Assembly: GCF_000732625.1 (NCBI RefSeq)
Contig: NZ_JPJI01000032.1
Span: 124,001-188,000, forward strand
DNA from: Nonlabens ulvanivorans
Lineage (GTDB): Bacteria; Bacteroidota; Bacteroidia; Flavobacteriales; Flavobacteriaceae
Length of the DNA stretch: 64,000 bases
Reading direction: 5' to 3'
Notes under the pieces: model-generated
The model's input: only the letters and a program-made list of their open reading frames with translations
Databases searched by the model: none
What the model was told of the DNA's origin: nothing
Shown: one piece after another, positions 1 to 64,000 of the stretch
Position numbering within the stretch: the stretch's first letter is position 1
Layout: every line of letters begins with the position of its first letter
Position numbers and translations under genes: made by a program

Positions 1-288
1 TCACAGAAAGGAATCGGTTTCTTCCAGATAGGTGGTGGAATCGCAGGAGATTTCCCTATTTGTGTAGTACCTATGTTGTATCAAGATATGGAACGTACCG
101 ACACGCCGTTTTGGAGTTATTTCTGTCAGATATCTGATTCAACGACCAGTTATGGAAGTTATTCTGGAGCCGTACCTAATGAAAAAATCACTTGGGGAAA
201 ACTAGATCAAGACACACCTAAGTTTATAGTAGAAAGTGATGCAACTATTGTAGCGCCGCTGATCTTTGCTTATTTGTTAGAGATGTAA
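1..288 (+). CDS. Deoxyhypusine synthase-like protein, C-terminal part (partial)
   Basis: The frame is open from the first base, so this is the last 95 codons of a gene that starts before the window. The visible part has the end of the deoxyhypusine synthase fold: a GGGIAGDF segment followed by a stretch ending in AVPNEKITWGKL. The lysine in WGK matches the active-site lysine of eukaryotic and archaeal deoxyhypusine synthase, which moves an aminobutyl group from spermidine to a lysine. Bacterial homologues are thought to work in polyamine metabolism (homospermidine-type reactions) rather than on eIF5A; that assignment is family knowledge, not visible here. A hairpin terminator follows the stop, so the gene ends its transcription unit. 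Confidence 0.82.
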   Translation, partial: SQKGIGFFQIGGGIAGDFPICVVPMLYQDMERTDTPFWSYFCQISDSTTSYGSYSGAVPNEKITWGKLDQDTPKFIVESDATIVAPLIFAYLLEM

Positions 289-298
289 ATTTTTAATT

Positions 299-316
299 CC
301 GCTTTCGCGAAAGCGG
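299..316. repeat. Palindromic repeat, copy 1 (intergenic)
   Basis: Perfect 18-bp palindrome CCGCTTTCGCGAAAGCGG, 11 bases after the stop of the deoxyhypusine synthase-like gene. It is one of 13 perfect copies of the core GCTTTCGCGAAAGC in the window. Confidence 0.95.
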
Positions 317-327
317 AACTAGAACAC

Positions 328-370
328 AACCTGTAAGTTGCTCAACACATAGCGGTTTACAGGTTTTTTA
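328..370 (+). terminator. Intrinsic terminator after the deoxyhypusine synthase-like gene
   Basis: A 9-bp stem (AACCTGTAA pairing with TTACAGGTT) with a 20-nt loop is followed directly by a run of T. The loop is long, but the place and the T run fit a rho-independent terminator. Confidence 0.65.
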
Positions 371-443
371 TGCTTAAAAAATTAACTTTTTAGGCGCTTA
401 AAACAATTGAATTCCCATTACATTTAGATACAACTAAGACACT

Positions 444-1979
444 ATGAGTGATATTAATATGAGTAAGATTGACAACTTAAATCTAGAGTTTTTACAGCTT
501 AAAGATTATGAAGAGTTAAAGCACGCGATGATAGATTCTTATAGCAATCTACCAGATTCTTACTGGCGAGAAGAACAGATCAAAACGCTTATAAATAAAT
601 TTCCAGAAGGTCAAGTTGTCCTCAAAGTGAATGAAGAGATTGTAGCTTGTGCGCTTTCTATAGTGGTAAAGTATGAAGATTTTAGTGGTCAGTACACTTA
701 TGAGCAAGTGACCGGAAATTACAAGTTCACCACGCACGATGATGATGGTGATGTACTTTATGGAATTGAGGTATTTATAAAACCACAATATCGTGGTATG
801 CGATTAGGTCGTCGCTTATATGATTACCGTAAAGAGCTGTGTGAGAATTTGAATTTAAGAGGTATAGCCTTCGGTGGTCGTATTCCTAACTATCATAATC
901 ACGCGAGTGAAATGACACCTAAGGAATACATCGAAAAAGTGCGCAATAAAGAGATTACAGACTCTGTACTGAACTTTCAACTATCAAACGACTTCCATGT
1001 TTCTCGTATTCTTAAAAACTATCTGGATGGCGATAAAGCCTCTATGGAGTTTGCCGTATTACTAGAATGGGATAATATTTACTATACAAAACCAGTTACA
1101 GAAACCACAGCATTAAAAAGCACGGTGCGGTTAGGATTAATCCAGTGGCAAATGCGTCCTTACTCAGGTTTTAATGAGTTGATGCAACAGGTAGAATACT
1201 TTGTAGATGCTGTTGCAGCTTACAGATCTGATTTTGCTTTATTCCCTGAATATTTTAATGCGCCACTTATGGCTGCTTACAATAAGTTGAGTGTTAGTGA
1301 TTCTATTAGAGAACTAGCAAAATATACCGAGATGATCAGAAACAAGTTTTCTGAATTATCCATTAAGTATAACATCAACATTATTACAGGTTCTATGCCT
1401 GAAATCATTGATGGACAATTGTATAATGTAGGGAATTTGTGCCGTCGAGATGGTACGATAGAACGTTATGAAAAAATACATGTCACACCAGATGAGCAAA
1501 AAGTATGGGGACTTCAAGGTGGAAGTAAGATCCAGACTTTTGACACCGATTGTGGTAAAATAGGAATCTTGATTTGCTATGACAGTGAATTCCCAGAATT
1601 GAGTCGTATTATGGCACAAGAAGGGATGCAAATTCTTTTTGTACCATTCTTGACAGATACACAAAATGCTTATGCTCGTGTACGCCTTTGCTCTCAAGCT
1701 AGAGCGGTAGAGAATGAATGTTATGTAGCTATCGCTGGTAGCGTAGGTAATTTACCGGCAGTTGAGAATATGGATATTTCTTATGCGCAAAGTGCTGTAT
1801 TCACTCCTTGTGATTTTGCGTTCCCATCAAATGGAGTAAAGGCAGAGGCCACAGCAAACACAGAAATGATTCTTGTGGCCGATGTGGATCTGGATTTATT
1901 AAAAGAACTACACAATTATGGCGCTGTAAAGAACTTAAAAGACCGAAGAACAGATTTGTATGAGGTGAGTAAGAAGTAG
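444..1979 (+). CDS. Fused GNAT N-acetyltransferase / nitrilase-superfamily amidohydrolase
   Basis: Two enzymes are joined in one 511-residue chain. The N-terminal part (about residues 10-210) is a GNAT acetyltransferase-like domain with the acetyl-CoA-binding stretch RGMRLGRRLY at 117-126. The C-terminal part (about 228-505) is a carbon-nitrogen hydrolase with the full catalytic triad: Glu269 in FPEYF, Lys344 in YEKIH and Cys378 in ILICYDSEFPE. The hydrolase half most resembles omega-amidase/carbamoylputrescinase-like members, but the substrate cannot be read from the sequence. The fusion is common in Bacteroidota. Its position after a deoxyhypusine synthase-like gene would fit polyamine metabolism, though the intervening terminator shows it is transcribed separately. 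A strong terminator follows. Confidence 0.85.
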   Translation: MSDINMSKIDNLNLEFLQLKDYEELKHAMIDSYSNLPDSYWREEQIKTLINKFPEGQVVLKVNEEIVACALSIVVKYEDFSGQYTYEQVTGNYKFTTHDDDGDVLYGIEVFIKPQYRGMRLGRRLYDYRKELCENLNLRGIAFGGRIPNYHNHASEMTPKEYIEKVRNKEITDSVLNFQLSNDFHVSRILKNYLDGDKASMEFAVLLEWDNIYYTKPVTETTALKSTVRLGLIQWQMRPYSGFNELMQQVEYFVDAVAAYRSDFALFPEYFNAPLMAAYNKLSVSDSIRELAKYTEMIRNKFSELSIKYNINIITGSMPEIIDGQLYNVGNLCRRDGTIERYEKIHVTPDEQKVWGLQGGSKIQTFDTDCGKIGILICYDSEFPELSRIMAQEGMQILFVPFLTDTQNAYARVRLCSQARAVENECYVAIAGSVGNLPAVENMDISYAQSAVFTPCDFAFPSNGVKAEATANTEMILVADVDLDLLKELHNYGAVKNLKDRRTDLYEVSKK

Positions 1980-2000
1980 ATTATTGCAAATACTTAGTTG

Positions 2001-2040
2001 AAAGGGATTCTTATAAAAGTATAAGAATCCCTTTTTTTTT
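2001..2040 (+). terminator. Strong intrinsic terminator, convergent
   Basis: A 14-bp perfect stem (AAAGGGATTCTTAT / ATAAGAATCCCTTT) with a 6-nt loop is followed by nine T. It ends the GNAT-nitrilase gene and abuts the stop codon of the converging XRE gene. Confidence 0.93.
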
Positions 2041-2614
2041 ATTTAATCATAGGAATAATACTTGGGTAGGTGATTTGCTTACCACGAAAGTTTAAAATAG
2101 CAAAAATGATTGCCGCTATGCCGTTTAAAACACCCAAAGCCAATACAATCTCTAAACCATTTGAAATTAAAAACACTTCTTTATGAAGAATTTTTAATAT
2201 TACTGCTGACATAAAAAATACAAATCCGAAGGCTTGAAAAACGATTTGAAAATTCAATAATCTTGCTCCTACTTTTTGAAGTCCTTGGACTTTGTCTTTT
2301 TTAGTTAGCCATAGAATTAATGGTAGTATGATATTACCTACTGGAATAAAAATTCCTGCTAAAACAGACAAATGAAAAAACATTAAAAACTGATGATCTT
2401 CATGCTTACCGTAATCAAGCAACTCTTCAATGTTTATATCCAGCGTTTCACAAATAAGTTTCATTGTTTTACCTCGAGGTTCATTTTCATTGTTCTCGAT
2501 ACGTTGAATGGTTCGTAAACTGACTTGAGATTCTGTCGCAAGCTCCTCTTGAGACATGCCTTTTTTGAGACGTATTTCTTTGATTTTAGCACCTATTGGG
2601 CTCATCATTTTCAT
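2039..2614 (-). CDS. XRE-family regulator with C-terminal membrane domain
   Basis: Residues 6-66 form a helix-turn-helix of the Cro/C1 (XRE) type: IGAKIKEIRLKKGMSQEELA followed by the recognition segment VSLRTIQRIENNENEPRG. After a short linker, residues 76-190 hold about four hydrophobic helices that resemble the DUF4870-type membrane domain. The protein is therefore probably a DNA-binding regulator tethered to the inner membrane. Flavobacteria carry many such fusions and their signals are unknown. The start chosen is the first ATG; two further in-frame ATG codons follow within four residues. It stands alone and converges with the gene before it. The target genes are not known. Confidence 0.8.
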   Translation of the reverse strand: MKMMSPIGAKIKEIRLKKGMSQEELATESQVSLRTIQRIENNENEPRGKTMKLICETLDINIEELLDYGKHEDHQFLMFFHLSVLAGIFIPVGNIILPLILWLTKKDKVQGLQKVGARLLNFQIVFQAFGFVFFMSAVILKILHKEVFLISNGLEIVLALGVLNGIAAIIFAILNFRGKQITYPSIIPMIK

Positions 2615-2737
2615 AATTTAAAATTAGTGAAACAAATCTAAGAATGAAGTCATTTAAAGAACAAATTATAGTGCTGACTTGTTTACGTCATTCTTATGAC
2701 AAATATGTCAAAAATCTGATATACAGTATTTTAAAAA

Positions 2738-3394
2738 CTACTTCAATAAAGCCTCAAAAGTTAGCACATCTATTTTCCCATCTGGGAAAAGATTGTTTTT
2801 TGATTCAAAATTGGCCAGAGCTTCCATAGTAGCTTTTGCAAAAACACCATCTAGAGACATATCATAACCTTGTGCTATGAGTTTTTTCTGTATCTCAAAA
2901 ATCAACACGTTTTTTGCTCCTATGCGTTGACTATTTTCCCAATGATTATTATAGAGTTTCTTCATTAAGTTCTTTTGTCCTATGGTTTTGATTTCTTCTG
3001 GACTACTGTGATTATTTTCAAAATCGATTATCTGTTGATTGTTCCATCCATTAGATTTATAACTTGCAGACTGCGCTAGTTTTTGCTCTAGATAAGTAAC
3101 ACGCGCTAATTTATGAGCATACTCTTCTACAGCAAGTGTTGTTTCTAAATCGTCATCTTCTGGTAATCTTACATCTATATCATTTGCTGTCCATTGTAGT
3201 TTAATAAAGCTATTTAAATCGGTAATAGCATCGTGATACATCATGACTACGTCTTGATTATGATATTCTTGATCGATTATCGTTTCTGTAGAGTAATGAT
3301 ATTCTGGAGCATGAAATCGATCCCAGTCTTTATAGAAATCATAGACGATAAATCCTAATATAATTATCAGGATTAAAATAATTAATTGCTTCAT
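2738..3394 (-). CDS. Membrane-anchored protein with C-terminal peptidoglycan-binding domain
   Basis: A 218-residue protein. Residues 2-19 are a very hydrophobic segment (LIILILIIILGFIVYDF) that would anchor it in the inner membrane or serve as an uncleaved signal. Residues 20-160 are an unassigned, charged region. The last 55 residues (from about 163, IFEIQKKLIAQGYDMSLDG) match the pattern of the PG_binding_1 fold, in which a helix pair flanks a GxDGxFGxxT-like motif (here LDGVFAKATMEAL). It starts 10 bases after the stop of the GT-C gene, so it is probably the last gene of the glycosyltransferase operon and may link that pathway to the cell wall. No catalytic domain is seen. Confidence 0.68.
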   Translation of the reverse strand: MKQLIILILIIILGFIVYDFYKDWDRFHAPEYHYSTETIIDQEYHNQDVVMMYHDAITDLNSFIKLQWTANDIDVRLPEDDDLETTLAVEEYAHKLARVTYLEQKLAQSASYKSNGWNNQQIIDFENNHSSPEEIKTIGQKNLMKKLYNNHWENSQRIGAKNVLIFEIQKKLIAQGYDMSLDGVFAKATMEALANFESKNNLFPDGKIDVLTFEALLK

Positions 3395-3404
3395 GACAGG
3401 TGGT

Positions 3405-4814
3405 TTAATGGTTAGTTATTTCCCCTTTACTTTCTGATAGTATTGTTTTGGTTAAAAACAGTTCAAAAATAAATATAAATAACACTAAAATGTATTCAAT
3501 AGCGATAAACCAGCTATTCTCAGTAAAACTTTCACTCGAGTAGGCCGAATAACTAAGAAAGATCGTAAAGCTCCATAGTAACATAAAACGATACTTAGTG
3601 AAAACAGAAAATAACAATGGTATGGTCAGGTACCATGGATGCACAGTAGTCGAGAGTATTAAGTAAGTGAAAAAAGAAAATACGACGCTGGATAGAAGTA
3701 TTTCAGGAAATTCATTCTTTCTTACAAAAGATATCCCTAAAATAATTACTAAGGTAATTACAGGTAAAATCTTTCCTACGGTTTGTATAATGTTATAACC
3801 TGTTACTTTGTAGCCTATTGCCCTAATGATGTAATATACACTAGCATTAAATTCAAAATTACCAAACCACAATCCTACCGATGCCGAATATTTATCAATC
3901 AAGTCTTGAGAGAAAAACGGAAGAAAGCCTAAAACAACAACAATTAAAACAGTGATGTAATAGATAAATGCTTTTTTAAATTTCAATTTTCTCAAAAGTA
4001 AAGGCAACACCATAACTGGTAATAATTTGAGCAATATACCATAACCCATAAAGAGAACGCTTTGCCATTGTTTATAGACGAGTAAGTAATAAACTGACGC
4101 TAATAAAAAGAATGCCATCATTCCTTCCCAGTGAAGATTACCTGTAAGTTCAATGATTATAAACGGATTCAAATAATATAGCGCTATTAACCACATGGGC
4201 TTACCTAGTAATCTTAGTAATTTAATGCCGTAGATGAAAATGGCAACATCTGCTAGGATAATTAATATGCGCATCCATATTATACTAGCTAGAATACTAT
4301 CGCCACCCAACAATGCCGCGATTGCAAAGAACAATTGATTTAAAGGCGGATAATTTGTGTAATGTCCACTTGATAATTCGCCCATAGATGCATGCAAGAA
4401 TGAAGCATTAGGGATATGGCTGGCTCCAGATTTAATGATATCATCTGGCAAGTACAAATAAGGGTTATTTCCATTTAACAATTGATGTCCGTCCCATATA
4501 AATCTAAAAAAATCTTGAGACAGATGTGGTGTATTGTCTATTAAAAGTAACCTTAAAATAAGTCCAATAAAAAATATACCGCCAATGAGCGATGCCCCAT
4601 AAAACCACTTACCGAGAAAATCAGGAAACAGTTTTAAATTTTCTTGAGATCCTTTTTTAGATATATAACTATAACCCAGAAAAGCAACGAAGAGTAGTAT
4701 ATAAACAATGAGTAGGTTTGAAAAATCTTTTCGCGCAAGCGAGAAAAACCACCCATATAAAATTGCGCTAGTAATGGTTAAGATACCGAAGGCATTTGTT
4801 AACCTGCGTTCCAT
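3405..4814 (-). CDS. Integral membrane GT-C type glycosyltransferase (GT87/mannosyltransferase-like)
   Basis: The 469-residue protein is almost wholly hydrophobic, with about 11-12 predicted transmembrane segments. It resembles polyprenyl-phosphate-mannose-dependent transferases (GT87, DUF2029). Supporting motifs are the early loop SQDFFRFIWDGHQLLNGNNPY (around residues 98-118), which holds the acidic residues typical of GT-C enzymes, and the TNYPPLNQLFF segment (around 150), similar to the YPP motif of this group. Such enzymes use lipid-linked sugars made by DPM-like GT2 proteins, and one is encoded two genes upstream (6301-7005). Its start overlaps the stop of the preceding GT2 gene by one base, so the two are translationally coupled. 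Donor and acceptor are inferred, not shown. Confidence 0.75.
   Translation of the reverse strand: MERRLTNAFGILTITSAILYGWFFSLARKDFSNLLIVYILLFVAFLGYSYISKKGSQENLKLFPDFLGKWFYGASLIGGIFFIGLILRLLLIDNTPHLSQDFFRFIWDGHQLLNGNNPYLYLPDDIIKSGASHIPNASFLHASMGELSSGHYTNYPPLNQLFFAIAALLGGDSILASIIWMRILIILADVAIFIYGIKLLRLLGKPMWLIALYYLNPFIIIELTGNLHWEGMMAFFLLASVYYLLVYKQWQSVLFMGYGILLKLLPVMVLPLLLRKLKFKKAFIYYITVLIVVVLGFLPFFSQDLIDKYSASVGLWFGNFEFNASVYYIIRAIGYKVTGYNIIQTVGKILPVITLVIILGISFVRKNEFPEILLSSVVFSFFTYLILSTTVHPWYLTIPLLFSVFTKYRFMLLWSFTIFLSYSAYSSESFTENSWFIAIEYILVLFIFIFELFLTKTILSESKGEITNH
4727..4741. repeat. Degenerate copy of the palindromic repeat (coding)
   Basis: CTTTTCGCGCAAGCG differs from the core palindrome by one extra T and one substitution. 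It lies in the GT-C gene and encodes SLARKD. It may be a decayed copy or chance. Confidence 0.4.
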
Positions 4815-6304
4815 TAATGCTTATCTGTGATACTACGGAAAAACACAAAACCAAAACCTATAAATAGCATTAAGTGAAAAGGAAAGAGTCCAAAATCACC
4901 ACCTTGATCACCAACGATAAATGCCGAGTACATTCCAAATCCAAAGTAGAGCATTAATATACCTTCTAATATCACGTTGCGACTTATTTTTTTCTTGAGG
5001 TATTTATTGCTTTTCCAATTGCCTCCTACCGCTGCGAGATTAAACTTAGGTGTACGCACAAACTCGCTACGTTTCCCTAAGTGACCTTCTATTACTGCTA
5101 TTGAATTGTGCAGTGAAAAACCCATTGCGATTGAGAAAAAAGTGAAAAACATTCCTATATAGCTAATGAAGTTTTTAAAACCGCCACCATACGTGTTTTT
5201 GTACATATACCAATAACATATAAAAAATATGATAGTACTTATGACAAAAAAGCTCATCACAATAAAGTATACTCTTAAGTGAGCATATTCATTCTTTATA
5301 TAAAGCATCGGTATACTAAGTAACCCAACAATCAATACGTTTAAAAACATGGTACTGTTTAATAAATGTAAGACACCATGCAGTTTTGTTTTAAAATCTA
5401 TGTTTGAACTGCCTACGACACGTTTAAACATTTTTCTGAAATTTTCTGCACCACCTTTATTCCATCTAAACTGTTGTGAACGCGCTGCACTAATAACAAT
5501 AGGAAGTTCTGCCGGTGTGGTAACATCTTCTAGGTATTTAAACTTCCAGTTTTTGAGCTGCGCTCTATAACTTAAGTCTAAATCTTCAGTAAGTGTATCG
5601 CCTTCCCAATTACCTGCATCGATGATGGTTTCTTTACGCCATATTCCTGCAGTTCCATTAAAGTTAATGAAGTGTCCTTTTGAATTGCGTCCTACTTGTT
5701 CTAAAGTAAAATGAGCATCTAATGCAAAGGCTTGTATCTGTGTAAGAATAGAATAATCCCTATTTAAATGTCCCCAACGTGTTTGAACAACGCCTATTTC
5801 TGGGTCTTTAAAATGAATTACCGTTTTTTTCAGCCAATCTGTTTGTGGTAAAAAATCTGCATCAAAAATGGCTATAAGTTCTCCTTTTGCCTCTACTAAA
5901 CCTTCTTTAAGTGCTCCTGCTTTAAAACCTACACGATTTTCTCTAGTAATATGAGTTATATCGATACCGGTAGCAGCGAGCTTTTCTACATGTGCTTTAG
6001 TAGTAACAACAGTTTCATCTGTAGAATCATCTAAAACCTGAATTTCTAACTTTTCATGAGGATAATCCAACAAGACGATGTTATCTAAAAGTCGCTCCAT
6101 CACATAAGCCTCATTAAAAACAGGCAACTGTATGGTTACATAAGGAATCTCTGCAGGGTTATCTAGGTTAAAGGTAGGTCCGTCGACTGTGTTTTTGCGA
6201 GCTGCCAGATAATTAAATAGTAAATTGAGTTGAGCAAATGCATAGAACAAAATCATCACAAGTGATGTTGAGTAAATTATGATGCAAATCCATTCTAAAA
6301 TCAT
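4814..6304 (-). CDS. Processive-type membrane GT2 glycosyltransferase (cellulose synthase-like)
   Basis: A 496-residue family-2 glycosyltransferase. One N-terminal transmembrane segment (about 1-30) is followed by a cytosolic GT-A domain (about 50-290) and four or five C-terminal membrane segments. The diagnostic residues are all visible: VLDDSTDET, the DxD-like IAIFDADF, the catalytic TEDLDLSYR and the QQFRWNKG motif. This places it with CESA-like and beta-glucan/glucomannan synthases. It overlaps the previous GT2 gene by the ATGA tetranucleotide and the next GT-C gene by one base, so these three glycosyltransferases form one translationally coupled block. The product could be a cell-surface glycan or glycolipid; the sequence does not say which. 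Confidence 0.85.
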   Translation of the reverse strand: MILEWICIIIYSTSLVMILFYAFAQLNLLFNYLAARKNTVDGPTFNLDNPAEIPYVTIQLPVFNEAYVMERLLDNIVLLDYPHEKLEIQVLDDSTDETVVTTKAHVEKLAATGIDITHITRENRVGFKAGALKEGLVEAKGELIAIFDADFLPQTDWLKKTVIHFKDPEIGVVQTRWGHLNRDYSILTQIQAFALDAHFTLEQVGRNSKGHFINFNGTAGIWRKETIIDAGNWEGDTLTEDLDLSYRAQLKNWKFKYLEDVTTPAELPIVISAARSQQFRWNKGGAENFRKMFKRVVGSSNIDFKTKLHGVLHLLNSTMFLNVLIVGLLSIPMLYIKNEYAHLRVYFIVMSFFVISTIIFFICYWYMYKNTYGGGFKNFISYIGMFFTFFSIAMGFSLHNSIAVIEGHLGKRSEFVRTPKFNLAAVGGNWKSNKYLKKKISRNVILEGILMLYFGFGMYSAFIVGDQGGDFGLFPFHLMLFIGFGFVFFRSITDKH

Positions 6305-7005
6305 TTTTTAAAGCCGTATTTAAATATCCAAGTTAATATTTTAACGCCTGCAAATATAGCACCTTTAACAGTACCCGAAACCTTAGAAACACCTATTCTA
6401 TTGCGGTATTTCATAGGTTTTTCAACATAAGAATATTTTTTACGCAATGCTTTCAATTGCATCTCTACAGTCCAACCATAGGTTTTATCCTCCATTTCTA
6501 GAGCTAGTAATTTTTCATATTTAATGGCGCGGAAAGGACCTAAATCTGTAAAACGAGATCTAAAAAGTATCGACATAAGTGTGGTTGCTAGCCAATTACC
6601 AAAGATTTGTGGCGCAGTCATAGAGCCTTTTTCACGCAATGATTTTACACGAGCGCCTATGACAAAATCAATATTTTCATCAATAATAGGCTGCACTAAC
6701 TCTAATAATTGTTCTGGATAATCGCTATAGTCACCATCCAAAAAAACAATAATATCTGTGGTATCGCTTAATTGAGACACATATTCCATACCCTTTAAAC
6801 AGGCATATCCATAGCCTCGTTGTAGTTCTTCTAGAACTGTGGCACCAGCTTTTTGTGCATTTACAATAGTGTCATCACTAGAATTATTGCTTACTACAAT
6901 AACTTCAGTAACTAATGAAGGTATATCTTTAATGACCAGCGGTATAGAGTCTGCTTCATTATAGGCAGGTATAATTACTCTAATGATAGGATTAGTGGAT
7001 TGCAA
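6301..7005 (-). CDS. GT2 glycosyltransferase, dolichol/polyprenyl-phosphate mannose synthase-like
   Basis: A 234-residue soluble GT-A fold protein. It has VIIPAYNEADSIPLVI at the nucleotide-binding end, VSNNSSDDT, and the metal-binding VFLDGDYSDYPE (about residues 87-98), which is how DPM1/undecaprenyl-phosphate glycosyltransferases look. It lacks the C-terminal membrane pair found in some relatives. The expected reaction is transfer of a sugar from a nucleotide donor to polyprenyl phosphate, giving the donor for the GT-C enzyme two genes downstream. The only usable in-frame start near the N-terminus is TTG at 7005, since the conserved fold begins eight residues later and no ATG is present. 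The stop overlaps the next start (ATGA). Confidence 0.8.
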   Translation of the reverse strand: MQSTNPIIRVIIPAYNEADSIPLVIKDIPSLVTEVIVVSNNSSDDTIVNAQKAGATVLEELQRGYGYACLKGMEYVSQLSDTTDIIVFLDGDYSDYPEQLLELVQPIIDENIDFVIGARVKSLREKGSMTAPQIFGNWLATTLMSILFRSRFTDLGPFRAIKYEKLLALEMEDKTYGWTVEMQLKALRKKYSYVEKPMKYRNRIGVSKVSGTVKGAIFAGVKILTWIFKYGFKK

Positions 7006-7058
7006 TAGGGAATTTTAAAGGTGGAAAGTTAAGAAATATCAGACTTACATGGCATTAC

Positions 7059-7547
7059 TTAACGCAAATCGCTCATAGAAAATCCTGGGTGGTCTCTTTT
7101 AAATTTGAAATAACTGGTCCAAGCTCCTATCTTCTTACTACTCTCATATTCTTCTACCATAGATAGAGATGATTTTTTATAATAAAGAGCGTACCCATGC
7201 TGGAGACCTTTTTTAAATTGCTTTTTAATAGTACGGTATCCTTTTTTATTATGACAGGTCCACCAATCTGTTTTCAGATCGTTGGTATAATGTCCTTCAG
7301 AACTAATTAAACCGGACTTATACTCGTGCCAATAACCTGTTTTTTGATTGTTAATATAGTGGCCTGAAAAGGATAGATGTTGTTGCTTATCATAAAATTT
7401 CCAATATCCATTTTTGGCACCATTCAACATCCAGCCTTCACTGACTAGGTTTCCGTTATTATCAACTTGCTTTACATACTCTTTTTGCATAGGTACAAAA
7501 GGCAATAATGTACTGATGCACAGCATGACTGTTATTAAAAACTTCAT
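7059..7547 (-). CDS. Secreted MORN-repeat-like protein
   Basis: 162 residues. The N-terminus (MKFLITVMLCISTLLPFVP) is a signal peptide. The rest consists of repeated units of about 22-24 residues with the pattern G.W....G...G.W..Y (for example GAKNGYWKFYDKQ, NNQKTGYWHEYKSG, GLQHGYALYYKKS), as in the MORN / YwqK-type repeat family common in Bacteroidota. Such repeats are structural or protein/lipid-binding and no enzyme activity is expected. It lies 53 bases upstream of the glycosyltransferase block on the same strand and could be the first gene of that operon. Confidence 0.72.
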   Translation of the reverse strand: MKFLITVMLCISTLLPFVPMQKEYVKQVDNNGNLVSEGWMLNGAKNGYWKFYDKQQHLSFSGHYINNQKTGYWHEYKSGLISSEGHYTNDLKTDWWTCHNKKGYRTIKKQFKKGLQHGYALYYKKSSLSMVEEYESSKKIGAWTSYFKFKRDHPGFSMSDLR

Positions 7548-7687
7548 CGATTAATTACTTTGATTGCAGCAAAGTAATCTGTTCTACATCACAAAGTGTT
7601 CACAGAATCTTAAAAGGTTCTTCACGCGGGAATGATGTTATATGGAAAAGGAAATATTTACCAGTTGTTCAAACAATATGATTAAAT

Positions 7688-7705
7688 ACGCTTTCGCGAA
7701 AGCGT
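7688..7705. repeat. Palindromic repeat, copy 2 (intergenic)
   Basis: Perfect 18-bp palindrome ACGCTTTCGCGAAAGCGT, lying 16 bases beyond the stop of the large TonB-receptor-like gene. It could fold into a hairpin in that transcript, but no T run follows on the minus strand. Confidence 0.95.
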
Positions 7706-7721
7706 CATAAAACAAACCTTT

Positions 7722-10481
7722 CTATTCTCTATTTGGATCCTTACCACCAAATTTTGAGAATTTATAAGTGAAGCTAAGCATGAAATACTGGCGTAACACT
7801 AAGCTACTGGAATCTGAAATAAAATCTTGTGAAATGGTACGACGTGTGTCTATGACCTGATTTAAAATGTCATAAGCTTTAAGTTTTACGACAGCTTTAT
7901 CTTTTGCAAACTTATATCCCAGACTACCTATAAGTACAAAGGAATCGTTATCAAACTCTTCTGTCACATTACCAAAGACATTATACTCGCCTCGCAATCC
8001 CATGATCAAACTCTTAGGCCAGAAAGTCGTTAAATCTATCGCGGCGGTATGGTTGGTAAAGCTTTGATCATCGATATTGTCTAGTGAAAACTTACTAGAA
8101 TTAAAACTTATATTGTACTCTGTTTCTAACTCAAAAATATCATCAATACTATATTCAAAACTTACGTTAGGAGAAAGATTTACATTATTAGTTTCAAAAG
8201 AAACACCGTTAGTAAAACCTTTATTTAAAGACAGGTTTGCGTCTAATCCAAGTGACACATCAATAGAACGCTCGTCTTTTTTAAACTGCATGCTATAACC
8301 AGAGTACAAATAACCGTTATAAGTGCCATCTACATTTGTATAAGTGGTAGTCCTAACTAAATTATCATCAGTTGTTGTTGTGGCTGCGACTTGATTATTT
8401 GTGTATGTAAATCCTGCGCCAGAATAAATACCTTTTCCTTCTTCCCAGTTATAATTATTGAAATTCAAATAAATATTATGAGTATTAGTAGCCTCTAGAT
8501 CTGGATTACCTTTTATAATGTTTTGAGGATTAGTACTATCTTCTACAGGTTGTAATTGATTAACACTAGGCACATTAATATTATTACTATAATTGAAATA
8601 AATCCTACCGAATTTACCAAACTGCTTACTTAAATATGCTCTAATGTAAGGATTAGAAAAAGAACGATCAAAAGAACTGTCTAGCGCAACATTGTCCGTA
8701 TTTAAAGTTTGATATAAAAGTCCCGCCGTGATTTCCCATCTCGTTTTATCTTTGTTATATGATAACCCTACACTAGGTCTTTGTTGCGTATTATCAGTCT
8801 CAAAATCATTACTTAATGCATCATTAAAAATAGTGGCTTCTCCTGTGACCATATCTCTATCAAAGACATTACGACTTTGCTCTTGCTTATTTGCAGACAC
8901 ACGATAAGAAATATTTAGTCTATAATCATCACTCAAGGATTTGCGCCATGTAGGTGTTATAGAAAAGTTAGTTCCTTTACTTTCTTGATTAATGATTTGA
9001 TTTTGAATCTCAGTTTCATCAATAACACCATTATCTGAAATGACGCGTTCAGAAAAGAAGTCATTTATAGATTCTGAATCATTGACATTTATTGTCGTAA
9101 AAAGAGATATGGAATTTCCTTTCTTCTTAAACCTGCGACTGAAGTACAAGTTTGCACCAGCAGTGTAATTATCTGAATTTGAATTATTAGATGATTCTAT
9201 GTCAATTTCTTGACCAGTATCATCTTGAGTATTTGAGATACGATTACTCAAGCTATTATTAGAGCTTTGATTATAACTAGGCTCAATACTGATGGTGGTT
9301 AAAGTATCCAATTTTACTTCAACTCTCGTATTGATCCTATGAGAGTCTCCCATACTTCTACCTCTGGAAGAAGATGTTGTCGTGAATTCTCGATCTGGCA
9401 AAAAAGTGGTCGTTCTATTATTGGTTTGTGTTTCTGTATCGTTATTCCCATAAAAGTAGCTACCAGTGAGTTCTACTTTCTCATCCCAATCATTTGCAAG
9501 ACTTAATCCCGCAGATCTACTAGAAGTAATACCACCAGAACCACCGAAACTAATTCCGTTGATACCAAAACTTCCATTTGAATTACGTGAAATAGAGTAT
9601 GCGCTGTTTCCCATGGCATCATAGATTTCATCAAAAGAAAAGCCTGGACTATTAATATTGTTACTACTACCTAAAACACTAACTCTAAAAGAGTCCTTAA
9701 AATAATTCACTATACCACTCATAGAGTATCGATCATCAGTACCGGCACCAGCGGTTAATCTTGAGAACCATCCTCTATTTTTATCCTCATCAATGGTGAT
9801 GTTTATCTCACTCGCATTTGCATCTCCAGCCTCACCATTTGCTTTTTGTTCATCAGTTTTTGATTCTGTAACCTGTATTTTATCTATGATTTCTTTAGGC
9901 AAGTTCTTTAATGCTACTTGAGGATCATCACCAAAAAACTCTTTACCGTTTACTAAAATTTTAGTAACCTCTTTACCGTTTACCGTAATTTTACCATCCT
10001 TATCAATCTCTACACCTGGTAATTCCTTAATAACATCTTCTAGATTTGCATCTGCTTTTGTATTAAATGATTTGGCATTAAACTCTAATGTATCTTGTTT
10101 TACAGTTACGGGCGCTTTACGTGCATTAACCACAATTCCTTCTAGAAACTCAACATCACTAGATAAATTAATAGTCCCTAGATCAATGATAGTCCCATTT
10201 TCAAACGTGATTATCTTATTATATTCTTTATAACCTGTAAATGATGTAAAAAAGTTGAATTCTTTAACCGCAGTATTTCCTACTAGTTTAAAAAATCCAT
10301 TTTCATCAGTAATGGAGTATGATATTAAAGTTGAGTCTGTCTTACTCTCTAGAAATACCGTGGCACTTTGTAATAATTCTTGATTTGTAGAATCCTTTAC
10401 AATTCCTTTAATTTCAAACCTTTGTGCATGCACAAAAGCCATAGCAAGAATTGCTATTACGGTTAAAATCAGTCTTTTCAT
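7722..10481 (-). CDS. TonB-receptor-like outer-membrane beta-barrel protein with carboxypeptidase regulatory-like domain
   Basis: A 919-residue outer-membrane protein. A signal peptide (1-19, ending FVHAQ) is followed by a CarboxypepD_reg-like beta-sandwich (about 22-110), a plug-like region (about 115-240, with VTKILVNGKEFFGDDPQVALKNLP) and a long beta-rich barrel. The C-terminus RQYFMLSFTYKFSKFGGKDPN resembles an outer-membrane barrel end. This architecture matches the OMP_b-brl_3 group of TonB-dependent-receptor-like proteins in Bacteroidota. It is a single gene without a SusD partner, so its substrate is unknown. It is preceded by the terminator of der and has its own 150-bp upstream region. 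Confidence 0.85.
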   Translation of the reverse strand: MKRLILTVIAILAMAFVHAQRFEIKGIVKDSTNQELLQSATVFLESKTDSTLISYSITDENGFFKLVGNTAVKEFNFFTSFTGYKEYNKIITFENGTIIDLGTINLSSDVEFLEGIVVNARKAPVTVKQDTLEFNAKSFNTKADANLEDVIKELPGVEIDKDGKITVNGKEVTKILVNGKEFFGDDPQVALKNLPKEIIDKIQVTESKTDEQKANGEAGDANASEINITIDEDKNRGWFSRLTAGAGTDDRYSMSGIVNYFKDSFRVSVLGSSNNINSPGFSFDEIYDAMGNSAYSISRNSNGSFGINGISFGGSGGITSSRSAGLSLANDWDEKVELTGSYFYGNNDTETQTNNRTTTFLPDREFTTTSSSRGRSMGDSHRINTRVEVKLDTLTTISIEPSYNQSSNNSLSNRISNTQDDTGQEIDIESSNNSNSDNYTAGANLYFSRRFKKKGNSISLFTTINVNDSESINDFFSERVISDNGVIDETEIQNQIINQESKGTNFSITPTWRKSLSDDYRLNISYRVSANKQEQSRNVFDRDMVTGEATIFNDALSNDFETDNTQQRPSVGLSYNKDKTRWEITAGLLYQTLNTDNVALDSSFDRSFSNPYIRAYLSKQFGKFGRIYFNYSNNINVPSVNQLQPVEDSTNPQNIIKGNPDLEATNTHNIYLNFNNYNWEEGKGIYSGAGFTYTNNQVAATTTTDDNLVRTTTYTNVDGTYNGYLYSGYSMQFKKDERSIDVSLGLDANLSLNKGFTNGVSFETNNVNLSPNVSFEYSIDDIFELETEYNISFNSSKFSLDNIDDQSFTNHTAAIDLTTFWPKSLIMGLRGEYNVFGNVTEEFDNDSFVLIGSLGYKFAKDKAVVKLKAYDILNQVIDTRRTISQDFISDSSSLVLRQYFMLSFTYKFSKFGGKDPNRE

Positions 10482-10585
10482 AGTTTAGTTAGCTAGTGGG
10501 ATGAAATTACTTACATCTTAAAAGTCAAACGTTAATGTTATATCAAAATTGTAGACAAGCAGCTAGTTAAGAATCTTTAAAAATA

Positions 10586-10614
10586 AAAAGAGCCGGCAAT
10601 GCCGGCTCTTTTTA
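10586..10614 (-). terminator. Intrinsic terminator after der
   Basis: A near-perfect stem AAAAAGAGCCGGC / GCCGGCTCTTTTT with a 3-nt loop, with T runs on both strands. It lies 21 bases past the stop of der and separates it from the TonB-receptor-like gene. Confidence 0.93.
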
Positions 10615-10634
10615 TATCAATATCTATAGTATTC

Positions 10635-11936
10635 TTATTTCTTTCTCATGTATACACTTACAGGCACACCATTAAAGTCAAAATTCTTTCTCAATTGATT
10701 CTCAAGGTACCTTTTATAAGGATCTCTTACATATTGAGGTAAATTACAGAAAAATGCAAATTGAGGCTGTGGCGTCGGTAATTGAGTAACAAATTTTATT
10801 TTCACAAATTTACCTTTCAAAGATGGCGGCGGATAGTGTTCAATGATAGGTAACATCACCTCGTTAAGCTCACTAGTTTTAATACGTTTAGCTCTATTTT
10901 TAAAGACGTCAACAGCAGTTTCAATTGCTTTGAAAATACGCTGCTTATTCAAAACAGATATAAAGACAATAGGCACATCAGTAAAAGGCTCCATTTCTCT
11001 TCTTATTTGCGCTTCAAACTCCTTAGCAGTATTAGTTTCCTTGTCAACAAGATCCCACTTATTAACGAGAACGACAATACCTTTACGGTTGCGTTCTGCC
11101 AGCCAGAAAATGTTTTGTACCTGTCCATCAAATCCTCGAGTAGCGTCTAATATAAGTATACAAACATCAGCATGCTCAATAGCACGTACACTGCGCATGA
11201 CACTATAAAACTCTAGATCTTCTTTTACTTTTTTCTTCCTTCTAATTCCAGCAGTATCTACGAGATTAAACTCAAAGCCAAAACGATTATACTTTGTATC
11301 AATAGAATCTCTGGTAGTACCAGCAATATCGGTAACAATATACCTATCCTCGCCAATTAATGCATTTATAAAAGATGATTTACCTGCATTAGGTCTACCT
11401 ACTACGGCAAATCGAGGTAAATCGCTATCCTCTCTAACTGGTGTGTCTGGTAACAACTCTACAATTTTATCTAGTAAATCTCCAGTACCACTACCACTGG
11501 TACTAGAAAGCGTAAAGAAATCTCCAAGACCCAAATTGTAAAATTCGACAGCGTTTGCCTCACGTTCTGGGTTATCAACTTTATTAACCGCTAGAACCAC
11601 TGGCTTTTTAACCTTGCGTAATAAGTTAGCGACATCTTCATCCATTCCAGTGATTCCATCCTCAGCGTCGACCATAAAGAGTATAACATCTGCTTCATCA
11701 ATAGCCAGTTCAACCTGGTGGTCAATCTCTGCCTCAAAAACGTCATCACTACCCAAGACGTATCCACCTGTATCTATTATAGAAAAATCCTTTCCATTCC
11801 AGTCACTTTTCCCATAATGACGATCTCTAGTGACACCACTTACCGCATCGGTAATGGCCTCACGACGTTGTATCAATCTATTAAAAAGTGTAGACTTCCC
11901 TACGTTAGGTCGTCCTACTATTGCTACTATGCTCAT
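10635..11936 (-). CDS. der: Ribosome biogenesis GTPase Der (EngA)
   Basis: 433 residues with the tandem double-GTPase layout found only in Der/EngA. The first G domain has GRPNVGKST (8-16) and DTGGY; the second has GRPNAGKSS (about 180-188), [11 protein letters not shown] and NKWDLV. A C-terminal KH-like domain ends in [13 protein letters not shown]. Der binds the 50S ribosomal subunit and is needed for its late assembly. Length and motifs are normal for the family. It lies downstream of the polyprenyl synthase gene on the same strand, with a 118-bp gap that holds a copy of the palindrome, and is closed by a strong terminator. Confidence 0.97.
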
Positions 11937-12009
11937 GCTGTTTTATTTGCGGTTGCAAAGGTACGTTTTTGTTATGAGGTAGTGAATAGTAAAAGTGCAG
12001 GTTTTTATA

Positions 12010-12027
12010 ACGCTTTCGCGAAAGCGT
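12010..12027. repeat. Palindromic repeat, copy 3 (intergenic)
   Basis: Perfect 18-bp palindrome ACGCTTTCGCGAAAGCGT in the gap between the polyprenyl synthase stop and the der start. Confidence 0.95.
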
Positions 12028-12054
12028 GTACGCAGAATTCATGAAGTAATTTAA

Positions 12055-13032
12055 TTATTTCTTACGGTCGATAACATACTCTACCATAAGCTCTAGAGAT
12101 CTTTTATACTCAGAATCAGGATAGGTATTTAAGATTTCCATTGCTTTATCACGGTAATCGTACATTGCTTTAACGGCATATTCTAAACCACCATTATTCT
12201 TTACAAAATCAATAACCTCTTTAACTCGCTTTTTATCTCTATTATGCTTTTTTACAGAATTGATCAACCACTTGCGATCTTTTTTACTTGCCCCTTGCAA
12301 GGTATGGATAAGCGGCAATGTCATTTTTTGTTCTTTGATATCAATTCCCGTGGGCTTACCGATGCGTTCATTACCGTAATCAAAAAGATCATCTTTAATT
12401 TGAAAAGCGATTCCTATCATCTCACCAAATTCTCTCATCTTTTCAACATCAGGAGATCCTGGCGAAACGGCACATGCTCCTAGACTACAACAAGCCGCTA
12501 TAAGTGTCGCAGTTTTTTTGCGTATAATGTCATAATATACATCTTCAGTGATATCTAATCTACGAGCTTTTTCAATTTGAAGTAATTCACCTTCACTCAT
12601 CTCTCGTACAGCAACACTAATAATCTGCAGCAAGTCAAAATCGCCATTATCGATACTTAACAACAAGCCTTTAGATAATAAATAATCACCTACTAGGACT
12701 GCTATTTTATTTTTCCATAGTGCGTTAACTGAAAAGAATCCACGTCTTTTGAGACTATCATCTACAACATCATCATGTACTAAGGTAGCTGTATGAATTA
12801 ACTCTATTACAGAAGCGCCTCTGTAGGTACGATCATTTACTTCTCCATCTCCTATCATTTTAGCAACTAGAAAAACAAACATAGGTCGCATTTGTTTCCC
12901 TTTGCGATTCACTATAAAATGAGTAATTCTATTGAGCAAGGCGATGCGAGATGCCATAGCTAACTGGAACTTTTTTTCAAAGAGTTCCATCTCGTGTGCA
13001 ACGGGTGCTTTTATTTGCTCAACTATTTTCAT
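12055..13032 (-). CDS. ispB: Long-chain trans-polyprenyl diphosphate synthase
   Basis: 325 residues with both aspartate-rich motifs of trans-isoprenyl diphosphate synthases: LVHDDVVDDS (about 85-93) and KDDLFDYG (about 212-219). GKQMRP near residue 45 binds isopentenyl diphosphate. The enzyme elongates farnesyl diphosphate by repeated addition of isopentenyl diphosphate, giving the side chain of menaquinone (or ubiquinone elsewhere). The chain length cannot be read reliably from the sequence; in Flavobacteriaceae it normally serves menaquinone-6. The symbol follows the E. coli octaprenyl enzyme and is by homology. Cytosolic, normal length. Confidence 0.9.
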   Translation of the reverse strand: MKIVEQIKAPVAHEMELFEKKFQLAMASRIALLNRITHFIVNRKGKQMRPMFVFLVAKMIGDGEVNDRTYRGASVIELIHTATLVHDDVVDDSLKRRGFFSVNALWKNKIAVLVGDYLLSKGLLLSIDNGDFDLLQIISVAVREMSEGELLQIEKARRLDITEDVYYDIIRKKTATLIAACCSLGACAVSPGSPDVEKMREFGEMIGIAFQIKDDLFDYGNERIGKPTGIDIKEQKMTLPLIHTLQGASKKDRKWLINSVKKHNRDKKRVKEVIDFVKNNGGLEYAVKAMYDYRDKAMEILNTYPDSEYKRSLELMVEYVIDRKK

Positions 13033-13266
13033 AACTACAAATATACTTACCCTAGGACGAACCTTTTAAAGACTTTTACCTTTATGAAGGATGAAATTGT
13101 AATTTATCAAATATTTAACGTGGTCATTTTCACACTTGAACCGATTAAAATGCAGTACGTCTAAATTTTAAAGGAAATCTAGAAAAAGACAATAATTGTT
13201 AAACAAATGACAAGTCGGTTTTTTGAGATATGGCTATATTTAGCCGAAATAATTAAATTACTAGAC
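13033..13266. other. Divergent intergenic region upstream of the polyprenyl synthase and T9SS protein genes
   Basis: This 234-bp spacer must hold the promoters of both divergent genes. A TATATTTA-like stretch lies near 13236 for the plus-strand gene, but spacing to a -33 box is unclear, so no promoter is called. No RNA structure was recognised. Confidence 0.4.
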
Positions 13267-14730
13267 ATGAAAAAAATTACTTTAATCTTAATGGCGTTAG
13301 TGTCATTTAATTTTGGATTTGCCCAATATCTTGAGGACTTCAATGGTGCAGGTGCAGCGTTCCCACCAGCAGGATGGGCTGTTTATGATGGCGCAAATGG
13401 ACTTGGTACTACTGTGCAATGGGCACAAGCTGGAACTGACCCAGAATTCCGTGCTCAATGTCTTTGGGAAGCTGTTACTGCCGGACAAACTGCAGAAGAT
13501 TGGATTGTATCTCCATTAATACCTATTAATGCTACACAAAATGTTTTATTGTTTGATGCTACAGATTTGAATCAAGGTGATTTTGGATCTGAGCTTTCAA
13601 TTAGAATCTCAACAACTTCTCAAACTGATACCACTTCATTTGTTGAAGTAGAAAATTTAACTGAAGCAGAATTAGGAAACAATGCATCTGCTGTATTTAC
13701 TTCATTCAATGTAAATCTAGCCGCTTATTTAAATCAAAGTGTTTATATCGCTTTTGTACACCTTCAAAATGATGGTGATGCAATTACTTTTGACAATGTT
13801 GAGGTAGTACAAGGTGCTGCAAATGCACCAGGACCGGCAACGACTCCAACACCTGCTGATATGGCTACTGGTGTAATCGTAGATACTAGTGATGCTGATG
13901 CTGACGGATCACCTGACAATTCAATTCTTTTTGCTTGGGCTCCTGATAATAGTCTTGGTTCTGTTGCACCAGATGAATATGAAATTCTTTTAGGAGACTC
14001 TCCTACAACATTAGTTTCTTTGGGTACTGCTCCAGCAACTATAACACTTCCGATTTCAATCAATGGATTCTTATATAACACAACATACTACTGGCAAGTA
14101 ATCCCTAAGAACACTGCAGGATCTGCGACTAACAACCCAGTATGGAGCTTTACAACAGAAGTAGGAAATGTAAATGCACCAGATGCAGTTACAACACCTA
14201 CACCAGCTGACATGGCAACTAATGTTGTAATCGATACTGCTAATAGTGACGCCGTTGCTTTTGCATGGACAGACGCTACTACAGGTGACGCACCAGAATC
14301 TTATGTTTTCTTATTAGGTGATAGCCCTACTACATTGAATACATTAGGTACTACTGCTAATGCTTCAGTAAACATTACAGGTATGCTTACAGGAACTACA
14401 TATTACTGGCAAGTACAACCTAGAAATGTAGGTGGAACGAATACTGCTGGGCCAGTATGGCAATTCACTACTGAAGGTACTGCATCTGTAGATGATCAAA
14501 TTGCAAACCTATTTACTTTGAGCCCTAACCCAGCAACAGATGTTTTAAACATCCAGATTGATGAGGTTATTACTAATGCTACAATTTACAATGGTCTAGG
14601 TCAAGTTATTTCTGAAAACGTTAAATCTAACAACAATCAAATTAACATCAACACATTAAGCGCTGGTCTTTACTTATTGAAATTAGATACTGATAACGGT
14701 TCTCAAACTGTACAATTTATCAAGAAGTAA
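13267..14730 (+). CDS. Secreted cleaved-adhesin-like protein with fibronectin-like repeats and T9SS sorting domain
   Basis: The start used is the ATG at 13267, because it opens directly into a signal peptide (MKKITLILMALVSFNFGFAQ); an ATG 60 bases upstream would add an unlikely extension. The mature protein begins with a choice-of-anchor/cleaved-adhesin-like domain (YLEDFNGAGAAFPPAGW, about 20-195). Two repeats of about 105 residues follow, each with TPTPADMAT and TTYYWQV.P.N; they are fibronectin-III-like. The end (about 412-487, NLFTLSPNPATDVLNIQ to LYLLKLDTDNGSQTVQFIKK) is a type A T9SS sorting domain. It is therefore exported through the outer membrane and attached to the cell surface or released. 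No catalytic domain is seen; a binding role is likely. Confidence 0.85.
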   Translation: MKKITLILMALVSFNFGFAQYLEDFNGAGAAFPPAGWAVYDGANGLGTTVQWAQAGTDPEFRAQCLWEAVTAGQTAEDWIVSPLIPINATQNVLLFDATDLNQGDFGSELSIRISTTSQTDTTSFVEVENLTEAELGNNASAVFTSFNVNLAAYLNQSVYIAFVHLQNDGDAITFDNVEVVQGAANAPGPATTPTPADMATGVIVDTSDADADGSPDNSILFAWAPDNSLGSVAPDEYEILLGDSPTTLVSLGTAPATITLPISINGFLYNTTYYWQVIPKNTAGSATNNPVWSFTTEVGNVNAPDAVTTPTPADMATNVVIDTANSDAVAFAWTDATTGDAPESYVFLLGDSPTTLNTLGTTANASVNITGMLTGTTYYWQVQPRNVGGTNTAGPVWQFTTEGTASVDDQIANLFTLSPNPATDVLNIQIDEVITNATIYNGLGQVISENVKSNNNQININTLSAGLYLLKLDTDNGSQTVQFIKK

Positions 14731-14751
14731 TTGATAAACATTAAAAAAAAT

Positions 14752-14783
14752 AAAACGGCCTTCAATTTGAAGGCCGTTTTTTT
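14752..14783 (+). terminator. Bidirectional terminator between convergent genes
   Basis: Stem AAAACGGCCTTC / GAAGGCCGTTTT with a 5-nt loop, flanked by A and T runs, 21 bases after the T9SS gene stop and 21 bases before the rlmN stop. Confidence 0.94.
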
Positions 14784-14804
14784 ATACAATAAATTTAAAA
14801 AGTC

Positions 14805-15845
14805 TTATTCTTTATTTGCCAGTTGTCCACAAGCTGCATCAATATCCTTTCCTCTACTACGCCTTACATTTACAGTAAAACCATATCGGTTGAGTTCTCG
14901 CTCATAAGCATCTACTGCTTGTTTTGACGCTTGTTCAAAACGGGCGTCATCTATGGAGTTATATTCTATGATGTTAACCTTACAAGGTATTACTTTACAA
15001 AAATCGATCAACGCATCAATGTCTTCTTTAGTGTCATTGATCCCTTTCCACACTACATATTCATAGGTTACACGAGTTCCTGTTTTATCATACCAGTAAC
15101 GTAGAGCATCTTTAATATCCTCTAGAGGAAATTGCTCATTAAAAGGCATGATTTTAACACGCTTTTCATCTATCGCGCTATGCAATGAAAGTGCTAAATT
15201 AAACCTAGGCCTATCGTCTGCCAACTTTTTCATCATTTTAGGCACACCACTAGTGGATAAAGTGATACGTTTAGGAGACATCCCTAGACCATCATCACCT
15301 GTTATTTTATCGATAGACTTAATGACGTTATTATAATTCATTAACGGCTCACCCATTCCCATAAAGACGATGTTTGAAAGTGGTCTGTTATGATAGCTTC
15401 TACTTTGTTGATCTATGGCAACGACTTGATCATATATCTCATCAGGATTCAAATTACGCATGCGTTTTAAACGCGCCGTAGCACAAAATTCACAATTTAA
15501 ACTACATCCTACTTGAGAAGAAACACAAGCTGTTGTTCTCGTTGGGGTAGGTATCAATACAGACTCTACAGTTAGACCATCATGTAATTTTACTGCGTTT
15601 TTAATAGTGCCATCTTTACTGCGCTGCATGTGATCTACTCTTATGTGATTGATCACAAAATGCTCTTGAAGAAATGCTCTTGTTTCTTTAGAAAGATTAG
15701 TCATGTCCTCAAAGTGATGCGCTCCTTTTTTCCATAACCACTCATATACCTGATTACCTCTAAAAGCTTGTTGACCTTGATCCACAAAATACTCTCTCAA
15801 TTCATCTTGAGTATATGATCTAATATCTTTTTTAGTTTCTTTCAA
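14805..15845 (-). CDS. rlmN: Dual-specificity RNA methyltransferase RlmN
   Basis: 346 residues. The radical SAM cluster CSLNCEFC (Cys114, Cys118, Cys121) and the C-terminal methyl-carrying cysteine in AACGQLA (Cys339) are both present, as RlmN requires for methylation of C2 of A2503 in 23S rRNA and A37 in some tRNAs. FMGMGEPLMNY is the SAM-binding GEP motif. The start is a TTG at 15845: a stop lies four codons upstream in frame and no ATG precedes the conserved N-terminal helix, so the unusual start seems real. A terminator stands between it and the upstream protease gene. Confidence 0.95.
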   Translation of the reverse strand: MKETKKDIRSYTQDELREYFVDQGQQAFRGNQVYEWLWKKGAHHFEDMTNLSKETRAFLQEHFVINHIRVDHMQRSKDGTIKNAVKLHDGLTVESVLIPTPTRTTACVSSQVGCSLNCEFCATARLKRMRNLNPDEIYDQVVAIDQQSRSYHNRPLSNIVFMGMGEPLMNYNNVIKSIDKITGDDGLGMSPKRITLSTSGVPKMMKKLADDRPRFNLALSLHSAIDEKRVKIMPFNEQFPLEDIKDALRYWYDKTGTRVTYEYVVWKGINDTKEDIDALIDFCKVIPCKVNIIEYNSIDDARFEQASKQAVDAYERELNRYGFTVNVRRSRGKDIDAACGQLANKE

Positions 15846-15862
15846 TGGAACTTTTTATAAAT

Positions 15863-15902
15863 AAAATGCGCTGCAAAATTAGACAATCTTGCAGCGCATT
15901 TT
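15863..15902 (-). terminator. Hairpin terminator after the secreted protease gene
   Basis: A 14-bp stem AAAATGCGCTGCAA / TTGCAGCGCATTTT with a 12-nt loop, 20 bases past the protease stop and just upstream of rlmN. The T run on the minus strand is short, so termination may be partial. Confidence 0.75.
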
Positions 15903-15921
15903 AAAGTTGTTGAGTTAAAAA

Positions 15922-17583
15922 TTACTCTTTGATTAATTTTGCTGTTGCCTTACCATTAATCGTTTGCACATTGATAAAATAGATACCATTTGATACAGCG
16001 CTAAGATCAACACTGTTATTATTATCTGTAAATTCTCCTGTAGCAATTACTTTTCCAGATAGGTCATATACTTGATAAGAAGCTTCTTCTTCTATATCAA
16101 ACTGAAAAATATCTTTAGATGGATTAGGGAATACACTAAAATTAAGCACTTGATTCTCTGATGTACTTAAGGTAGAGTAATAATCACCATCATATGATGC
16201 TGCTCCAGTATTATCTGGATCTAACCAATCTCTTAATTGTGTCGCTGCAGTTCCTCCTGTATTCCAACTTACATTAAATCTACCATAAAAGTCTGGTGCG
16301 CCATTGTCATTTGTACCAGAACAAGCTGCACTTCCACCCAGTAATTGTCCTATAATTTGACCTTGTGGATTTAATAGACAACTACCTGAAGAACCACCTT
16401 CAGTAACACCATAATCCCAATCTGCTATATTCCAACAGGAAATTCCAGAAACAGTAACAAATGTTGCGCTTTGATCATTTCTTGCTAATTTCATAATATC
16501 ACCACTAGGATGATGAATACTCAATTGAGAAGTCACGCCGGATGTTGCTCTAGACCATCCTGCATAGTATAAATCCCATGACGCAGGTGGAGTGGAGTTC
16601 AATTCAAAAAGCGCCACGTCACTAGCACCTCTATTTGCTCTCAACGTTGCTCCAGATACAACTCTAGATGGGTTTTGAGTACCTACTGTATTTGAATTTG
16701 TTGCACAATCTGGTGTATTAGTATACCAATCAAAGCCAAAACTCCAACCAGTTGCAGAATATGATGTTCCTGCACCATCACCAGTATTACCTAAACAATG
16801 ATCTGCCGTCAAAAAATATGGCGTTCCATCTTCTCTAACATTATTAACCAAGGTACCAGTACAAAGTCCTGCACCGTTGATAATAATTCTAGCTACCGCA
16901 TGTCTGTAATTATCTCTTATTGTCGACCAATCCTGACCATTTGTAGAACCTTGATTAGGATCACACATTACGTCCACATTACATGCTGCAGACTCGTTTA
17001 ATTTCAAAAAGCTTTCTTCAGCTTCACCAAATCCTCTATAACCATGTACAACCTCATTAATAGAAATGCGGCCTAGACCTCTTACAGATGCTGGCTCATA
17101 ATATTCAATCCATATATTATCTCCATATACCACCCATGTTCCTAATATTCCATCTTCTTGGTTTTCATTTATAGTGTATGGACCTATCTTGTCTGTATGA
17201 TTATCATTATAAATATACATTTCTGCGCCTTCAGGAAGATTATATCTATCCATCATAAAATTCATCGTGCGAGCGCCTGTTGATACTACATTTAATCTCC
17301 ATAAACGATCACCATTTTCTAACTCAGTCCACTGACCAGAATTAAATAAATCCATTGCTACAGAGAATTTTTTACCAAAACGGTAAGGCTTTTTAATAAC
17401 TTGAGTTGCTTCAATTTCATCTTCGGCAATCATGGACTGCAAGTCAAAAGACGGCATAATTTCAGCTACTGGTTGGGATTTTAAATTAAATGCCCAACTA
17501 GGTGGTGTTGTTTGATTAGATACTTGAGCATTTAAATTAAAAGCTACAGTACAAATTAATAACGTTAGTAATATTTTTTTCAT
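15922..17583 (-). CDS. T9SS-exported trypsin-like serine protease (lysyl endopeptidase-like)
   Basis: The ATG at 17583 starts a signal peptide (MKKILLTLLICTVAFNLNAQ). The catalytic domain lies at about 200-465 and has all three triad contexts: His in YFLTADHCLG, Asp in GASDVALFEL, and Ser in EGGSSGSCLLNPQG. This looks like the lysyl endopeptidase (Achromobacter protease I) branch of family S1, with several paired cysteines. The N-terminal 180 residues form a pro-domain-like region. The last 75 residues (NFSVFPNPSKDIFQFDIE to NGIYFINVQTINGKATAKLIKE) are a T9SS type A sorting domain, so the enzyme is secreted. It probably degrades environmental protein; Lys specificity is a guess by similarity. 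Confidence 0.85.
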   Translation of the reverse strand: MKKILLTLLICTVAFNLNAQVSNQTTPPSWAFNLKSQPVAEIMPSFDLQSMIAEDEIEATQVIKKPYRFGKKFSVAMDLFNSGQWTELENGDRLWRLNVVSTGARTMNFMMDRYNLPEGAEMYIYNDNHTDKIGPYTINENQEDGILGTWVVYGDNIWIEYYEPASVRGLGRISINEVVHGYRGFGEAEESFLKLNESAACNVDVMCDPNQGSTNGQDWSTIRDNYRHAVARIIINGAGLCTGTLVNNVREDGTPYFLTADHCLGNTGDGAGTSYSATGWSFGFDWYTNTPDCATNSNTVGTQNPSRVVSGATLRANRGASDVALFELNSTPPASWDLYYAGWSRATSGVTSQLSIHHPSGDIMKLARNDQSATFVTVSGISCWNIADWDYGVTEGGSSGSCLLNPQGQIIGQLLGGSAACSGTNDNGAPDFYGRFNVSWNTGGTAATQLRDWLDPDNTGAASYDGDYYSTLSTSENQVLNFSVFPNPSKDIFQFDIEEEASYQVYDLSGKVIATGEFTDNNNSVDLSAVSNGIYFINVQTINGKATAKLIKE

Positions 17584-17630
17584 CACTGATTTTTAGGGAG
17601 TTTAATAAGTTGCAATATACGAGATTAGCA

Positions 17631-17663
17631 CAAAAAAACCGCTTAGAATGGCTCTAAGCGGTT
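17631..17663 (-). terminator. Intrinsic terminator after queA
   Basis: On the minus strand a 10-bp stem AACCGCTTAG / CTAAGCGGTT with a 7-nt loop is followed by seven T. It lies 26 bases past the queA stop and before the protease gene. Confidence 0.92.
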
Positions 17664-17688
17664 CGTTGTAAGATTAATTGTATATAAT

Positions 17689-18741
17689 TTAGTCAACTAT
17701 CAACATTGCATCTCCATAAGTAGAGAATTTATATTCTTCTTTAATGGCTACATCATAAGCTTTTTTCAATAAATCATAACCTGCAAAAGCTGCTGCTTGC
17801 ATCATCAAAGTTGACTTAGGATGATGAAAATTTGTAATCATAGCATTTGCAATACTAAAATCATAAGGCGGGAAAATAAATTTATTAGTCCAACCATCAA
17901 AAGTATTTAAACGACCATCACTACTTACGGCGCTTTCTAGAGTACGCATGGTGGTTGTTCCTACCGCACATACATTCTTTCTATTATCTATAGCTTTATT
18001 TACTATAGCACGTGTTTCTTCAGTAATTTCTGCCTGCTCACTATCCATTTTGTGTTTAGATAAATCCTCTACTTCCACCGGAGCAAAAGTTCCTAAACCT
18101 ATATGCATAGTTACCGCAGTTCTATGAATACCTTTAATTTCTAAACGTTTTAATAAATGCTTTGAAAAGTGTAAACCTGCAACAGGTGCTGCAACAGCGC
18201 CTTCATTAGTTGCATAGATAGTTTGGTAACGTTCTTCATCTTCTTCTTCAACCTCGCGACCTAGTTCTCTAGGAAGTGGAGTTTCTCCTAGATCTTTCAA
18301 TTTCTGACGGAATTCTTCATAACTACCATCAAATAAAAATCTCAAAGTTCTTCCTCTTGAAGTTGTATTATCAATCACCTCTGCTACTAGGCTTTCATCT
18401 TCACCAAAGTAAAGTTTATTTCCTATTCTTATTTTTCTCGCTGGATCAACTAGAACGTCCCACAACTTTGTAGTAGGGTTTAATTCTCTTAAAAGAAAAA
18501 CCTCGATACGTGCACCTGTTTTTTCTTTATTACCATAAAGTCTGGCAGGAAACACACGTGTATTATTAGTTACAAAAACATCGTCTTCTTCAAAATAATC
18601 GAGAACATCTTTGAACATTTTGTGTTCAATTTCACCCGTTTTTTTATGGAGTACCATAAGTCGCGACTCATCTCTATTTTCTGCAGGATGTTGCGCAATC
18701 AAATTTTCTGGTAGTTTGTAACCGAATTGAGATAGCTTCAT
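17689..18741 (-). CDS. queA: S-adenosylmethionine:tRNA ribosyltransferase-isomerase QueA
   Basis: 350 residues, normal length. Family signatures are visible along the chain: the N-terminal [23 protein letters not shown], the central [26 protein letters not shown]-like [11 protein letters not shown] and the C-terminal [21 protein letters not shown]. QueA transfers and isomerises the ribose of SAM onto 7-aminomethyl-7-deazaguanine at position 34 of tRNA, giving epoxyqueuosine. It lies 67 bases downstream of aroA on the same strand and ends in a clear terminator. There is no functional link with aroA beyond shared transcription. Confidence 0.97.
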
Positions 18742-18808
18742 GTATTCATTTTATATTGAGATAACAAATATACGATTGTGGAATAGGCGTTGTCAAGTAA
18801 ATCGACAC

Positions 18809-20086
18809 TTAAATTTCTGTGATATTGACATTTACCCGTTTTAAATCGTTCCAAAACTGTGGATAGCTTTTTGTGACCACACCTGCATCTTTAATTAACA
18901 ATGAAGTCCGACAGGCAACTGGCGCAAATGCCATGGCCATTCTATGATCATCAAAAGTATCAATCACAACAGGCTCGGCATGTTGTTCTAGAGGTATACA
19001 GGTTAATGTTATAGTATCTTGGGTTGTTTCTATTACGCTTTCGCGAAAGCGAGATCCCACATCTTTTAAGGCCGCTATACGATCTGTTTCTTTTATGCGT
19101 AGGGTATGAAGTCCAGTAAGATGAGCGTCAACACCTAATGCTAAACAGGTGGCAAATATAGTTTGTGCTTGATCTGGCTCATTCACCAGATTAATCACGA
19201 TGCGTTGCGCTACCTTTTCAGACCTCTTAGTTAATATGAGTTGATTATTATCAAAGCTAGTTTGAACTCCAAATGCCTCGTAATACTCGCTTAACTTACT
19301 ATCTCCTTGGACTGACTCTTTAAAGTAATGTTGTAAAGTTAATTGATAACCTGTGTCCTGTAAAGCTACCCAACTATACCAATAGCCAGCGCTACTCCAG
19401 TCACTTTCTACTGTTAATGATTTTTGAGATGTAGAATTCAAAGAACTGATTGAGATCAATTCTGATGGTGATTTATCATCTTTTTCAACTGAAATATCAA
19501 TCTGTGACCAGTTTACAGTCACGCCTATAGATTGTAGGTGACGTACCGTCATTTCTATATATGGCCTTGAGGTTAACTTACCTATTAACTCAATTTTTAA
19601 TCCATTTTCCAGCGATGGTGCTATGAGCATTAAAGCAGTTATATACTGACTAGATACACTGGCATCTAACTTAACCGCTGTATCATTAATATGTCCACCT
19701 TCAATTTTTAGCGGTGGATAACCTTCTTCATTTACATACTCAATTTTTGCACCTATAGACCTTAATGCATCGACTAATACTGCTATAGGTCGTTGCTGCA
19801 TGCGCTGGCTTCCAGTTATGGTGACCAGACCTTTTTTACTTGCATAATATGCAGTAAGAAAACGCATTGCTGTACCAGCATGACCTATGTCAACATGATT
19901 TTTTTGAGACATTAATGCCTCTTGCATATGTATTGTATCATCACTATTAGAAAGATTGACAATTTCTAATTCGGGATATAGAGCTTTGAGAATAAGTAAA
20001 CGATTACTTTCACTTTTTGAGCCTGTTATGGTAAAGACAACCTCTTTACTTAACGAGTCTAAGGGCTTTTCTAATAATAAATCCAT
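18809..20086 (-). CDS. aroA: 3-phosphoshikimate 1-carboxyvinyltransferase (EPSP synthase)
   Basis: 425 residues. It carries the N-terminal GSKSESNRLLIL substrate loop, GHAGTAMRFLTAYYA (equivalent to the GNAGTAMR motif, with His for Asn), SSQYITALML, LRIKETDRIAAL and DDHRMAMAFAP. The enzyme adds phosphoenolpyruvate to shikimate-3-phosphate in the chorismate pathway, which feeds the aromatic amino acid operon at 26-30 kb. The N-terminus MDLLLEKPLDSLSKEVVF is somewhat divergent, as is usual in Bacteroidota. A copy of the palindrome lies inside the gene and encodes the stretch RFRES. The start is 2 bases after the upstream MazG-like gene, so they are probably co-transcribed. Confidence 0.94.
   Translation of the reverse strand: MDLLLEKPLDSLSKEVVFTITGSKSESNRLLILKALYPELEIVNLSNSDDTIHMQEALMSQKNHVDIGHAGTAMRFLTAYYASKKGLVTITGSQRMQQRPIAVLVDALRSIGAKIEYVNEEGYPPLKIEGGHINDTAVKLDASVSSQYITALMLIAPSLENGLKIELIGKLTSRPYIEMTVRHLQSIGVTVNWSQIDISVEKDDKSPSELISISSLNSTSQKSLTVESDWSSAGYWYSWVALQDTGYQLTLQHYFKESVQGDSKLSEYYEAFGVQTSFDNNQLILTKRSEKVAQRIVINLVNEPDQAQTIFATCLALGVDAHLTGLHTLRIKETDRIAALKDVGSRFRESVIETTQDTITLTCIPLEQHAEPVVIDTFDDHRMAMAFAPVACRTSLLIKDAGVVTKSYPQFWNDLKRVNVNITEI
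19036..19051. repeat. Palindromic repeat, copy 4 (inside aroA)
   Basis: Perfect 16-bp palindrome CGCTTTCGCGAAAGCG, read in the frame that encodes RFRES. Confidence 0.95.
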
Positions 20087-20088
20087 GA

Positions 20089-20418
20089 CTAGCCTTTGAG
20101 TTTATCATTATTGTGATGCCTGTCATGATCACGCTCTGTTTTAATTTGCAGTTTTTTTTCAAAAGCGGTTTCAAGATCAGTTCCTGTTTGATTTGCGAGA
20201 CATAGCACTACAAACATAACGTCAGCGAGTTCTTCTCCTAGATCTTTGTTTTTATCGCTTTCTTTCTCGCTTTGCTCTCCATATCTTCTTGCGATAATAC
20301 GAGCAACTTCACCTACTTCTTCGGTAAGTTGTGCCATGTTAGTAAGCTCGTTAAAATAACGCACTCCATGATTTTTGATCCAGTTGTCAACTTGCTGTTG
20401 TGATTCTTTGAGGCTCAT
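20089..20418 (-). CDS. MazG-like nucleotide pyrophosphohydrolase
   Basis: 109 residues, mostly helical. The metal-binding pattern of the all-alpha NTP pyrophosphatase family is present: EEVGEVARIIARRYGE followed by GEELADVMFVVLCLA (EEvxE...ExxD). Such single-domain MazG-like proteins hydrolyse noncanonical nucleoside triphosphates or dNTPs to monophosphates. The exact substrate is not predictable. The gene sits 2 bases upstream of aroA and 52 bases downstream of the DUF3857 pair on the same strand. Confidence 0.85.
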   Translation of the reverse strand: MSLKESQQQVDNWIKNHGVRYFNELTNMAQLTEEVGEVARIIARRYGEQSEKESDKNKDLGEELADVMFVVLCLANQTGTDLETAFEKKLQIKTERDHDRHHNNDKLKG

Positions 20419-20470
20419 AGTCTTAATTTGAAGTTCAAAGTTAACGACTATCTTTATGAAATGAGGATTC

Positions 20471-22495
20471 TTAAATTTTCTTTAGCACTATTTTTTCGGC
20501 ATCCTTTTCTACTACAGATGCATAGAAATCTCTGAAAGCTTTATAATCAATAGACAAAACCACCGAAGTATCCATATTAAAAGTTGCCACCGTGGTTATT
20601 ATATTATTTGAAATTTTTGTGATGTATTTATAATACCCTTTATTCAAGTAAACGTAGTTAACACTTTGTGGCATAGACTCTACCTCATAGCCATCTGGTA
20701 TCGCTAAGTTAACAATCGTTTTAACTTCAAGTGGATAAGATAAATCTAAAGGAAGATTACGCCTTGGTAAACTAAATGGGTTTTCTTCATTTGCTTCAAA
20801 CAATAATGGAGTTATATAGAGCTTATCTCCTATTTCATCAACAGCATCTTTATAAACAACATCAAAACTATAATTTAAATACTCGTTTGTAGAATTCATG
20901 TCATCTACCTTAACATCGGCAACTTGTAATCCTACGTTATCATTAACTAAGTATTCTTCAATATCTTCTTGGTTTGCATTTTGATTTTCATTTCTGGATC
21001 TTAAAGCCATATACTGTGATAGTCTTTTCTTTGCTTTACCAGCGATTAATCCTTCTTCATCTAATGATAGATTGAGCAATACTATTTCTTGTGACTTTTG
21101 GTTTTCTGTAAGTTTAACCCAATCAGAAGCTCCATTTTCTTGAACTACTCTACCTTTCCAATTTGCAGCACGTAGAGGAATTAAATTAGGTCGCGCAAAT
21201 TTTTCAGTGGCATCTAATAAGATTTTTTCTCCATTAATAATTACTTGTACGATTACATAATCAAACCCTTCACGAGTAGGAAAGATAGGCACACCATTAT
21301 CATCTGAACTTACTAATACTGGATTTGCATTTACACCAGCTTTTTTAAGCATTGAGACTAGTAAGAGATTTACATCTGCTACAGAACCGGATCCATCTTT
21401 ATAGGCACTTTTAAGTCCGTCGCGAGTAAAAACTCCATAACGTCCATTCCATTTGACTTTAGATTTCACAAATTCATAAATAACCTCGGTCTTTTTAAGA
21501 TCGCCCATCGTGTCATCGAGAATGCTTTCTAAATCTTTTTTATAAAAACTGCTTTTCTTAATAGCACTACCGAACCTGTCACTGTCGTAAATAGTTTTTG
21601 CGACATCTCTCCAACTGGACGCATACTCCTTAGACACTTGTCCATTAGTAAACCTAGTCGCTGCAATATTCATTATTAATTTTGCACGATATCTTTGTGC
21701 TCCACCAGACATAGGCTCAGCAGCTAAAGCCGGAATGTTTTTTGTTGCTATCCCTATACTTTTACCGCTTATTCTTAATTGCTCAGTTTCTATATCTGAT
21801 CCAAATTCTTCATCTTCTTCAGCCGTAATTTTTGATCCCGAGATTCCTTCTCCAAAATCAGAAGCATTAAAAGCTACTTTGTACACAGCTCTAGGATTAA
21901 AAACTACATTATATACAAACTGTCTAGGGAACAATATTCCTGCCTCTAGATTTAATATCGGTATTTCATACTGTAAGTATAAGTCATCAATATATGCTGT
22001 ATCAGAACCTATTGTGTAAGTATACTCAATTACAGAGCCTACTTTAACATCAGGCATAGTAAACGATTTAGATTTATAAAATTCATTAATATCTTTATCA
22101 AAAATCGCATCCTTACCTAATTCAGAACTCTCTACTTTTCCATCGATTAAATTGTACGTGACACCTTCTAAATCAACGACATATTCTTTAGCATTACCTT
22201 TTTGATACAGACTTATTTGTTCAGTTGCATATTCTAATCCGTCTTGGTTCTCAATTCTAATTCTTTTATGAACTATGCGCATTTGCCCAAACTTAGCTCC
22301 AGGATAAAATTTAATCAGCTCTCTATTAAGGACATACACAGCATCAAAGTCGTTACTTTTATCTACAGTCTCTACTGAAAAATCCAATACAGAAACTCCT
22401 TTAAAGTCAAGATTTAATTCTTCATCAGCTCCTTGAGCTGCTACATTAATAATGTAAAAACTTATTAATGAAAGTGCTATTATTAATTTTTTCAT
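20471..22495 (-). CDS. DUF3857 / transglutaminase-like exported protein (second of a pair)
   Basis: 674 residues. A signal peptide (MKKLIIALSLISFYIINVAAQ) is followed by a DUF3857 beta-rich domain (about 55-255) and a transglutaminase-like core (about 310-440), with the segment GSGSVADVNLLLVSMLKKAGV where related proteins have a Cys. Here the catalytic Cys position of GDCKGLS (seen in the neighbour) is replaced by SVAD, so this copy may be inactive as a transglutaminase/protease. A C-terminal beta domain follows. It shares layout with the gene just upstream and its start overlaps that gene's stop by one base, so the two are translationally coupled paralogues. Role unknown; a periplasmic or surface location is likely. 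Confidence 0.75.
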   Translation of the reverse strand: MKKLIIALSLISFYIINVAAQGADEELNLDFKGVSVLDFSVETVDKSNDFDAVYVLNRELIKFYPGAKFGQMRIVHKRIRIENQDGLEYATEQISLYQKGNAKEYVVDLEGVTYNLIDGKVESSELGKDAIFDKDINEFYKSKSFTMPDVKVGSVIEYTYTIGSDTAYIDDLYLQYEIPILNLEAGILFPRQFVYNVVFNPRAVYKVAFNASDFGEGISGSKITAEEDEEFGSDIETEQLRISGKSIGIATKNIPALAAEPMSGGAQRYRAKLIMNIAATRFTNGQVSKEYASSWRDVAKTIYDSDRFGSAIKKSSFYKKDLESILDDTMGDLKKTEVIYEFVKSKVKWNGRYGVFTRDGLKSAYKDGSGSVADVNLLLVSMLKKAGVNANPVLVSSDDNGVPIFPTREGFDYVIVQVIINGEKILLDATEKFARPNLIPLRAANWKGRVVQENGASDWVKLTENQKSQEIVLLNLSLDEEGLIAGKAKKRLSQYMALRSRNENQNANQEDIEEYLVNDNVGLQVADVKVDDMNSTNEYLNYSFDVVYKDAVDEIGDKLYITPLLFEANEENPFSLPRRNLPLDLSYPLEVKTIVNLAIPDGYEVESMPQSVNYVYLNKGYYKYITKISNNIITTVATFNMDTSVVLSIDYKAFRDFYASVVEKDAEKIVLKKI

Positions 22496-24405
22496 TAGTC
22501 TACTTTTAAAACTGCTTTAGATTTATCGTGTTTTACTAAGGTTGCTCTAAATTCTCGATAGGCTTCATAATCATCCTTATCAAAATAACCTTTATTAATT
22601 CTCAAATACCTGTGCACCTTAAGTTTTCCATCACCAGAATCAGTAATACTCAACTTATATACTCCAAACTTAGAATTGATCTCAACAGGCTCAGGAAGAG
22701 CATCTATAGACAATCCATTTTCTAGATTAATCTCGTAAACGTCAGTATCTATATAACCACGATCTATTTCAAAATCATTTTGTCTGTTTTTATATCTAGT
22801 CGGTTCATTTTCATTACGGTTAAAAAATACGGGCTGTATGAGTAATAAATTCCCTGTTTTAGATCCATAACGACTTACTGTGACGCTAGCTTTCTCGACA
22901 ACTTGAATTTGCTCTTTATCACTCAATGCGCTTGCATCTGTAATAGACAAACCATTTAAATGACTCCAATAACTTTTATACTTTTTAATTAAATCCTTTT
23001 TAGAGTATGTTTCTAGATGATCTCTAAAGGAGTATTGATAACCTCTTGTCACCATTTCTAAGCTAGCAGATGCACTACCATCCTTTTGAACCATTATCAC
23101 AGCACTAGATTCTTGTGTATTATCTTCCGTTTTGTAAACAGTGGTATGTAAGATCTCTCCACCATTTTCAGTAACTACTAGCGCATCTCTATCATCGGTA
23201 AAACCAGCTATATAGCCAAATGGACTGGTTTTACTAGTACACTCTAGCCAGAAATCCTTCTCATTGTCTAGTTCTGGTACATATAAAATCATATGATTCC
23301 CCTGTGTTGAAGAAAACTCACTGTCTATATTTCTTATATTATTACCACCATATATTACTGCATGATAAGATGATATGCCTACTTCATTAAGTAAGGCTTT
23401 TGTATAATTTGATAAACCTTTACAATCCCCATAAGACATGTTATGCACTTCGGTAGCATCAATAGGCTTCCATCCACCGATACCTACTTGTACACTTATA
23501 TAACGAGATCTATCTTGCATGAATTCGTAAACTATTTTAGCTTTTTCCTTCTCTGTTTTAGCATTTATAGTAAGATCTTTTATTTCCTTTTTAACACTTT
23601 CAGGCAAGATTCCAACATCTGACAATAGTTGATCATTCATCCATTTTCCAAAATCTGACCATTCATTATTCATACCATCAACACCTTGCATTTTAAACTG
23701 CTTAAGCGCAATCTTAACAAAAGGTCCGTAAGTAGTAAAATCAGGACTATATGACTGATAGTCAACTGCAGGTAAATTAGTAGCAGTATAGTCTAACAGA
23801 CCATTTTTTGAAATTTCATATTCAGCTAAATGTGACTCTTTAAATTTAATTTCAATATCAGACTCATTAATAACCTTAAAGGAAGAAAGTTCTGTACTCG
23901 TATTATAATACTCAAGTGGCATCCATGACGGTAAAAATGCAGTAGACTTTAATAAAACGGTAGATTTAAAATGAACTGTAAAAGGATAATCACGTGGTGT
24001 ATAATCCAGATATTTCACTCTATTATCACTGTATAATGTTCCACTACTTACAGAACTAACATCTTTAAAGTCTCCGTTTTTAAATCTAGTCACTTTATTC
24101 CCATCAGCATCATAAATAGTAGCTTCCATTTTTTTAATTTTGGTACTACTATCGTAATGTTCAATGGCATTAATATCTCTTTCACCATCTTTATTAAGAA
24201 CAGTTACTAATCGATCTGTTACCACCTCTACCTCATCATAGTCTTTAATTGTAATAATTATATTACTATTCCTTACAACGGCGTTTGCGTTTACTTTGAG
24301 TTCTTTTGGTATAGTATGACTTTCAAAATCAGCTTCTTGCTGGGCATAACAATTAGTCCATCCTACAATAAGAAATAAACTAATTAAGAGTAACTTATTT
24401 TTCAT
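22495..24405 (-). CDS. DUF3857 / transglutaminase-like exported protein (first of a pair)
   Basis: The start chosen is the ATG at 24405, which opens a signal peptide (MKNKLLLISLFLIVGWTNCYAQ); the open frame reaches three codons further only through a TTG. A DUF3857 domain (about 50-235) precedes a transglutaminase-like domain (about 270-390). That domain has a catalytic-type motif MSYGDCKGLSNYTKALL with Cys, followed by a plausible His (STQGNHMILYVP). Such proteins are widespread in Bacteroidota and their substrate is unknown. The next gene is a shorter-motif paralogue that lacks the Cys, which hints at a heteromeric active/inactive pair. Confidence 0.78.
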   Translation of the reverse strand: MKNKLLLISLFLIVGWTNCYAQQEADFESHTIPKELKVNANAVVRNSNIIITIKDYDEVEVVTDRLVTVLNKDGERDINAIEHYDSSTKIKKMEATIYDADGNKVTRFKNGDFKDVSSVSSGTLYSDNRVKYLDYTPRDYPFTVHFKSTVLLKSTAFLPSWMPLEYYNTSTELSSFKVINESDIEIKFKESHLAEYEISKNGLLDYTATNLPAVDYQSYSPDFTTYGPFVKIALKQFKMQGVDGMNNEWSDFGKWMNDQLLSDVGILPESVKKEIKDLTINAKTEKEKAKIVYEFMQDRSRYISVQVGIGGWKPIDATEVHNMSYGDCKGLSNYTKALLNEVGISSYHAVIYGGNNIRNIDSEFSSTQGNHMILYVPELDNEKDFWLECTSKTSPFGYIAGFTDDRDALVVTENGGEILHTTVYKTEDNTQESSAVIMVQKDGSASASLEMVTRGYQYSFRDHLETYSKKDLIKKYKSYWSHLNGLSITDASALSDKEQIQVVEKASVTVSRYGSKTGNLLLIQPVFFNRNENEPTRYKNRQNDFEIDRGYIDTDVYEINLENGLSIDALPEPVEINSKFGVYKLSITDSGDGKLKVHRYLRINKGYFDKDDYEAYREFRATLVKHDKSKAVLKVD

Positions 24406-24486
24406 AAGCCACAATTACCGAAAAAAAAATGAGTGATAAAATAAATATGTAAGAAATAGCTGTTAAAAAACGCTTAAAGAAAATAG

Positions 24487-24939
24487 TTAATCCTTTTTCT
24501 TACTATCCATTACAATAGTAACAGGTCCGTCATTTACGAGAGCTACTTTCATATCTGCACCAAAGATTCCTGTTGGGATTGTTTTATCCAGCTTTCGCGA
24601 AAGCGTGCTCACAAAACTTTCATATAATGGTATAGCCACCTCTGGTCTAGCGGCATTAATAAAACTAGGCCTATTTCCTTTTTTTGTACTGGCATAAAGT
24701 GTGAACTGAGAAATCACCAATGCGTTTCCACCTATACCACTGATGTTCAAATTCATTTTACCGTCTGAATCTGAAAAAATGCGCATTCCAGCAATTTTAT
24801 TTACGAGCCAATCGATGTCTTCTTGAGTGTCTTCTACAGTAATACCAAGTAAAATAAGTAGCCCATGATCTATGGCTCCATGGACTAGACCATCTATAGT
24901 AACACTTGCTTCACTGACCCGTTGCAAAACTACTCTCAT
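24487..24939 (-). CDS. dtd: D-aminoacyl-tRNA deacylase
   Basis: 150 residues, standard length. Both family signatures are present: SQFTLYA (about 77-83), carrying the catalytic region, and the C-terminal [11 protein letters not shown] with the Gly-cisPro pair that rejects L-amino acids. The enzyme frees tRNA charged with D-amino acids or glycine. The start overlaps the stop of rsgA by four bases (ATGA), so the two form an operon. A palindrome copy inside the gene encodes LSRK. Confidence 0.97.
24591..24604. repeat. Palindromic repeat, copy 5 (inside dtd)
   Basis: Perfect 14-bp core GCTTTCGCGAAAGC, read in the frame that encodes LSRK. Confidence 0.95.
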
Positions 24940-25940
24940 GGTGTGGTATATTTATCTGCACGATAATTATCCTCATCTCCATTAACAATTTGCACATAGC
25001 TCTCATAACGACTCAAATAGACTTCTCCTGTCTCGACAGCTTCTTTAACAGCACATTTAGGTTCTTCAAGGTGTAAGCAATTATGAAACTTACAGCTCTG
25101 ACTAAGTTCAAAAATCTCTGGGAAATAACCGCCTATTTCTTCTTTCTCTAAATCTACAACACCGAAACCTTTAATACCTGGTGTATCAATAATGCGAGCA
25201 TTAAAATCGAGATCAAACATTTCTGCAAATGTAGTTGTGTGCTGTCCTTGTTTATGCTGTAAGCTTATAGCTTTAGTTTTTAATTCTAGTCCTGGCTGGA
25301 TTGCATTTGCAGTAGTACTTTTACCAGCACCACTATGGCCAGCAAACATGCTGGTTTTACCCAGCATCTTCTCTTTTACTAAATCTATATTTTTACCTGT
25401 TGCTGCACTTATCGCAATGCATTCATAATCAACAGATTTATATAACTGCATTAAAATACGCACCTGATCCAGCTCAGTCATCGCTAGCATTTCTTCACCA
25501 GTTTCTGGATCTAACACCACTTCATCTTGATCATCGTTATAAGTATCTACTTTATTAAAAAGTAAAATAACTGGAATTTGATAAGCTGCCGCACTTACTA
25601 AAAAACGATCTATAAATGAGGTAAATGTAGGTGGATTATTTAAAGTGACTATCAAAAAAACCTGATCCACATTTGCTGCGATAATATGGGTTTGTTTAGA
25701 TAGGTTTACAGATTTGCGCACGATATAATTATCACGTTCTTCAATCTCATTAATAATTCCTATTTCTTCATCTCCTTTTTTCTCGATTTCAAATTCTACT
25801 CGGTCACCTACAGCCACAGGATTAGTACTCTTGATTCCTTGTAGTCTAAATTTACCTTTTATACGACATGAATACATCGCACCATCAGTACCTTTTACTT
25901 CATACCAGCTTCCTGTTGATCTATAGACGGTTCCTTTCAT
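24936..25940 (-). CDS. rsgA: Small ribosomal subunit biogenesis GTPase RsgA
   Basis: 334 residues. It has an N-terminal OB fold (about 1-65) and then a circularly permuted GTPase, with NKVD (G4) before the P-loop [12 protein letters not shown] (G1) and DTPGIKGFG (G3). The C-terminal zinc site is visible in [14 protein letters not shown]. RsgA checks late maturation of the 30S subunit and hydrolyses GTP on it. The order OB - permuted G domain - zinc finger is diagnostic. It is co-transcribed with dtd, with the stop overlapping the dtd start. Confidence 0.97.
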
Positions 25941-26022
25941 TTAAACTAACTGCTTTATTTCTAGAAGTCAAAATTAGGTTAATTATATATAGTGCTGCCA
26001 GAACATAAAATCTTTACCGCAA

Positions 26023-27105
26023 TTATTTATTAATTACTTTCTCTTGATGGTTGATAGATTCTTGATGAACCGCTTTAAAAACTCTAAGGATAAACTCTTC
26101 ACTTAAACCTTGTTCTTCACCAGCAAGAATCATTTTACCTAAAATCTCGTTCCATCTTTTAGATTGAAGAACTGCTACATTACGCTCTTTTTTTAAGGCT
26201 CCGATCGCATCAGCTGTTTTCATTCTTTTACCCAAAGTCTCAATAATATTGCTATCTATTACATCGATCTGCGCTCTTAAAACACCTAGTTTAGATTGAT
26301 ATCCTACCTCATCATCTTGTTCTTTTCTAATGCGTAAGTCTTGAAAAATTTGCAACAATGTTTCTGGAGTTACTTGCTGTGCCGCATCGCTCCATGCATT
26401 ATCAGGATCATAATGTGTTTCAATCATCAATCCATCATAATTAAGATCTAGTGCGGTTTGTGATACTTCAAAAATCATATCTCTCTTACCAGTAATATGG
26501 GATGGATCGCATATCAATGGAATATCTGGGAAACGTGTTTGAAAATCTACCGCAATTTGCCATTCAGGTATATTACGATATTTTGATTTTTCATAAGTAG
26601 AAAAACCTCTATGAATTACTCCTAGATTTTTAATATTAGCTGTATGAAATCGCTCAATCGCACCTATCCATAAAGCTAAATCTGGATTTACAGGATTTTT
26701 TACTAGCACCACTTTATCTGTTCCCTCTAAAGCATCTGCTATTTCTTGTACTATAAATGGACTTACTGTAGATCGTGCACCTATCCATAATAGATCGATG
26801 TCGTGTTCTAAAGCTAGTTCTACATGTGCTCTGTTAGCAACCTCTGTAGCAGTAAGCAAACCTGTTTCTGCTTTTGCTTTTTGCAACCATTTTAATCCTA
26901 TCGCTCCTACACCTTCAAAGTTTCCTGGTCGCGTTCTAGGTTTCCAGATACCTGCACGTAAATATGTTACGTCGCTGTCTTTAAGCTCATGTGCAATTCT
27001 TAATACCTGATCTTCAGTTTCTGCACTACAAGGTCCAGCAATCACTATAGGATGCTCTAGGTTGTGATTATCTAACCAAGTTCTAAATTCCTTTTTATTT
27101 TCCAT
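26023..27105 (-). CDS. Bifunctional 3-deoxy-7-phosphoheptulonate synthase / chorismate mutase
   Basis: The ATG at 27105 (MENKKEF) is taken as start; the frame is open two codons further only to a TTG. Residues 1-265 are a type I-beta DAHP synthase (PIVIAGPCSAE, RAGIWKPRTRPGNFEG, NPVNPDLALWIGAIERF, CDPSHITGKR). Residues 275-355 are an AroQ-type chorismate mutase (LGVLRAQIDVIDSNIIETLGKRMK, ALKKERNVAV, IHQE-like VHQESI). It thus catalyses the first step of the shikimate pathway and the branch to prephenate, a fusion typical of Bacteroidota in which the mutase domain also gives feedback control. It is the last gene of the aromatic operon and overlaps tyrA by 11 bases. Confidence 0.95.
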   Translation of the reverse strand: MENKKEFRTWLDNHNLEHPIVIAGPCSAETEDQVLRIAHELKDSDVTYLRAGIWKPRTRPGNFEGVGAIGLKWLQKAKAETGLLTATEVANRAHVELALEHDIDLLWIGARSTVSPFIVQEIADALEGTDKVVLVKNPVNPDLALWIGAIERFHTANIKNLGVIHRGFSTYEKSKYRNIPEWQIAVDFQTRFPDIPLICDPSHITGKRDMIFEVSQTALDLNYDGLMIETHYDPDNAWSDAAQQVTPETLLQIFQDLRIRKEQDDEVGYQSKLGVLRAQIDVIDSNIIETLGKRMKTADAIGALKKERNVAVLQSKRWNEILGKMILAGEEQGLSEEFILRVFKAVHQESINHQEKVINK

Positions 27106-27955
27106 TTTCAATTCCTTTCAATATCGTTTTTATTCTATTTGTTTCTTCCATATCTTGAAATATGGATTGGTGATCGTTATTTTTTACGCTTTCGCGAAAG
27201 CGAGATAAATTCTCAATATATCCATCTAGACTAGCTAGTACATTTTCCTTATTCTGTGCAAATATGGGTGTCCACATGGCTGGAGAACTTTTTGCTAATC
27301 GTACGGTGCTTTCAAAACCACTGCCCGCGAGGTCAAATATATCACGCTCGTTTTCTTCTTCTTGAATGACCGTTTTACCTAACATAAAGCTAGAGATATG
27401 AGACAAATGTGACACATAAGCAATATGTTTATCATGTGCCGCAGGCGTCATGTATCGCACTCTCATTTCCAGTTTCTCAAACAACTCATTTGCCAATTCT
27501 TGCAATTTAAAGGTGGTTTTCTCTACCTCACATATAATTAGCGTTTTTTTGACAAATAAATTTGAGATGGCAGCATCTGGTCCAGAAAATTCAGTTCCCG
27601 CAATAGGATGTGCCGCAAGAAACTGCCTCCTGTTTTTATGATTTTCGACACTTTTACATATTGCTTCTTTGGTAGAACCTACATCTATAATTAGTGCATG
27701 TTCATTTACTAAGTCGAGCACTTGAGGTAAAACTTTTAAGGTTGCATCTACGGGAATTGAAATGATAACCAAATCTGCATTTTTCAACTCTTGAAATTGT
27801 GCCACTTCATCTATAATACCATTTTGCTTTGCTTTTTCTACATGAGCATCATTGTGGTCAATACCATAAAAAATAGCCTGCGGATAATGAACACGCAAAT
27901 CTTTAAGTATGGATCCACCTATCAATCCAGTACCTATTAAATATACTTTTTTCAT
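27095..27955 (-). CDS. tyrA: Prephenate dehydrogenase
   Basis: 286 residues. An N-terminal Rossmann fold (VYLIGTGLIGGSILKDL) binds NAD(P) and an all-helical C-terminal domain carries the substrate site (AAHPIAGTEFSG with the catalytic His, and HISSFMLGK). It oxidatively decarboxylates prephenate to 4-hydroxyphenylpyruvate for tyrosine. The start overlaps the upstream aminotransferase stop by four bases. A palindrome copy in the gene encodes RFRES. The operon as a whole is preceded by an attenuator with a Phe/Tyr-rich leader peptide. Confidence 0.95.
   Translation of the reverse strand: MKKVYLIGTGLIGGSILKDLRVHYPQAIFYGIDHNDAHVEKAKQNGIIDEVAQFQELKNADLVIISIPVDATLKVLPQVLDLVNEHALIIDVGSTKEAICKSVENHKNRRQFLAAHPIAGTEFSGPDAAISNLFVKKTLIICEVEKTTFKLQELANELFEKLEMRVRYMTPAAHDKHIAYVSHLSHISSFMLGKTVIQEEENERDIFDLAGSGFESTVRLAKSSPAMWTPIFAQNKENVLASLDGYIENLSRFRESVKNNDHQSIFQDMEETNRIKTILKGIENGK
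27187..27202. repeat. Palindromic repeat, copy 6 (inside tyrA)
   Basis: Perfect 16-bp palindrome, read in the frame that encodes RFRES, the same frame as the copy in aroA. Confidence 0.95.
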
Positions 27956-29115
27956 GCCTCGACTTTTTTAGTAACTCTGTGAATCATTTCTTGTATTTTA
28001 TCTTCATTTACACAAAGTGAAAATCGCACATAACCTTCTCCATTCTTTCCAAAAATGCTTCCTGGTGCGATAAAAATATGGCTCTCATGTAGCAATTGAT
28101 CTACAAAAGCTTTGTCATCTGTCATTCCATTTGGCAACTTGCACCAAACGAATAAACCACCATTTTGTTCTTGAGGTTGTATCTCTAATTTTTCAGCTAG
28201 CTGTATGGTTAAATCTCTTCTAATTTTATAGATTCTATTTTGATTTTCTATCCATACATCACCAGTTTTTAATGCTGCAATGGCGCCTTTCTGAACACCG
28301 TAGAACATACCACTATCCATATTAGTTTTTACTTTAAGAACTTCTTTAAGTAAAGTACTTTTACCAGTAAGCATTCCTACTCTCCATCCAGGCATATTAA
28401 ATGTTTTGCTAATAGAGTTTAACTCTAGAACTACATCTTTTGAATGAGCTACTTGATGAACACTTATTTTCTCTTCATAACCTACACAACTATAAGGGTT
28501 ATCATTTACAAGCAATATCTCATGCTTTTTTGCAAAATGAATCAGTTTTTCAAACAACTCTTTTGAACCTGCAACGCTAGTAGGCATATGTGGATAATTG
28601 ACCCACATAATTTTTACTTTACTTAAATCAAGTAGTTCTAATTCTTCTAAATCAGGTAACCAATGATTCTCTTCTTTCAGAGCATATGTAACGGGCATAG
28701 CCTCACATAATCTAGTAGCGCTAGCATAAGTTGGATATCCAGGATCTGGAATTAAAACCGCATCTCCAGGATTAAGAAAAGCCATAGAAATATGTAAAAC
28801 ACCTTCTTTACTTCCCATCAACGGTATAATCTCCGATTCTGCATCTAGAGAAACACTATAATGCTTTTTATAGAACTGCGACATCGCTTCTCGCAGTTCT
28901 GGCAATCCTAAATAACTCTGGTAACCATGTGCTTTAGGATCCTGTAACGCAGCCGTTATTGCAGGTATAACCTGCTCAGGAGGAAGTAAATCTGGATTAC
29001 CTATTCCTGCATTAATGATAGGTTTTCCTTCTTCTAATAAAGATCTTACCTCACGCAGTTTAGTCGAAAAGTAATATTCTTGAACGCTATCAAGTCTCGT
29101 GGCTGCTTTTATCAT
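27952..29115 (-). CDS. PLP-dependent aminotransferase of the aromatic operon (class I/II)
   Basis: 387 residues, fold type I aminotransferase. Visible marks are NAGIGNPDLLPP, the cofactor region GSKEGVLHISMAFLNPGD, DPGYPTY, VNDNPYSCV, the PLP lysine in SISKTFNMPGWRVG and the C-terminal arginine in YVRFSLCV. Between pheA and tyrA its likely job is transamination of phenylpyruvate and 4-hydroxyphenylpyruvate to Phe and Tyr. By sequence alone it could equally be an aspartate-type or LL-DAP-like aminotransferase, so the role rests on context. It overlaps both neighbours by four bases. Confidence 0.88.
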   Translation of the reverse strand: MIKAATRLDSVQEYYFSTKLREVRSLLEEGKPIINAGIGNPDLLPPEQVIPAITAALQDPKAHGYQSYLGLPELREAMSQFYKKHYSVSLDAESEIIPLMGSKEGVLHISMAFLNPGDAVLIPDPGYPTYASATRLCEAMPVTYALKEENHWLPDLEELELLDLSKVKIMWVNYPHMPTSVAGSKELFEKLIHFAKKHEILLVNDNPYSCVGYEEKISVHQVAHSKDVVLELNSISKTFNMPGWRVGMLTGKSTLLKEVLKVKTNMDSGMFYGVQKGAIAALKTGDVWIENQNRIYKIRRDLTIQLAEKLEIQPQEQNGGLFVWCKLPNGMTDDKAFVDQLLHESHIFIAPGSIFGKNGEGYVRFSLCVNEDKIQEMIHRVTKKVEA

Positions 29116-29924
29116 AACGTGTGTGATTTATAAATTCCTAGGATTTTTAAAGATTCTACAAGAATGCCTATTTCTAATTGCGCTTCTTTAAATAACTGCA
29201 GATTTTTAAACTCAAGATCTGCAACAAAAGAGAATAGAAATGGCTTCTCAATGATCGGAATAGATTGAATTTTTGTAACATTCATATCTAGATCTCCCAA
29301 TTTGGTTAATATTTTTGCGAGACTACTAGGCTCATGATTAGCGGTAAAATTGATCGTCGCTTTATTAGCTTGTTCATCAATGATACTTTCCCTATTTACT
29401 ACCACAAACCTAGTCGCATTATTCCTTACTTCTTGAATATCTTTTGCAACCACATCTAGTTCATAAAAAGCAGCCGCTTGTGAAGATGCTATAGCAGCAA
29501 TTCCCATTTTGCTATCCCTTGCAATTCTTTGTGCGGCAGCTGCGGTATCATCAGTCTCAACCAACTTAATATGAGGATGCTTTCTGAAAAAAGATTGACA
29601 TTGTAGTAAAGCCATAGGATGGGACTGCACCTCAAAAATATCTTCAAAAACCTGACCTTTCTGAGCCATTAATTGGTGTTCTATATTTAAATAATACTCT
29701 GCTGTGATGCACAGATTTTGTTCCTTTATTAAATTATAATTAGGCAAGATGCTTCCTGCTATAGAGTTACCTATTGCCATTACACCAGTTTGAACGTGAC
29801 CAGTAGAAACAGCATTGACCAGCTGATCAAATGTGGAACATTCTAATAGCTCAACATTCCCATATAAAATAGACGCCACCTGATGATGATAAGAACCTTG
29901 AATCCCTTGTATTGCTACTTTCAT
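29112..29924 (-). CDS. pheA: Prephenate dehydratase
   Basis: 270 residues. A periplasmic-binding-protein-like catalytic region (about 1-180) contains the NNATRFVVV motif, with the catalytic Thr-Arg-Phe, and precedes an ACT regulatory domain (about 190-268: NHEPSSLAKILTKLGDLDMNVTKIQS) that senses Phe. It converts prephenate to phenylpyruvate. No chorismate mutase domain is fused to it; that activity is on the last gene of the operon. It is the first gene of a four-gene coupled operon. A terminator hairpin with a T run ends only 8 bases before its ATG, making this an attenuated operon. Confidence 0.95.
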   Translation of the reverse strand: MKVAIQGIQGSYHHQVASILYGNVELLECSTFDQLVNAVSTGHVQTGVMAIGNSIAGSILPNYNLIKEQNLCITAEYYLNIEHQLMAQKGQVFEDIFEVQSHPMALLQCQSFFRKHPHIKLVETDDTAAAAQRIARDSKMGIAAIASSQAAAFYELDVVAKDIQEVRNNATRFVVVNRESIIDEQANKATINFTANHEPSSLAKILTKLGDLDMNVTKIQSIPIIEKPFLFSFVADLEFKNLQLFKEAQLEIGILVESLKILGIYKSHTL

Positions 29925-29932
29925 TTAATTGT

Positions 29933-29963
29933 AAAAAAAAAGTCTTGATTAAATCAAGACTTT
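29933..29963 (-). terminator. Attenuator terminator of the aromatic amino acid operon
   Basis: On the minus strand a perfect AAAGTCTTGA / TCAAGACTTT stem with a 5-nt loop is followed by a run of T (nine in a row on that strand), then by the pheA start 8 bases on. No gene other than the leader peptide lies upstream, so this terminator must control read-through into pheA rather than end another gene. Confidence 0.88.
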
Positions 29964-29985
29964 ATTGTTAGTATATTTTAAATTT

Positions 29986-30054
29986 TCACAATACAGCCTT
30001 GTCTTCTATAAAATAGAAGTAAAATCCGTACCAGAAATAAGTTTTTGTGTTCAT
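29986..30054 (-). CDS. Phe/Tyr-rich leader peptide of the aromatic operon attenuator
   Basis: A 22-codon open frame: ATG at 30054, TGA at 29986-29988. Starting at residue 6 it encodes YFWYGFYFYF, that is four Tyr, four Phe and one Trp among ten residues, followed by IEDKAVL. It lies just upstream of the attenuator terminator and of pheA, whose operon makes Phe and Tyr. Within it the stretch CTTCTAT / ATAGAAG (30003-30019) can form a pause-type hairpin. AAGAC at its 3' side can pair with GTCTT in the terminator stem, though over only five bases. The arrangement is that of classic ribosome-mediated attenuation. It is too short for usual gene finding. Confidence 0.85.
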   Translation of the reverse strand: MNTKTYFWYGFYFYFIEDKAVL

Positions 30055-30063
30055 AATAGATGG

Positions 30064-30071
30064 CTAAAGTA
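30064..30071 (-). promoter_or_regulatory. Candidate -7 box of the aromatic operon promoter
   Basis: On the minus strand TACTTTAG resembles the Bacteroidota -7 consensus TAnnTTTG. It would place the transcript start only a few bases before the leader-peptide ATG. No convincing -33 box was found. Confidence 0.35.
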
Positions 30072-30203
30072 AAATAGAATTTTTTAAATCAGGAGTTTTT
30101 TAAAAAAAATTATATAATTATTTAAAATCTGACGTTATTATTAGGAATAAAATCAGAATTCATTTGTGATATTTATAAGTGAGCTAGAGATTTTTATAAA
30201 TAT

Positions 30204-30217
30204 GCTTTCGCGAAAGC
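30204..30217. repeat. Palindromic repeat, copy 7 (upstream of gldA)
   Basis: Perfect 14-bp core GCTTTCGCGAAAGC, 46 bases upstream of the gldA start in the spacer between the divergent pheA operon and gldA. Confidence 0.95.
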
Positions 30218-30251
30218 GTGTTAAAACACCAGACCTAATCTCCTCATTTCT

Positions 30252-30259
30252 TATCTTTA
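30252..30259 (+). promoter_or_regulatory. Candidate -7 promoter box of gldA
   Basis: TATCTTTA fits the TAnnTTTG consensus and ends four bases before the gldA ATG, which would give a leaderless or nearly leaderless mRNA. Confidence 0.4.
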
Positions 30260-30263
30260 CCTG

Positions 30264-31175
30264 ATGTCTATAGAAGTTCAAAACATATCAAAAAATTACG
30301 GTAGCCAAAAGGCGCTCGATAAAATCAGTTTTTCTATTAAAAGCGGAGAAATTGTAGGTTTCCTAGGTCCTAATGGTGCCGGTAAATCCACCATGATGCG
30401 TATTTTAACGACTTACTTAAATCCGAATGAAGGTAGTGCTGCCGTTAATGGTCACGATATCTTAACGGCACAAAAAGAGGTTCAAGAATCTATAGGTTAT
30501 TTACCTGAGAGTAATCCGTTATATCCTGAAATGTATGTGCGTGAATATTTAGATTTTAGTGCTGGAGTCTACCACATTAAAGATGCTAAAAACCGTATTA
30601 CACAAGTTATAGAAGAAACTGGACTGACTTCTCACATAGGTAAAAAAATAAGCCAACTATCCAAAGGATACAAACAACGTGTAGGTCTTGCAAATGCGCT
30701 ATTACATCAACCTAAAGTACTGATCCTAGATGAACCTACTACTGGATTAGATCCTAATCAACTGGTTGAAATACGTCAACTTATTAAAAAAGTAGGTGCG
30801 CATACGACCATATTATTATCCACACACATCATGCAAGAAGTAGAAGCGATGTGCGATCGTGTGATTATTATCAATAAAGGTAAAATTGTTGCCGACGATT
30901 ATTTGAAGAACCTTAAAAGTGATGCCGCTCAAGTCATTGAGGTGGAGTTTGACTATAAAGTAGAACAAGAGTTATTGAATCGCATTACTAAAGTAAGAGA
31001 AGTAACTGATCTTGTCAAAGAACCTGGTTTCACATATTCTTTAAGATTTGAGACACAAGAAGATATGCGTAGTGCTGTTTTTGACTTTGCACATGATAAT
31101 GAGTTAAAAATCTTATCGCTTAATAAAAGAAATAAAAATCTTGAGACGATGTTTCAGGAGTTGACTGGTGAGTAG
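30264..31175 (+). CDS. gldA: Gliding-motility ABC transporter ATP-binding protein GldA
   Basis: 303 residues of an ABC ATPase: Walker A GPNGAGKST (35-43), Q-loop near ESIGYLPE, signature LSKGYKQR, Walker B VLILDEPT and the switch His in STHIMQE. Length and the C-terminal region (DNELKILSLNKRNKNLETMFQELTGE) match GldA, which with GldF and GldG forms an ABC transporter associated with flavobacterial gliding. GldF/GldG are not in this window, which is usual because gldA is often separate. The assignment to GldA rather than another ABC-2-type ATPase rests on overall likeness. Confidence 0.85.
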   Translation: MSIEVQNISKNYGSQKALDKISFSIKSGEIVGFLGPNGAGKSTMMRILTTYLNPNEGSAAVNGHDILTAQKEVQESIGYLPESNPLYPEMYVREYLDFSAGVYHIKDAKNRITQVIEETGLTSHIGKKISQLSKGYKQRVGLANALLHQPKVLILDEPTTGLDPNQLVEIRQLIKKVGAHTTILLSTHIMQEVEAMCDRVIIINKGKIVADDYLKNLKSDAAQVIEVEFDYKVEQELLNRITKVREVTDLVKEPGFTYSLRFETQEDMRSAVFDFAHDNELKILSLNKRNKNLETMFQELTGE

Positions 31176-31193
31176 AAATTCTCATCTTTGCAC

Positions 31194-31991
31194 ATGCAAA
31201 AACCGCAACGTCTTTATTACCTCATTAAATTACAGTATCTAGGATTCCGTTTTCATGGATGGCAAAAACAGCCTGACGTTCCTACCGTGGAAAAGATGGT
31301 AAAACGCACCTTGCGATTTGTTCTAGACCATCCTAATTTTAAAGTCCTTGCCGCTGGTAGAACTGATGCTCGTGTGTCTGTAAATGAAACCATTATTGAG
31401 TTATTTCTGGATGATGAAGCATTAAATCTAGATACTTTTCTAGCAGAATTTAATTTGAACTTGCCTAGCGATATTAGAGCACTAGCGATAGAAAAAACCA
31501 ACGCACAGTTTAATGTCATTCAACATCCTAAAGAGAAGGAATATATTTATTTGTTTTCCCATGGTGAAAAATTCCATCCTTTTTGCGCATCCTTAATGGT
31601 GTACATGAAAACAGAACTGGATATTGAATTGATGAAAACCGCTTCAAGACTATTTGAAGGAACACATAACTTCTGGTCTTATACATATAAACCATCCGAC
31701 ACCACCGATACAGTAAGTACTGTGAATAGTTGTCTTATCGAAGAAAACACCTTGTTTACAGCTAATTTTTTTCCAGAAAAAAGTTATGCTTTTAGAGTAA
31801 CCGGAATGGGTTTTAAGAGACATCAAGTGCGTTTAATGATGGGAGCTTTATTTGATTTGGGAATGCATAAAATTACACTTGACGATTTTAAAGAAACTCT
31901 GGATGGTAGTAAAAAGATACATTTATCTCATATCGCACCTGCGAGCGGATTAATGTTGTACCGTATGGAGTTAAGCAAAAGTGAATCGTGA
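31194..31991 (+). CDS. truA: tRNA pseudouridine synthase A family protein
   Basis: The start is the ATG at 31194 (MQKPQRLYYL); the frame opens two codons earlier only at a TTG. The 265-residue protein has the TruA-type catalytic aspartate in AAGRTDARVS (Asp58), QYLGFRFHGWQKQP near the N-terminus and FRVTGMGFKRHQVRLMMG near the C-terminus. TruA makes pseudouridine at positions 38-40 of tRNA. It lies 18 bases after gldA, but a TTTG-type promoter box directly before its ATG (around 31182-31190) suggests its own promoter as well. A diverged TruA-like paralogue cannot be ruled out, since Bacteroidota can have more than one. Confidence 0.85.
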   Translation: MQKPQRLYYLIKLQYLGFRFHGWQKQPDVPTVEKMVKRTLRFVLDHPNFKVLAAGRTDARVSVNETIIELFLDDEALNLDTFLAEFNLNLPSDIRALAIEKTNAQFNVIQHPKEKEYIYLFSHGEKFHPFCASLMVYMKTELDIELMKTASRLFEGTHNFWSYTYKPSDTTDTVSTVNSCLIEENTLFTANFFPEKSYAFRVTGMGFKRHQVRLMMGALFDLGMHKITLDDFKETLDGSKKIHLSHIAPASGLMLYRMELSKSES

Positions 31992-32013
31992 TATTTTAGT
32001 GATGGTTTACATT

Positions 32014-32021
32014 TATCTTTA
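32014..32021 (+). promoter_or_regulatory. Candidate -7 promoter box of the DUF2911 gene
   Basis: TATCTTTA, 18 bases before the ATG of the DUF2911 gene, fits the Bacteroidota -7 consensus. No -33 box was recognised. Confidence 0.35.
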
Positions 32022-32039
32022 TCTCATAAAATAAATACT

Positions 32040-32639
32040 ATGAAAAAGATACTTTTACTTCTAGCGATTGCCTTAATAAGCAGTAATCTCTATGCGCAAG
32101 ATTTTATAGATCCAGATAAAAGCCCAATGGATGCGGCTTTCTTCCCTTCTCAAGCTGCAAAAAGACAATTTGCAAAAACTGAAGAGCAAAAAATGGCTCT
32201 TGAACCACAGATACGTGTTTTATATAGTAGACCATCATTAAATGGCCGCAGCATCTTTCGCACGACAGATAACCGCGAGGATGGAATCACAAAACTAGGT
32301 GAGTCATGGCGTGTAGGTGCAAACGAAAGCACCGAATTATTACTTATGAAAGATGTCATGATAGGTGGAAAATTAATTAAAGCTGGTCGCTACTCTATCG
32401 TTATTACTCCTAGTGAAAATGAATGGACCGTTCACATCAACTCAGAAAATGATGGTTGGGGAAACTACAGCCATAAACCAGAACTTGATCTTGTTACCGT
32501 AACAATTCCTGTAACTAAAGATTCCAAGAGCTTAGAACAATTAAGTATTGCGTTGTACTCACCTAAGAATGACAATACTGTACATTTAAAGATAGGATGG
32601 GGAACTTACAGAGCTGAATTACCTATTGTACTACAATAA
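32040..32639 (+). CDS. Exported DUF2911 protein
   Basis: 199 residues. The signal peptide MKKILLLLAIALISSNLYAQ is followed by one DUF2911 domain, recognised by VLYSRPSLNGRSIF, GESWRVGANESTELLLMKDV and GRYSIVITPSENEWTVHIN. DUF2911 proteins are common exported proteins of Bacteroidota with no known biochemical role; the domain is beta-rich and contains no evident catalytic set. Its stop codon directly abuts the stop of the converging GIN-domain gene with no spacer and no terminator. Confidence 0.85.
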   Translation: MKKILLLLAIALISSNLYAQDFIDPDKSPMDAAFFPSQAAKRQFAKTEEQKMALEPQIRVLYSRPSLNGRSIFRTTDNREDGITKLGESWRVGANESTELLLMKDVMIGGKLIKAGRYSIVITPSENEWTVHINSENDGWGNYSHKPELDLVTVTIPVTKDSKSLEQLSIALYSPKNDNTVHLKIGWGTYRAELPIVLQ

Positions 32640-33401
32640 TTAATTTTTGATAATCAATCTGCCTTGCCAGGTTTCTTGAACGTTTACAGAAACTGGAGCA
32701 GACTCTAGTATTACATCGCCGTAGCCCACAATGCTACCGGCGATGTTTTGTTTTACATCAATTTGCCAATTGTGTGTGCCGCGATGATAAACTTGCGCAT
32801 TCTGAATTTCTAGATCAGTAGCAAATAGCTGTCCATCACCAGAATACCATTCTAATGAAGCAGTGTTTACTTGACCTGTAAGATAAAAATTACTTAAATT
32901 ATTTGTTACGATTCTAAAATTATCGACATCTAAATCTAGATAAAAATTACCGGTAGTGTGATATAGGTCTTCTTCTTGGGCGTCTTCAGAATACAAGGTT
33001 AAGCTTGGATAATTTAAAGTTCCTATACTACGGGTATCTTCTCCGGTACTGGATCTAATCTCAGTCAAGTTAGGTGCTATAACCGTAACAGTAGTGATTC
33101 CGTAATCTCTCACTAGATTACAGCCGTTATTATTGACAATGATAAGTTGATTATCCTGTACCTTTATATCTATATCATTCAATAAATTCTCTCCAGTTTC
33201 TACAATCACCTTGTATTCTGGACCTTGCTGCACAAGTAATCTTGTTCTTTCATAAACAAGTACTCTTTCAAAAGATTCTACACTTAATTCTTGACGTACT
33301 AAATCACCAGCGGCTTGTGTACAATTCAAACCGTTTTCAGAATCACAACTGGATATAAAAACCAGCAGAAATACTATACTTATTTTAAAAAATGTTCTCA
33401 T
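32640..33401 (-). CDS. Lipoprotein with GIN (DUF2807) domain
   Basis: 253 residues. The N-terminus MRTFFKISIVFLLVFISSCDSENG has a lipobox ending at the Cys, so it is a lipoprotein. The rest is a right-handed, repetitive beta structure of the GIN/DUF2807 (putative auto-transporter adhesin, head GIN) type. It has the typical short repeats of hydrophobic-polar alternation, for example YKVIVETGENLLNDIDIKVQ and LTLYSEDAQEEDLYHT. Function is unknown; adhesion or a structural surface role has been proposed for the family. It starts 2 bases after the PagL-like gene upstream and is probably co-transcribed with it. Confidence 0.75.
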   Translation of the reverse strand: MRTFFKISIVFLLVFISSCDSENGLNCTQAAGDLVRQELSVESFERVLVYERTRLLVQQGPEYKVIVETGENLLNDIDIKVQDNQLIIVNNNGCNLVRDYGITTVTVIAPNLTEIRSSTGEDTRSIGTLNYPSLTLYSEDAQEEDLYHTTGNFYLDLDVDNFRIVTNNLSNFYLTGQVNTASLEWYSGDGQLFATDLEIQNAQVYHRGTHNWQIDVKQNIAGSIVGYGDVILESAPVSVNVQETWQGRLIIKN

Positions 33402-33403
33402 TT

Positions 33404-34513
33404 CTATAATCTATATCCTATTCCTAGACTAACACCTTCGGCAGCAGCGCCGTGGGATTTCAATGTTAAACTAGCAAACACATGTTCATTAAACCTGCGT
33501 TGTAACCCTATTCTATTATAATTTGATGTTTCAAATTCAATTGGTCTATACACATAATAGCCAAACTGCGTTACCACACTTGTTTTACCTAAATGTAATT
33601 CATGACCTATAAAAACTCCTACACGTTGGAAATTTTCATCACCTGTTATGCCATTTTCGGGATAACTATTTGCCTGATAATCTCGGTATTCTTTTAAAAA
33701 CTCTGAAATCATTACTTCTGTTCCAGCATGTAGACTACTTTTAAAACCTATACGCTTGTCTGCATAAAAAGAAAAAGTATAAAAAGGATACTGACCACTA
33801 CCGCGCACATCACTTTCATTGACACCTATTCTTGCTACCGCATTAAAACTTATTTTCTCTGAGTATGGAGTCTTTTCCCATTTCTTGTATACTGGTGCTT
33901 TATCATAGCCTAGATTATAATTTAATCCCACATTAAAAAGCCAACTGTTTGTAGAGTTATTAGGAGCTTTTACATTTGCATTTGAGTAGTGAACAATAGT
34001 AAATCCTGCTTGAAAACCTATTCCTCTATAGATATTTTCTCTCTTGTAATCAACAAGTAAATAAGTAGAACTGGTGATTCTAGAACCATAGGCGTTATTG
34101 CGTGCATTAGTCACTGGATCAAAGGGTCTATTGATATAAGCTAGACCAGTTCCTAAACTAAGCTCTAGATTTCTATTGAAAAAGTAAAAATTATAATGCC
34201 CGTATGCAGAATACACTTCTCCTAGATATAAGTTTTTAAGGTCTTGATAGACTGCTGTAATTCCCCAATCTGGATAGTTAAAACGTGATTCCCATTCCTT
34301 TTCGCCATAAGTCTTGCGATTATAACGCAACATTACACCACTAGGATGATCCGTTATTAAATGTGCTATATCTGGATTATGTTCTAAAATCGTTCCATAC
34401 AAATAGGAAGCTTCAAAATTACGAACTACTGGTAATTTAATTTTTTCAGATTCCTGCGCTAGAGACGCTTTCGCAAAAGCGAGACACAGAAAAACAATAA
34501 TCCATTTATTCAT
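33404..34513 (-). CDS. PagL-like acyloxyacyl hydrolase / lipid A deacylase family protein (copy B)
   Basis: 369 residues with a signal peptide (MNKWIIVFLCLAFAKASLAQ) and beta-rich outer-membrane sequence throughout. The segment FTIVHYSNANVKAPNNSTNSW has the His-Ser pair and surrounding Asn residues of PagL-type lipid A 3-O-deacylases, which remove an acyl chain from lipid A in the outer membrane. It is longer than PagL itself, as usual in Bacteroidota homologues. The next gene upstream is a clear paralogue of almost equal length. Activity on lipid A is inferred by family only. A one-mismatch palindrome lies in the signal-peptide coding region. Confidence 0.75.
   Translation of the reverse strand: MNKWIIVFLCLAFAKASLAQESEKIKLPVVRNFEASYLYGTILEHNPDIAHLITDHPSGVMLRYNRKTYGEKEWESRFNYPDWGITAVYQDLKNLYLGEVYSAYGHYNFYFFNRNLELSLGTGLAYINRPFDPVTNARNNAYGSRITSSTYLLVDYKRENIYRGIGFQAGFTIVHYSNANVKAPNNSTNSWLFNVGLNYNLGYDKAPVYKKWEKTPYSEKISFNAVARIGVNESDVRGSGQYPFYTFSFYADKRIGFKSSLHAGTEVMISEFLKEYRDYQANSYPENGITGDENFQRVGVFIGHELHLGKTSVVTQFGYYVYRPIEFETSNYNRIGLQRRFNEHVFASLTLKSHGAAAEGVSLGIGYRL
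34466..34481. repeat. Palindromic repeat, one mismatch (signal peptide of PagL-like copy B)
   Basis: CGCTTTCGCAAAAGCG differs from the palindrome by one base. It encodes AFAKA of the signal peptide and shares its downstream flank with the copies at 35636 and 59402. Confidence 0.9.
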
Positions 34514-34578
34514 AGCGCTAAAGTATGAAATAGAATCCTGCCTATTAACCTTTCAAAAATAAGTTTCTCATACTATTC

Positions 34579-35682
34579 TTACAGTCTATACCCTAATCCT
34601 ATACTTAAAGCCTCGGCACTTGCTCCATGAGATTTAAGGGTTAAGCTAGTTAACCAATGATTATTAATCCTACGTTGCAAACCTATTCGATTATAAATTA
34701 CTGATCCATAATTGATTTCATCGTACATGTATACACCTAAATAGGTGAGCACACTGGTTTCCCCTATATGTAGTTCGTGGCCTGCAAACAAGCCTATTCT
34801 AGCTGTTGACTCATTACCTGTAATACCACTATTAGGGAAACTATTTGCCTGATAATCTCGATGCTCTTTTAAAAAATCTGTGAGCATTAACTCGGTACCG
34901 GCATGAATTGAACTCTTTTTATTTAATCGTTTATCTACGTAAAAGCTGAAGGTATAAAACGGAAATTGTCCACTACCTCGCAAGTTGCTCTCATTCCATC
35001 CATATCTAAGAATAGCATTAATATGAATAGGTTCTTTATATTTTTCAATACTCCATCTTTTATAAATTGGATTTTCTGGCTCTAAGGACCAGTTAAGACC
35101 TACATTAAAAAGAAGTGAATTAGTAGATGTGTTAGGCTCCTTAATATTTCCGTTTGAGTAATGAATTAAGGTAATACCAGTTTGAAACCCTATGGAACCT
35201 ATTAGATTTTCTTTACGATAGTTTGCTTGCAGATAGGTTGCACTCGTGAAACGCGTACCGTAAGCTACATTCCTGAAGTTGGTTACTGGGTCATAAGGAT
35301 TTGTCATATAAGCTATTCCTGCACCAATACTATACTGCAACTGTCTATGGAATGCATAAAAATTGTAGTGCGCATAAGCTCCAAAAGCTTCACCGAGTGA
35401 CCTGTTCTTTAAATCTTGATAAGAAAAAGTAAACCCAAAATCTGGAAATCCATACAAAGATTGCCATTCCTTCTCACCACAAGTACGTCTATTATAGCGT
35501 AAGATTACACCTTCTGGATGACCCGTGATTAAGTGAGAGATATCTGAGTTGTGCTGTAGAACAGCTCCATAATAATAGCTCGCATCTATAGAGAATGAGC
35601 TTGAAACAGCTGGCTCATTAGTTTGTGCTAGAGACGCTTTCGCGAAAGCAAACAAAACAAGCACAATGATCCAATTATTCAT
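34579..35682 (-). CDS. PagL-like acyloxyacyl hydrolase / lipid A deacylase family protein (copy A)
   Basis: 367 residues, alignable along its length with the downstream copy (shared blocks include GHPEGVILRYNRRT, NPYDPVTNFRN, HYSNGNIKEPNTSTNS, LTLKSHGASAEALSIGLGYRL). The signal peptide ends in FAFAKASLAQ. The HYSNGN segment keeps the PagL-type His-Ser pair. The two genes are a tandem duplication, 65 bases apart. Both would sit in the outer membrane. The physiological substrate is presumed to be lipid A. The order after it is the GIN lipoprotein gene, and upstream is the ferredoxin pair. Confidence 0.75.
   Translation of the reverse strand: MNNWIIVLVLFAFAKASLAQTNEPAVSSSFSIDASYYYGAVLQHNSDISHLITGHPEGVILRYNRRTCGEKEWQSLYGFPDFGFTFSYQDLKNRSLGEAFGAYAHYNFYAFHRQLQYSIGAGIAYMTNPYDPVTNFRNVAYGTRFTSATYLQANYRKENLIGSIGFQTGITLIHYSNGNIKEPNTSTNSLLFNVGLNWSLEPENPIYKRWSIEKYKEPIHINAILRYGWNESNLRGSGQFPFYTFSFYVDKRLNKKSSIHAGTELMLTDFLKEHRDYQANSFPNSGITGNESTARIGLFAGHELHIGETSVLTYLGVYMYDEINYGSVIYNRIGLQRRINNHWLTSLTLKSHGASAEALSIGLGYRL
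35636..35649. repeat. Palindromic repeat, copy 8 (signal peptide of PagL-like copy A)
   Basis: Perfect core GCTTTCGCGAAAGC encoding AFAKA of the signal peptide. It is followed on the minus strand by GTCTCTAGCACAA, as at 59402. Confidence 0.95.
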
Positions 35683-35703
35683 TGTGCTAAAATATGAAAT
35701 AGA

Positions 35704-36027
35704 TTACTGCTCTGGAGCTAATTGAACAATGAGCCCTTCTAAATCAGTAGAAATAGGAATTTGACATCCCAAACGACTATTATCTTGCACATGTAAAGCT
35801 TCCCAAAGCATAGCCTCTTCATCTGGATTGCGCTCACCTAAATCGTGATCGCTCTTTACATATACCTGACAGGTGGCACACATTGCCATTCCACCACAAA
35901 CTGCCTCTACTGGTAGTTCATAAGCTTTACAAACTTCCATTAAATTCATGTTCATATCTGTAGGTGCTTGAACCTGATGCTCTACACCTTCTCTATCTAT
36001 GATAGTAATATTTACATCTGGATCCAT
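35704..36027 (-). CDS. [2Fe-2S] ferredoxin (adrenodoxin-like)
   Basis: 107 residues. The four cluster ligands are visible as CGGMAMCATC (Cys44, Cys50, Cys53) and GCQI (Cys88), the spacing of adrenodoxin/ISC-type ferredoxins. It carries single electrons in the cytosol. The ATG overlaps the stop of the ferredoxin reductase gene immediately upstream, so the pair is translationally coupled and very likely works as reductase plus electron carrier. The acceptor is unknown. Confidence 0.9.
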   Translation of the reverse strand: MDPDVNITIIDREGVEHQVQAPTDMNMNLMEVCKAYELPVEAVCGGMAMCATCQVYVKSDHDLGERNPDEEAMLWEALHVQDNSRLGCQIPISTDLEGLIVQLAPEQ

Positions 36028-37091
36028 TATGAACCTATTTTTTTAATCACGGCTTTTTCTGCCTCTTTACGAGAACCATCAAAACCATCGATACCACCTA
36101 CGGTAGTATATTTAAGAACATATTTTTTATTAGGATTCATACGCTGATAAACGCTTTGACACATTAAAGTTGCCTCGTGAAAACCACATAAAATCAACTT
36201 TAACTTTCCTGGGTAAGTGTTCACGTCTCCTATAGCATAAATTCCCGGGATGTTAGTCTGATAGTCTAAAGTATTATCTACTTTAATAGCGTTTTTCTCT
36301 ATTTCAAGACCCCAATTTGCAATAGGCCCTAACTTAGGAGACAAGCCAAATAATGGTACAAAGGCATCACATTCAATTTCTTGAAAACGCTTTGCTTCAT
36401 CGTGTATTGTTATTGTTACAGACTCTACCTTATCACTACCTTTCACATCTGTCACCTCAGCAGGTGTTATCAAGTTAATTTTGTTCTGGGTAACTAATTC
36501 TTGAACTTTTTCAACGCTATCTAACGCACCACGGAACTCTTCTCTCCTATGCACGAGTGTCACTTTTTGAGCAACATTTGCTAAAAAGATAGACCAGTCT
36601 AAAGCACTATCACCACCACCAGCGATAACAACTTTTTTATCTCTAAAAGCTTCTGGGTCTTTAATCATGTAAGCCACACCGTGATCTTCATAATTCTCTA
36701 TTCCTTCAATCTGTGGTTTACGTGGCTCAAAAGAACCTAATCCACCAGCAATGGCTACAGCATTTGCATGATGTTTAGTTCCTTTATTAGTAGTCACTAT
36801 AAAAGTACCATCTTCTAATTTCTCAATATCTTCTGCTCGCTCGCCTAAAGTAAATCCTGGTTGAAAAGGCTTTATTTGCTCCATAAGATTATCTACTAGA
36901 TCACCGGCTAGAACTTCTGGAAAACCAGGTATATCGTATATAGGTTTTTTAGGATATAACTCACTACACTGTCCACCAGGTTGCGGTAGTGCATCTATTA
37001 AATGGCATTTTAACTTTAATAAACCTGCTTCAAAAACGGTAAAAAGACCTGTAGGACCTGCTCCTATTATAAGAATATCTGTTTCTATCAT
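36027..37091 (-). CDS. Ferredoxin--NADP+ reductase (thioredoxin-reductase-like type)
   Basis: 354 residues. It has two dinucleotide-binding folds: FAD at IIGAGPTGLFTVFEAG (8-23) and NAD(P) at VVIAGGGDSALDWS (about 154-167), and the C-terminal GIYAIGDVN. The CxxC pair of true thioredoxin reductase is absent, which is the mark of the TrxR-like ferredoxin-NADP+ reductases known from Bacillus and Chlorobium. Coupling to the [2Fe-2S] ferredoxin gene supports this. The 353-bp region upstream has no gene but holds a long hairpin. Confidence 0.88.
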   Translation of the reverse strand: MIETDILIIGAGPTGLFTVFEAGLLKLKCHLIDALPQPGGQCSELYPKKPIYDIPGFPEVLAGDLVDNLMEQIKPFQPGFTLGERAEDIEKLEDGTFIVTTNKGTKHHANAVAIAGGLGSFEPRKPQIEGIENYEDHGVAYMIKDPEAFRDKKVVIAGGGDSALDWSIFLANVAQKVTLVHRREEFRGALDSVEKVQELVTQNKINLITPAEVTDVKGSDKVESVTITIHDEAKRFQEIECDAFVPLFGLSPKLGPIANWGLEIEKNAIKVDNTLDYQTNIPGIYAIGDVNTYPGKLKLILCGFHEATLMCQSVYQRMNPNKKYVLKYTTVGGIDGFDGSRKEAEKAVIKKIGS

Positions 37092-37272
37092 AACTTTATA
37101 CTACCAACATTAAGGCCAAACGATTGACCAATGCAAAGGTCGGCATCAATTGGATTGTAACCAAGTCAACGGGAAGTATTTGAGTAATGAAAATGATTGA
37201 AAACACACTTTTAGTTAAGTAGTGTCAAAAAAAATTGAGGAACAATGACATTTATCAGTTTAACAAAGTAGT

Positions 37273-37356
37273 GATAAGGTCTAAACACGAGTTATTATAA
37301 TTATTTGAAAACAGCCCAATCAAATAATCCCAACTCGTGTTTTAGTACGACCTATC
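37273..37356. repeat. Long imperfect inverted repeat in an otherwise empty 353-bp spacer
   Basis: The spacer 37092-37444 holds no open frame that I believe. Inside it three nested arm pairs face each other: GATAAGGTC with GACCTATC, AAACACGAGTT with AACTCGTGTTT, and ATTATTTGA with TCAAATAAT, around an 11-base loop. Together they make an 84-base hairpin with small internal loops. No T run follows on either strand, so it is not a standard terminator. It could be an RNA element in the 5' region of the ferredoxin reductase gene, a small RNA or a remnant of a miniature mobile element. Confidence 0.8.
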
Positions 37357-37444
37357 CAAAACTAACGTCATTATTAAATAACAGGACGAATATATAATAA
37401 AATATATATCCTATAAGCTTAATAGGGTAATAAAATTAAAAAAA

Positions 37445-37855
37445 TTATTTAATCAAATCCTTAAGTGTTTGATTTTCAAGAATCTCAAGAGTATTATCAC
37501 GAACCTGAGTCATTAATCTATTTACAGCACAAGTTTCTTCATCAATACAATCATCACATTTTTCATAAAAATTGAGACTTACACATGGTAACATGGCTAT
37601 AGGACCTTCTAGAATACGATGCACGGCCGACATACGCACTGTTGCTGGCGATTGCATTAAATAATAACCACCACCTTTTCCTTTTCTGGATCCTAGAATA
37701 CTATTTTTACGTAATTCTAATAAAATTGCTTCTAGAAATTTATGTGGAATATGCTCAGCATCTGCGATGGTACTAATTGATACAGGATCATTATTATCTA
37801 GTCTTGCTAGATAAGTTAATGCTTTAATTCCATATTTAGTCTTACGTGATAGCAT
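37445..37855 (-). CDS. Rrf2-family transcriptional regulator
   Basis: The start is the ATG at 37855 (MLSRKTKYGIKALTYLARL); the open frame goes two codons further only to a TTG. The 136-residue protein has the Rrf2 winged helix-turn-helix (about 1-65, with ISTIADAEHIPHKFLEAILLELRKN and RKGKGGGYYL). A cysteine-rich segment CVSLNFYEKCDDCIDEETC (about residues 85-103) could bind an Fe-S cluster as in IscR/NsrR, although the spacing C-x8-C-x2-C-x5-C differs from IscR. It lies 80 bases after the homoserine dehydrogenase gene, so it may belong to the methionine operon and help tie sulfur status to gene control. Targets are unknown. Confidence 0.85.
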   Translation of the reverse strand: MLSRKTKYGIKALTYLARLDNNDPVSISTIADAEHIPHKFLEAILLELRKNSILGSRKGKGGGYYLMQSPATVRMSAVHRILEGPIAMLPCVSLNFYEKCDDCIDEETCAVNRLMTQVRDNTLEILENQTLKDLIK

Positions 37856-37935
37856 GGTCAAATGTAGTATTTTCTAGAGATTAATCACATCAATTAACCT
37901 CTAGAAAAAATAATAAAGGGATTATTTAACTGAGA

Positions 37936-39018
37936 TTATTTATAAGTTACCACCGGACAAGATTTGGCTATTTTTATGATATCAGATAAAAGTCCACGTG
38001 CAGTAACAGCTTTGCCTGCTCCGGCACCTTTTATAACTAAAGGATGTGCGGCATAAGACTCTGAATAAATCTCAAAAAACCCATCACTACCTTGCAATTG
38101 CCCGGCAGGGCTATCTTTTTTCACCACTTGTAAAGAAACTTCAAGACTCTTATTAACGACATCAAGTTTACCTAAGTGTCTTAATACCTCATCAGGCTGC
38201 AATCGAGATTTATGATGTTGTAAAGGTTTATCTAATTCTGTAATCCTATCAATGAATTGATTTGCAGAAGCTGTTTGTAAATCGGTTACTACTAAGTTTT
38301 CAATAATGATATCTGAAAACTCCACTTTTAATCCAGATTCTCGAGCTAGTACAAGCAGTTTTCTTGCGACATCATTACCTGATAAATCTTCTCGAGGATC
38401 AGGCTCTGTATATCCCTGCTTAAGTGCCTCTAAAACAATTTGTGAAAAAGGTACTTCTTCTTGAGAAAAACGATTAAAAATATACCCTAAAGAACCGGAA
38501 AAAACACCATTAACAGCAAATATCTCTTCACCGCTTTTATGTAAATTACGTATCGTGTCTACTATAGGTAAACCTGCACCAACATTAGTCTCATATTCAA
38601 ATGACAATTCCCTTTCTTTTAGCAATAAACGTAAGTCATCATAAAATTCTTGAGATAATGTATTTGCAATTTTATTTGCAGTTACTACATGAAAACCTTG
38701 TTCCACTAGTTCTGGATAAAAGCGTGAAAGTTCTTTACTAGCAGTTGCATCTACCGCAATGCGTACCTCATCATTAGTCATTGCAAATTCGTAAAAAGCA
38801 TCAGGTCGCCTGGTTACAGATTGTTCAACAAAAACTTGTTCCCAATCCTCTCCAATTCCATCGGCTACTGTCAATACTTTCCGGCTATTTGCTAATCCGA
38901 CTATTTTCAATTCAACACTTTGATTAATTTTAAAAAAATGTTGACTCTCTAATATTTGCTTAATCAACGTACTACCGACGTTGCCTAAACCAAATAAATA
39001 TATATGTATGATATTCAT
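37936..39018 (-). CDS. hom: Homoserine dehydrogenase (monofunctional)
   Basis: 360 residues. The N-terminal NAD(P)-binding segment is IYLFGLGNVGSTLIKQI, followed by VDATASKELSRFYPELVEQGFHVVTANK (with the conserved Lys) and the substrate region VFSGSLGYIFNRF and GYTEPDPREDLSGNDVARKLL. No aspartokinase domain is fused and no C-terminal ACT domain is present. It reduces aspartate semialdehyde to homoserine, the precursor consumed by the next two enzymes upstream in the operon. Third gene of the SAM-I-riboswitch-controlled metY-metX-hom operon, 9 bases after metX. Confidence 0.92.
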   Translation of the reverse strand: MNIIHIYLFGLGNVGSTLIKQILESQHFFKINQSVELKIVGLANSRKVLTVADGIGEDWEQVFVEQSVTRRPDAFYEFAMTNDEVRIAVDATASKELSRFYPELVEQGFHVVTANKIANTLSQEFYDDLRLLLKERELSFEYETNVGAGLPIVDTIRNLHKSGEEIFAVNGVFSGSLGYIFNRFSQEEVPFSQIVLEALKQGYTEPDPREDLSGNDVARKLLVLARESGLKVEFSDIIIENLVVTDLQTASANQFIDRITELDKPLQHHKSRLQPDEVLRHLGKLDVVNKSLEVSLQVVKKDSPAGQLQGSDGFFEIYSESYAAHPLVIKGAGAGKAVTARGLLSDIIKIAKSCPVVTYK

Positions 39019-39027
39019 AATTAAATT

Positions 39028-40017
39028 TTAAGCGCACTTTTTCACAAGCGCAATAGGTTCAATTTCTTTTAGATATTTTTTTAATATTTCCTCTACTTGT
39101 ATGTGCTCTATTAAAAAGGCATCATGACCGTGAATACTATCTATTTCTTGGTACTCTATATCTCTATAATTATTTAATAAGTCAAAAGTTTCGCGATCCT
39201 CTAGGGCTGTAAAAAGACCATCGCTATTAATAGCTATTAACCTAATTTTTACTTCACTATTTGCAATAGCCTTTGATATGTTATCATCGTTATTTGTAGC
39301 AGCATTTGTAGTGGCTAGTAATTGATTCAACAACTTATAAGCTGGCAGCGTAAATCGCTCTTTAAGACTTTTACCATGATAATTCAACCACAACCTCACT
39401 TTAAAATCAGTTGTTATTTCTCTATTAAATTTATACCTTAGGCTTTGTGGAGTTCTATAAAATGTCATAGCATGCTGTCTCGCATCCTCTATCGGGTGAG
39501 TTGAATTTGAGAGCAGTCGTTCTTGAATATGACAGTTTGCAATGACCCAGTCTGTTGCTTTCCAATCTGCCGCGATAGGAATAATAGTACCGAATAATTC
39601 TGGATAAGACACTGCCATTTCCCAAAGTAAACAACCTCCTATACTACCACCGATGCCTGCATGAATGTAACATACTCTTAGCTCACTTAAAACCTGATAA
39701 AAAATACAAGCGACGTCATTTAATCGCCAGTCTTGATAATTATAAATCAAGTGCTCTACTTCTTCATCAAATCCATTTCCCGGTATATTGATAGAAATAA
39801 CGGTATACCGACTAGTATCAACTACTTTCCCTGAACCTACAATCTCTGACCACCAATCAATTACCGAAGAATTACCAGTTAATGCATGGTTAATCAATAT
39901 TATGGGTGCCGTGTGTAATTGACACCCAAAAATTTGATAATTTACATGAACTGTTTGTGCTTTACCAATGCTTAATTTAAAATCTGGTAATTCTATATGG
40001 TTTAAAGAACCACTCAT
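39028..40017 (-). CDS. metX: Homoserine O-acetyltransferase family alpha/beta hydrolase
   Basis: 329 residues with the alpha/beta hydrolase fold of MetX: ILINHALTGNS near residue 45 (oxyanion region), the nucleophile elbow GIGGSIGGCLLWEMA with Ser125, then the acid in AINSDGLFT and the catalytic His in HGHDAFLIE near the C-terminus. It activates homoserine by acetylation (or succinylation) before sulfhydrylation by MetY. It is a little shorter than typical MetX (350-380 residues), lacking part of the lid. It overlaps the metY stop by one base and precedes hom. Confidence 0.85.
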   Translation of the reverse strand: MSGSLNHIELPDFKLSIGKAQTVHVNYQIFGCQLHTAPIILINHALTGNSSVIDWWSEIVGSGKVVDTSRYTVISINIPGNGFDEEVEHLIYNYQDWRLNDVACIFYQVLSELRVCYIHAGIGGSIGGCLLWEMAVSYPELFGTIIPIAADWKATDWVIANCHIQERLLSNSTHPIEDARQHAMTFYRTPQSLRYKFNREITTDFKVRLWLNYHGKSLKERFTLPAYKLLNQLLATTNAATNNDDNISKAIANSEVKIRLIAINSDGLFTALEDRETFDLLNNYRDIEYQEIDSIHGHDAFLIEHIQVEEILKKYLKEIEPIALVKKCA

Positions 40018-41309
40018 TATATCAATACTGATTTATCGATAGTAGAAAAAGCTTCTTCCAGGTCTTTTTTAAGATCTGATATATCTTCTAACCCAACAGA
40101 TAGACGTATTAAATCTTTAGTTACCCCAGTACTTAATTGAGACTCATCATCAAGTTGCTGGTGTGTCGTACTCGCAGGATGAATAATTAATGATTTAGTA
40201 TCTCCTATGTTAGCTAATAAAGAGAAAACTTTAGCACTATCAACAATCTTTTTAGCACTTTCATATCCACCTTTCACCCCAAATGTTACAATTCCGCTTT
40301 GTCCATTTGGTAAGTATTGTTGAGCGAGTTTATAGTAAGCATTATCCTCAAGCCCTGGATAATTCACCCATTCTACTTCATCTCTATCTCTTAACCATTT
40401 TGCTAATTCTAGTGCATTTTGACTATGTTTCTCAATCCTTAAATTCAATGTTTCTAAACCTTGAATAATTTGCCATGCATTAAATGGTGAAATTGCTCCA
40501 CCTAAATCGCGTAATCCCTCTATACGCACTTTGGCAATAAAACTTGCTTCTTTTAACACATCTGCATATACTAGACCGTGGTAACCGGCACTAGGTTCTG
40601 TAAATTCTGGAAATTTCCCATTAGTCCAGTCAAATTTTCCGGCATCGATAATTACACCACCTAGAGCGGTTCCGTTTCCGTTAATATATTTAGTCAACGA
40701 GTGAATGACGATATCTGCTCCGTGAGCAATAGGATTTAATAGATAAGGAGTTGCTACGGTATTATCAACGATAAATGGCACACGAGCTTTAGTAGCTTGT
40801 GCACTTATCTTTTTTAAATCTAATACATCAAGTTTAGGATTCCCTAGAGATTCAACAAATACAGCTCTTGTGTTTTCTTGTAATGCATTTGTGAAAGCGT
40901 CATCCTCGTTAGGATCTACAAAAGTGGTGGTAATACCGAATCGAGGTAAGGTAACCGAAAGTAAATTGTAAGTACCACCGTAAAGAGAGCTGCTAGCTAT
41001 AATATGATCTCCTGCCCTTAACAAGGTTAATAAAGTTGTTGAGATGGCGCTGGTTCCTGATGCTGTGGCTACCGCAGCAATACCACCTTCTAAAGCCGCA
41101 AGTCGTTGCTCTAGAACGTCTACCGTAGGATTATTAATTCTGGTATAGATATAACCTGGCTCTGATAGTGAGAACAAATTTGCTGCATGATCACTATCGT
41201 TAAACACGTATGCTGTGCTTTGATATAGAGGTACCGCTCTAGTTCCACCATTGTTTTTAAAGTCATGACCTGCATGAAGTGCGTTTGTTGAAAATTTTTG
41301 ATTTGACAT
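40017..41309 (-). CDS. metY: O-acetylhomoserine aminocarboxypropyltransferase (sulfhydrylase)
   Basis: 430 residues, Cys/Met metabolism PLP enzyme. The PLP lysine lies in VIHSLTKYINGNGTALGG, with YTRINNPTVDVLEQRLAALEGG at the N-terminal cofactor loop and LIIHPASTTHQQLD with SVGLEDISDLKKDLEEAF at the C-terminus. The length above 420 residues favours the MetY group over MetB/MetC. It makes homocysteine from O-acetylhomoserine and sulfide. First gene of metY-metX-hom and preceded by a SAM-I riboswitch that would shut the operon when SAM is plentiful. Confidence 0.92.
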   Translation of the reverse strand: MSNQKFSTNALHAGHDFKNNGGTRAVPLYQSTAYVFNDSDHAANLFSLSEPGYIYTRINNPTVDVLEQRLAALEGGIAAVATASGTSAISTTLLTLLRAGDHIIASSSLYGGTYNLLSVTLPRFGITTTFVDPNEDDAFTNALQENTRAVFVESLGNPKLDVLDLKKISAQATKARVPFIVDNTVATPYLLNPIAHGADIVIHSLTKYINGNGTALGGVIIDAGKFDWTNGKFPEFTEPSAGYHGLVYADVLKEASFIAKVRIEGLRDLGGAISPFNAWQIIQGLETLNLRIEKHSQNALELAKWLRDRDEVEWVNYPGLEDNAYYKLAQQYLPNGQSGIVTFGVKGGYESAKKIVDSAKVFSLLANIGDTKSLIIHPASTTHQQLDDESQLSTGVTKDLIRLSVGLEDISDLKKDLEEAFSTIDKSVLI

Positions 41310-41436
41310 TTTGTTTCTTTTTAAATTAAAAATTGATTTAAGAACAAAACCAAATTGAAAAGTACTTCCTGTCCAGACTTAAAGCCTAGATAGAAAATCA
41401 AAAAAGAAACTTGTTAGTATAACCTACTTACATGTG

Positions 41437-41540
41437 TATCATCTCGTCTCAAATTAATGAGCAGAATGTAGCACCTTCTTAACGAGTGTTAAGGGTTGCT
41501 AAGGAGTCGATGGGTCTGTTCCCTCGTCCTTTCTTGATAA
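41437..41540 (-). ncRNA. SAM-I riboswitch (S-box) upstream of metY
   Basis: Reading the minus strand, TTATCAAGAAAGGACGAGGG, then ACAGACCC, then AGCAACC, then GAAGGTGCTACATTC, then GATGATA follow in the order and spacing of the S-box aptamer. The 5' and 3' ends pair (TATCA with TGATA) as helix P1. It lies about 130 bases upstream of the metY start on the same strand, the classic place. No obvious terminator follows, so control may be at translation or through a structure I did not resolve. Confidence 0.93.
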
Positions 41541-41759
41541 TTTCAATATGGTTATGAACGTGAGTGTAAAGATTCATAAAACTTTTTGAGACTACCAAAC
41601 TTTTTACAAAATAAATTCCTACTAATATAGTAGGAATTAGATATAATAAACTGAATTACAAATTTTTACAGCAAACGTTAAAATTAAAAGCAATCACTAA
41701 ACTCTATGAGAATAGTTAATAAAGCTATAATAACAATGCTCACATAGCGCTCATTTTAT

Positions 41760-41767
41760 TACATTTG
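41760..41767 (+). promoter_or_regulatory. Candidate -7 promoter box of metK
   Basis: TACATTTG exactly fits the Bacteroidota -7 consensus TAnnTTTG and would start transcription a few bases before the SAM-II aptamer at 41778. A clear -33 TTG was not found. Confidence 0.5.
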
Positions 41768-41777
41768 CACTTCAATT

Positions 41778-41840
41778 AGGGGAAAGATTTGGCTGCTTGC
41801 GACCTCGTTTTCATGTTCGAAAACATAAACGCTAAAACAG
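41778..41840 (+). ncRNA. SAM-II riboswitch upstream of metK
   Basis: The pattern follows the SAM-II aptamer. GGGG (P1, 41779-41782) is followed by AAAGATTT, CTG, CTTGCGA, the P1 partner CCTC (41803-41806), an extra 6-bp hairpin GTTTTC / GAAAAC (41807-41824), then ATAAAC and GCTAAAACAG. The CTG at 41793-41795 can pair with the final CAG as the pseudoknot helix, where the known Agrobacterium element has CC with GG, i.e. a compensated change. It lies 98 bases upstream of metK. Beyond it, GGCTG (41791) can alternatively pair with CAGCC (41860) and CTCG (41804) with CGAG (41852), ahead of TTTTT. That stem is a possible expression platform, but the direction of control is uncertain. Confidence 0.82.
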
Positions 41841-41910
41841 TGTACCGCACTCGAGCATACAGCCCTTTTTATCTTCTATAATTATTAATGTCGAGAGCGA
41901 TTTTTAATTT

Positions 41911-41926
41911 CGCTTTCGCGAAAGCG
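41911..41926. repeat. Palindromic repeat, copy 9 (in the metK leader)
   Basis: Perfect 16-bp palindrome CGCTTTCGCGAAAGCG, 11 bases upstream of the metK ATG, where a hairpin could affect ribosome binding. Part of it can also pair with AGCGA at about 41896-41900. Confidence 0.95.
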
Positions 41927-41937
41927 CAATATTTAAA

Positions 41938-43194
41938 ATGCCATATTTATTTACAAGTGAGTCCGTAAGTGAAGGACATCCAGATAAAGTTGCTGATCAA
42001 ATCAGTGATGCCTTATTAGATAATTTTTTAGCCTTTGATCCAGAATCCAAAGTAGCCTGTGAAACTATGGTTACGACTGGTCAAGTTATACTTGCCGGTG
42101 AGGTAAAATCAAACACCTACATAGACGCACAACACATTGCTCGTGAAGTGGTTAACAAGATAGGTTATACCAAGGGCGCTTACCAGTTTAGCGGCGATTC
42201 TTGTGGTGTAATTTCTTTAATCCATGAACAATCACAAGATATTAATCAAGGTGTTGATCGTGAAAACAAAGAAGAACAAGGTGCAGGAGATCAGGGAATG
42301 ATGTTCGGTTATGCAACGGCAGAGACGGATAATTATATGCCACTAGCCTTAGATATTTCTCATAAAATACTTATCGAGCTGGCAAAATTGCGTCGTGAAA
42401 TGGATCAGATTACTTACTTGCGTCCTGATGCAAAATCACAGGTAACTATTGAGTATAATGATGATAACATACCGCAACGTATAGATGCAATTGTTATTTC
42501 TACACAACACGATCCTTTTAATGAAGATGATGATGCGATGCTTGCACAGATTAAAAAAGATCTTGTTGAAATTTTAATTCCTAGAGTTATTGAGCAATTA
42601 CCAGCATATGCTCAAAAACTTTTTAATGACAAAATCACTTACCACATTAACCCAACTGGGAAATTTGTAATAGGTGGACCGCATGGAGATACTGGACTTA
42701 CAGGTCGTAAAATTATAGTAGATACTTATGGTGGTAAAGGTGCTCACGGTGGTGGAGCATTCTCAGGTAAAGATCCTTCTAAGGTAGATCGTAGTGCCGC
42801 TTATGCTTCGCGTCACGTGGCAAAAAACCTAGTTGCGGCTGGCCTAGCAACTGAAGTTTTAGTGCAGGTTTCTTATGCCATAGGTGTGGTAGAACCTACT
42901 TCTATACACGTAGATACTTATGGAACATCAACTGTAGATTTAACCGATGGAGAAATCTCTAGAAAGGTTGCTCAAATCTTTGATATGCGTCCTGCTGCGA
43001 TAGAAAGTAGATTAAAATTAAGAAATCCTATCTATTCTGAAACGGCTGCTTATGGTCATATGGGTCGTGAGCCTCGTACAGAAACACTAGTTTTTGAATC
43101 ACCGTATAATGGTCGTGTAGAAAAAACCGTAGAGTTATTTACATGGGAAAAATTAGATTATGTGGACGATGTAAAGAAAGCTTTTTCTTTATAG
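41938..43194 (+). CDS. metK: S-adenosylmethionine synthetase
   Basis: 418 residues with all family marks: [25 protein letters not shown] at the N-terminus, [24 protein letters not shown] (the GAGDQG loop over the active site), [24 protein letters not shown] and [19 protein letters not shown]. It makes SAM from methionine and ATP in the cytosol. The protein is slightly longer than the E. coli enzyme, as usual for Bacteroidota. It is the only gene of its transcript, controlled by a SAM-II riboswitch and closed by a strong terminator. Confidence 0.98.
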
Positions 43195-43220
43195 AATCCT
43201 AGAAACTAAAACGTATTTAA

Positions 43221-43259
43221 AAAACAACGCCTCGTGAAATCACGAGGCGTTGTTTTTTT
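43221..43259 (+). terminator. Bidirectional terminator after metK
   Basis: A 16-bp perfect stem AAAACAACGCCTCGTG / CACGAGGCGTTGTTTT with a 4-nt loop and T runs on both strands, between metK and the converging small membrane protein gene. Confidence 0.96.
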
Positions 43260-43263
43260 GATC

Positions 43264-43731
43264 CTAATTTTCAATTAATGCTTTCACTCGATTGAATCGG
43301 TTTTTTAAATCTACTGAATCAACCTTATATTTTGACACATCGATATATGCGGTGTCTATTTTATCAGATTCAAAACCGCTTATAATCTGATAGTATTGAG
43401 TTGTAAAATCAATTTTATTATTACGAGGATTATTTGAAGCAAATTTCACTTGATAGAAGTTCCCTATTTTAATATCATCAGATATGTAAGCGTTAGAATT
43501 TCCTAAATACTTTTTCCCTTCTACAAAGAATTCATAATGATAAGAACGCTTACTATATTTCTTGTAAACTGAAGATGTATAATTTACTCGAGCAAAAGTA
43601 AATTTGAATGAGTTATCGAGCTCTCTTTCATTTTGTAGCGTTTTAAAATAAAGAAACACAAAAATGGGTATAACAAGCAACCAATAATAGTTTTTAATAG
43701 TCTTCCATATATAATCTATTGACTTGTTCAT
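43264..43731 (-). CDS. Small membrane-anchored protein of unknown function
   Basis: 155 residues. One hydrophobic segment near the N-terminus (YYWLLVIPIFVFLYF, about 15-29) anchors a soluble domain of about 115 residues rich in Tyr, Lys and beta strands (YHYEFFVEGKKYLGNSNAYI, FYQVKFASNNPRNNKIDF). The soluble part is reminiscent of DUF3592-like domains, but I do not recognise it with confidence. It begins 3 bases after the rhodanese gene and is the last gene of the minus-strand string that starts near 53.6 kb. Confidence 0.6.
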   Translation of the reverse strand: MNKSIDYIWKTIKNYYWLLVIPIFVFLYFKTLQNERELDNSFKFTFARVNYTSSVYKKYSKRSYHYEFFVEGKKYLGNSNAYISDDIKIGNFYQVKFASNNPRNNKIDFTTQYYQIISGFESDKIDTAYIDVSKYKVDSVDLKNRFNRVKALIEN

Positions 43732-43734
43732 CCA

Positions 43735-44226
43735 TCAATAAACCTTCTCTCCCGTTTTTAAATACTTTTCCCATTCTTTAGAAAATACATGAACACGTTC
43801 TGTGGCCATATCATTTGAATCTACTAATGAATAGCCAGCATCTTTCCATGAAAAAATACTACCATAAAGATTAAATATATTCTTGAAACCTGCTTGTAAA
43901 GCCTTTTCACCATAATCTTCACTACGTATTCCTACAGAGCAATAAACAACAATAGGATTATCACCTATGACATGCCTTAAAGTATTTAACTTTTTGGCAT
44001 CAAAATCTTCACCTACCCAAATGGCACCAGGTAAATGACTTACCTCATACTCAGGTTTTTTACGAGTGTCCAAAATGATATATTGATCATATTCCATCTT
44101 TAAGGTCTGTACAGTGATATACGGCACGGACATTCTATTATACTGATGCAATAATTCATTGATTTCTTGAGCTTGAATGCTGGCAGAAATGGATAAAAAT
44201 GATATGAATAGGATTAGTTTTTTCAT
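43735..44226 (-). CDS. Exported rhodanese-like sulfurtransferase
   Basis: 163 residues. The N-terminus MKKLILFISFLSISASIQAQ is a signal peptide, so the protein acts in the periplasm. The single rhodanese domain has ILDTRKKPEYEVSHLPGA (the CH2-type segment) and the active loop YCSVGIRSE with Cys96 and an Arg at the loop end. Such proteins move sulfane sulfur or bind thiols; in this genetic setting an arsenic- or sulfur-related role is possible but not shown. It starts 3 bases after the metallophosphoesterase gene. Confidence 0.82.
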   Translation of the reverse strand: MKKLILFISFLSISASIQAQEINELLHQYNRMSVPYITVQTLKMEYDQYIILDTRKKPEYEVSHLPGAIWVGEDFDAKKLNTLRHVIGDNPIVVYCSVGIRSEDYGEKALQAGFKNIFNLYGSIFSWKDAGYSLVDSNDMATERVHVFSKEWEKYLKTGEKVY

Positions 44227-44229
44227 TAG

Positions 44230-45054
44230 TTATAACGCTTGTGGTTTTCCCTGCAATAGTCGTTCCTCATCTGGTAGGATTTCCATATTATCCCATATTC
44301 CAGTTTCTAGTGTTAGTGCATATTCTTGTGGCAAGTTGTGCTTTTTCATTTGAGCAATCGCTGTTTGATGATCATAAACCACTGGAATGTGCCGTGCTTC
44401 AAAACCATTTTCATCTTCTAGTATCATAGCCCATGTGTGCGTTGCTCCATCATTTGCAGGCATACCTATCACGCCTGGATTGAGCCATAATAAATTTTCA
44501 TATTGATCTTTAAATGGCAATCCACAATGACCAGCTATGATAGTGTCTACTACTAGATCTTGGTAACTTTCTATTTTCTCTGCCCAATCGCTGGACTTGA
44601 ATATAAATTGTGATACATAATCTGCGCTACCATGCACCACTCCTACAGTTCTTCCACCATATTCAAAAGTGATATGATCTGGTAAGGTGTTGAAATATTC
44701 TTTTGAGTTGGTGTGTAAGTTCGCTTTCGCGAAAGCGTACCAAACATCACTAAATCCGTCACAACGAGAACCTTCTGTAAAGTCACAGCCGCAATCTTCT
44801 TGATCATCACGCAATTGGATTTCTACATTACCTAAAATGCTGTATGGATTCCACTCTTGAAAAGTATCTAGAGTTTCTTGCGGTTGACCACAGTAACCTA
44901 TAATGTCACCGGTACAAATACAATTTTCTGGCTCTATATGATGTTTTCTAGCTATCTCCATCACAGATTGCAATGCTTGTAGATTACTATAAACGCCACC
45001 AAAAAGAAGCATTTTACCTCGTTTATGACCTAAATCTTTTACTTTTTGAACCAT
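44230..45054 (-). CDS. Calcineurin-like phosphoesterase family protein with altered metal site
   Basis: 274 residues of the YfcE-like metallophosphoesterase fold. The usual first motif DxHGN is FGGVYSN (17-24), lacking both the Asp and the His. The second motif GDIIGY (49-54) is intact. GNHE is GNVE (75-78), VVHG (139-142) is intact and GHTH is GHCG (175-178). Three metal-ligand positions are therefore changed, while Cys-rich segments (CGCDF, CDGF) have been gained. It belongs to a consistent subfamily I have seen in other bacteria rather than being a decayed gene. A start at 45012 (MLLFGG) is also possible. It overlaps the symporter gene by 16 bases with the start given. A palindrome copy encodes AFAKA. 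Confidence 0.72.
   Translation of the reverse strand: MVQKVKDLGHKRGKMLLFGGVYSNLQALQSVMEIARKHHIEPENCICTGDIIGYCGQPQETLDTFQEWNPYSILGNVEIQLRDDQEDCGCDFTEGSRCDGFSDVWYAFAKANLHTNSKEYFNTLPDHITFEYGGRTVGVVHGSADYVSQFIFKSSDWAEKIESYQDLVVDTIIAGHCGLPFKDQYENLLWLNPGVIGMPANDGATHTWAMILEDENGFEARHIPVVYDHQTAIAQMKKHNLPQEYALTLETGIWDNMEILPDEERLLQGKPQAL
44722..44737. repeat. Palindromic repeat, copy 10 (inside the phosphoesterase gene)
   Basis: Perfect 16-bp palindrome, read in the frame that encodes AFAKA. Confidence 0.95.
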
Positions 45055-46385
45055 ATGGGAATTAAAAAGAGGATAAAACTAATAATTATACCATAGAAAT
45101 TAATCCATAGTAATAAAGAATATTTACCACTGGTATGAATGAGTTGTTCTGGAAAAAGCTCAAAAATCAATAACACACCAAAAACCAATCCAGCGATGAC
45201 AGATAGGAAATAACTAATTTTAGGAGCGTCCATTTTCCATAATAAAAACACTGGCGTGAGTCCTATAACCATTGTACCACTAATCGTTGTGGCACTTAAA
45301 ATTTCTGCATCTAGAAATACAGGAATCGTTCCTAGAACTGCAACAACAACCATCATTATTCTACCAAAACTGACCGTTTTACCCAAATTTAAATCGATAG
45401 TCAGCATTTTTGAGTAACTAGAAAATGTACTATCTAGCGTACTAGCCGCACTGGTAATCATTATAAAATTGATGATAAGCAGTAGTACTACTCCTAGTTT
45501 TTTTGCAACCTCAACGGCGGCTTGTCCTTCTAATCCAGCTTGCTGTGCATACACACCTAACATACTGAATAAGACTATACAAATCGCTCCCAATAGTGCT
45601 GCCCATAAAAAGCTTTTTCTAGTAATTCTAGGATTACTTATAAAACCACGATCTGTTAATACTGGATCGTGAAATGGGTAACTGAAGCTTTGTAGAATGG
45701 CCGCAAAAAATAAATTTAATCCTAATTCCATAGACCAAGTTCCGCTGGTAAACATTTCCCCTACCTGAACATCTGGTTCTGTAAAAATAACGCCTAAAAT
45801 AATTACCAGTAAAATAGAGAACAATACCATTTGGATTGCATCAGTAAATATAGAACTACTTAATCCACCTTTTAAGGTGTAAGCTAGTGTTAGCAATGTA
45901 AAGACAATTATGGCGCCATAATAAGCCGTAGTTCCTATATCACCGAAATAGGTTCCTATCACCATCGTGTTAGACCAGACTTCATTAAATAGTCTAAAAC
46001 TAATTAATATCGAGAATACATTTACAGCACTTTTACCAAATTTAGAACTCAAAAAATGATGGATGCTTTCAAATCCACCTTGAACTCTCAATTGATAAAT
46101 TACAATTCCTGCTACCGCAAATGACAAATAATAACCTGCGTAAGCAACGCCACCTACTAGACCAAACGCCAGTCCTAGATTTGCAGCATTAGTAATGCTT
46201 TTTGCAAAAATCCATGAGATGATCAAACTACCTGTAAGCATTACCATACTAGGTTTCTTACCACGATGCTGTGCTTTAAAAAACGTCTCTACATCTTTAG
46301 CATATGGCGCCAGTATGAAAAATATCACACTACTCGCTATGATGAGAAGCCATTGTAAGGTTGATGTTTCTTTTAGAAAATCCAC
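45039..46385 (-). CDS. Sodium:solute symporter family (SSS) transporter
   Basis: 448 residues with about 13 transmembrane helices. It looks like the SSS/SLC5 family: an N-terminal helix, GGVAYAGYYLSFAVAG near residue 80, then repeated long helices with TLKGGLSSSIFTDAIQMVLFSILL, a typical SSS-family segment. The solute is not predictable. The start is GTG at 46385; there is no ATG before the first helix, and the upstream sequence in frame soon meets a stop within an octamer tandem repeat that begins five bases away. It is coupled to the phosphoesterase gene and lies 107 bases after the SusD-like gene. Confidence 0.82.
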   Translation of the reverse strand: MDFLKETSTLQWLLIIASSVIFFILAPYAKDVETFFKAQHRGKKPSMVMLTGSLIISWIFAKSITNAANLGLAFGLVGGVAYAGYYLSFAVAGIVIYQLRVQGGFESIHHFLSSKFGKSAVNVFSILISFRLFNEVWSNTMVIGTYFGDIGTTAYYGAIIVFTLLTLAYTLKGGLSSSIFTDAIQMVLFSILLVIILGVIFTEPDVQVGEMFTSGTWSMELGLNLFFAAILQSFSYPFHDPVLTDRGFISNPRITRKSFLWAALLGAICIVLFSMLGVYAQQAGLEGQAAVEVAKKLGVVLLLIINFIMITSAASTLDSTFSSYSKMLTIDLNLGKTVSFGRIMMVVVAVLGTIPVFLDAEILSATTISGTMVIGLTPVFLLWKMDAPKISYFLSVIAGLVFGVLLIFELFPEQLIHTSGKYSLLLWINFYGIIISFILFLIPIWFKK

Positions 46386-46390
46386 TTTTG

Positions 46391-46438
46391 GGGTTATTGG
46401 GTTACTGGGTTACTGAGTTACTGAGTTACTGAGTTACT
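46391..46438. repeat. Octanucleotide tandem repeat upstream of the symporter gene
   Basis: Six head-to-tail 8-bp units: GGGTTATT, GGGTTACT twice and GAGTTACT three times. The array ends five bases before the GTG start of the transporter and lies 53 bases after the SusD-like stop. The three identical units at one end suggest recent slippage. Confidence 0.97.
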
Positions 46439-46491
46439 GGAAATAAATCTTTTCAAATTAGTTTTCGATTTCGAATTCAACTTGGATTCCT

Positions 46492-47943
46492 TTACTCATC
46501 CCACCATACAGGTACATTAATATCATTATTATTAGTCGCACTAGCTGCTACATTATAATTATCTGCATTAAGCGCTGCTTCTTCTGCAGGATAAGGCATT
46601 CTTACCGGTATTAAATTATTATTTAAACTAGCCGATATGTTTTTTAAAACTGGGAAACCAGTTCTTCTATATTCAATCCATCCTTCATAACCATTGATGA
46701 CACCAGCAATCCATTTTTGAGTGATGATTTGCTCAATAGGATCATTTCCATTTGCAGCATAAGCGGCTGTGGTAGTTAAATAATCCACGGGCAATGTTGT
46801 ATTCCAGTATTCAAAGGCTTGAGTTACCGCTGTTTCATATAAGGTTTGTGCAGGTGCAGTTATCAATCCTTTTTCAGCAGCTTCAGCAAGTAAAAAGTTG
46901 GTTTCCCAAGCGGTCATATAATTTGCATCTAGCATTCCTGTGTTCTCTCTGAAGATTGTTCCGGCAAGTGAATAATCTGCAAGGCTTACTGATGTTGATG
47001 AAGCGTCAATACCGTTTAACAATCCTTCATAATCATCGCCGTTCCCATTATTTCCTCTAGGTCTAAAAAGAATGTCGATACGCGCATCATTTAATCCTTC
47101 TAGGATTTCCTCCATCGTCTCGCTCATCACAAAATTATTGAAATCTCCAGCTCTCAATCGTGCCATACGGAAGTTGTTAGGTTCACTATCTGTAAAGTTA
47201 AAAATGGCATTTTGAGTATTGCTTGCTATGTAATTTCCATCATCATATAATTCTTGTAAACGAGTGCTTATATTTTCTTTATCAGAGATTCTTACTAGCG
47301 CCTTTATCTTAAGACTATTTGCTAATCTTACCCAAGCTTGTAAATCGCCATTATACAATACGTCACCATCTAAAGCAATAGATCCTGTATAATTTTCAAT
47401 GGCTGCAATCCCTTTGTCAAGATTATCCAAAATCCCATTCTCTTGAAGGTAAATATCTTCTTGTAAATCATATTTAGGTTGCACAATCCCATCTAAACCA
47501 CGGAACGCTTCATTATAAGGAACATCACCATAAATATCTGTAAGTGCAGCGGTCATATAGGCTTTAAAAATCAGTGCTGGACCTTCATAAACCTTAAAAG
47601 CCTCGCTAGATCTGGACTGATTAAGGATCAATTCATTATCTCTTAAATTACGATAAAAAATAGGCCATGGATCACCACCTAATTGCGGACTTTTTAAAGC
47701 ATGTCTATCAAAAAGATTAAAATCTAGTGCTGTCATATGCTGACCTAACAATCCACCGGCAACAAAGCCTTCATAAGACATCTCTTCTCCATAGTTATAA
47801 ATGACCTGTCTCAACAATAAACTAGGTTGTACAGTTACTGGTGCATTAGAATTAGTATTTATCTCTTCAAAATCTGCTGTACAAGAAGTAATTCCTATAC
47901 TTATGAAAGCGATTAAAAAATAGTATTTATATGTATATTTCAT
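46492..47943 (-). CDS. SusD/RagB-like nutrient-binding outer-membrane lipoprotein
   Basis: The ATG at 47943 (MKYTYKYYFLIAFISIGITSC) gives a lipoprotein signal with Cys at the lipobox; the open frame continues 11 codons upstream without a signal. The 483-residue mature region belongs to the SusD-like group 2 (TPR-helical, starting TADFEEINTNSNAPVTVQPSLLLRQVIYN), which binds the substrate at the cell surface above its SusC partner. LAEAAEKG and WEYRRTGFP-like WIEYRRTGFPVL are typical. The SusC gene lies 41 bases upstream. Substrate unknown; it is not next to the amylase cluster but downstream of arsenosugar genes. Confidence 0.88.
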   Translation of the reverse strand: MKYTYKYYFLIAFISIGITSCTADFEEINTNSNAPVTVQPSLLLRQVIYNYGEEMSYEGFVAGGLLGQHMTALDFNLFDRHALKSPQLGGDPWPIFYRNLRDNELILNQSRSSEAFKVYEGPALIFKAYMTAALTDIYGDVPYNEAFRGLDGIVQPKYDLQEDIYLQENGILDNLDKGIAAIENYTGSIALDGDVLYNGDLQAWVRLANSLKIKALVRISDKENISTRLQELYDDGNYIASNTQNAIFNFTDSEPNNFRMARLRAGDFNNFVMSETMEEILEGLNDARIDILFRPRGNNGNGDDYEGLLNGIDASSTSVSLADYSLAGTIFRENTGMLDANYMTAWETNFLLAEAAEKGLITAPAQTLYETAVTQAFEYWNTTLPVDYLTTTAAYAANGNDPIEQIITQKWIAGVINGYEGWIEYRRTGFPVLKNISASLNNNLIPVRMPYPAEEAALNADNYNVAASATNNNDINVPVWWDE

Positions 47944-47984
47944 AATGTGTGTTTTACAATTGAAACTTAAGTTCAAACTTAAAT

Positions 47985-50900
47985 TTAGAATTGGATTCCT
48001 GCTTTAATACCTATACTTCTAGTAGATGCATATGACATATCCTCTACTCCACTTACAAATCCCTGACCTTGTACGGCAAGTTGCTCAGGATCAAAATGAG
48101 GAATTTCTGAGAAGGCAAACAGGTTTCTACCTATTAGAGAAACTCTCATTTCTGCACCATCATTAAATAGACCTAAAGCACCTTTATTTAAATCAAAAGA
48201 ATACCCAATAGAGAACTGACGCAGCTTTAAATAACTCGCATCATATACATTATTCTCCTCGTGATTACGGTCATAAAACTGACGATAATAACTCTCAGCA
48301 CTTACCGCAGTGGTATTTTGAACATATACTGGATTATCTGCAGTGCCTGTGTTGACTACACCATTTGCTACGATTCCAGCATCTGGTCTATTAGCTGTTT
48401 CTTCTAGCTGTCCACCTACTGCAGCTAGAGCGAGAGTTCTAGAAACTAAAATCCCTCCTTGTCTCCAGTCCAGTAAAAAAGATGCGTCCCAGTTTTTATA
48501 AGTAAAACTGTTATTGAATCCCATTGTAAAATCTGCATTATAGTTCCCTAGTTTTTTCAACTCAGGATCTGCGATAAAACGACCATCTGCCGTAAGAACA
48601 AAATCTCCATTTTCATTACGTAAATAACCAGTTCCATAAAGGTCACCTATACGGCCACCTTCTTCAACTTGATGCCAGACCGTTTGATCTTGACTATCAT
48701 ATACTCTTGAATAGGCTAGTGTTAAACGTCCTTCATCCTGTGGTAAATCCTCAACGATTGCTCGATTAGTCGCAAAGTTTACTGTTGAGCTCCACTGAAA
48801 GTCATCAGTACGTACAGGAATCGCATTTAAAACAACCTCAACACCTGTATTTCTAACAGATCCTGCATTTACTACCTGCTGACTAAAACCTGAAGAGATC
48901 CCGATAGGTAAAGAAAGTATCTGATCTGATGTTACAGCATTGTAATAGGTAAAATCTACATTCAATCGTTGCTTTAAGAATCGCATATCAAACCCTAATT
49001 CAACACTAGAGGTAGTTTCTGGTCTTAGATTCTGATTAGGGATAAAATCTTGATTTGTAAAAGTAGGTTGCGCATTTACAGGTGTCTGTGATATAAAAGT
49101 TCCTTGGGTTTGATAAGGATCTGTATCATTTCCTACTTGTGCATAACTGGCTCTGATTTTTGCAAAGTCGATAACTTTAGGTAAGTCTACTATGTTACTC
49201 AATATAAAACTAGTCGATACTGATGGGTAGAAGAACGAGGTATTATCTGCTGTAAAAGGTGTAGCTAGAGCGCTGGACCAATCGTTACGAGCAGTTACGT
49301 CTAGATACAGGAAGTTTTTGTAGCCTGCTTTCGCGAAAGCGTATAAACTATTAATTCTCTTCTCTGAACGGAAACCGAAACTCTCAATAGGACTAGCGGC
49401 ATTATTCAAAGAAAAAATACCTGGTTGTGCTAGACTAGTCGTTTGAACCTGTCTAGTTGAGGCCGTTTGACTTAATCTATTACCACCAATACTTGCGTCA
49501 AATGTGATATCATCAAACTGGTTTTTATAATTCAGTAAGAAGTCGGTGTTGATTTCTCGGTAAGTCACGTCATGCTCTGCATAGGCACCGTTTCTAAAAC
49601 GGTTTGTAGAATAAGACCTTAAGAAACGGCGTTTCTCATTACTATAGTCCATTCCAGTCCTTACAGTAGCAGTCAACTCTGATGTCAACTGTTGAGTTAA
49701 AGAAACATTCCCATATAAACGATCACGGCCAAAACTGTTGCGATTCTCATTCAATATAAAATACGGGTTATCAAAGAAAGTATAGTTGAAAGAATACTGT
49801 TGTACACCTTCAAGACCAGGCTGCCAGTAGTTTCTTAAATTATCAATATTTAAAGATCGTGGTCCCCATGCGACTAGTGAATAATTTACGTTCTCACTTC
49901 CATAACCATTTGATGGCCTATTGTCAGATGCACTATTCACATAATTAATACTGGTGCGGATGGTTGTTTTATCACTAGGCGTAAAATTGAGCTTTGCAGC
50001 GACGCTTTGCCTGTCTAGATTAACGCCAGGAATAATGCTTTCGCTACGTAAATCTGTAAAACTAAAACGGTAATCTCCTTTTTCAAAGCCATTAGAAACT
50101 GCAATGTTATTGATGAACGTGTGCCCAGTTTCATAAAAATTCTTCAAATTATCTGGATTACTATTGAACGCTGTAGGTGTTATTGATAAACCGTTATATA
50201 GAGATGTATCACCACCACGCACAACCGTACCATCTGGCAAGGTGACTGGACTATCAAATTGGGCGATATTGATACCAGCGTCTAATCGTGGTCCCCATGA
50301 ATAGGTGATGTTATCATTGGTTCCGCCACCTAGTCCATCTACATATTCAAATTGACCGCTATTTCCTTGCCCATATTCGTTTTGGAATTGTGGTAATTGA
50401 AAAGCTGTGTCTACAAAGAAACTGGTGTTATAAGAAATTCCTAATCCTTTCTGTTTTCCTCCATTTTTAGTTTCTATAATAATGGCTCCATTAGATGCTC
50501 TAGTTCCATAAAGAGCTGCTGCTGCAGGTCCTTTTAAAACAGATACACTAGCGATATCATCTTGATTTAATTCTCCTGCTCCATTCCCGAAGTCAACTTC
50601 TTGAAATCCAGCTGCGGCCTCGTTTGTAAAATTGAAAATCGTATTATTATTTACTGGAGTACCATCTACAATAAATAATGGATTATTGTTTGAAAAACTA
50701 GCCTCGCCACGTATGGTGATTTTTGAAGAAGATCCGACTCCTGTTGCACCTTGTGTTACTGAAATACCAGCTACTTTACCTGCCAGATTATCCAGCAAAT
50801 TGACCGCTTTTACTTCTTCTATTTGGTCAGCATCCAGTGTTTGTACAGCATATCCTAGCTCGCGTTCTTGTCTTTTAACGCCTAATGCTGTAACGATGAT

Positions 50901-51194
50901 TTGATCTAATGAATCGCCTTCTTCTAGAATCACGTCTAGTGTTTGTGCACTAGTGACTGATAGTTTTTGCGATTTATATCCTATAAATGAGAAGACAAGT
51001 GTAGCGCCTTCTTTTACTGTAATACTATAAGTACCCGTAGATGATGTGGTCGTCCCGTTACGAGTTCCTTGCTCTGCAATATTTGCAAATGCAACCGGTT
51101 CACCAGTATTGTCCTTTACGGTTCCTGTAATTGTAATTTGTGCTGTTCCTATTAAGCTACATAGAAACAACATGAATAGAGTAATTCTTTTCAT
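47985..51194 (-). CDS. SusC/RagA-type TonB-linked outer-membrane transporter
   Basis: 1069 residues, full length. Signal peptide (1-19), CarboxypepD_reg-like domain (about 20-105, ITITGTVKDNTGEPVAFANIAEQGT), then TonB plug with the SusC signature (LLDNLAGKVAGISVTQGATGVGSSSKITIRG, LFIVDGTPVNNNTIF, ISVLKGPAAAALYGTRASNGAIIIETK). A 22-strand barrel follows, ending in RSIGIKAGIQF. It imports the ligand captured by the SusD-like lipoprotein encoded next, with energy from TonB. Its start lies 46 bases after the glycosyltransferase gene of the arsenosugar cluster. A palindrome copy encodes AFAKA. Confidence 0.94.
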   Translation of the reverse strand: MKRITLFMLFLCSLIGTAQITITGTVKDNTGEPVAFANIAEQGTRNGTTTSSTGTYSITVKEGATLVFSFIGYKSQKLSVTSAQTLDVILEEGDSLDQIIVTALGVKRQERELGYAVQTLDADQIEEVKAVNLLDNLAGKVAGISVTQGATGVGSSSKITIRGEASFSNNNPLFIVDGTPVNNNTIFNFTNEAAAGFQEVDFGNGAGELNQDDIASVSVLKGPAAAALYGTRASNGAIIIETKNGGKQKGLGISYNTSFFVDTAFQLPQFQNEYGQGNSGQFEYVDGLGGGTNDNITYSWGPRLDAGINIAQFDSPVTLPDGTVVRGGDTSLYNGLSITPTAFNSNPDNLKNFYETGHTFINNIAVSNGFEKGDYRFSFTDLRSESIIPGVNLDRQSVAAKLNFTPSDKTTIRTSINYVNSASDNRPSNGYGSENVNYSLVAWGPRSLNIDNLRNYWQPGLEGVQQYSFNYTFFDNPYFILNENRNSFGRDRLYGNVSLTQQLTSELTATVRTGMDYSNEKRRFLRSYSTNRFRNGAYAEHDVTYREINTDFLLNYKNQFDDITFDASIGGNRLSQTASTRQVQTTSLAQPGIFSLNNAASPIESFGFRSEKRINSLYAFAKAGYKNFLYLDVTARNDWSSALATPFTADNTSFFYPSVSTSFILSNIVDLPKVIDFAKIRASYAQVGNDTDPYQTQGTFISQTPVNAQPTFTNQDFIPNQNLRPETTSSVELGFDMRFLKQRLNVDFTYYNAVTSDQILSLPIGISSGFSQQVVNAGSVRNTGVEVVLNAIPVRTDDFQWSSTVNFATNRAIVEDLPQDEGRLTLAYSRVYDSQDQTVWHQVEEGGRIGDLYGTGYLRNENGDFVLTADGRFIADPELKKLGNYNADFTMGFNNSFTYKNWDASFLLDWRQGGILVSRTLALAAVGGQLEETANRPDAGIVANGVVNTGTADNPVYVQNTTAVSAESYYRQFYDRNHEENNVYDASYLKLRQFSIGYSFDLNKGALGLFNDGAEMRVSLIGRNLFAFSEIPHFDPEQLAVQGQGFVSGVEDMSYASTRSIGIKAGIQF
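49327..49340. repeat. Palindromic repeat, copy 11 (inside susC-like gene)
   Basis: Perfect 14-bp core, read in the frame that encodes AFAKA. Confidence 0.95.
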
Positions 51195-51240
51195 GAAAAT
51201 AAATAAAGTTAAAAAACACCCAATTAGGGCAATAAAAATC

Positions 51241-51927
51241 TTAAGCCGCTATAAGATCTGGCGAGCCTTTATTTGCAGGTTGAAAAAGAAACACCTGTTT
51301 ATTGTAAAAAGTAGATTGCTTGTGGTTATTACGCTTACGCGAAAGCGTATTTAATAACAAAGCTATGATTAAACTACGAGCGTCTTTACCGGCTAGAAAG
51401 TGATACAAATCTGCCGTTGAATCAATATCTTGAAGTGTTTTGAGAATTGTAATCTGTCCTTTGTACCTTTTTAAATACTGTTGAAAGCAGTTGGACAATT
51501 GATCTGATTGCCACGGTAGGATTTCAAAATTTTCAGCATCAAATTGCGAGTGATTTAACCCTATAAGATATAAACCACCATCTTGTGATTTACCCAAAAC
51601 AGAATTTCCATTAATTAAAGAATTTGCTGCTTTATGGATTAAATCAACAGATAATAATGGCGTGTCATTTCCGATACAAATCACCGATGTGTAGCCCAGT
51701 TTAAAAACATCTTCTATAGAGTTTTTAAATCTTAAACCAAAGCTATCGCCGCGTTGTTCTTTTTCTGTAAAATGATAATAATCAAGCCCAGAATTGCGTA
51801 CTGTATTAAGAACATGATTATTTAAAACATCCATCACCGCAACGTCTACCAGTGCTTTACTGATAGCATCTACTCTTGCCGATTGAGCAAAAAGTAAAAT
51901 GGCAGTTTGTGAATGATTATCAATCAT
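51241..51927 (-). CDS. TIGR04282/DUF2064-type glycosyltransferase of the arsenosugar cluster
   Basis: The start used is the ATG at 51927 (MIDNHSQTAILLF), one base after the arsS stop; the frame is open 12 codons further inside arsS. The 228-residue protein has a GT-A-like fold with ICIGNDTPLLSVDLI (metal/nucleotide site), RGDSFGLRFKNSIEDVF and GKSQDGGLYLIGL, as in the DUF2064 family that accompanies ArsS in many genomes. It may transfer a sugar or related group in arsenosugar synthesis, by family and context only. Its last 30 residues (LSRKRNNHKQSTFYNK and on) are unusual, and a one-mismatch palindrome falls there, so the C-terminus may have been altered by it. Confidence 0.8.
   Translation of the reverse strand: MIDNHSQTAILLFAQSARVDAISKALVDVAVMDVLNNHVLNTVRNSGLDYYHFTEKEQRGDSFGLRFKNSIEDVFKLGYTSVICIGNDTPLLSVDLIHKAANSLINGNSVLGKSQDGGLYLIGLNHSQFDAENFEILPWQSDQLSNCFQQYLKRYKGQITILKTLQDIDSTADLYHFLAGKDARSLIIALLLNTLSRKRNNHKQSTFYNKQVFLFQPANKGSPDLIAA
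51331..51348. repeat. Palindromic repeat, one mismatch (end of glycosyltransferase gene)
   Basis: ACGCTTACGCGAAAGCGT, one change from the 18-bp palindrome, read on the minus strand as TLSRKR. Confidence 0.85.
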
Positions 51928-51928
51928 A

Positions 51929-52996
51929 TTATGCGACAACACCTTGACAACTACTACCTGCACCAGCGGTACATCCGTAACAGTGTTGAGAAATTTGAAT
52001 CTTTCTATTATTTATTAAATCCTCGTTGTAATCATCAATATGCTGAATCTTATTGTCGATTTTTAGGTCGAGCATTTGATTAAAATCACAATCATATAAC
52101 CAGCCATCCCACGAGATTGAGATGGTATTTGTACACATTACATTCTCTACAGCTGCAGGATTGTAAGCGTCTACTAGAGCATACATATAGTCTTCATAAT
52201 TCTCACTAGCGACTAGATAATCTAAGAATCGAGCTATAGGTAAATTAGTAATTGCAAAAAGGTTATGAAATTGAATATTAAAATCTTCTAATAATGCTGC
52301 TTTCATATCTTTTTCCATACTCGCCTGATCACCTGGTAAATATGCACCACTAGGATTATATACTAGATCTAGTCTTAAATCACTACCTGGCATTCCATAA
52401 CCACGCTCATTTAATTCTTGCAAAGCCTTTATAGATTTATCAAAAACACCATCACCACGTTGTGTATCGGTCTTTCCTCTAGTCCAGTGAGGCATAGAAC
52501 TTACCACATGAATATTATGTTTTTTAAAAAAATCTGGTAAATCGTGATACTTAGGATTTGCTCTTATAATCGTCAAATTAGAACGCACAATAAAATCCTT
52601 AATCCCAGCAGCACTTGCTTGTTCTACAAAGTATCTGAAATCTGGATTCATCTCTGGCGCTCCACCAGTTAAATCTAGCGTGTGTGCTCCTGTGGTTTTA
52701 ATCACATTAACGATTTTATCCATCGTCTCGCGCGTCATAATTTCTTTACGATCTGGTCCGGCGTCCACATGACAGTGAGCACAAACCTGGTTACACATAT
52801 AACCAACATTCACTTGGATAATCTCAAGTTTTTTAGGTCGTAGTGGAAACTGGTCGGTTGTATCTTTTATTTTCTTTGCAAACGATGGTAGCTCTCCATT
52901 AGAAAAAGGCTCTCCATTAAGAATAGCCATTTGCTTATTAATATTTGCTAAGTCTGAATCTCTCTTTTTTAAAGAAGTCTTTGTATTTACAGCCAT
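51929..52996 (-). CDS. arsS: Arsenosugar biosynthesis radical SAM protein ArsS
   Basis: 355 residues. The radical SAM motif CNQVCAHC (Cys68, Cys72, Cys75) in the context GYMCNQVCAHCHVDAGPDRKE is diagnostic. LDLTGGAPEMNPDFRYFV is the GGAPE motif binding SAM. The C-terminal Cys-rich region ends in HCYGCTAGAGSSCQG, typical of the DUF3641 half of ArsS. ArsS joins a 5'-deoxyadenosyl unit to dimethylarsenite in arsenosugar synthesis. The methyltransferase ArsM that should precede it is not in this window. It is directly followed by the glycosyltransferase gene. Confidence 0.9.
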   Translation of the reverse strand: MAVNTKTSLKKRDSDLANINKQMAILNGEPFSNGELPSFAKKIKDTTDQFPLRPKKLEIIQVNVGYMCNQVCAHCHVDAGPDRKEIMTRETMDKIVNVIKTTGAHTLDLTGGAPEMNPDFRYFVEQASAAGIKDFIVRSNLTIIRANPKYHDLPDFFKKHNIHVVSSMPHWTRGKTDTQRGDGVFDKSIKALQELNERGYGMPGSDLRLDLVYNPSGAYLPGDQASMEKDMKAALLEDFNIQFHNLFAITNLPIARFLDYLVASENYEDYMYALVDAYNPAAVENVMCTNTISISWDGWLYDCDFNQMLDLKIDNKIQHIDDYNEDLINNRKIQISQHCYGCTAGAGSSCQGVVA

Positions 52997-53241
52997 AAAT
53001 TATGGTCACTTTTTATTTAATTACGTAGTTATTTCTACTACGGTTTTGCATAAGTAGTCAGAATATCTCACAAAACTGTCACTATTGCGCTATATATCTA
53101 AGTCTAAAGGTAAAATATACGAGCTTGTGGGAAATATTTACAATCATCTCTAAATCTCATAAACGATTGAGAACACAGCAGTATTCCTTTAATGGTATTC
53201 AAAAATAGTTTTCAAGTCAATCGAGACGCCTATTAGAATAT

Positions 53242-53577
53242 TTACATTTCTAATTTATTGACTTTATTCATCATTTGAACTCCATGTACTAGTGTTGCTC
53301 CAGCTTGAATTGCCCCAGCAACATGAACTGCTTCCATCATTTCACCTTTTGTGATTCCTCTTTTAAGAGCATCTCCTGTATAAGCATCTATGCAATAAGG
53401 GCAATGCACAGCATGTGATACAGCAAGTGCTATTAGTGATTTCTCGCGAGCGGTTAATTCTCCTTCTTCAAAGACTTGCCCATAGTAATCAAAAAACTTT
53501 GTTCCTAACTCTTCACTCCATTCTGTGATTTTTCCAAATTTTCTTAGATCCTTAGGATCGTAATAGGTCTTATCCAT
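53242..53577 (-). CDS. Arsenosugar biosynthesis-associated peroxidase-like protein (AhpD/carboxymuconolactone decarboxylase family)
   Basis: The start is the ATG at 53577 (MDKTYYDPKDL); a longer frame reaches into the terminator of the amylase gene and is rejected. The 111-residue helical protein has the AhpD-like redox motif HCPYC (Cys59, Cys62) followed by DAYTGDALKRG. It matches the family often found beside arsS. A peroxidase or reductase role with thiols is inferred. It is 245 bases upstream of arsS on the same strand. Confidence 0.85.
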   Translation of the reverse strand: MDKTYYDPKDLRKFGKITEWSEELGTKFFDYYGQVFEEGELTAREKSLIALAVSHAVHCPYCIDAYTGDALKRGITKGEMMEAVHVAGAIQAGATLVHGVQMMNKVNKLEM

Positions 53578-53621
53578 AATTATATTTTTTGTTACTAAAA
53601 TAAGTTTATTCATTAAGGCAT

Positions 53622-53652
53622 AAAAAAACCGCTCAACAACAGCTAAGCGGTT
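53622..53652 (-). terminator. Intrinsic terminator after the maltodextrin operon
   Basis: On the minus strand AACCGCT / AGCGGTT with a 12-nt loop and seven T, 21 bases past the last amylase gene. It separates the maltodextrin operon from the arsenosugar genes. Confidence 0.85.
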
Positions 53653-53673
53653 TTCATACAAATATATCTTATT

Positions 53674-55116
53674 TTATTTACGTACTTCCCATACTCTATA
53701 TCCATATGGTGGGAATGTAAAGTTATAATCTGCAGGAATGTTAGATTTTGAACCTCTAACTGCATCGGTCATTTCACCAACTACCGTTGGTGCTTTAAAT
53801 TCAACCAGTTGATCTGAAAAGTTTGCTACATAAATAACCTTGTGGTCATCTTTTTGTCTCTCTATCGCATAGATTTTTGAATCTTCAGTAGTATTAATAC
53901 GTCTATAAGATGCCGCATCTTTACCTCCATTTAATGCTGGATTAGTTGCTTTTAAGGCTCCTAATTTTTCCATCATATTCCATACTTTTCCTTTCTCATG
54001 TGGAATTTGATCTTTTTCAAAAAATTTCAATCTTTCTGTCATACCATATTCCTGTCCTGAGTAAATTAATGGCATACCTGGTATCACATATTGTAATGCT
54101 AACATTGCTTCACTTGCGTCACCCATTCTTTCAGTAACACTACCGTTCCATGAATTCTCATCATGGTTGGTAATAAAATTCATTAAAATATCGTCTGACT
54201 GATAATTCTCTTCAACCCTTAACATGTATTCATCCCATGAGTTCACATCAGTTTTTCCTTGTGCTAGTTCATTCATAATATGATGACCTTCCCAATTGTA
54301 ACCCATATCAAAAGCATCTATAAAAAGATCTTTCTTTTCACTTTCTGCAAGCATAAATACTGGCTTTACATCTCTAATAGACTTTGCAGCATAGTTCCAA
54401 AACTCTGTAGGAACCTCATGAGCAACATCACAGCGGAAACCATCAACATTAAAAGTTTCTACCCAATAAATCATAGATGAAGACATGGCATCCCATAATT
54501 TTTTGTTTTCATAATTTAAATCTGCAGTATCAGTCCAGTCCGTTCCTTTAGGATGAATGATATTTCCTTTCTCATCTTTAGTATAAAAATCAGGATGTTT
54601 TTCAATCCATAAATTATCCCATCCAGTATGATTTGCTACCCAATCCAAGATCACAAACATCCCGTTTTCATGCGCTGTTTCTATCAATAAATTTAAATCT
54701 GCCTCTGTACCTAGGTCTGGATTAATTTTCTCATAATCTGCAACTGCATAGTAGCTGCCTAGATATTTTGCACGTTCCACAGGATCTTTTATATCTTCTA
54801 CCATTAGATCTCCTTTAGCTTTTCTATTCTTTTCAGAAATAGGAAAAACAGGCATTAACCAAATCACTTTTACACCTAGTTTTTTAAGCTCTGGAATATC
54901 TTTTGTAAACTCATTGAAAGTTCCTTTTTCAGAATATTGTCTGATGTTAGCCTCATAAATGACAGCATTCTCTAGATCTTCATTTGTAATCGGTGAGTAT
55001 GCACTAGAGGTGTCGTCCTTTACCTCTTCATCATGATCTTTTAAAGCTTCTTTACAAGAGAATAAGGTCATGGCTGCAAAAAGTAAAACAAGCCATTGTG
55101 ATGTTGATTTTTTCAT
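53674..55116 (-). CDS. GH13 alpha-amylase family lipoprotein (third GH13 of the operon)
   Basis: 480 residues. Signal peptide with lipobox (LLFAAMTLFSCKEAL) makes it a lipoprotein, probably facing the periplasm or surface. The (beta/alpha)8 domain has the GH13 catalytic set: nucleophile Asp in VDGFRCDVAHEVP, general acid Glu in MLAESEKKD and the third acid in ITNHDENSWN. VILDWVANHTGWDN is conserved region I. It should cleave alpha-1,4-glucans. It begins 6 bases after the preceding GH13 gene and ends the operon. Exact specificity cannot be read. Confidence 0.9.
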   Translation of the reverse strand: MKKSTSQWLVLLFAAMTLFSCKEALKDHDEEVKDDTSSAYSPITNEDLENAVIYEANIRQYSEKGTFNEFTKDIPELKKLGVKVIWLMPVFPISEKNRKAKGDLMVEDIKDPVERAKYLGSYYAVADYEKINPDLGTEADLNLLIETAHENGMFVILDWVANHTGWDNLWIEKHPDFYTKDEKGNIIHPKGTDWTDTADLNYENKKLWDAMSSSMIYWVETFNVDGFRCDVAHEVPTEFWNYAAKSIRDVKPVFMLAESEKKDLFIDAFDMGYNWEGHHIMNELAQGKTDVNSWDEYMLRVEENYQSDDILMNFITNHDENSWNGSVTERMGDASEAMLALQYVIPGMPLIYSGQEYGMTERLKFFEKDQIPHEKGKVWNMMEKLGALKATNPALNGGKDAASYRRINTTEDSKIYAIERQKDDHKVIYVANFSDQLVEFKAPTVVGEMTDAVRGSKSNIPADYNFTFPPYGYRVWEVRK

Positions 55117-55122
55117 AAATAA

Positions 55123-57480
55123 TTATTCTTGTGTTGATTCTTTTAATTTGGTTTGTATAATAGCAAAGTTACGTGGTTTTACTTGGATTTTTTTATCAGT
55201 CTCAAGCGCATTAAGGACTTTAATATCCATTAAATCAGCATTACTAGATTTAGTAAAAACGTTAAGTAGTATGGCATTTTCATTGAAATACACTGTAGTT
55301 TTTTCTCCAAAGTAAGTGCGTTCTAAAACAAACATCCCATTGTTATCACTCAATATTTGAGTTGTCCCATAAAGTAATGACATAGAGTTACGTCTTAATT
55401 CTACTAATTCTTGAACCAGTTCCTTTAAATTCAATTCACGTTGAGACAAGTCTTTAAACTTCATCATCTTACGATTATCGGGATCATTTGCACCTATGCT
55501 TCCATACTCGTCTCCGTAATAAATTACAGGCACTCCAGGAACAGTCATATTAAATGCTTGTAACATACCCAACCTATCAAAGGCTGTCGTATCACTCATA
55601 CCTATCTCGCGAGTCCACCCAGCTTTTTTAGCATCTTCTTCAAAAGAAACATCGCCACTGGCATAGCTTATAAAACGTGCTCTATCTTGATTACCTGATA
55701 TATTTCCCATCAGGTGATGGTGACCATAGTATTCTAATCCTTTATAGAGTGTTTCTGCCAGATTAGAGAAGTCGCCATCTGCTTTCGCGAAAGCGGAAAC
55801 AGCAGCATCATACTGGTTAAAATCAAATTGTGCATCTAACATTCCTGTGCTTACATAACTGCGTATTAAATCATAAGAACCATAAGTTTCACCTATCTGA
55901 TAAATAGGGCGATCGGTATTGCTACGCACCTTTTTAGTTAATGTTCTCCAGTACACCTCTGGTACATGTTTAGTAGCATCGTGACGGAAACCGTCCAATT
56001 CATAATTAGTCACCCAATAAAGTGCAGAGTCTGTCATTTTCTCAACAACCTCAGGTTTTGAGAAATCTAGTGTAGGCATAAAGGTATCAAACCAAGTTGT
56101 TAATCGCTGGTCGTCCCATCGCTCTGTGTTCAAACTACCATCTTCTAGATAAAGGTTTGTCGCCCATTCTGGATGTTCTTTGTATAATGGATGCTCTTCA
56201 TGAACATGATTTGCTACATAATCTAGAATAACATTCATATCTCGATTGTGAGCTTCTTCTATGACCTCCTTAAATAATTGTTCATTACCAAAACGATAAT
56301 CAATTTCAGTATTTGAAATAGGCCAGTAACCATGGTAACCACTAAATTTTGTTCGTGGCTCAGGCCAAAGTCCATAAGCACCTTCTGGGTTTTGCGTTAT
56401 AGGCGATAACCAAATGGTGTTAATTCCTAATTCTTCAAAATAACCGTCCTTAATTTTGGCCAATACTCCTGCGAGATCTCCACCCATGTAATTTGCTTTA
56501 GGTAAAATTTCTGGGTCAGGCACCGGTTTTGTATTTGAAGGATCTCCATCTAGAAAACGATCCACCATCATAAAATATAAGACCTGATTATGAAAGTCTG
56601 ATCTCGCAAGTTGAGATGGATCTTGAACTACATTCCCATCTTGTACAGGAACTAACAAATCATTTGTGCGACCATTTGCATCACTGGCATAGATTCTTAC
56701 TAATTGTGTTTGAGAATTACGGTTTGTAAAATCCTTTTCTGGCAGCTCTACTGTATATGAATTACCGTTTTGAGAAGCACTTATCATTTGGTTTTCATAA
56801 AGCACCACAATATTTTCAAGTGCTCCAGTAGTGGTAAATGTAAAGCCATTCTCTAGTATTTTACCATATGCTAATTGTGCTGGCGCAGCTGTTCTAGAAT
56901 TATCTATAACTCTATTAAAACCTCCCATACCGTTACTGATTACTTGAGGCTCACTACCAGTCAACTTTTCTTCTTTTCCGTTTTCAACAAAAATGTATTG
57001 AAACTTCCCTTGTGGTATCGTTGCATTATAAACCAATTGACCATTCTCTTCTATTAAATCAACGGTTGACCAGTTTGTGAACTCGCCTTTAAGTTTGACA
57101 TTTTTTGAATTACCTGTGTAAACAATAGTCATCATTCTAGAACTACTTTTAAAAACTGGAATATCATTGCGCACACCATCAGTCCATAAGGTTACATGAG
57201 AAACATATGGCGCCACAGAGTCCATTTCTATTTTTAATGGCTCATTGTAATTGCGAGTATCTTCATTAAACAGAATACCTTTACCATAAGTGATACTATC
57301 TAATTGATTAACATCCAGTAAATAATCTGAAGTGTATACTTCTGTTCCCGATGTAGATGAATAAATAGGCGTGGACATTGCCTCGATAATACTAGGTCTA
57401 TTATCACCTGTATTCTTTTCTTCTTTTTCACCACAGCTTATTAGAAAGATTGCGATAAAAATGGTAAATAGTTTTTTCAT
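55123..57480 (-). CDS. Large GH13 lipoprotein with N-terminal beta domains (second GH13)
   Basis: 785 residues; a lipobox at IFLISCGEK shows a lipoprotein. About 270 N-terminal residues form beta-sandwich domains, including a CBM48/E-set-like one (MMTIVYTGNSKNVKLKGEFTNW). The catalytic barrel follows, with NVILDYVANHVHEEHPLY, nucleophile in LDGFRHDATKHVP, general acid in IGETYGSYD and the third acid in SGNQDRARF. This architecture matches pullulanase/neopullulanase-like and cyclomaltodextrinase-like enzymes that debranch or cut maltodextrins. A perfect palindrome copy encodes AFAKA. Confidence 0.9.
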   Translation of the reverse strand: MKKLFTIFIAIFLISCGEKEEKNTGDNRPSIIEAMSTPIYSSTSGTEVYTSDYLLDVNQLDSITYGKGILFNEDTRNYNEPLKIEMDSVAPYVSHVTLWTDGVRNDIPVFKSSSRMMTIVYTGNSKNVKLKGEFTNWSTVDLIEENGQLVYNATIPQGKFQYIFVENGKEEKLTGSEPQVISNGMGGFNRVIDNSRTAAPAQLAYGKILENGFTFTTTGALENIVVLYENQMISASQNGNSYTVELPEKDFTNRNSQTQLVRIYASDANGRTNDLLVPVQDGNVVQDPSQLARSDFHNQVLYFMMVDRFLDGDPSNTKPVPDPEILPKANYMGGDLAGVLAKIKDGYFEELGINTIWLSPITQNPEGAYGLWPEPRTKFSGYHGYWPISNTEIDYRFGNEQLFKEVIEEAHNRDMNVILDYVANHVHEEHPLYKEHPEWATNLYLEDGSLNTERWDDQRLTTWFDTFMPTLDFSKPEVVEKMTDSALYWVTNYELDGFRHDATKHVPEVYWRTLTKKVRSNTDRPIYQIGETYGSYDLIRSYVSTGMLDAQFDFNQYDAAVSAFAKADGDFSNLAETLYKGLEYYGHHHLMGNISGNQDRARFISYASGDVSFEEDAKKAGWTREIGMSDTTAFDRLGMLQAFNMTVPGVPVIYYGDEYGSIGANDPDNRKMMKFKDLSQRELNLKELVQELVELRRNSMSLLYGTTQILSDNNGMFVLERTYFGEKTTVYFNENAILLNVFTKSSNADLMDIKVLNALETDKKIQVKPRNFAIIQTKLKESTQE
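55781..55794. repeat. Palindromic repeat, copy 12 (inside GH13 gene)
   Basis: Perfect 14-bp core, read in the frame that encodes AFAKA. Confidence 0.95.
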
Positions 57481-57547
57481 GTTTTAATTTTCCAGTTAGC
57501 TAAATCTCACAGATATACCGAAATATAAAGGCTTACTTCATAAATTT

Positions 57548-59458
57548 TTAAAAAAATCTTTCTTTTCTTTTTTGATTATCTAAATCAATCACCATACTTG
57601 TTTTGCCTGGCACTTTAACAGAATCAGAGAGATTAATTTTTTGATTGGTCAGCACATCAATACCATTTTCTTTTCCATCAATTCCTTCTTTAAAACGATT
57701 AAGATTTAAGGTAATAGCTTCAGGATTATTATTAATGATGATCATAACACGGCTCTCATCATTATATCTAAAGTATACGTAACAATTATTTTCTGGTACA
57801 TACTGTAATAATTTACCGGTATGCAGAACAGGTTTATTTTTACGATAATTCAATAATCTTTTAGTGAAGTCTTGAAAACCTTTTTGATAATCTGTTGGTT
57901 TTTTAAAAGCGTTTATTTCATCACCATTCCAGCCACCAGGGAAATCTCTACGTATGTCACCATCGCCATCAGTATCTCTATTTCCTGCCATACCTATCTC
58001 ATCACCATAATATAACTGTGGTATTCCTCGAGTAGTTAAAACCAGAGTCATCGCGAGTTTATATTTCTTTAAATCACCATTATACAAACCATCACCATTG
58101 ATACGATTTGTATCATGATTACCTGCAAACACTAGAATATTATTAATGTCTGGATATAAAAAATCATTGACAAAATTATCGTAGACCTTAATCATTCCTT
58201 GATCCCAATTCTGCTGATCTTCATCAAACGCCTTCATAATAGCATCGTGAAGCGTAAAATCCATGACACTAGGCAAATAAGTATTATAATCTTGAATGGC
58301 TGCAATTTTAGAGTCCTTTTGCCAGTAAGCAATTTGCGACTGATCATGTAACCAGGTTTCTCCTACTATATTAAAATTTGGATACTCGTCCATTACAGCT
58401 TTGGTCCATGCTGCGATACCTTTTTTATCGTTGTAAGAATAAGTATCAACCCTTAATCCATCTAAGCCTGCATACTCAATCCACCAGATCGTATTTTGAA
58501 TTAGATAATTTAACAATAATGGTTCGCCTTGATTTAGATCTGGCATGCTGCTTACAAACCAACCTTTCTCGGCATAAGTCTCATCAATCTGAGAAGCATT
58601 AGGATCCATTTGAGTGGTCTGTCTATAAGTAGAGTTTGCATATCCAGCCACAGGAAAATCTTTACCTCTATTGTCATCAAATTGATGAATCCAAGTTTGT
58701 GTAGGTAAATCTTGCATCATCCAGTGCGTCGCGCCCCAATGGTTGGTTACATAATCCATGATTAATTTCATATCACGTTTGTGCAACTCATCTCCTAAAC
58801 GTTTATAATCTTCATTACTACCATAACGTGGATCTATTTTATATAAATCACTTTGTGCATAAGTGTGATACGAATATTTCTCATCATTATCTTCTAATAG
58901 TGGCGTGCTCCACAATGCTGTGGCACCTAAATTATCGATGTAATCTAAGTGATCAATAATCCCTTGAATGTCACCACCATGACGTCCACCTTTGAAGTCT
59001 CGATTTACTTTTTCTACAGTATCATCTGTACTATCATTAGACGGGTCACCATTTGCAAAACGATCTGGCATTACTAAATAAATAGCATCACTAGAATCAA
59101 AACCTTTTCTATTTCTTGAATTTATACTACGTTCTTTTAACTCATAATCCATGACATAATAAGTATCATAAACATTGAAATTAATACTATAGCTACCTGC
59201 TTTTTTCTCCACAGTATCAAAAGTGATAAATAGGTAGTTAGGATTTTCTGTCTTACGAATCTTAGCAATTGGTAATTCACTTTCAATTTCTCCTGAATAC
59301 GAAGCGATATTTTCTATATAAAACATCACCTCAACTTGGGAATGCTCCATTCCAGCCCACCAAAAAGGCGGTTCTATACGTTGTATATCTTGTGCTAGAG
59401 ACGCTTTCGCGAAAGCGATAATAAAAAGAACACTAAGAATTTGAACTACCTTATTCAT
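57548..59458 (-). CDS. Exported GH13 neopullulanase/cyclomaltodextrinase-like enzyme (first GH13, SusA-like)
   Basis: 636 residues. The signal peptide ends in FAKASLAQ and is followed by an N-terminal Ig-like domain (about 24-110: RIEPPFWWAGMEHSQVEVMFY), typical of SusA/cyclomaltodextrinases, then the catalytic barrel (LIMDYVTNHWGATH, LDGLRVDTYSYND, NIVGETWLHD, FAGNHDTNRI). With a normal signal peptide and no lipobox it is probably periplasmic, where it would cut imported maltodextrins or cyclodextrins into smaller sugars for the MFS transporter. It starts 3 bases after the GH65 gene. Confidence 0.92.
   Translation of the reverse strand: MNKVVQILSVLFIIAFAKASLAQDIQRIEPPFWWAGMEHSQVEVMFYIENIASYSGEIESELPIAKIRKTENPNYLFITFDTVEKKAGSYSINFNVYDTYYVMDYELKERSINSRNRKGFDSSDAIYLVMPDRFANGDPSNDSTDDTVEKVNRDFKGGRHGGDIQGIIDHLDYIDNLGATALWSTPLLEDNDEKYSYHTYAQSDLYKIDPRYGSNEDYKRLGDELHKRDMKLIMDYVTNHWGATHWMMQDLPTQTWIHQFDDNRGKDFPVAGYANSTYRQTTQMDPNASQIDETYAEKGWFVSSMPDLNQGEPLLLNYLIQNTIWWIEYAGLDGLRVDTYSYNDKKGIAAWTKAVMDEYPNFNIVGETWLHDQSQIAYWQKDSKIAAIQDYNTYLPSVMDFTLHDAIMKAFDEDQQNWDQGMIKVYDNFVNDFLYPDINNILVFAGNHDTNRINGDGLYNGDLKKYKLAMTLVLTTRGIPQLYYGDEIGMAGNRDTDGDGDIRRDFPGGWNGDEINAFKKPTDYQKGFQDFTKRLLNYRKNKPVLHTGKLLQYVPENNCYVYFRYNDESRVMIIINNNPEAITLNLNRFKEGIDGKENGIDVLTNQKINLSDSVKVPGKTSMVIDLDNQKRKERFF
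59402..59417. repeat. Palindromic repeat, copy 13 (signal peptide of GH13 gene)
   Basis: Perfect 16-bp palindrome encoding AFAKA of the signal peptide and followed on the minus strand by TCTCTAGCACAA, the same extended block as in PagL-like copy A. Confidence 0.95.
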
Positions 59459-59461
59459 ATT

Positions 59462-61765
59462 TTAAGCATTTACCATTTGAGGTTGTAGAGTGATTTCCTC
59501 ACCATTAATTATCACGTCAACCGGTTCTGTTCCATGCGATGTTACTTGTGTGCCAGATTTATCTACCTGAACATGTAATATCTGATTGCGGAAGTTTAAT
59601 TTAAAACTAAATCCTTTCCACTGCTCTGGTAACTTAGTTTCAAAACTAGGTTTATCATCCACTATTTTAAGCCCACCAAATCCTTCTACAATACTCATCC
59701 ATGTTCCTGCCATACTAGTGATATGACAACCTTCTTCAACCTCTTTATTATAATCATCTAGATCAAGACGTGAGGTTCTTAAATAGAATTCATAAGCTTG
59801 ATCCATGCGGTCCAATTTTGCTGCTTGAATACTATGAACACAAGGAGATAATGAGCTTTCATGAACTGTTAATGGCTCATAGAAATCAAAGTGTTTTTCT
59901 AGTTCTTGTCTAGAAAAATGGTCTTCAAAAAAGTAGAATCCTTGAAGGACATCTGCCTGTTTGATATAACAACTTCTTAAAATGCGATCCCAAGACCATT
60001 TCTGGTTAATAGGTCTGTGTTTACCTTCTAATTCTTGTACAGGAATAATTTCTTTATCAAGAAAACCATCCTGTTGTAAATAGATTCCTAATTCTACGTC
60101 GATAGGTTCATACATTTGATCTGCAACTTCTCTCCATGATGCAGTTTCTGATCCTGAAAGGTGTGTAAGACCTATGATGCGCTTATAGTCGTCGTCATAT
60201 CCGTCTTTTACCTTATCTAGATTTTCTAAGGCTTGATTGATACACCATTTGGCTAAATAGTTAGTATACCAATTGTTATTCACATTATTCTCGTACTCAT
60301 TAGGTCCTGTCACACCTAGGATCATATATTTATTTGCTTTTTGAGAGAAAGTAGCACGTTGATGCCAGAATCTAGCGATGGCAATCATGACCTCTAGTCC
60401 CATTTCTGGCACATAAGAAAAATCACCTGTATAACGTACGTAGTTGTATATGGCAAATACCATGGCACCGTTGCGATGTATTTCTTCAAAGGTGATTTCC
60501 CATTCATTATGAGATTCTTCACCATTCATGGTTACCATAGGATAAAGAGCAGCTCCATTAGAAAACCCTAATTTCTCAGCGTTTTCAATGGCCTTGTCTA
60601 GCTGCTCATATCTGTATTTCAATAAATTTCTTGCTACTTGTTGATCTTTAGTAGCCATGTAGAAAGGTATACAATATGCCTCTGTATCCCAGTAAGTAGA
60701 ACCACCGTATTTCTCACCAGTGAATCCTTTAGGACCTATATTTAAACGAGCGTCCTTACCTAAGTAAGTCTGGTTTAATTGAAAGATATTAAAACGTATA
60801 CCTTGTTGTGCTTTAAGATCACCGTCTATAGTAATATCGGCCATTGCCCAAATTTGAGCCCATTGCTCAATCTGACCTTGCAATAATACGTCATATCCGG
60901 CTAATGTAGCATGAGTCAAGACTTTTCTTGCAGCATCAAACAATTCATATTGTTGATGATTAAGACTAGAACAGTATCCAGCATACTTTCTTAAGGTTAC
61001 CGTTTCACGCTCTTGAAGCTCTATACTAGCGGTATGGCGTATTATTTTAGTATTTTGTTCTAGATGATTTGCATATTGCAAATGCTCACCATTCTGAACT
61101 AGCTCTGATTGCATGAAGGTACATACATGAAAGTTAGTTTTATTAGTACGGCTGCGTATAAAACCTTGATGATCTTCAGAAATCAGTTCTTCTATTTCCC
61201 AAAATGCATCATCCCAATTTGAGTCCTCGTTAGTAATTCCGGCATCTAAATATGGTTGAAATTCTATTTTTACATCACCTTTAACCACACTGACTTGATA
61301 ATCAATCACTCCTAACTCATCAATCTCTAAACTCAAAAATCTACGAGCAATTACTTTTATCGCCTTATCATCAGAAAAATGAGCTACAAATGTGCGTTCA
61401 TACCAACCTTCTTTCATGTTCAACTCGCGTCGGTAATCCGTCACTTTATCTACTTGATTTAAATCAAGCGGTTCTCCATCAACAAAAACATCAATACCTA
61501 TAAAATTAGGTGCGTTAAGAACTTTTGCAAAATATTCTGGATAGCCGTTTTTCCACCATCCTACTCTTGTTTTATCTGGATAGTAAACTCCTGCGACATA
61601 ACTTCCTTGAAAAGTTTCACCACTATATTGTTCTTCAAAATTAGCGCGTTGTCCCATGGCTCCATTCCCTATAGAGAATAAACTTTCACTTGACTTTACT
61701 AAGCCAGGACTCCATCCTTCTTCTATGATGGACCATGCGTTGGGTTTTATATATTCCTGATTCAT
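59462..61765 (-). CDS. GH65 glycoside phosphorylase (probable maltose phosphorylase)
   Basis: 767 residues, full-length family GH65. The N-terminal beta-sandwich (NAWSIIEEGWSPGLVKSSESLFSIGNGAMGQRANFEEQY) precedes the (alpha/alpha)6 barrel with the catalytic Glu in VTGPNEYENNVNNNWY and the phosphate-binding KWSWDRI-like region. GH65 enzymes split maltose (or trehalose, kojibiose) with phosphate into glucose and beta-glucose-1-phosphate. The gene next to it codes for beta-phosphoglucomutase, which handles that product, so maltose is the likely substrate. It overlaps pgmB by one base and is 3 bases before the GH13 gene. No signal peptide: cytosolic. Confidence 0.92.
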   Translation of the reverse strand: MNQEYIKPNAWSIIEEGWSPGLVKSSESLFSIGNGAMGQRANFEEQYSGETFQGSYVAGVYYPDKTRVGWWKNGYPEYFAKVLNAPNFIGIDVFVDGEPLDLNQVDKVTDYRRELNMKEGWYERTFVAHFSDDKAIKVIARRFLSLEIDELGVIDYQVSVVKGDVKIEFQPYLDAGITNEDSNWDDAFWEIEELISEDHQGFIRSRTNKTNFHVCTFMQSELVQNGEHLQYANHLEQNTKIIRHTASIELQERETVTLRKYAGYCSSLNHQQYELFDAARKVLTHATLAGYDVLLQGQIEQWAQIWAMADITIDGDLKAQQGIRFNIFQLNQTYLGKDARLNIGPKGFTGEKYGGSTYWDTEAYCIPFYMATKDQQVARNLLKYRYEQLDKAIENAEKLGFSNGAALYPMVTMNGEESHNEWEITFEEIHRNGAMVFAIYNYVRYTGDFSYVPEMGLEVMIAIARFWHQRATFSQKANKYMILGVTGPNEYENNVNNNWYTNYLAKWCINQALENLDKVKDGYDDDYKRIIGLTHLSGSETASWREVADQMYEPIDVELGIYLQQDGFLDKEIIPVQELEGKHRPINQKWSWDRILRSCYIKQADVLQGFYFFEDHFSRQELEKHFDFYEPLTVHESSLSPCVHSIQAAKLDRMDQAYEFYLRTSRLDLDDYNKEVEEGCHITSMAGTWMSIVEGFGGLKIVDDKPSFETKLPEQWKGFSFKLNFRNQILHVQVDKSGTQVTSHGTEPVDVIINGEEITLQPQMVNA

Positions 61766-62427
61766 TACTTATTCTTATTCAATAGTGTGTTTATATAATC
61801 TTCTGGCATGTCTGTAAAGTGATTAAAAACTTCATCTGCCTCGTGTAATATGTCTTTTTCTCCTAATCCAATAGAAATCATGCCTGCTGTATTTGCAGCT
61901 TGCACACCAGCGACACTATCTTCAAATACGATACTATCATGAGCATGGTATCCCAGCTGACTACAAGCACTGAGAAACACCTCTGGATCTGGTTTTGCTT
62001 TAGTGACATTAGTACCATCTACAATAACGTCAAACAAATTTTTAATGCCTAACTTTTCTAAAATGGGCCTCGCGTTTTTACTAGCACTACCTAATGCGAT
62101 AGGCTGATTTTTATCCTTTAACTCTAGAAGAAAGTTATGGACTCCAGGCATAATATCTGATGTATCTAATGTTTTAATTAGATCTAGATATTCTTCATTC
62201 TTTTGGTCCATTTTCTCCTGAAAAACTTCAGCAGTAATTGTCTTATTTCCCCATTCAAGTATTTTCTTCAATGAGTTTACTCTAGAAACTCCTTTGAGTT
62301 GCTCGTTCTCTTCATGAGTAAAGTTGATTCCTAAAGATGCTGCTAACCGTTGCCATGCAATAAAGTGAAATTTTGCAGTATCAACAATAACACCATCAAG
62401 GTCAAATATGAATGCTTTTTTATTCAT
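61765..62427 (-). CDS. pgmB: Beta-phosphoglucomutase
   Basis: 220 residues, HAD superfamily with a cap domain. The DxD motif FDLDGVIVDTAKFHF, the ALGSASKN motif II, the KAKPDPEVFL Lys motif and VFEDSVAGVQAA motif IV are all present. It interconverts beta-glucose-1-phosphate and glucose-6-phosphate, feeding the product of the GH65 phosphorylase into glycolysis. It overlaps both neighbours (MFS stop by 8 bases, GH65 start by 1), so expression is coupled. Confidence 0.95.
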   Translation of the reverse strand: MNKKAFIFDLDGVIVDTAKFHFIAWQRLAASLGINFTHEENEQLKGVSRVNSLKKILEWGNKTITAEVFQEKMDQKNEEYLDLIKTLDTSDIMPGVHNFLLELKDKNQPIALGSASKNARPILEKLGIKNLFDVIVDGTNVTKAKPDPEVFLSACSQLGYHAHDSIVFEDSVAGVQAANTAGMISIGLGEKDILHEADEVFNHFTDMPEDYINTLLNKNK

Positions 62428-63880
62428 TATCTATAGACGGCTGATACGTAATCGCCTTTTTATTTGTGATTAATAAATTTGAAAATGCAGCAATAATTAA
62501 AAATATTCCTGCGATGGTCATAGCGTGTATTGATTCCTCTCCTATTAAGTTTTGTAAGAAGACAACACCACCTATAGCGGCTATGATTTGTGGTATAACG
62601 ATAAACATATTAAAAACGCCCATCATTAATCCCATTTTATGCGACTCTACTGAGCTTGAAAGCATGGCATAAGGCATAGACAAAATACTTCCCCATGCAA
62701 TCCCTATTAAACTGAAAGAGATAAGCAATTTATCTGGTTCACCTGGTATGAAAAACATATATAAAAACCCTAATCCACCTAAGATTAAACTGGCCATATG
62801 AATATATTTCCTATTGATACTATTGTATGCAGTATAAAAAGTTAATCCTAGTGCAAACACCATAGAGGTCAATCCATAAATACCCATTTTAGAACCTACA
62901 TCATCTGAAGCTTCATTATATGATTTATCCTGTTGCTTATACTCTAATGCTTTGGCATCATTTAAAAACACCACTTCATCATTAGCATCTCGCATCGTTA
63001 TTAATTCTCCATTATCATCAGTTGTAGTTTTAGCAAACTCAATAACATCTGGCTTAGGAGCATTGTAGATATGTGAAGTTAAAGCAGGATTTGCAAGCGT
63101 CCACATAGCAAAAAAAGCAAACCAAGAAAAAAACTGCACCACACCTAATTTTTTCATAATCAGTGGCATCAGTGCATAGGTTCCTGATATGGTTTCCCAC
63201 ATTCCTTTCTTTTCTTCAGGTTCTTTTTCGGCGTCATCAAATTGTGCGAGTTCGGCTGGAGAGTATTCTTTTGTTGTAAAGATGGTCACCAAAATTGCTG
63301 TGATAAAAACAAAAGCACCAACTCCAAATGCAACCTTAACTGAATCTGGAACAACGCCAGATGGCGCTTCATTTGATATTTCTAATGTATCATTTACCCA
63401 TTTCGGTAAATTACTGGCTACCCAAGTACCGACACCTATTATTAATGTTTGAACTACAAAACCATAGCTGCGTTGAGATTCTGGTAATTTATCTGCTACC
63501 AGAGCACGGAATGGTTCCATAGAAATATTAATAGAAGCGTCTAGCACTAATAAAAGACCAGCAGCCATCCATACCTCAGAAGAATAAGGCATAAATAATA
63601 AGGCGATAGAACTGAGAATGGCACCTATTAAAAAGAAAGGTCTTCTACGCCCTAGATTTTTATGCCAGGTATTATCACTTAAATAACCTATAATAGGTTG
63701 CACGATTAAACCAGCAAGTGGAGCTGCAATCCATAGTAATGGGATCTCATCTTTATTTGCTCCTAAAGTCTCAAAAATACGTGACATGGTAGAGCCCTGT
63801 AGGGCAAAACCGAACTGAATACCCAGAAATCCGAAACTCATGTTCCAAATGTTCCAGAAACCTAACTTAGGTTTTTGCAT
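62420..63880 (-). CDS. MFS sugar transporter (maltose-type, SLC45/GPH-like)
   Basis: 486 residues with 12 hydrophobic helices. Features of the SLC45-like maltose/sucrose transporters are GFLGIQFGFALQGSTMSRIFETLGA in helix 1, GRRRPFFLIGA after helix 2 and PAGLIVQPIIGYLSDNTW-like LAGLIVQPIIGYLSDNT. A soluble insert of about 50 residues lies between helices 7 and 8 (DVIEFAKTTTDDNGELITMRD), unusual for the family. As first gene of the operon it would carry maltose or maltodextrins over the inner membrane. The gene upstream, outside the window, is not seen. Confidence 0.87.
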   Translation of the reverse strand: MQKPKLGFWNIWNMSFGFLGIQFGFALQGSTMSRIFETLGANKDEIPLLWIAAPLAGLIVQPIIGYLSDNTWHKNLGRRRPFFLIGAILSSIALLFMPYSSEVWMAAGLLLVLDASINISMEPFRALVADKLPESQRSYGFVVQTLIIGVGTWVASNLPKWVNDTLEISNEAPSGVVPDSVKVAFGVGAFVFITAILVTIFTTKEYSPAELAQFDDAEKEPEEKKGMWETISGTYALMPLIMKKLGVVQFFSWFAFFAMWTLANPALTSHIYNAPKPDVIEFAKTTTDDNGELITMRDANDEVVFLNDAKALEYKQQDKSYNEASDDVGSKMGIYGLTSMVFALGLTFYTAYNSINRKYIHMASLILGGLGFLYMFFIPGEPDKLLISFSLIGIAWGSILSMPYAMLSSSVESHKMGLMMGVFNMFIVIPQIIAAIGGVVFLQNLIGEESIHAMTIAGIFLIIAAFSNLLITNKKAITYQPSIDNE

Positions 63881-63917
63881 ATCGTTATAATTTATAATGA
63901 CGATAAGCCTTATGACT

Positions 63918-63957
63918 TATCAAAACTTAATGTGTGTGAAGAAGATAAGTTTTGATA
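63918..63957. promoter_or_regulatory. 12-bp inverted repeat upstream of the maltodextrin operon
   Basis: TATCAAAACTTA and TAAGTTTTGATA are perfect reverse complements around a 16-base loop, 37 bases upstream of the MFS start. It could be an operator for a dimeric regulator or an RNA hairpin in the leader; a terminator of a gene beyond the window is less likely, as no T run follows. Confidence 0.6.
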
Positions 63958-64000
63958 GTTTGTCTAATTATTTACATTTTTAGACGGTCGCAAGTTAAAA

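Follow-up and report, generated by a model that had tools for sequence, protein, structure and literature searches.

In the 64-kb window, the whole stretch of DNA analysed here, a four-gene operon headed by pheA is preceded by a leader that we take, with a probability of about 0.93, to be a ribosome-mediated (leader-peptide) transcription attenuator of this phenylalanine and tyrosine operon, and that very probably turns the operon on when phenylalanine or tyrosine runs short. The leader contains a short ORF rich in aromatic codons, an intrinsic terminator and alternative RNA pairings (Table 1). These features are conserved among relatives, as is a geometry that suits a translating ribosome, and from them we infer translation of the ORF, ribosome stalling and the regulatory response.

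The leader ORF encodes the peptide MNTKTYFWYGFYFYFIEDKAVL, with nine aromatic residues within positions 6-15; the 22-codon minus-strand ORF with an aromatic run reported in the first-pass annotation is indeed present. Among the ATG ORFs of 8-60 amino acids in the window, it alone has 8 or more aromatic residues within 10 positions, and 60 shuffled windows yielded a mean of 0.03 such ORFs. The nearest named relatives of the pheA product belong to Nonlabens (70-72% identity). A candidate promoter element of the -7-like type, TACTTTAG, precedes the ORF. It is weak, having one mismatch to TAnnTTTG, which we take to be the consensus of the Bacteroidota -7-like element, and another site scored equally in the scan. 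Among the 83 leaders scored (see below), a perfect TAnnTTTG lies no more than 60 nt upstream in 41, compared with a shuffle mean of 5.8.

Table 1. Features of the pheA leader, its operon and its surroundings in the window
Feature	Position	Strand	Remarks
DAHP synthase fused to chorismate mutase	26023..27111	-	PF00793 and PF01817
tyrA, prephenate dehydrogenase	27095..27955	-	NF006307 above cut-off; also supported by Pfam-type search
Class I/II aminotransferase	27952..29115	-	PF00155
pheA, prephenate dehydratase	29112..29924	-	heads the operon; ATG at 29924; PF00800, E 5.2e-55; best NCBIfam model below cut-off
Intrinsic terminator 3:4 and T tract	29933..29963	-	stem 29963-29939, 11 pairs
Element 3	29955..29968	-	antiterminator 3' strand and terminator 5' arm
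Leader peptide ORF, 22 codons	29986..30054	-	control codons 6-15; conserved in relatives
Element 2	29988..30001	-	antiterminator 5' strand; overlaps codons 18-23
Upper hairpin CTTCTAT/ATAGAAG	30003..30019	-	top of hairpin 1:2; by folding
Element 1	30026..30037	-	inside codons 6-10 (Y F W Y G); sequesters element 2 by pairing with 29984-29996
-7-like promoter element	30064..30071	-	by eye; one mismatch; 9 nt before leader ATG
gldA	30264..31175	+	divergent neighbour upstream of leader; TIGR03522 above cut-off
Palindrome CGCTTTCGCGAAAGCG	300, 7689, 12011, 19036, 24590, 27187, 30203, 34466, 35635, 41911, 44722, 49326, 51332, 55780, 59402

The predicted fold of the 123-nt leader combines hairpin 1:2 with terminator 3:4 and has an energy of -24.8 kcal/mol, against a shuffle mean of -14.0 kcal/mol, with 0 of 200 shuffles as low. 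The terminator agrees with the earlier description of a stem and a T run, and its T tract extends to 29933, 8 nt ahead of the pheA start codon. The hairpin CTTCTAT/ATAGAAG that had been placed over the aromatic codons also exists; it is not the whole structure, only the top of the larger hairpin 1:2, whose lower stem lies beneath it and overlaps the antiterminator strand. However, the antiterminator originally proposed, AAGAC:GTCTT, lacks conservation within the genus and was rejected in favour of a longer, conserved pairing of 30001-29988 with 29968-29955. This helix 2:3 comprises 13 bp, formed by 7 pairs, one mismatch and 6 pairs, and the shortness of a five-base antiterminator, which had been regarded as the weak point of the proposal, thereby ceases to be a difficulty. 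The antiterminator duplex has a free energy of -14.5 kcal/mol, a value attained by 1 of 200 shuffles, and in a 57-nt context it folds at -12.3 kcal/mol (0 of 200 shuffles as good).

The position of the ORF bears on whether it serves translation of pheA rather than transcription. Leader genes close to start codons can boost translation through reinitiation, and the distances associated with reinitiation in Bacteroidetes peak at 11-14 bp, according to the part of PMC4833913 consulted, which lends some plausibility to a role of the ORF in translational coupling at pheA in place of attenuation. However, 61 nt, terminator included, separate the stop codon of the leader from the start of pheA, and we consider coupling extremely improbable.

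The geometry of the ribosome on the leader fits attenuation. A footprint extending 15 nt in both directions from the first P-site base was assumed, and stall values were averaged over the aromatic codons. With a stalled ribosome, 80% or more of the element 2 core remains exposed in all 83 leaders (mean 98%). Once the ribosome has reached the stop codon, it covers 80% or more of that core in 63 of the 83, and in the window it covers the whole core. In 13 of the 83, less than half of the core is masked by the ribosome at the stop, because the stop codon lies too far downstream. Under the attenuation model, RNA polymerase would start just upstream and a ribosome would translate the leader. When tRNA-Phe and tRNA-Tyr are charged, the ribosome would pass codons 6-15, reach the stop codon and cover element 2, allowing terminator 3:4 to form and ending transcription before pheA. 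When tRNA-Phe or tRNA-Tyr is uncharged (or perhaps tRNA-Trp, for which there is one codon), the ribosome would stall within the run, cover element 1 and free element 2 to pair with element 3, whereupon the terminator would be blocked and the four genes expressed.

Comparative analysis was carried out on 83 leaders, namely 45 leaders dereplicated from 83 at 0.90 similarity and aligned with MAFFT (alignment A1), and 38 further leaders from a phylum-wide sample that were chosen for a terminator energy below -8 kcal/mol, 7 or more aromatic residues within 12 positions and a locus number of L143 or lower. Two loci at contig ends (L197 and L210) were kept outside the leader analysis, and L098 offers only 13 nt of upstream sequence. 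The leaders were selected for an abundance of F, Y or W residues over 12 positions rather than for Phe plus Tyr, and Phe and Tyr codons both occur in 83/83 ORFs; a Trp codon occurs in 41/83 and in all 12 distinct leader versions of the genus. Helices 2:3 and 3:4 covary. For terminator 3:4, 96.7% of the cells in A1 pair, compared with at most 61.0% when the strands are slid, and double changes occur at 7 of 10 pairs. For the 2:3 core, 78.4% of cells pair versus 23-48% when slid (at most 48.4%), double changes occur at 5 of 7 pairs, and the covariation score is higher than in any of 500 shuffles; of the five measures, two fail to exceed the shuffles, 178 and 192 of 500 reaching them. Some rows of A1 (e.g., L065, L067-L069, L011 and L044) look out of register, which lowers the 2:3 pairing percentage. 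Leader by leader, the antiterminator duplex is matched by no more than 10 of 200 shuffles in 82 of the 83 leaders from which A1 was dereplicated. In partner swaps across the 83 leaders, own partners paired better than swapped ones both for 2:3 (-17.0 vs -10.8 kcal/mol) and for 1:2 (-17.3 vs -12.3 kcal/mol), with 0 of 5000 permutations as low in either case. Individually, hairpin 1:2 is weaker: folded alone, it beats shuffles at the 5% level in 18 of 45 leaders (window, 0/200), and against synonymous-codon shuffles it is significant in 29 of 83 but not in the window (34/200), which leaves it less certain than the other two pairings. An RNA polymerase pause site after hairpin 1:2 was considered and set aside as a conserved feature. 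The pattern TGYG, which we take to represent the pause consensus, follows the hairpin in 22% of the 83 leaders versus 14% in shuffles (sd 3.6), and a looser TG pattern in 55% versus 39% (sd 4.6), a slight excess for which the antiterminator pairing could also be responsible.

The leader is widespread among relatives and is placed ahead of the first gene of the operon, whichever gene this is. Alignment of the region upstream of pheA, which the first-pass annotation had proposed as a check, revealed a conserved aromatic run along with the covarying stems, and no close relative lacked the ORF or its aromatic codons, the outcome named in advance as speaking against attenuation: all 16 relatives of the genus with enough upstream DNA carry the leader, the sequence of L098 being too short. 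Together with the codons, terminator and antiterminator found across the 83 leaders, these comparisons lend strong support to the original proposal of ribosome-mediated attenuation before pheA. Among 80 related loci encoding a pheA relative, the leader precedes the first operon gene in 72, whereas 5 are without an intact leader and 3 have too little upstream sequence. It lies directly before pheA in 67, and its absence there in the other 13 is mostly apparent, as DAHP synthase precedes pheA in 8 of them. In five of these eight (L056, L057, L062, L063 and L066), all those with enough upstream DNA, the leader lies before DAHP synthase; the sequences of L048, L055 and L060 end 64-72 nt upstream. 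Three more DAHP synthase-first genomes, all of one genus, likewise carry it before DAHP synthase with a terminator of -19.3 kcal/mol, giving 8/8 for DAHP synthase-headed operons with enough upstream DNA. The sequence of another such locus, L235, ends 262 nt upstream, and a terminator-like stem is visible there. No leader was found at L047, L052, L074 and L080 of the 80 loci, and L079 has an aromatic run but no stop codon before pheA (judged by eye).

In a phylum-wide sample, a pheA match occurs in a further 44 genomes belonging to the same class, and the leader ORF was present in all 41 examined, preceding DAHP synthase rather than pheA in 3; three genomes of the same class or order with a distant pheA (G034, G117 and G212) are outside this count. 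A terminator was computed by script in 40 of the 41, and the stem of the remaining one (L139, -10.0 kcal/mol) was picked by eye. Outside the class, 28 of 127 pheA-matching genomes, a non-random choice, were examined; 4 carry the leader (L123, L141, L142 and L143) and the other 24 showed none. The four, whose pheA is Bacteroidia-like, are those with the most similar pheA proteins, and the attenuated operon was possibly transferred to them in its entirety. An Ignavibacteria locus (L070) also carries the leader. Within the genus, three genomes that are each at least 99% complete (G008, G012 and G019) have no pheA match and are perhaps auxotrophs.

This distribution also bears on whether the terminator merely ends upstream transcription or acts as a constitutive roadblock, with the ORF an accident of A/T-rich DNA. 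Such DNA readily yields Phe and Tyr codons, and the window contains three ATG ORFs of 8-60 amino acids with 6 or more aromatic residues in 10. However, the upstream gene gldA is divergent, so the terminator serves no co-directional gene upstream and belongs to the leader of the pheA operon. In addition, the combination of ORF and terminator is found again in the 41 genomes of the class that were examined, the pairings covary and the unit follows the head of the operon, all of which leave an accident or roadblock with very little credibility.

The window leader is a single unit, whereas two groups of relatives often carry two in series. In one genus (g21 of family f9; L121, L127, L184-L196 and L198-L209), two units occur in 20 of 27 loci and one in 7, each unit consisting of a Phe/Tyr ORF and a terminator, and the antiterminator is reached by no more than 5 of 100 shuffles in 35 of 47 units. 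Of 27 loci in family f5, 14 were assigned two units and 10 a single unit by the counting rule, and the remaining three, namely L228, the DAHP synthase-first L235 and L238, which has only 226 nt upstream, were assigned none. We judged 12 of the 14 tandems credible (L213, L214, L216-L222, L226, L230 and L231) and rejected L225 and L234, in each of which one unit shows no antiterminator (reached by 54 and 86 of 100 shuffles). The antiterminator test was applicable to 23 of the 24 units in these 12 tandems, and in 16 of them no more than 5 of 100 shuffles reach the antiterminator; the second unit of L226 was retained although 25 of 100 shuffles reach its antiterminator. Both units contain Phe and Tyr codons in all 32 tandems. 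A tentative reading, to which we give somewhat less than even odds, is that the leader acts as an OR gate for any aromatic amino acid: a stall at Phe, Tyr or (in 41/83 leaders) Trp codons would open an operon that includes DAHP synthase, and the two groups would apply the gate twice in series. If so, serial gates would multiply two termination probabilities and produce a steeper, tighter switch, and the tandem would constitute a pair of leader-peptide attenuators for the same signal. In the Salmonella mgtCBR operon, two leader ORFs likewise share one mRNA leader; however, as far as the consulted part of PMC3641672 describes, they respond to different signals (ATP and proline), unlike the tandems here with Phe and Tyr codons in both units.

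Attenuators of amino-acid genes are often riboswitches, T-boxes or protein-bound elements, and a device of this kind with an incidental ORF would be an alternative before pheA. However, Rfam searches placed no family on the window leader up to an E-value of 10, nor on the leaders of 18 related loci at the gathering score. Such a device is also hard to reconcile with the retention of Phe and Tyr codons throughout the scored leaders and with comparable leaders elsewhere in the genome, and we regard it as very unlikely. The peptide MRNTNHTWWWNDTAQQP, containing WWW, and a terminator precede a trpE-like gene (L177; the gene scores 412 bits with TIGR00564, whose cut-off of 517.7 it does not reach), and MKTQNAHHHHLFTYRQAS, containing HHHH, and a terminator precede hisG (L180). 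Leader-peptide attenuation thus seems to be a general device in this genome. Of 9 matches to the FYFYF pattern in the genome, only the one at pheA combines a short ORF with a terminator (by eye), and a genome search for ilvD gave zero matches.

Two SAM-related riboswitches lie elsewhere in the window, back to back with about 230 nt between them: a SAM (S-box) riboswitch at 41436-41543 (minus strand) ahead of a PLP sulfhydrylase-like gene (40017-41309, minus strand), and a SAM-II riboswitch at 41773-41845 (plus strand) ahead of a metK-like gene (41938-43194, plus strand), the gene names being assigned by eye from translations. In addition, the palindrome listed in Table 1 occurs in 15 copies with at most one mismatch (0.00 in shuffles), within genes (e.g., at 27187, in tyrA) as well as between them. 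The 14-mer GCTTTCGCGAAAGC has 566 copies in the 3.21-Mb genome, compared with 0 for a reversed control. Cyanobacteria possess a highly iterated palindrome, which the present one resembles in occurring both inside and between genes.

The predicted mode of control is classical leader-peptide attenuation, an already known kind. In Proteobacteria, the pheL leader (Phe_leader) encodes a peptide rich in the regulated amino acid and forms alternative hairpins with a terminator before pheA, all of which resemble the present leader. However, the leader described here mixes Phe and Tyr codons and its operon joins pheA, tyrA and DAHP synthase, and the Phe_leader model (RF01859) does not match it even at an E-value of 10; the model gives only a sub-threshold hit away from the leader, at 14700-14783 of the window (26.3 bits; the gathering score is 55). 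Bacteroid-trp is a leader of trp genes and a cis-regulatory RNA of the same phylum, whereas the present leader has Phe/Tyr codons and a different operon. The Bacteroid-trp model (RF01692) has no match in this genome at an E-value of 0.001, none in the window and none at the WWW leader L177. In the part of PMC2864571 consulted, table 1 lists Bacteroid-trp as a Bacteroidetes cis-regulatory candidate. Ryan et al. 2020 (PMC7366714) describe short ORFs in B. thetaiotaomicron that are reminiscent of attenuation leader peptides; the accessible main text makes no mention of pheA. A prior report of this leader was not found in the accessible open-licence PMC literature, and the survey of Lopatovskaya et al. 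2010 (cited in PMC4833913) may list it. Subject to the priority of that survey, the class-wide spread of the leader, its placement before whichever gene heads the operon and its same-signal tandems may be unreported, as far as the open-licence PMC literature searched extends.

Collectively, these analyses suggest that trp-type attenuation is one of the principal means by which aromatic amino acid synthesis is controlled in much of the class Bacteroidia. The covarying RNA family could be added to Rfam and help to annotate leader ORFs. In addition, it makes testable how a single leader would integrate two or three amino acids and what would be gained from two attenuators in series.
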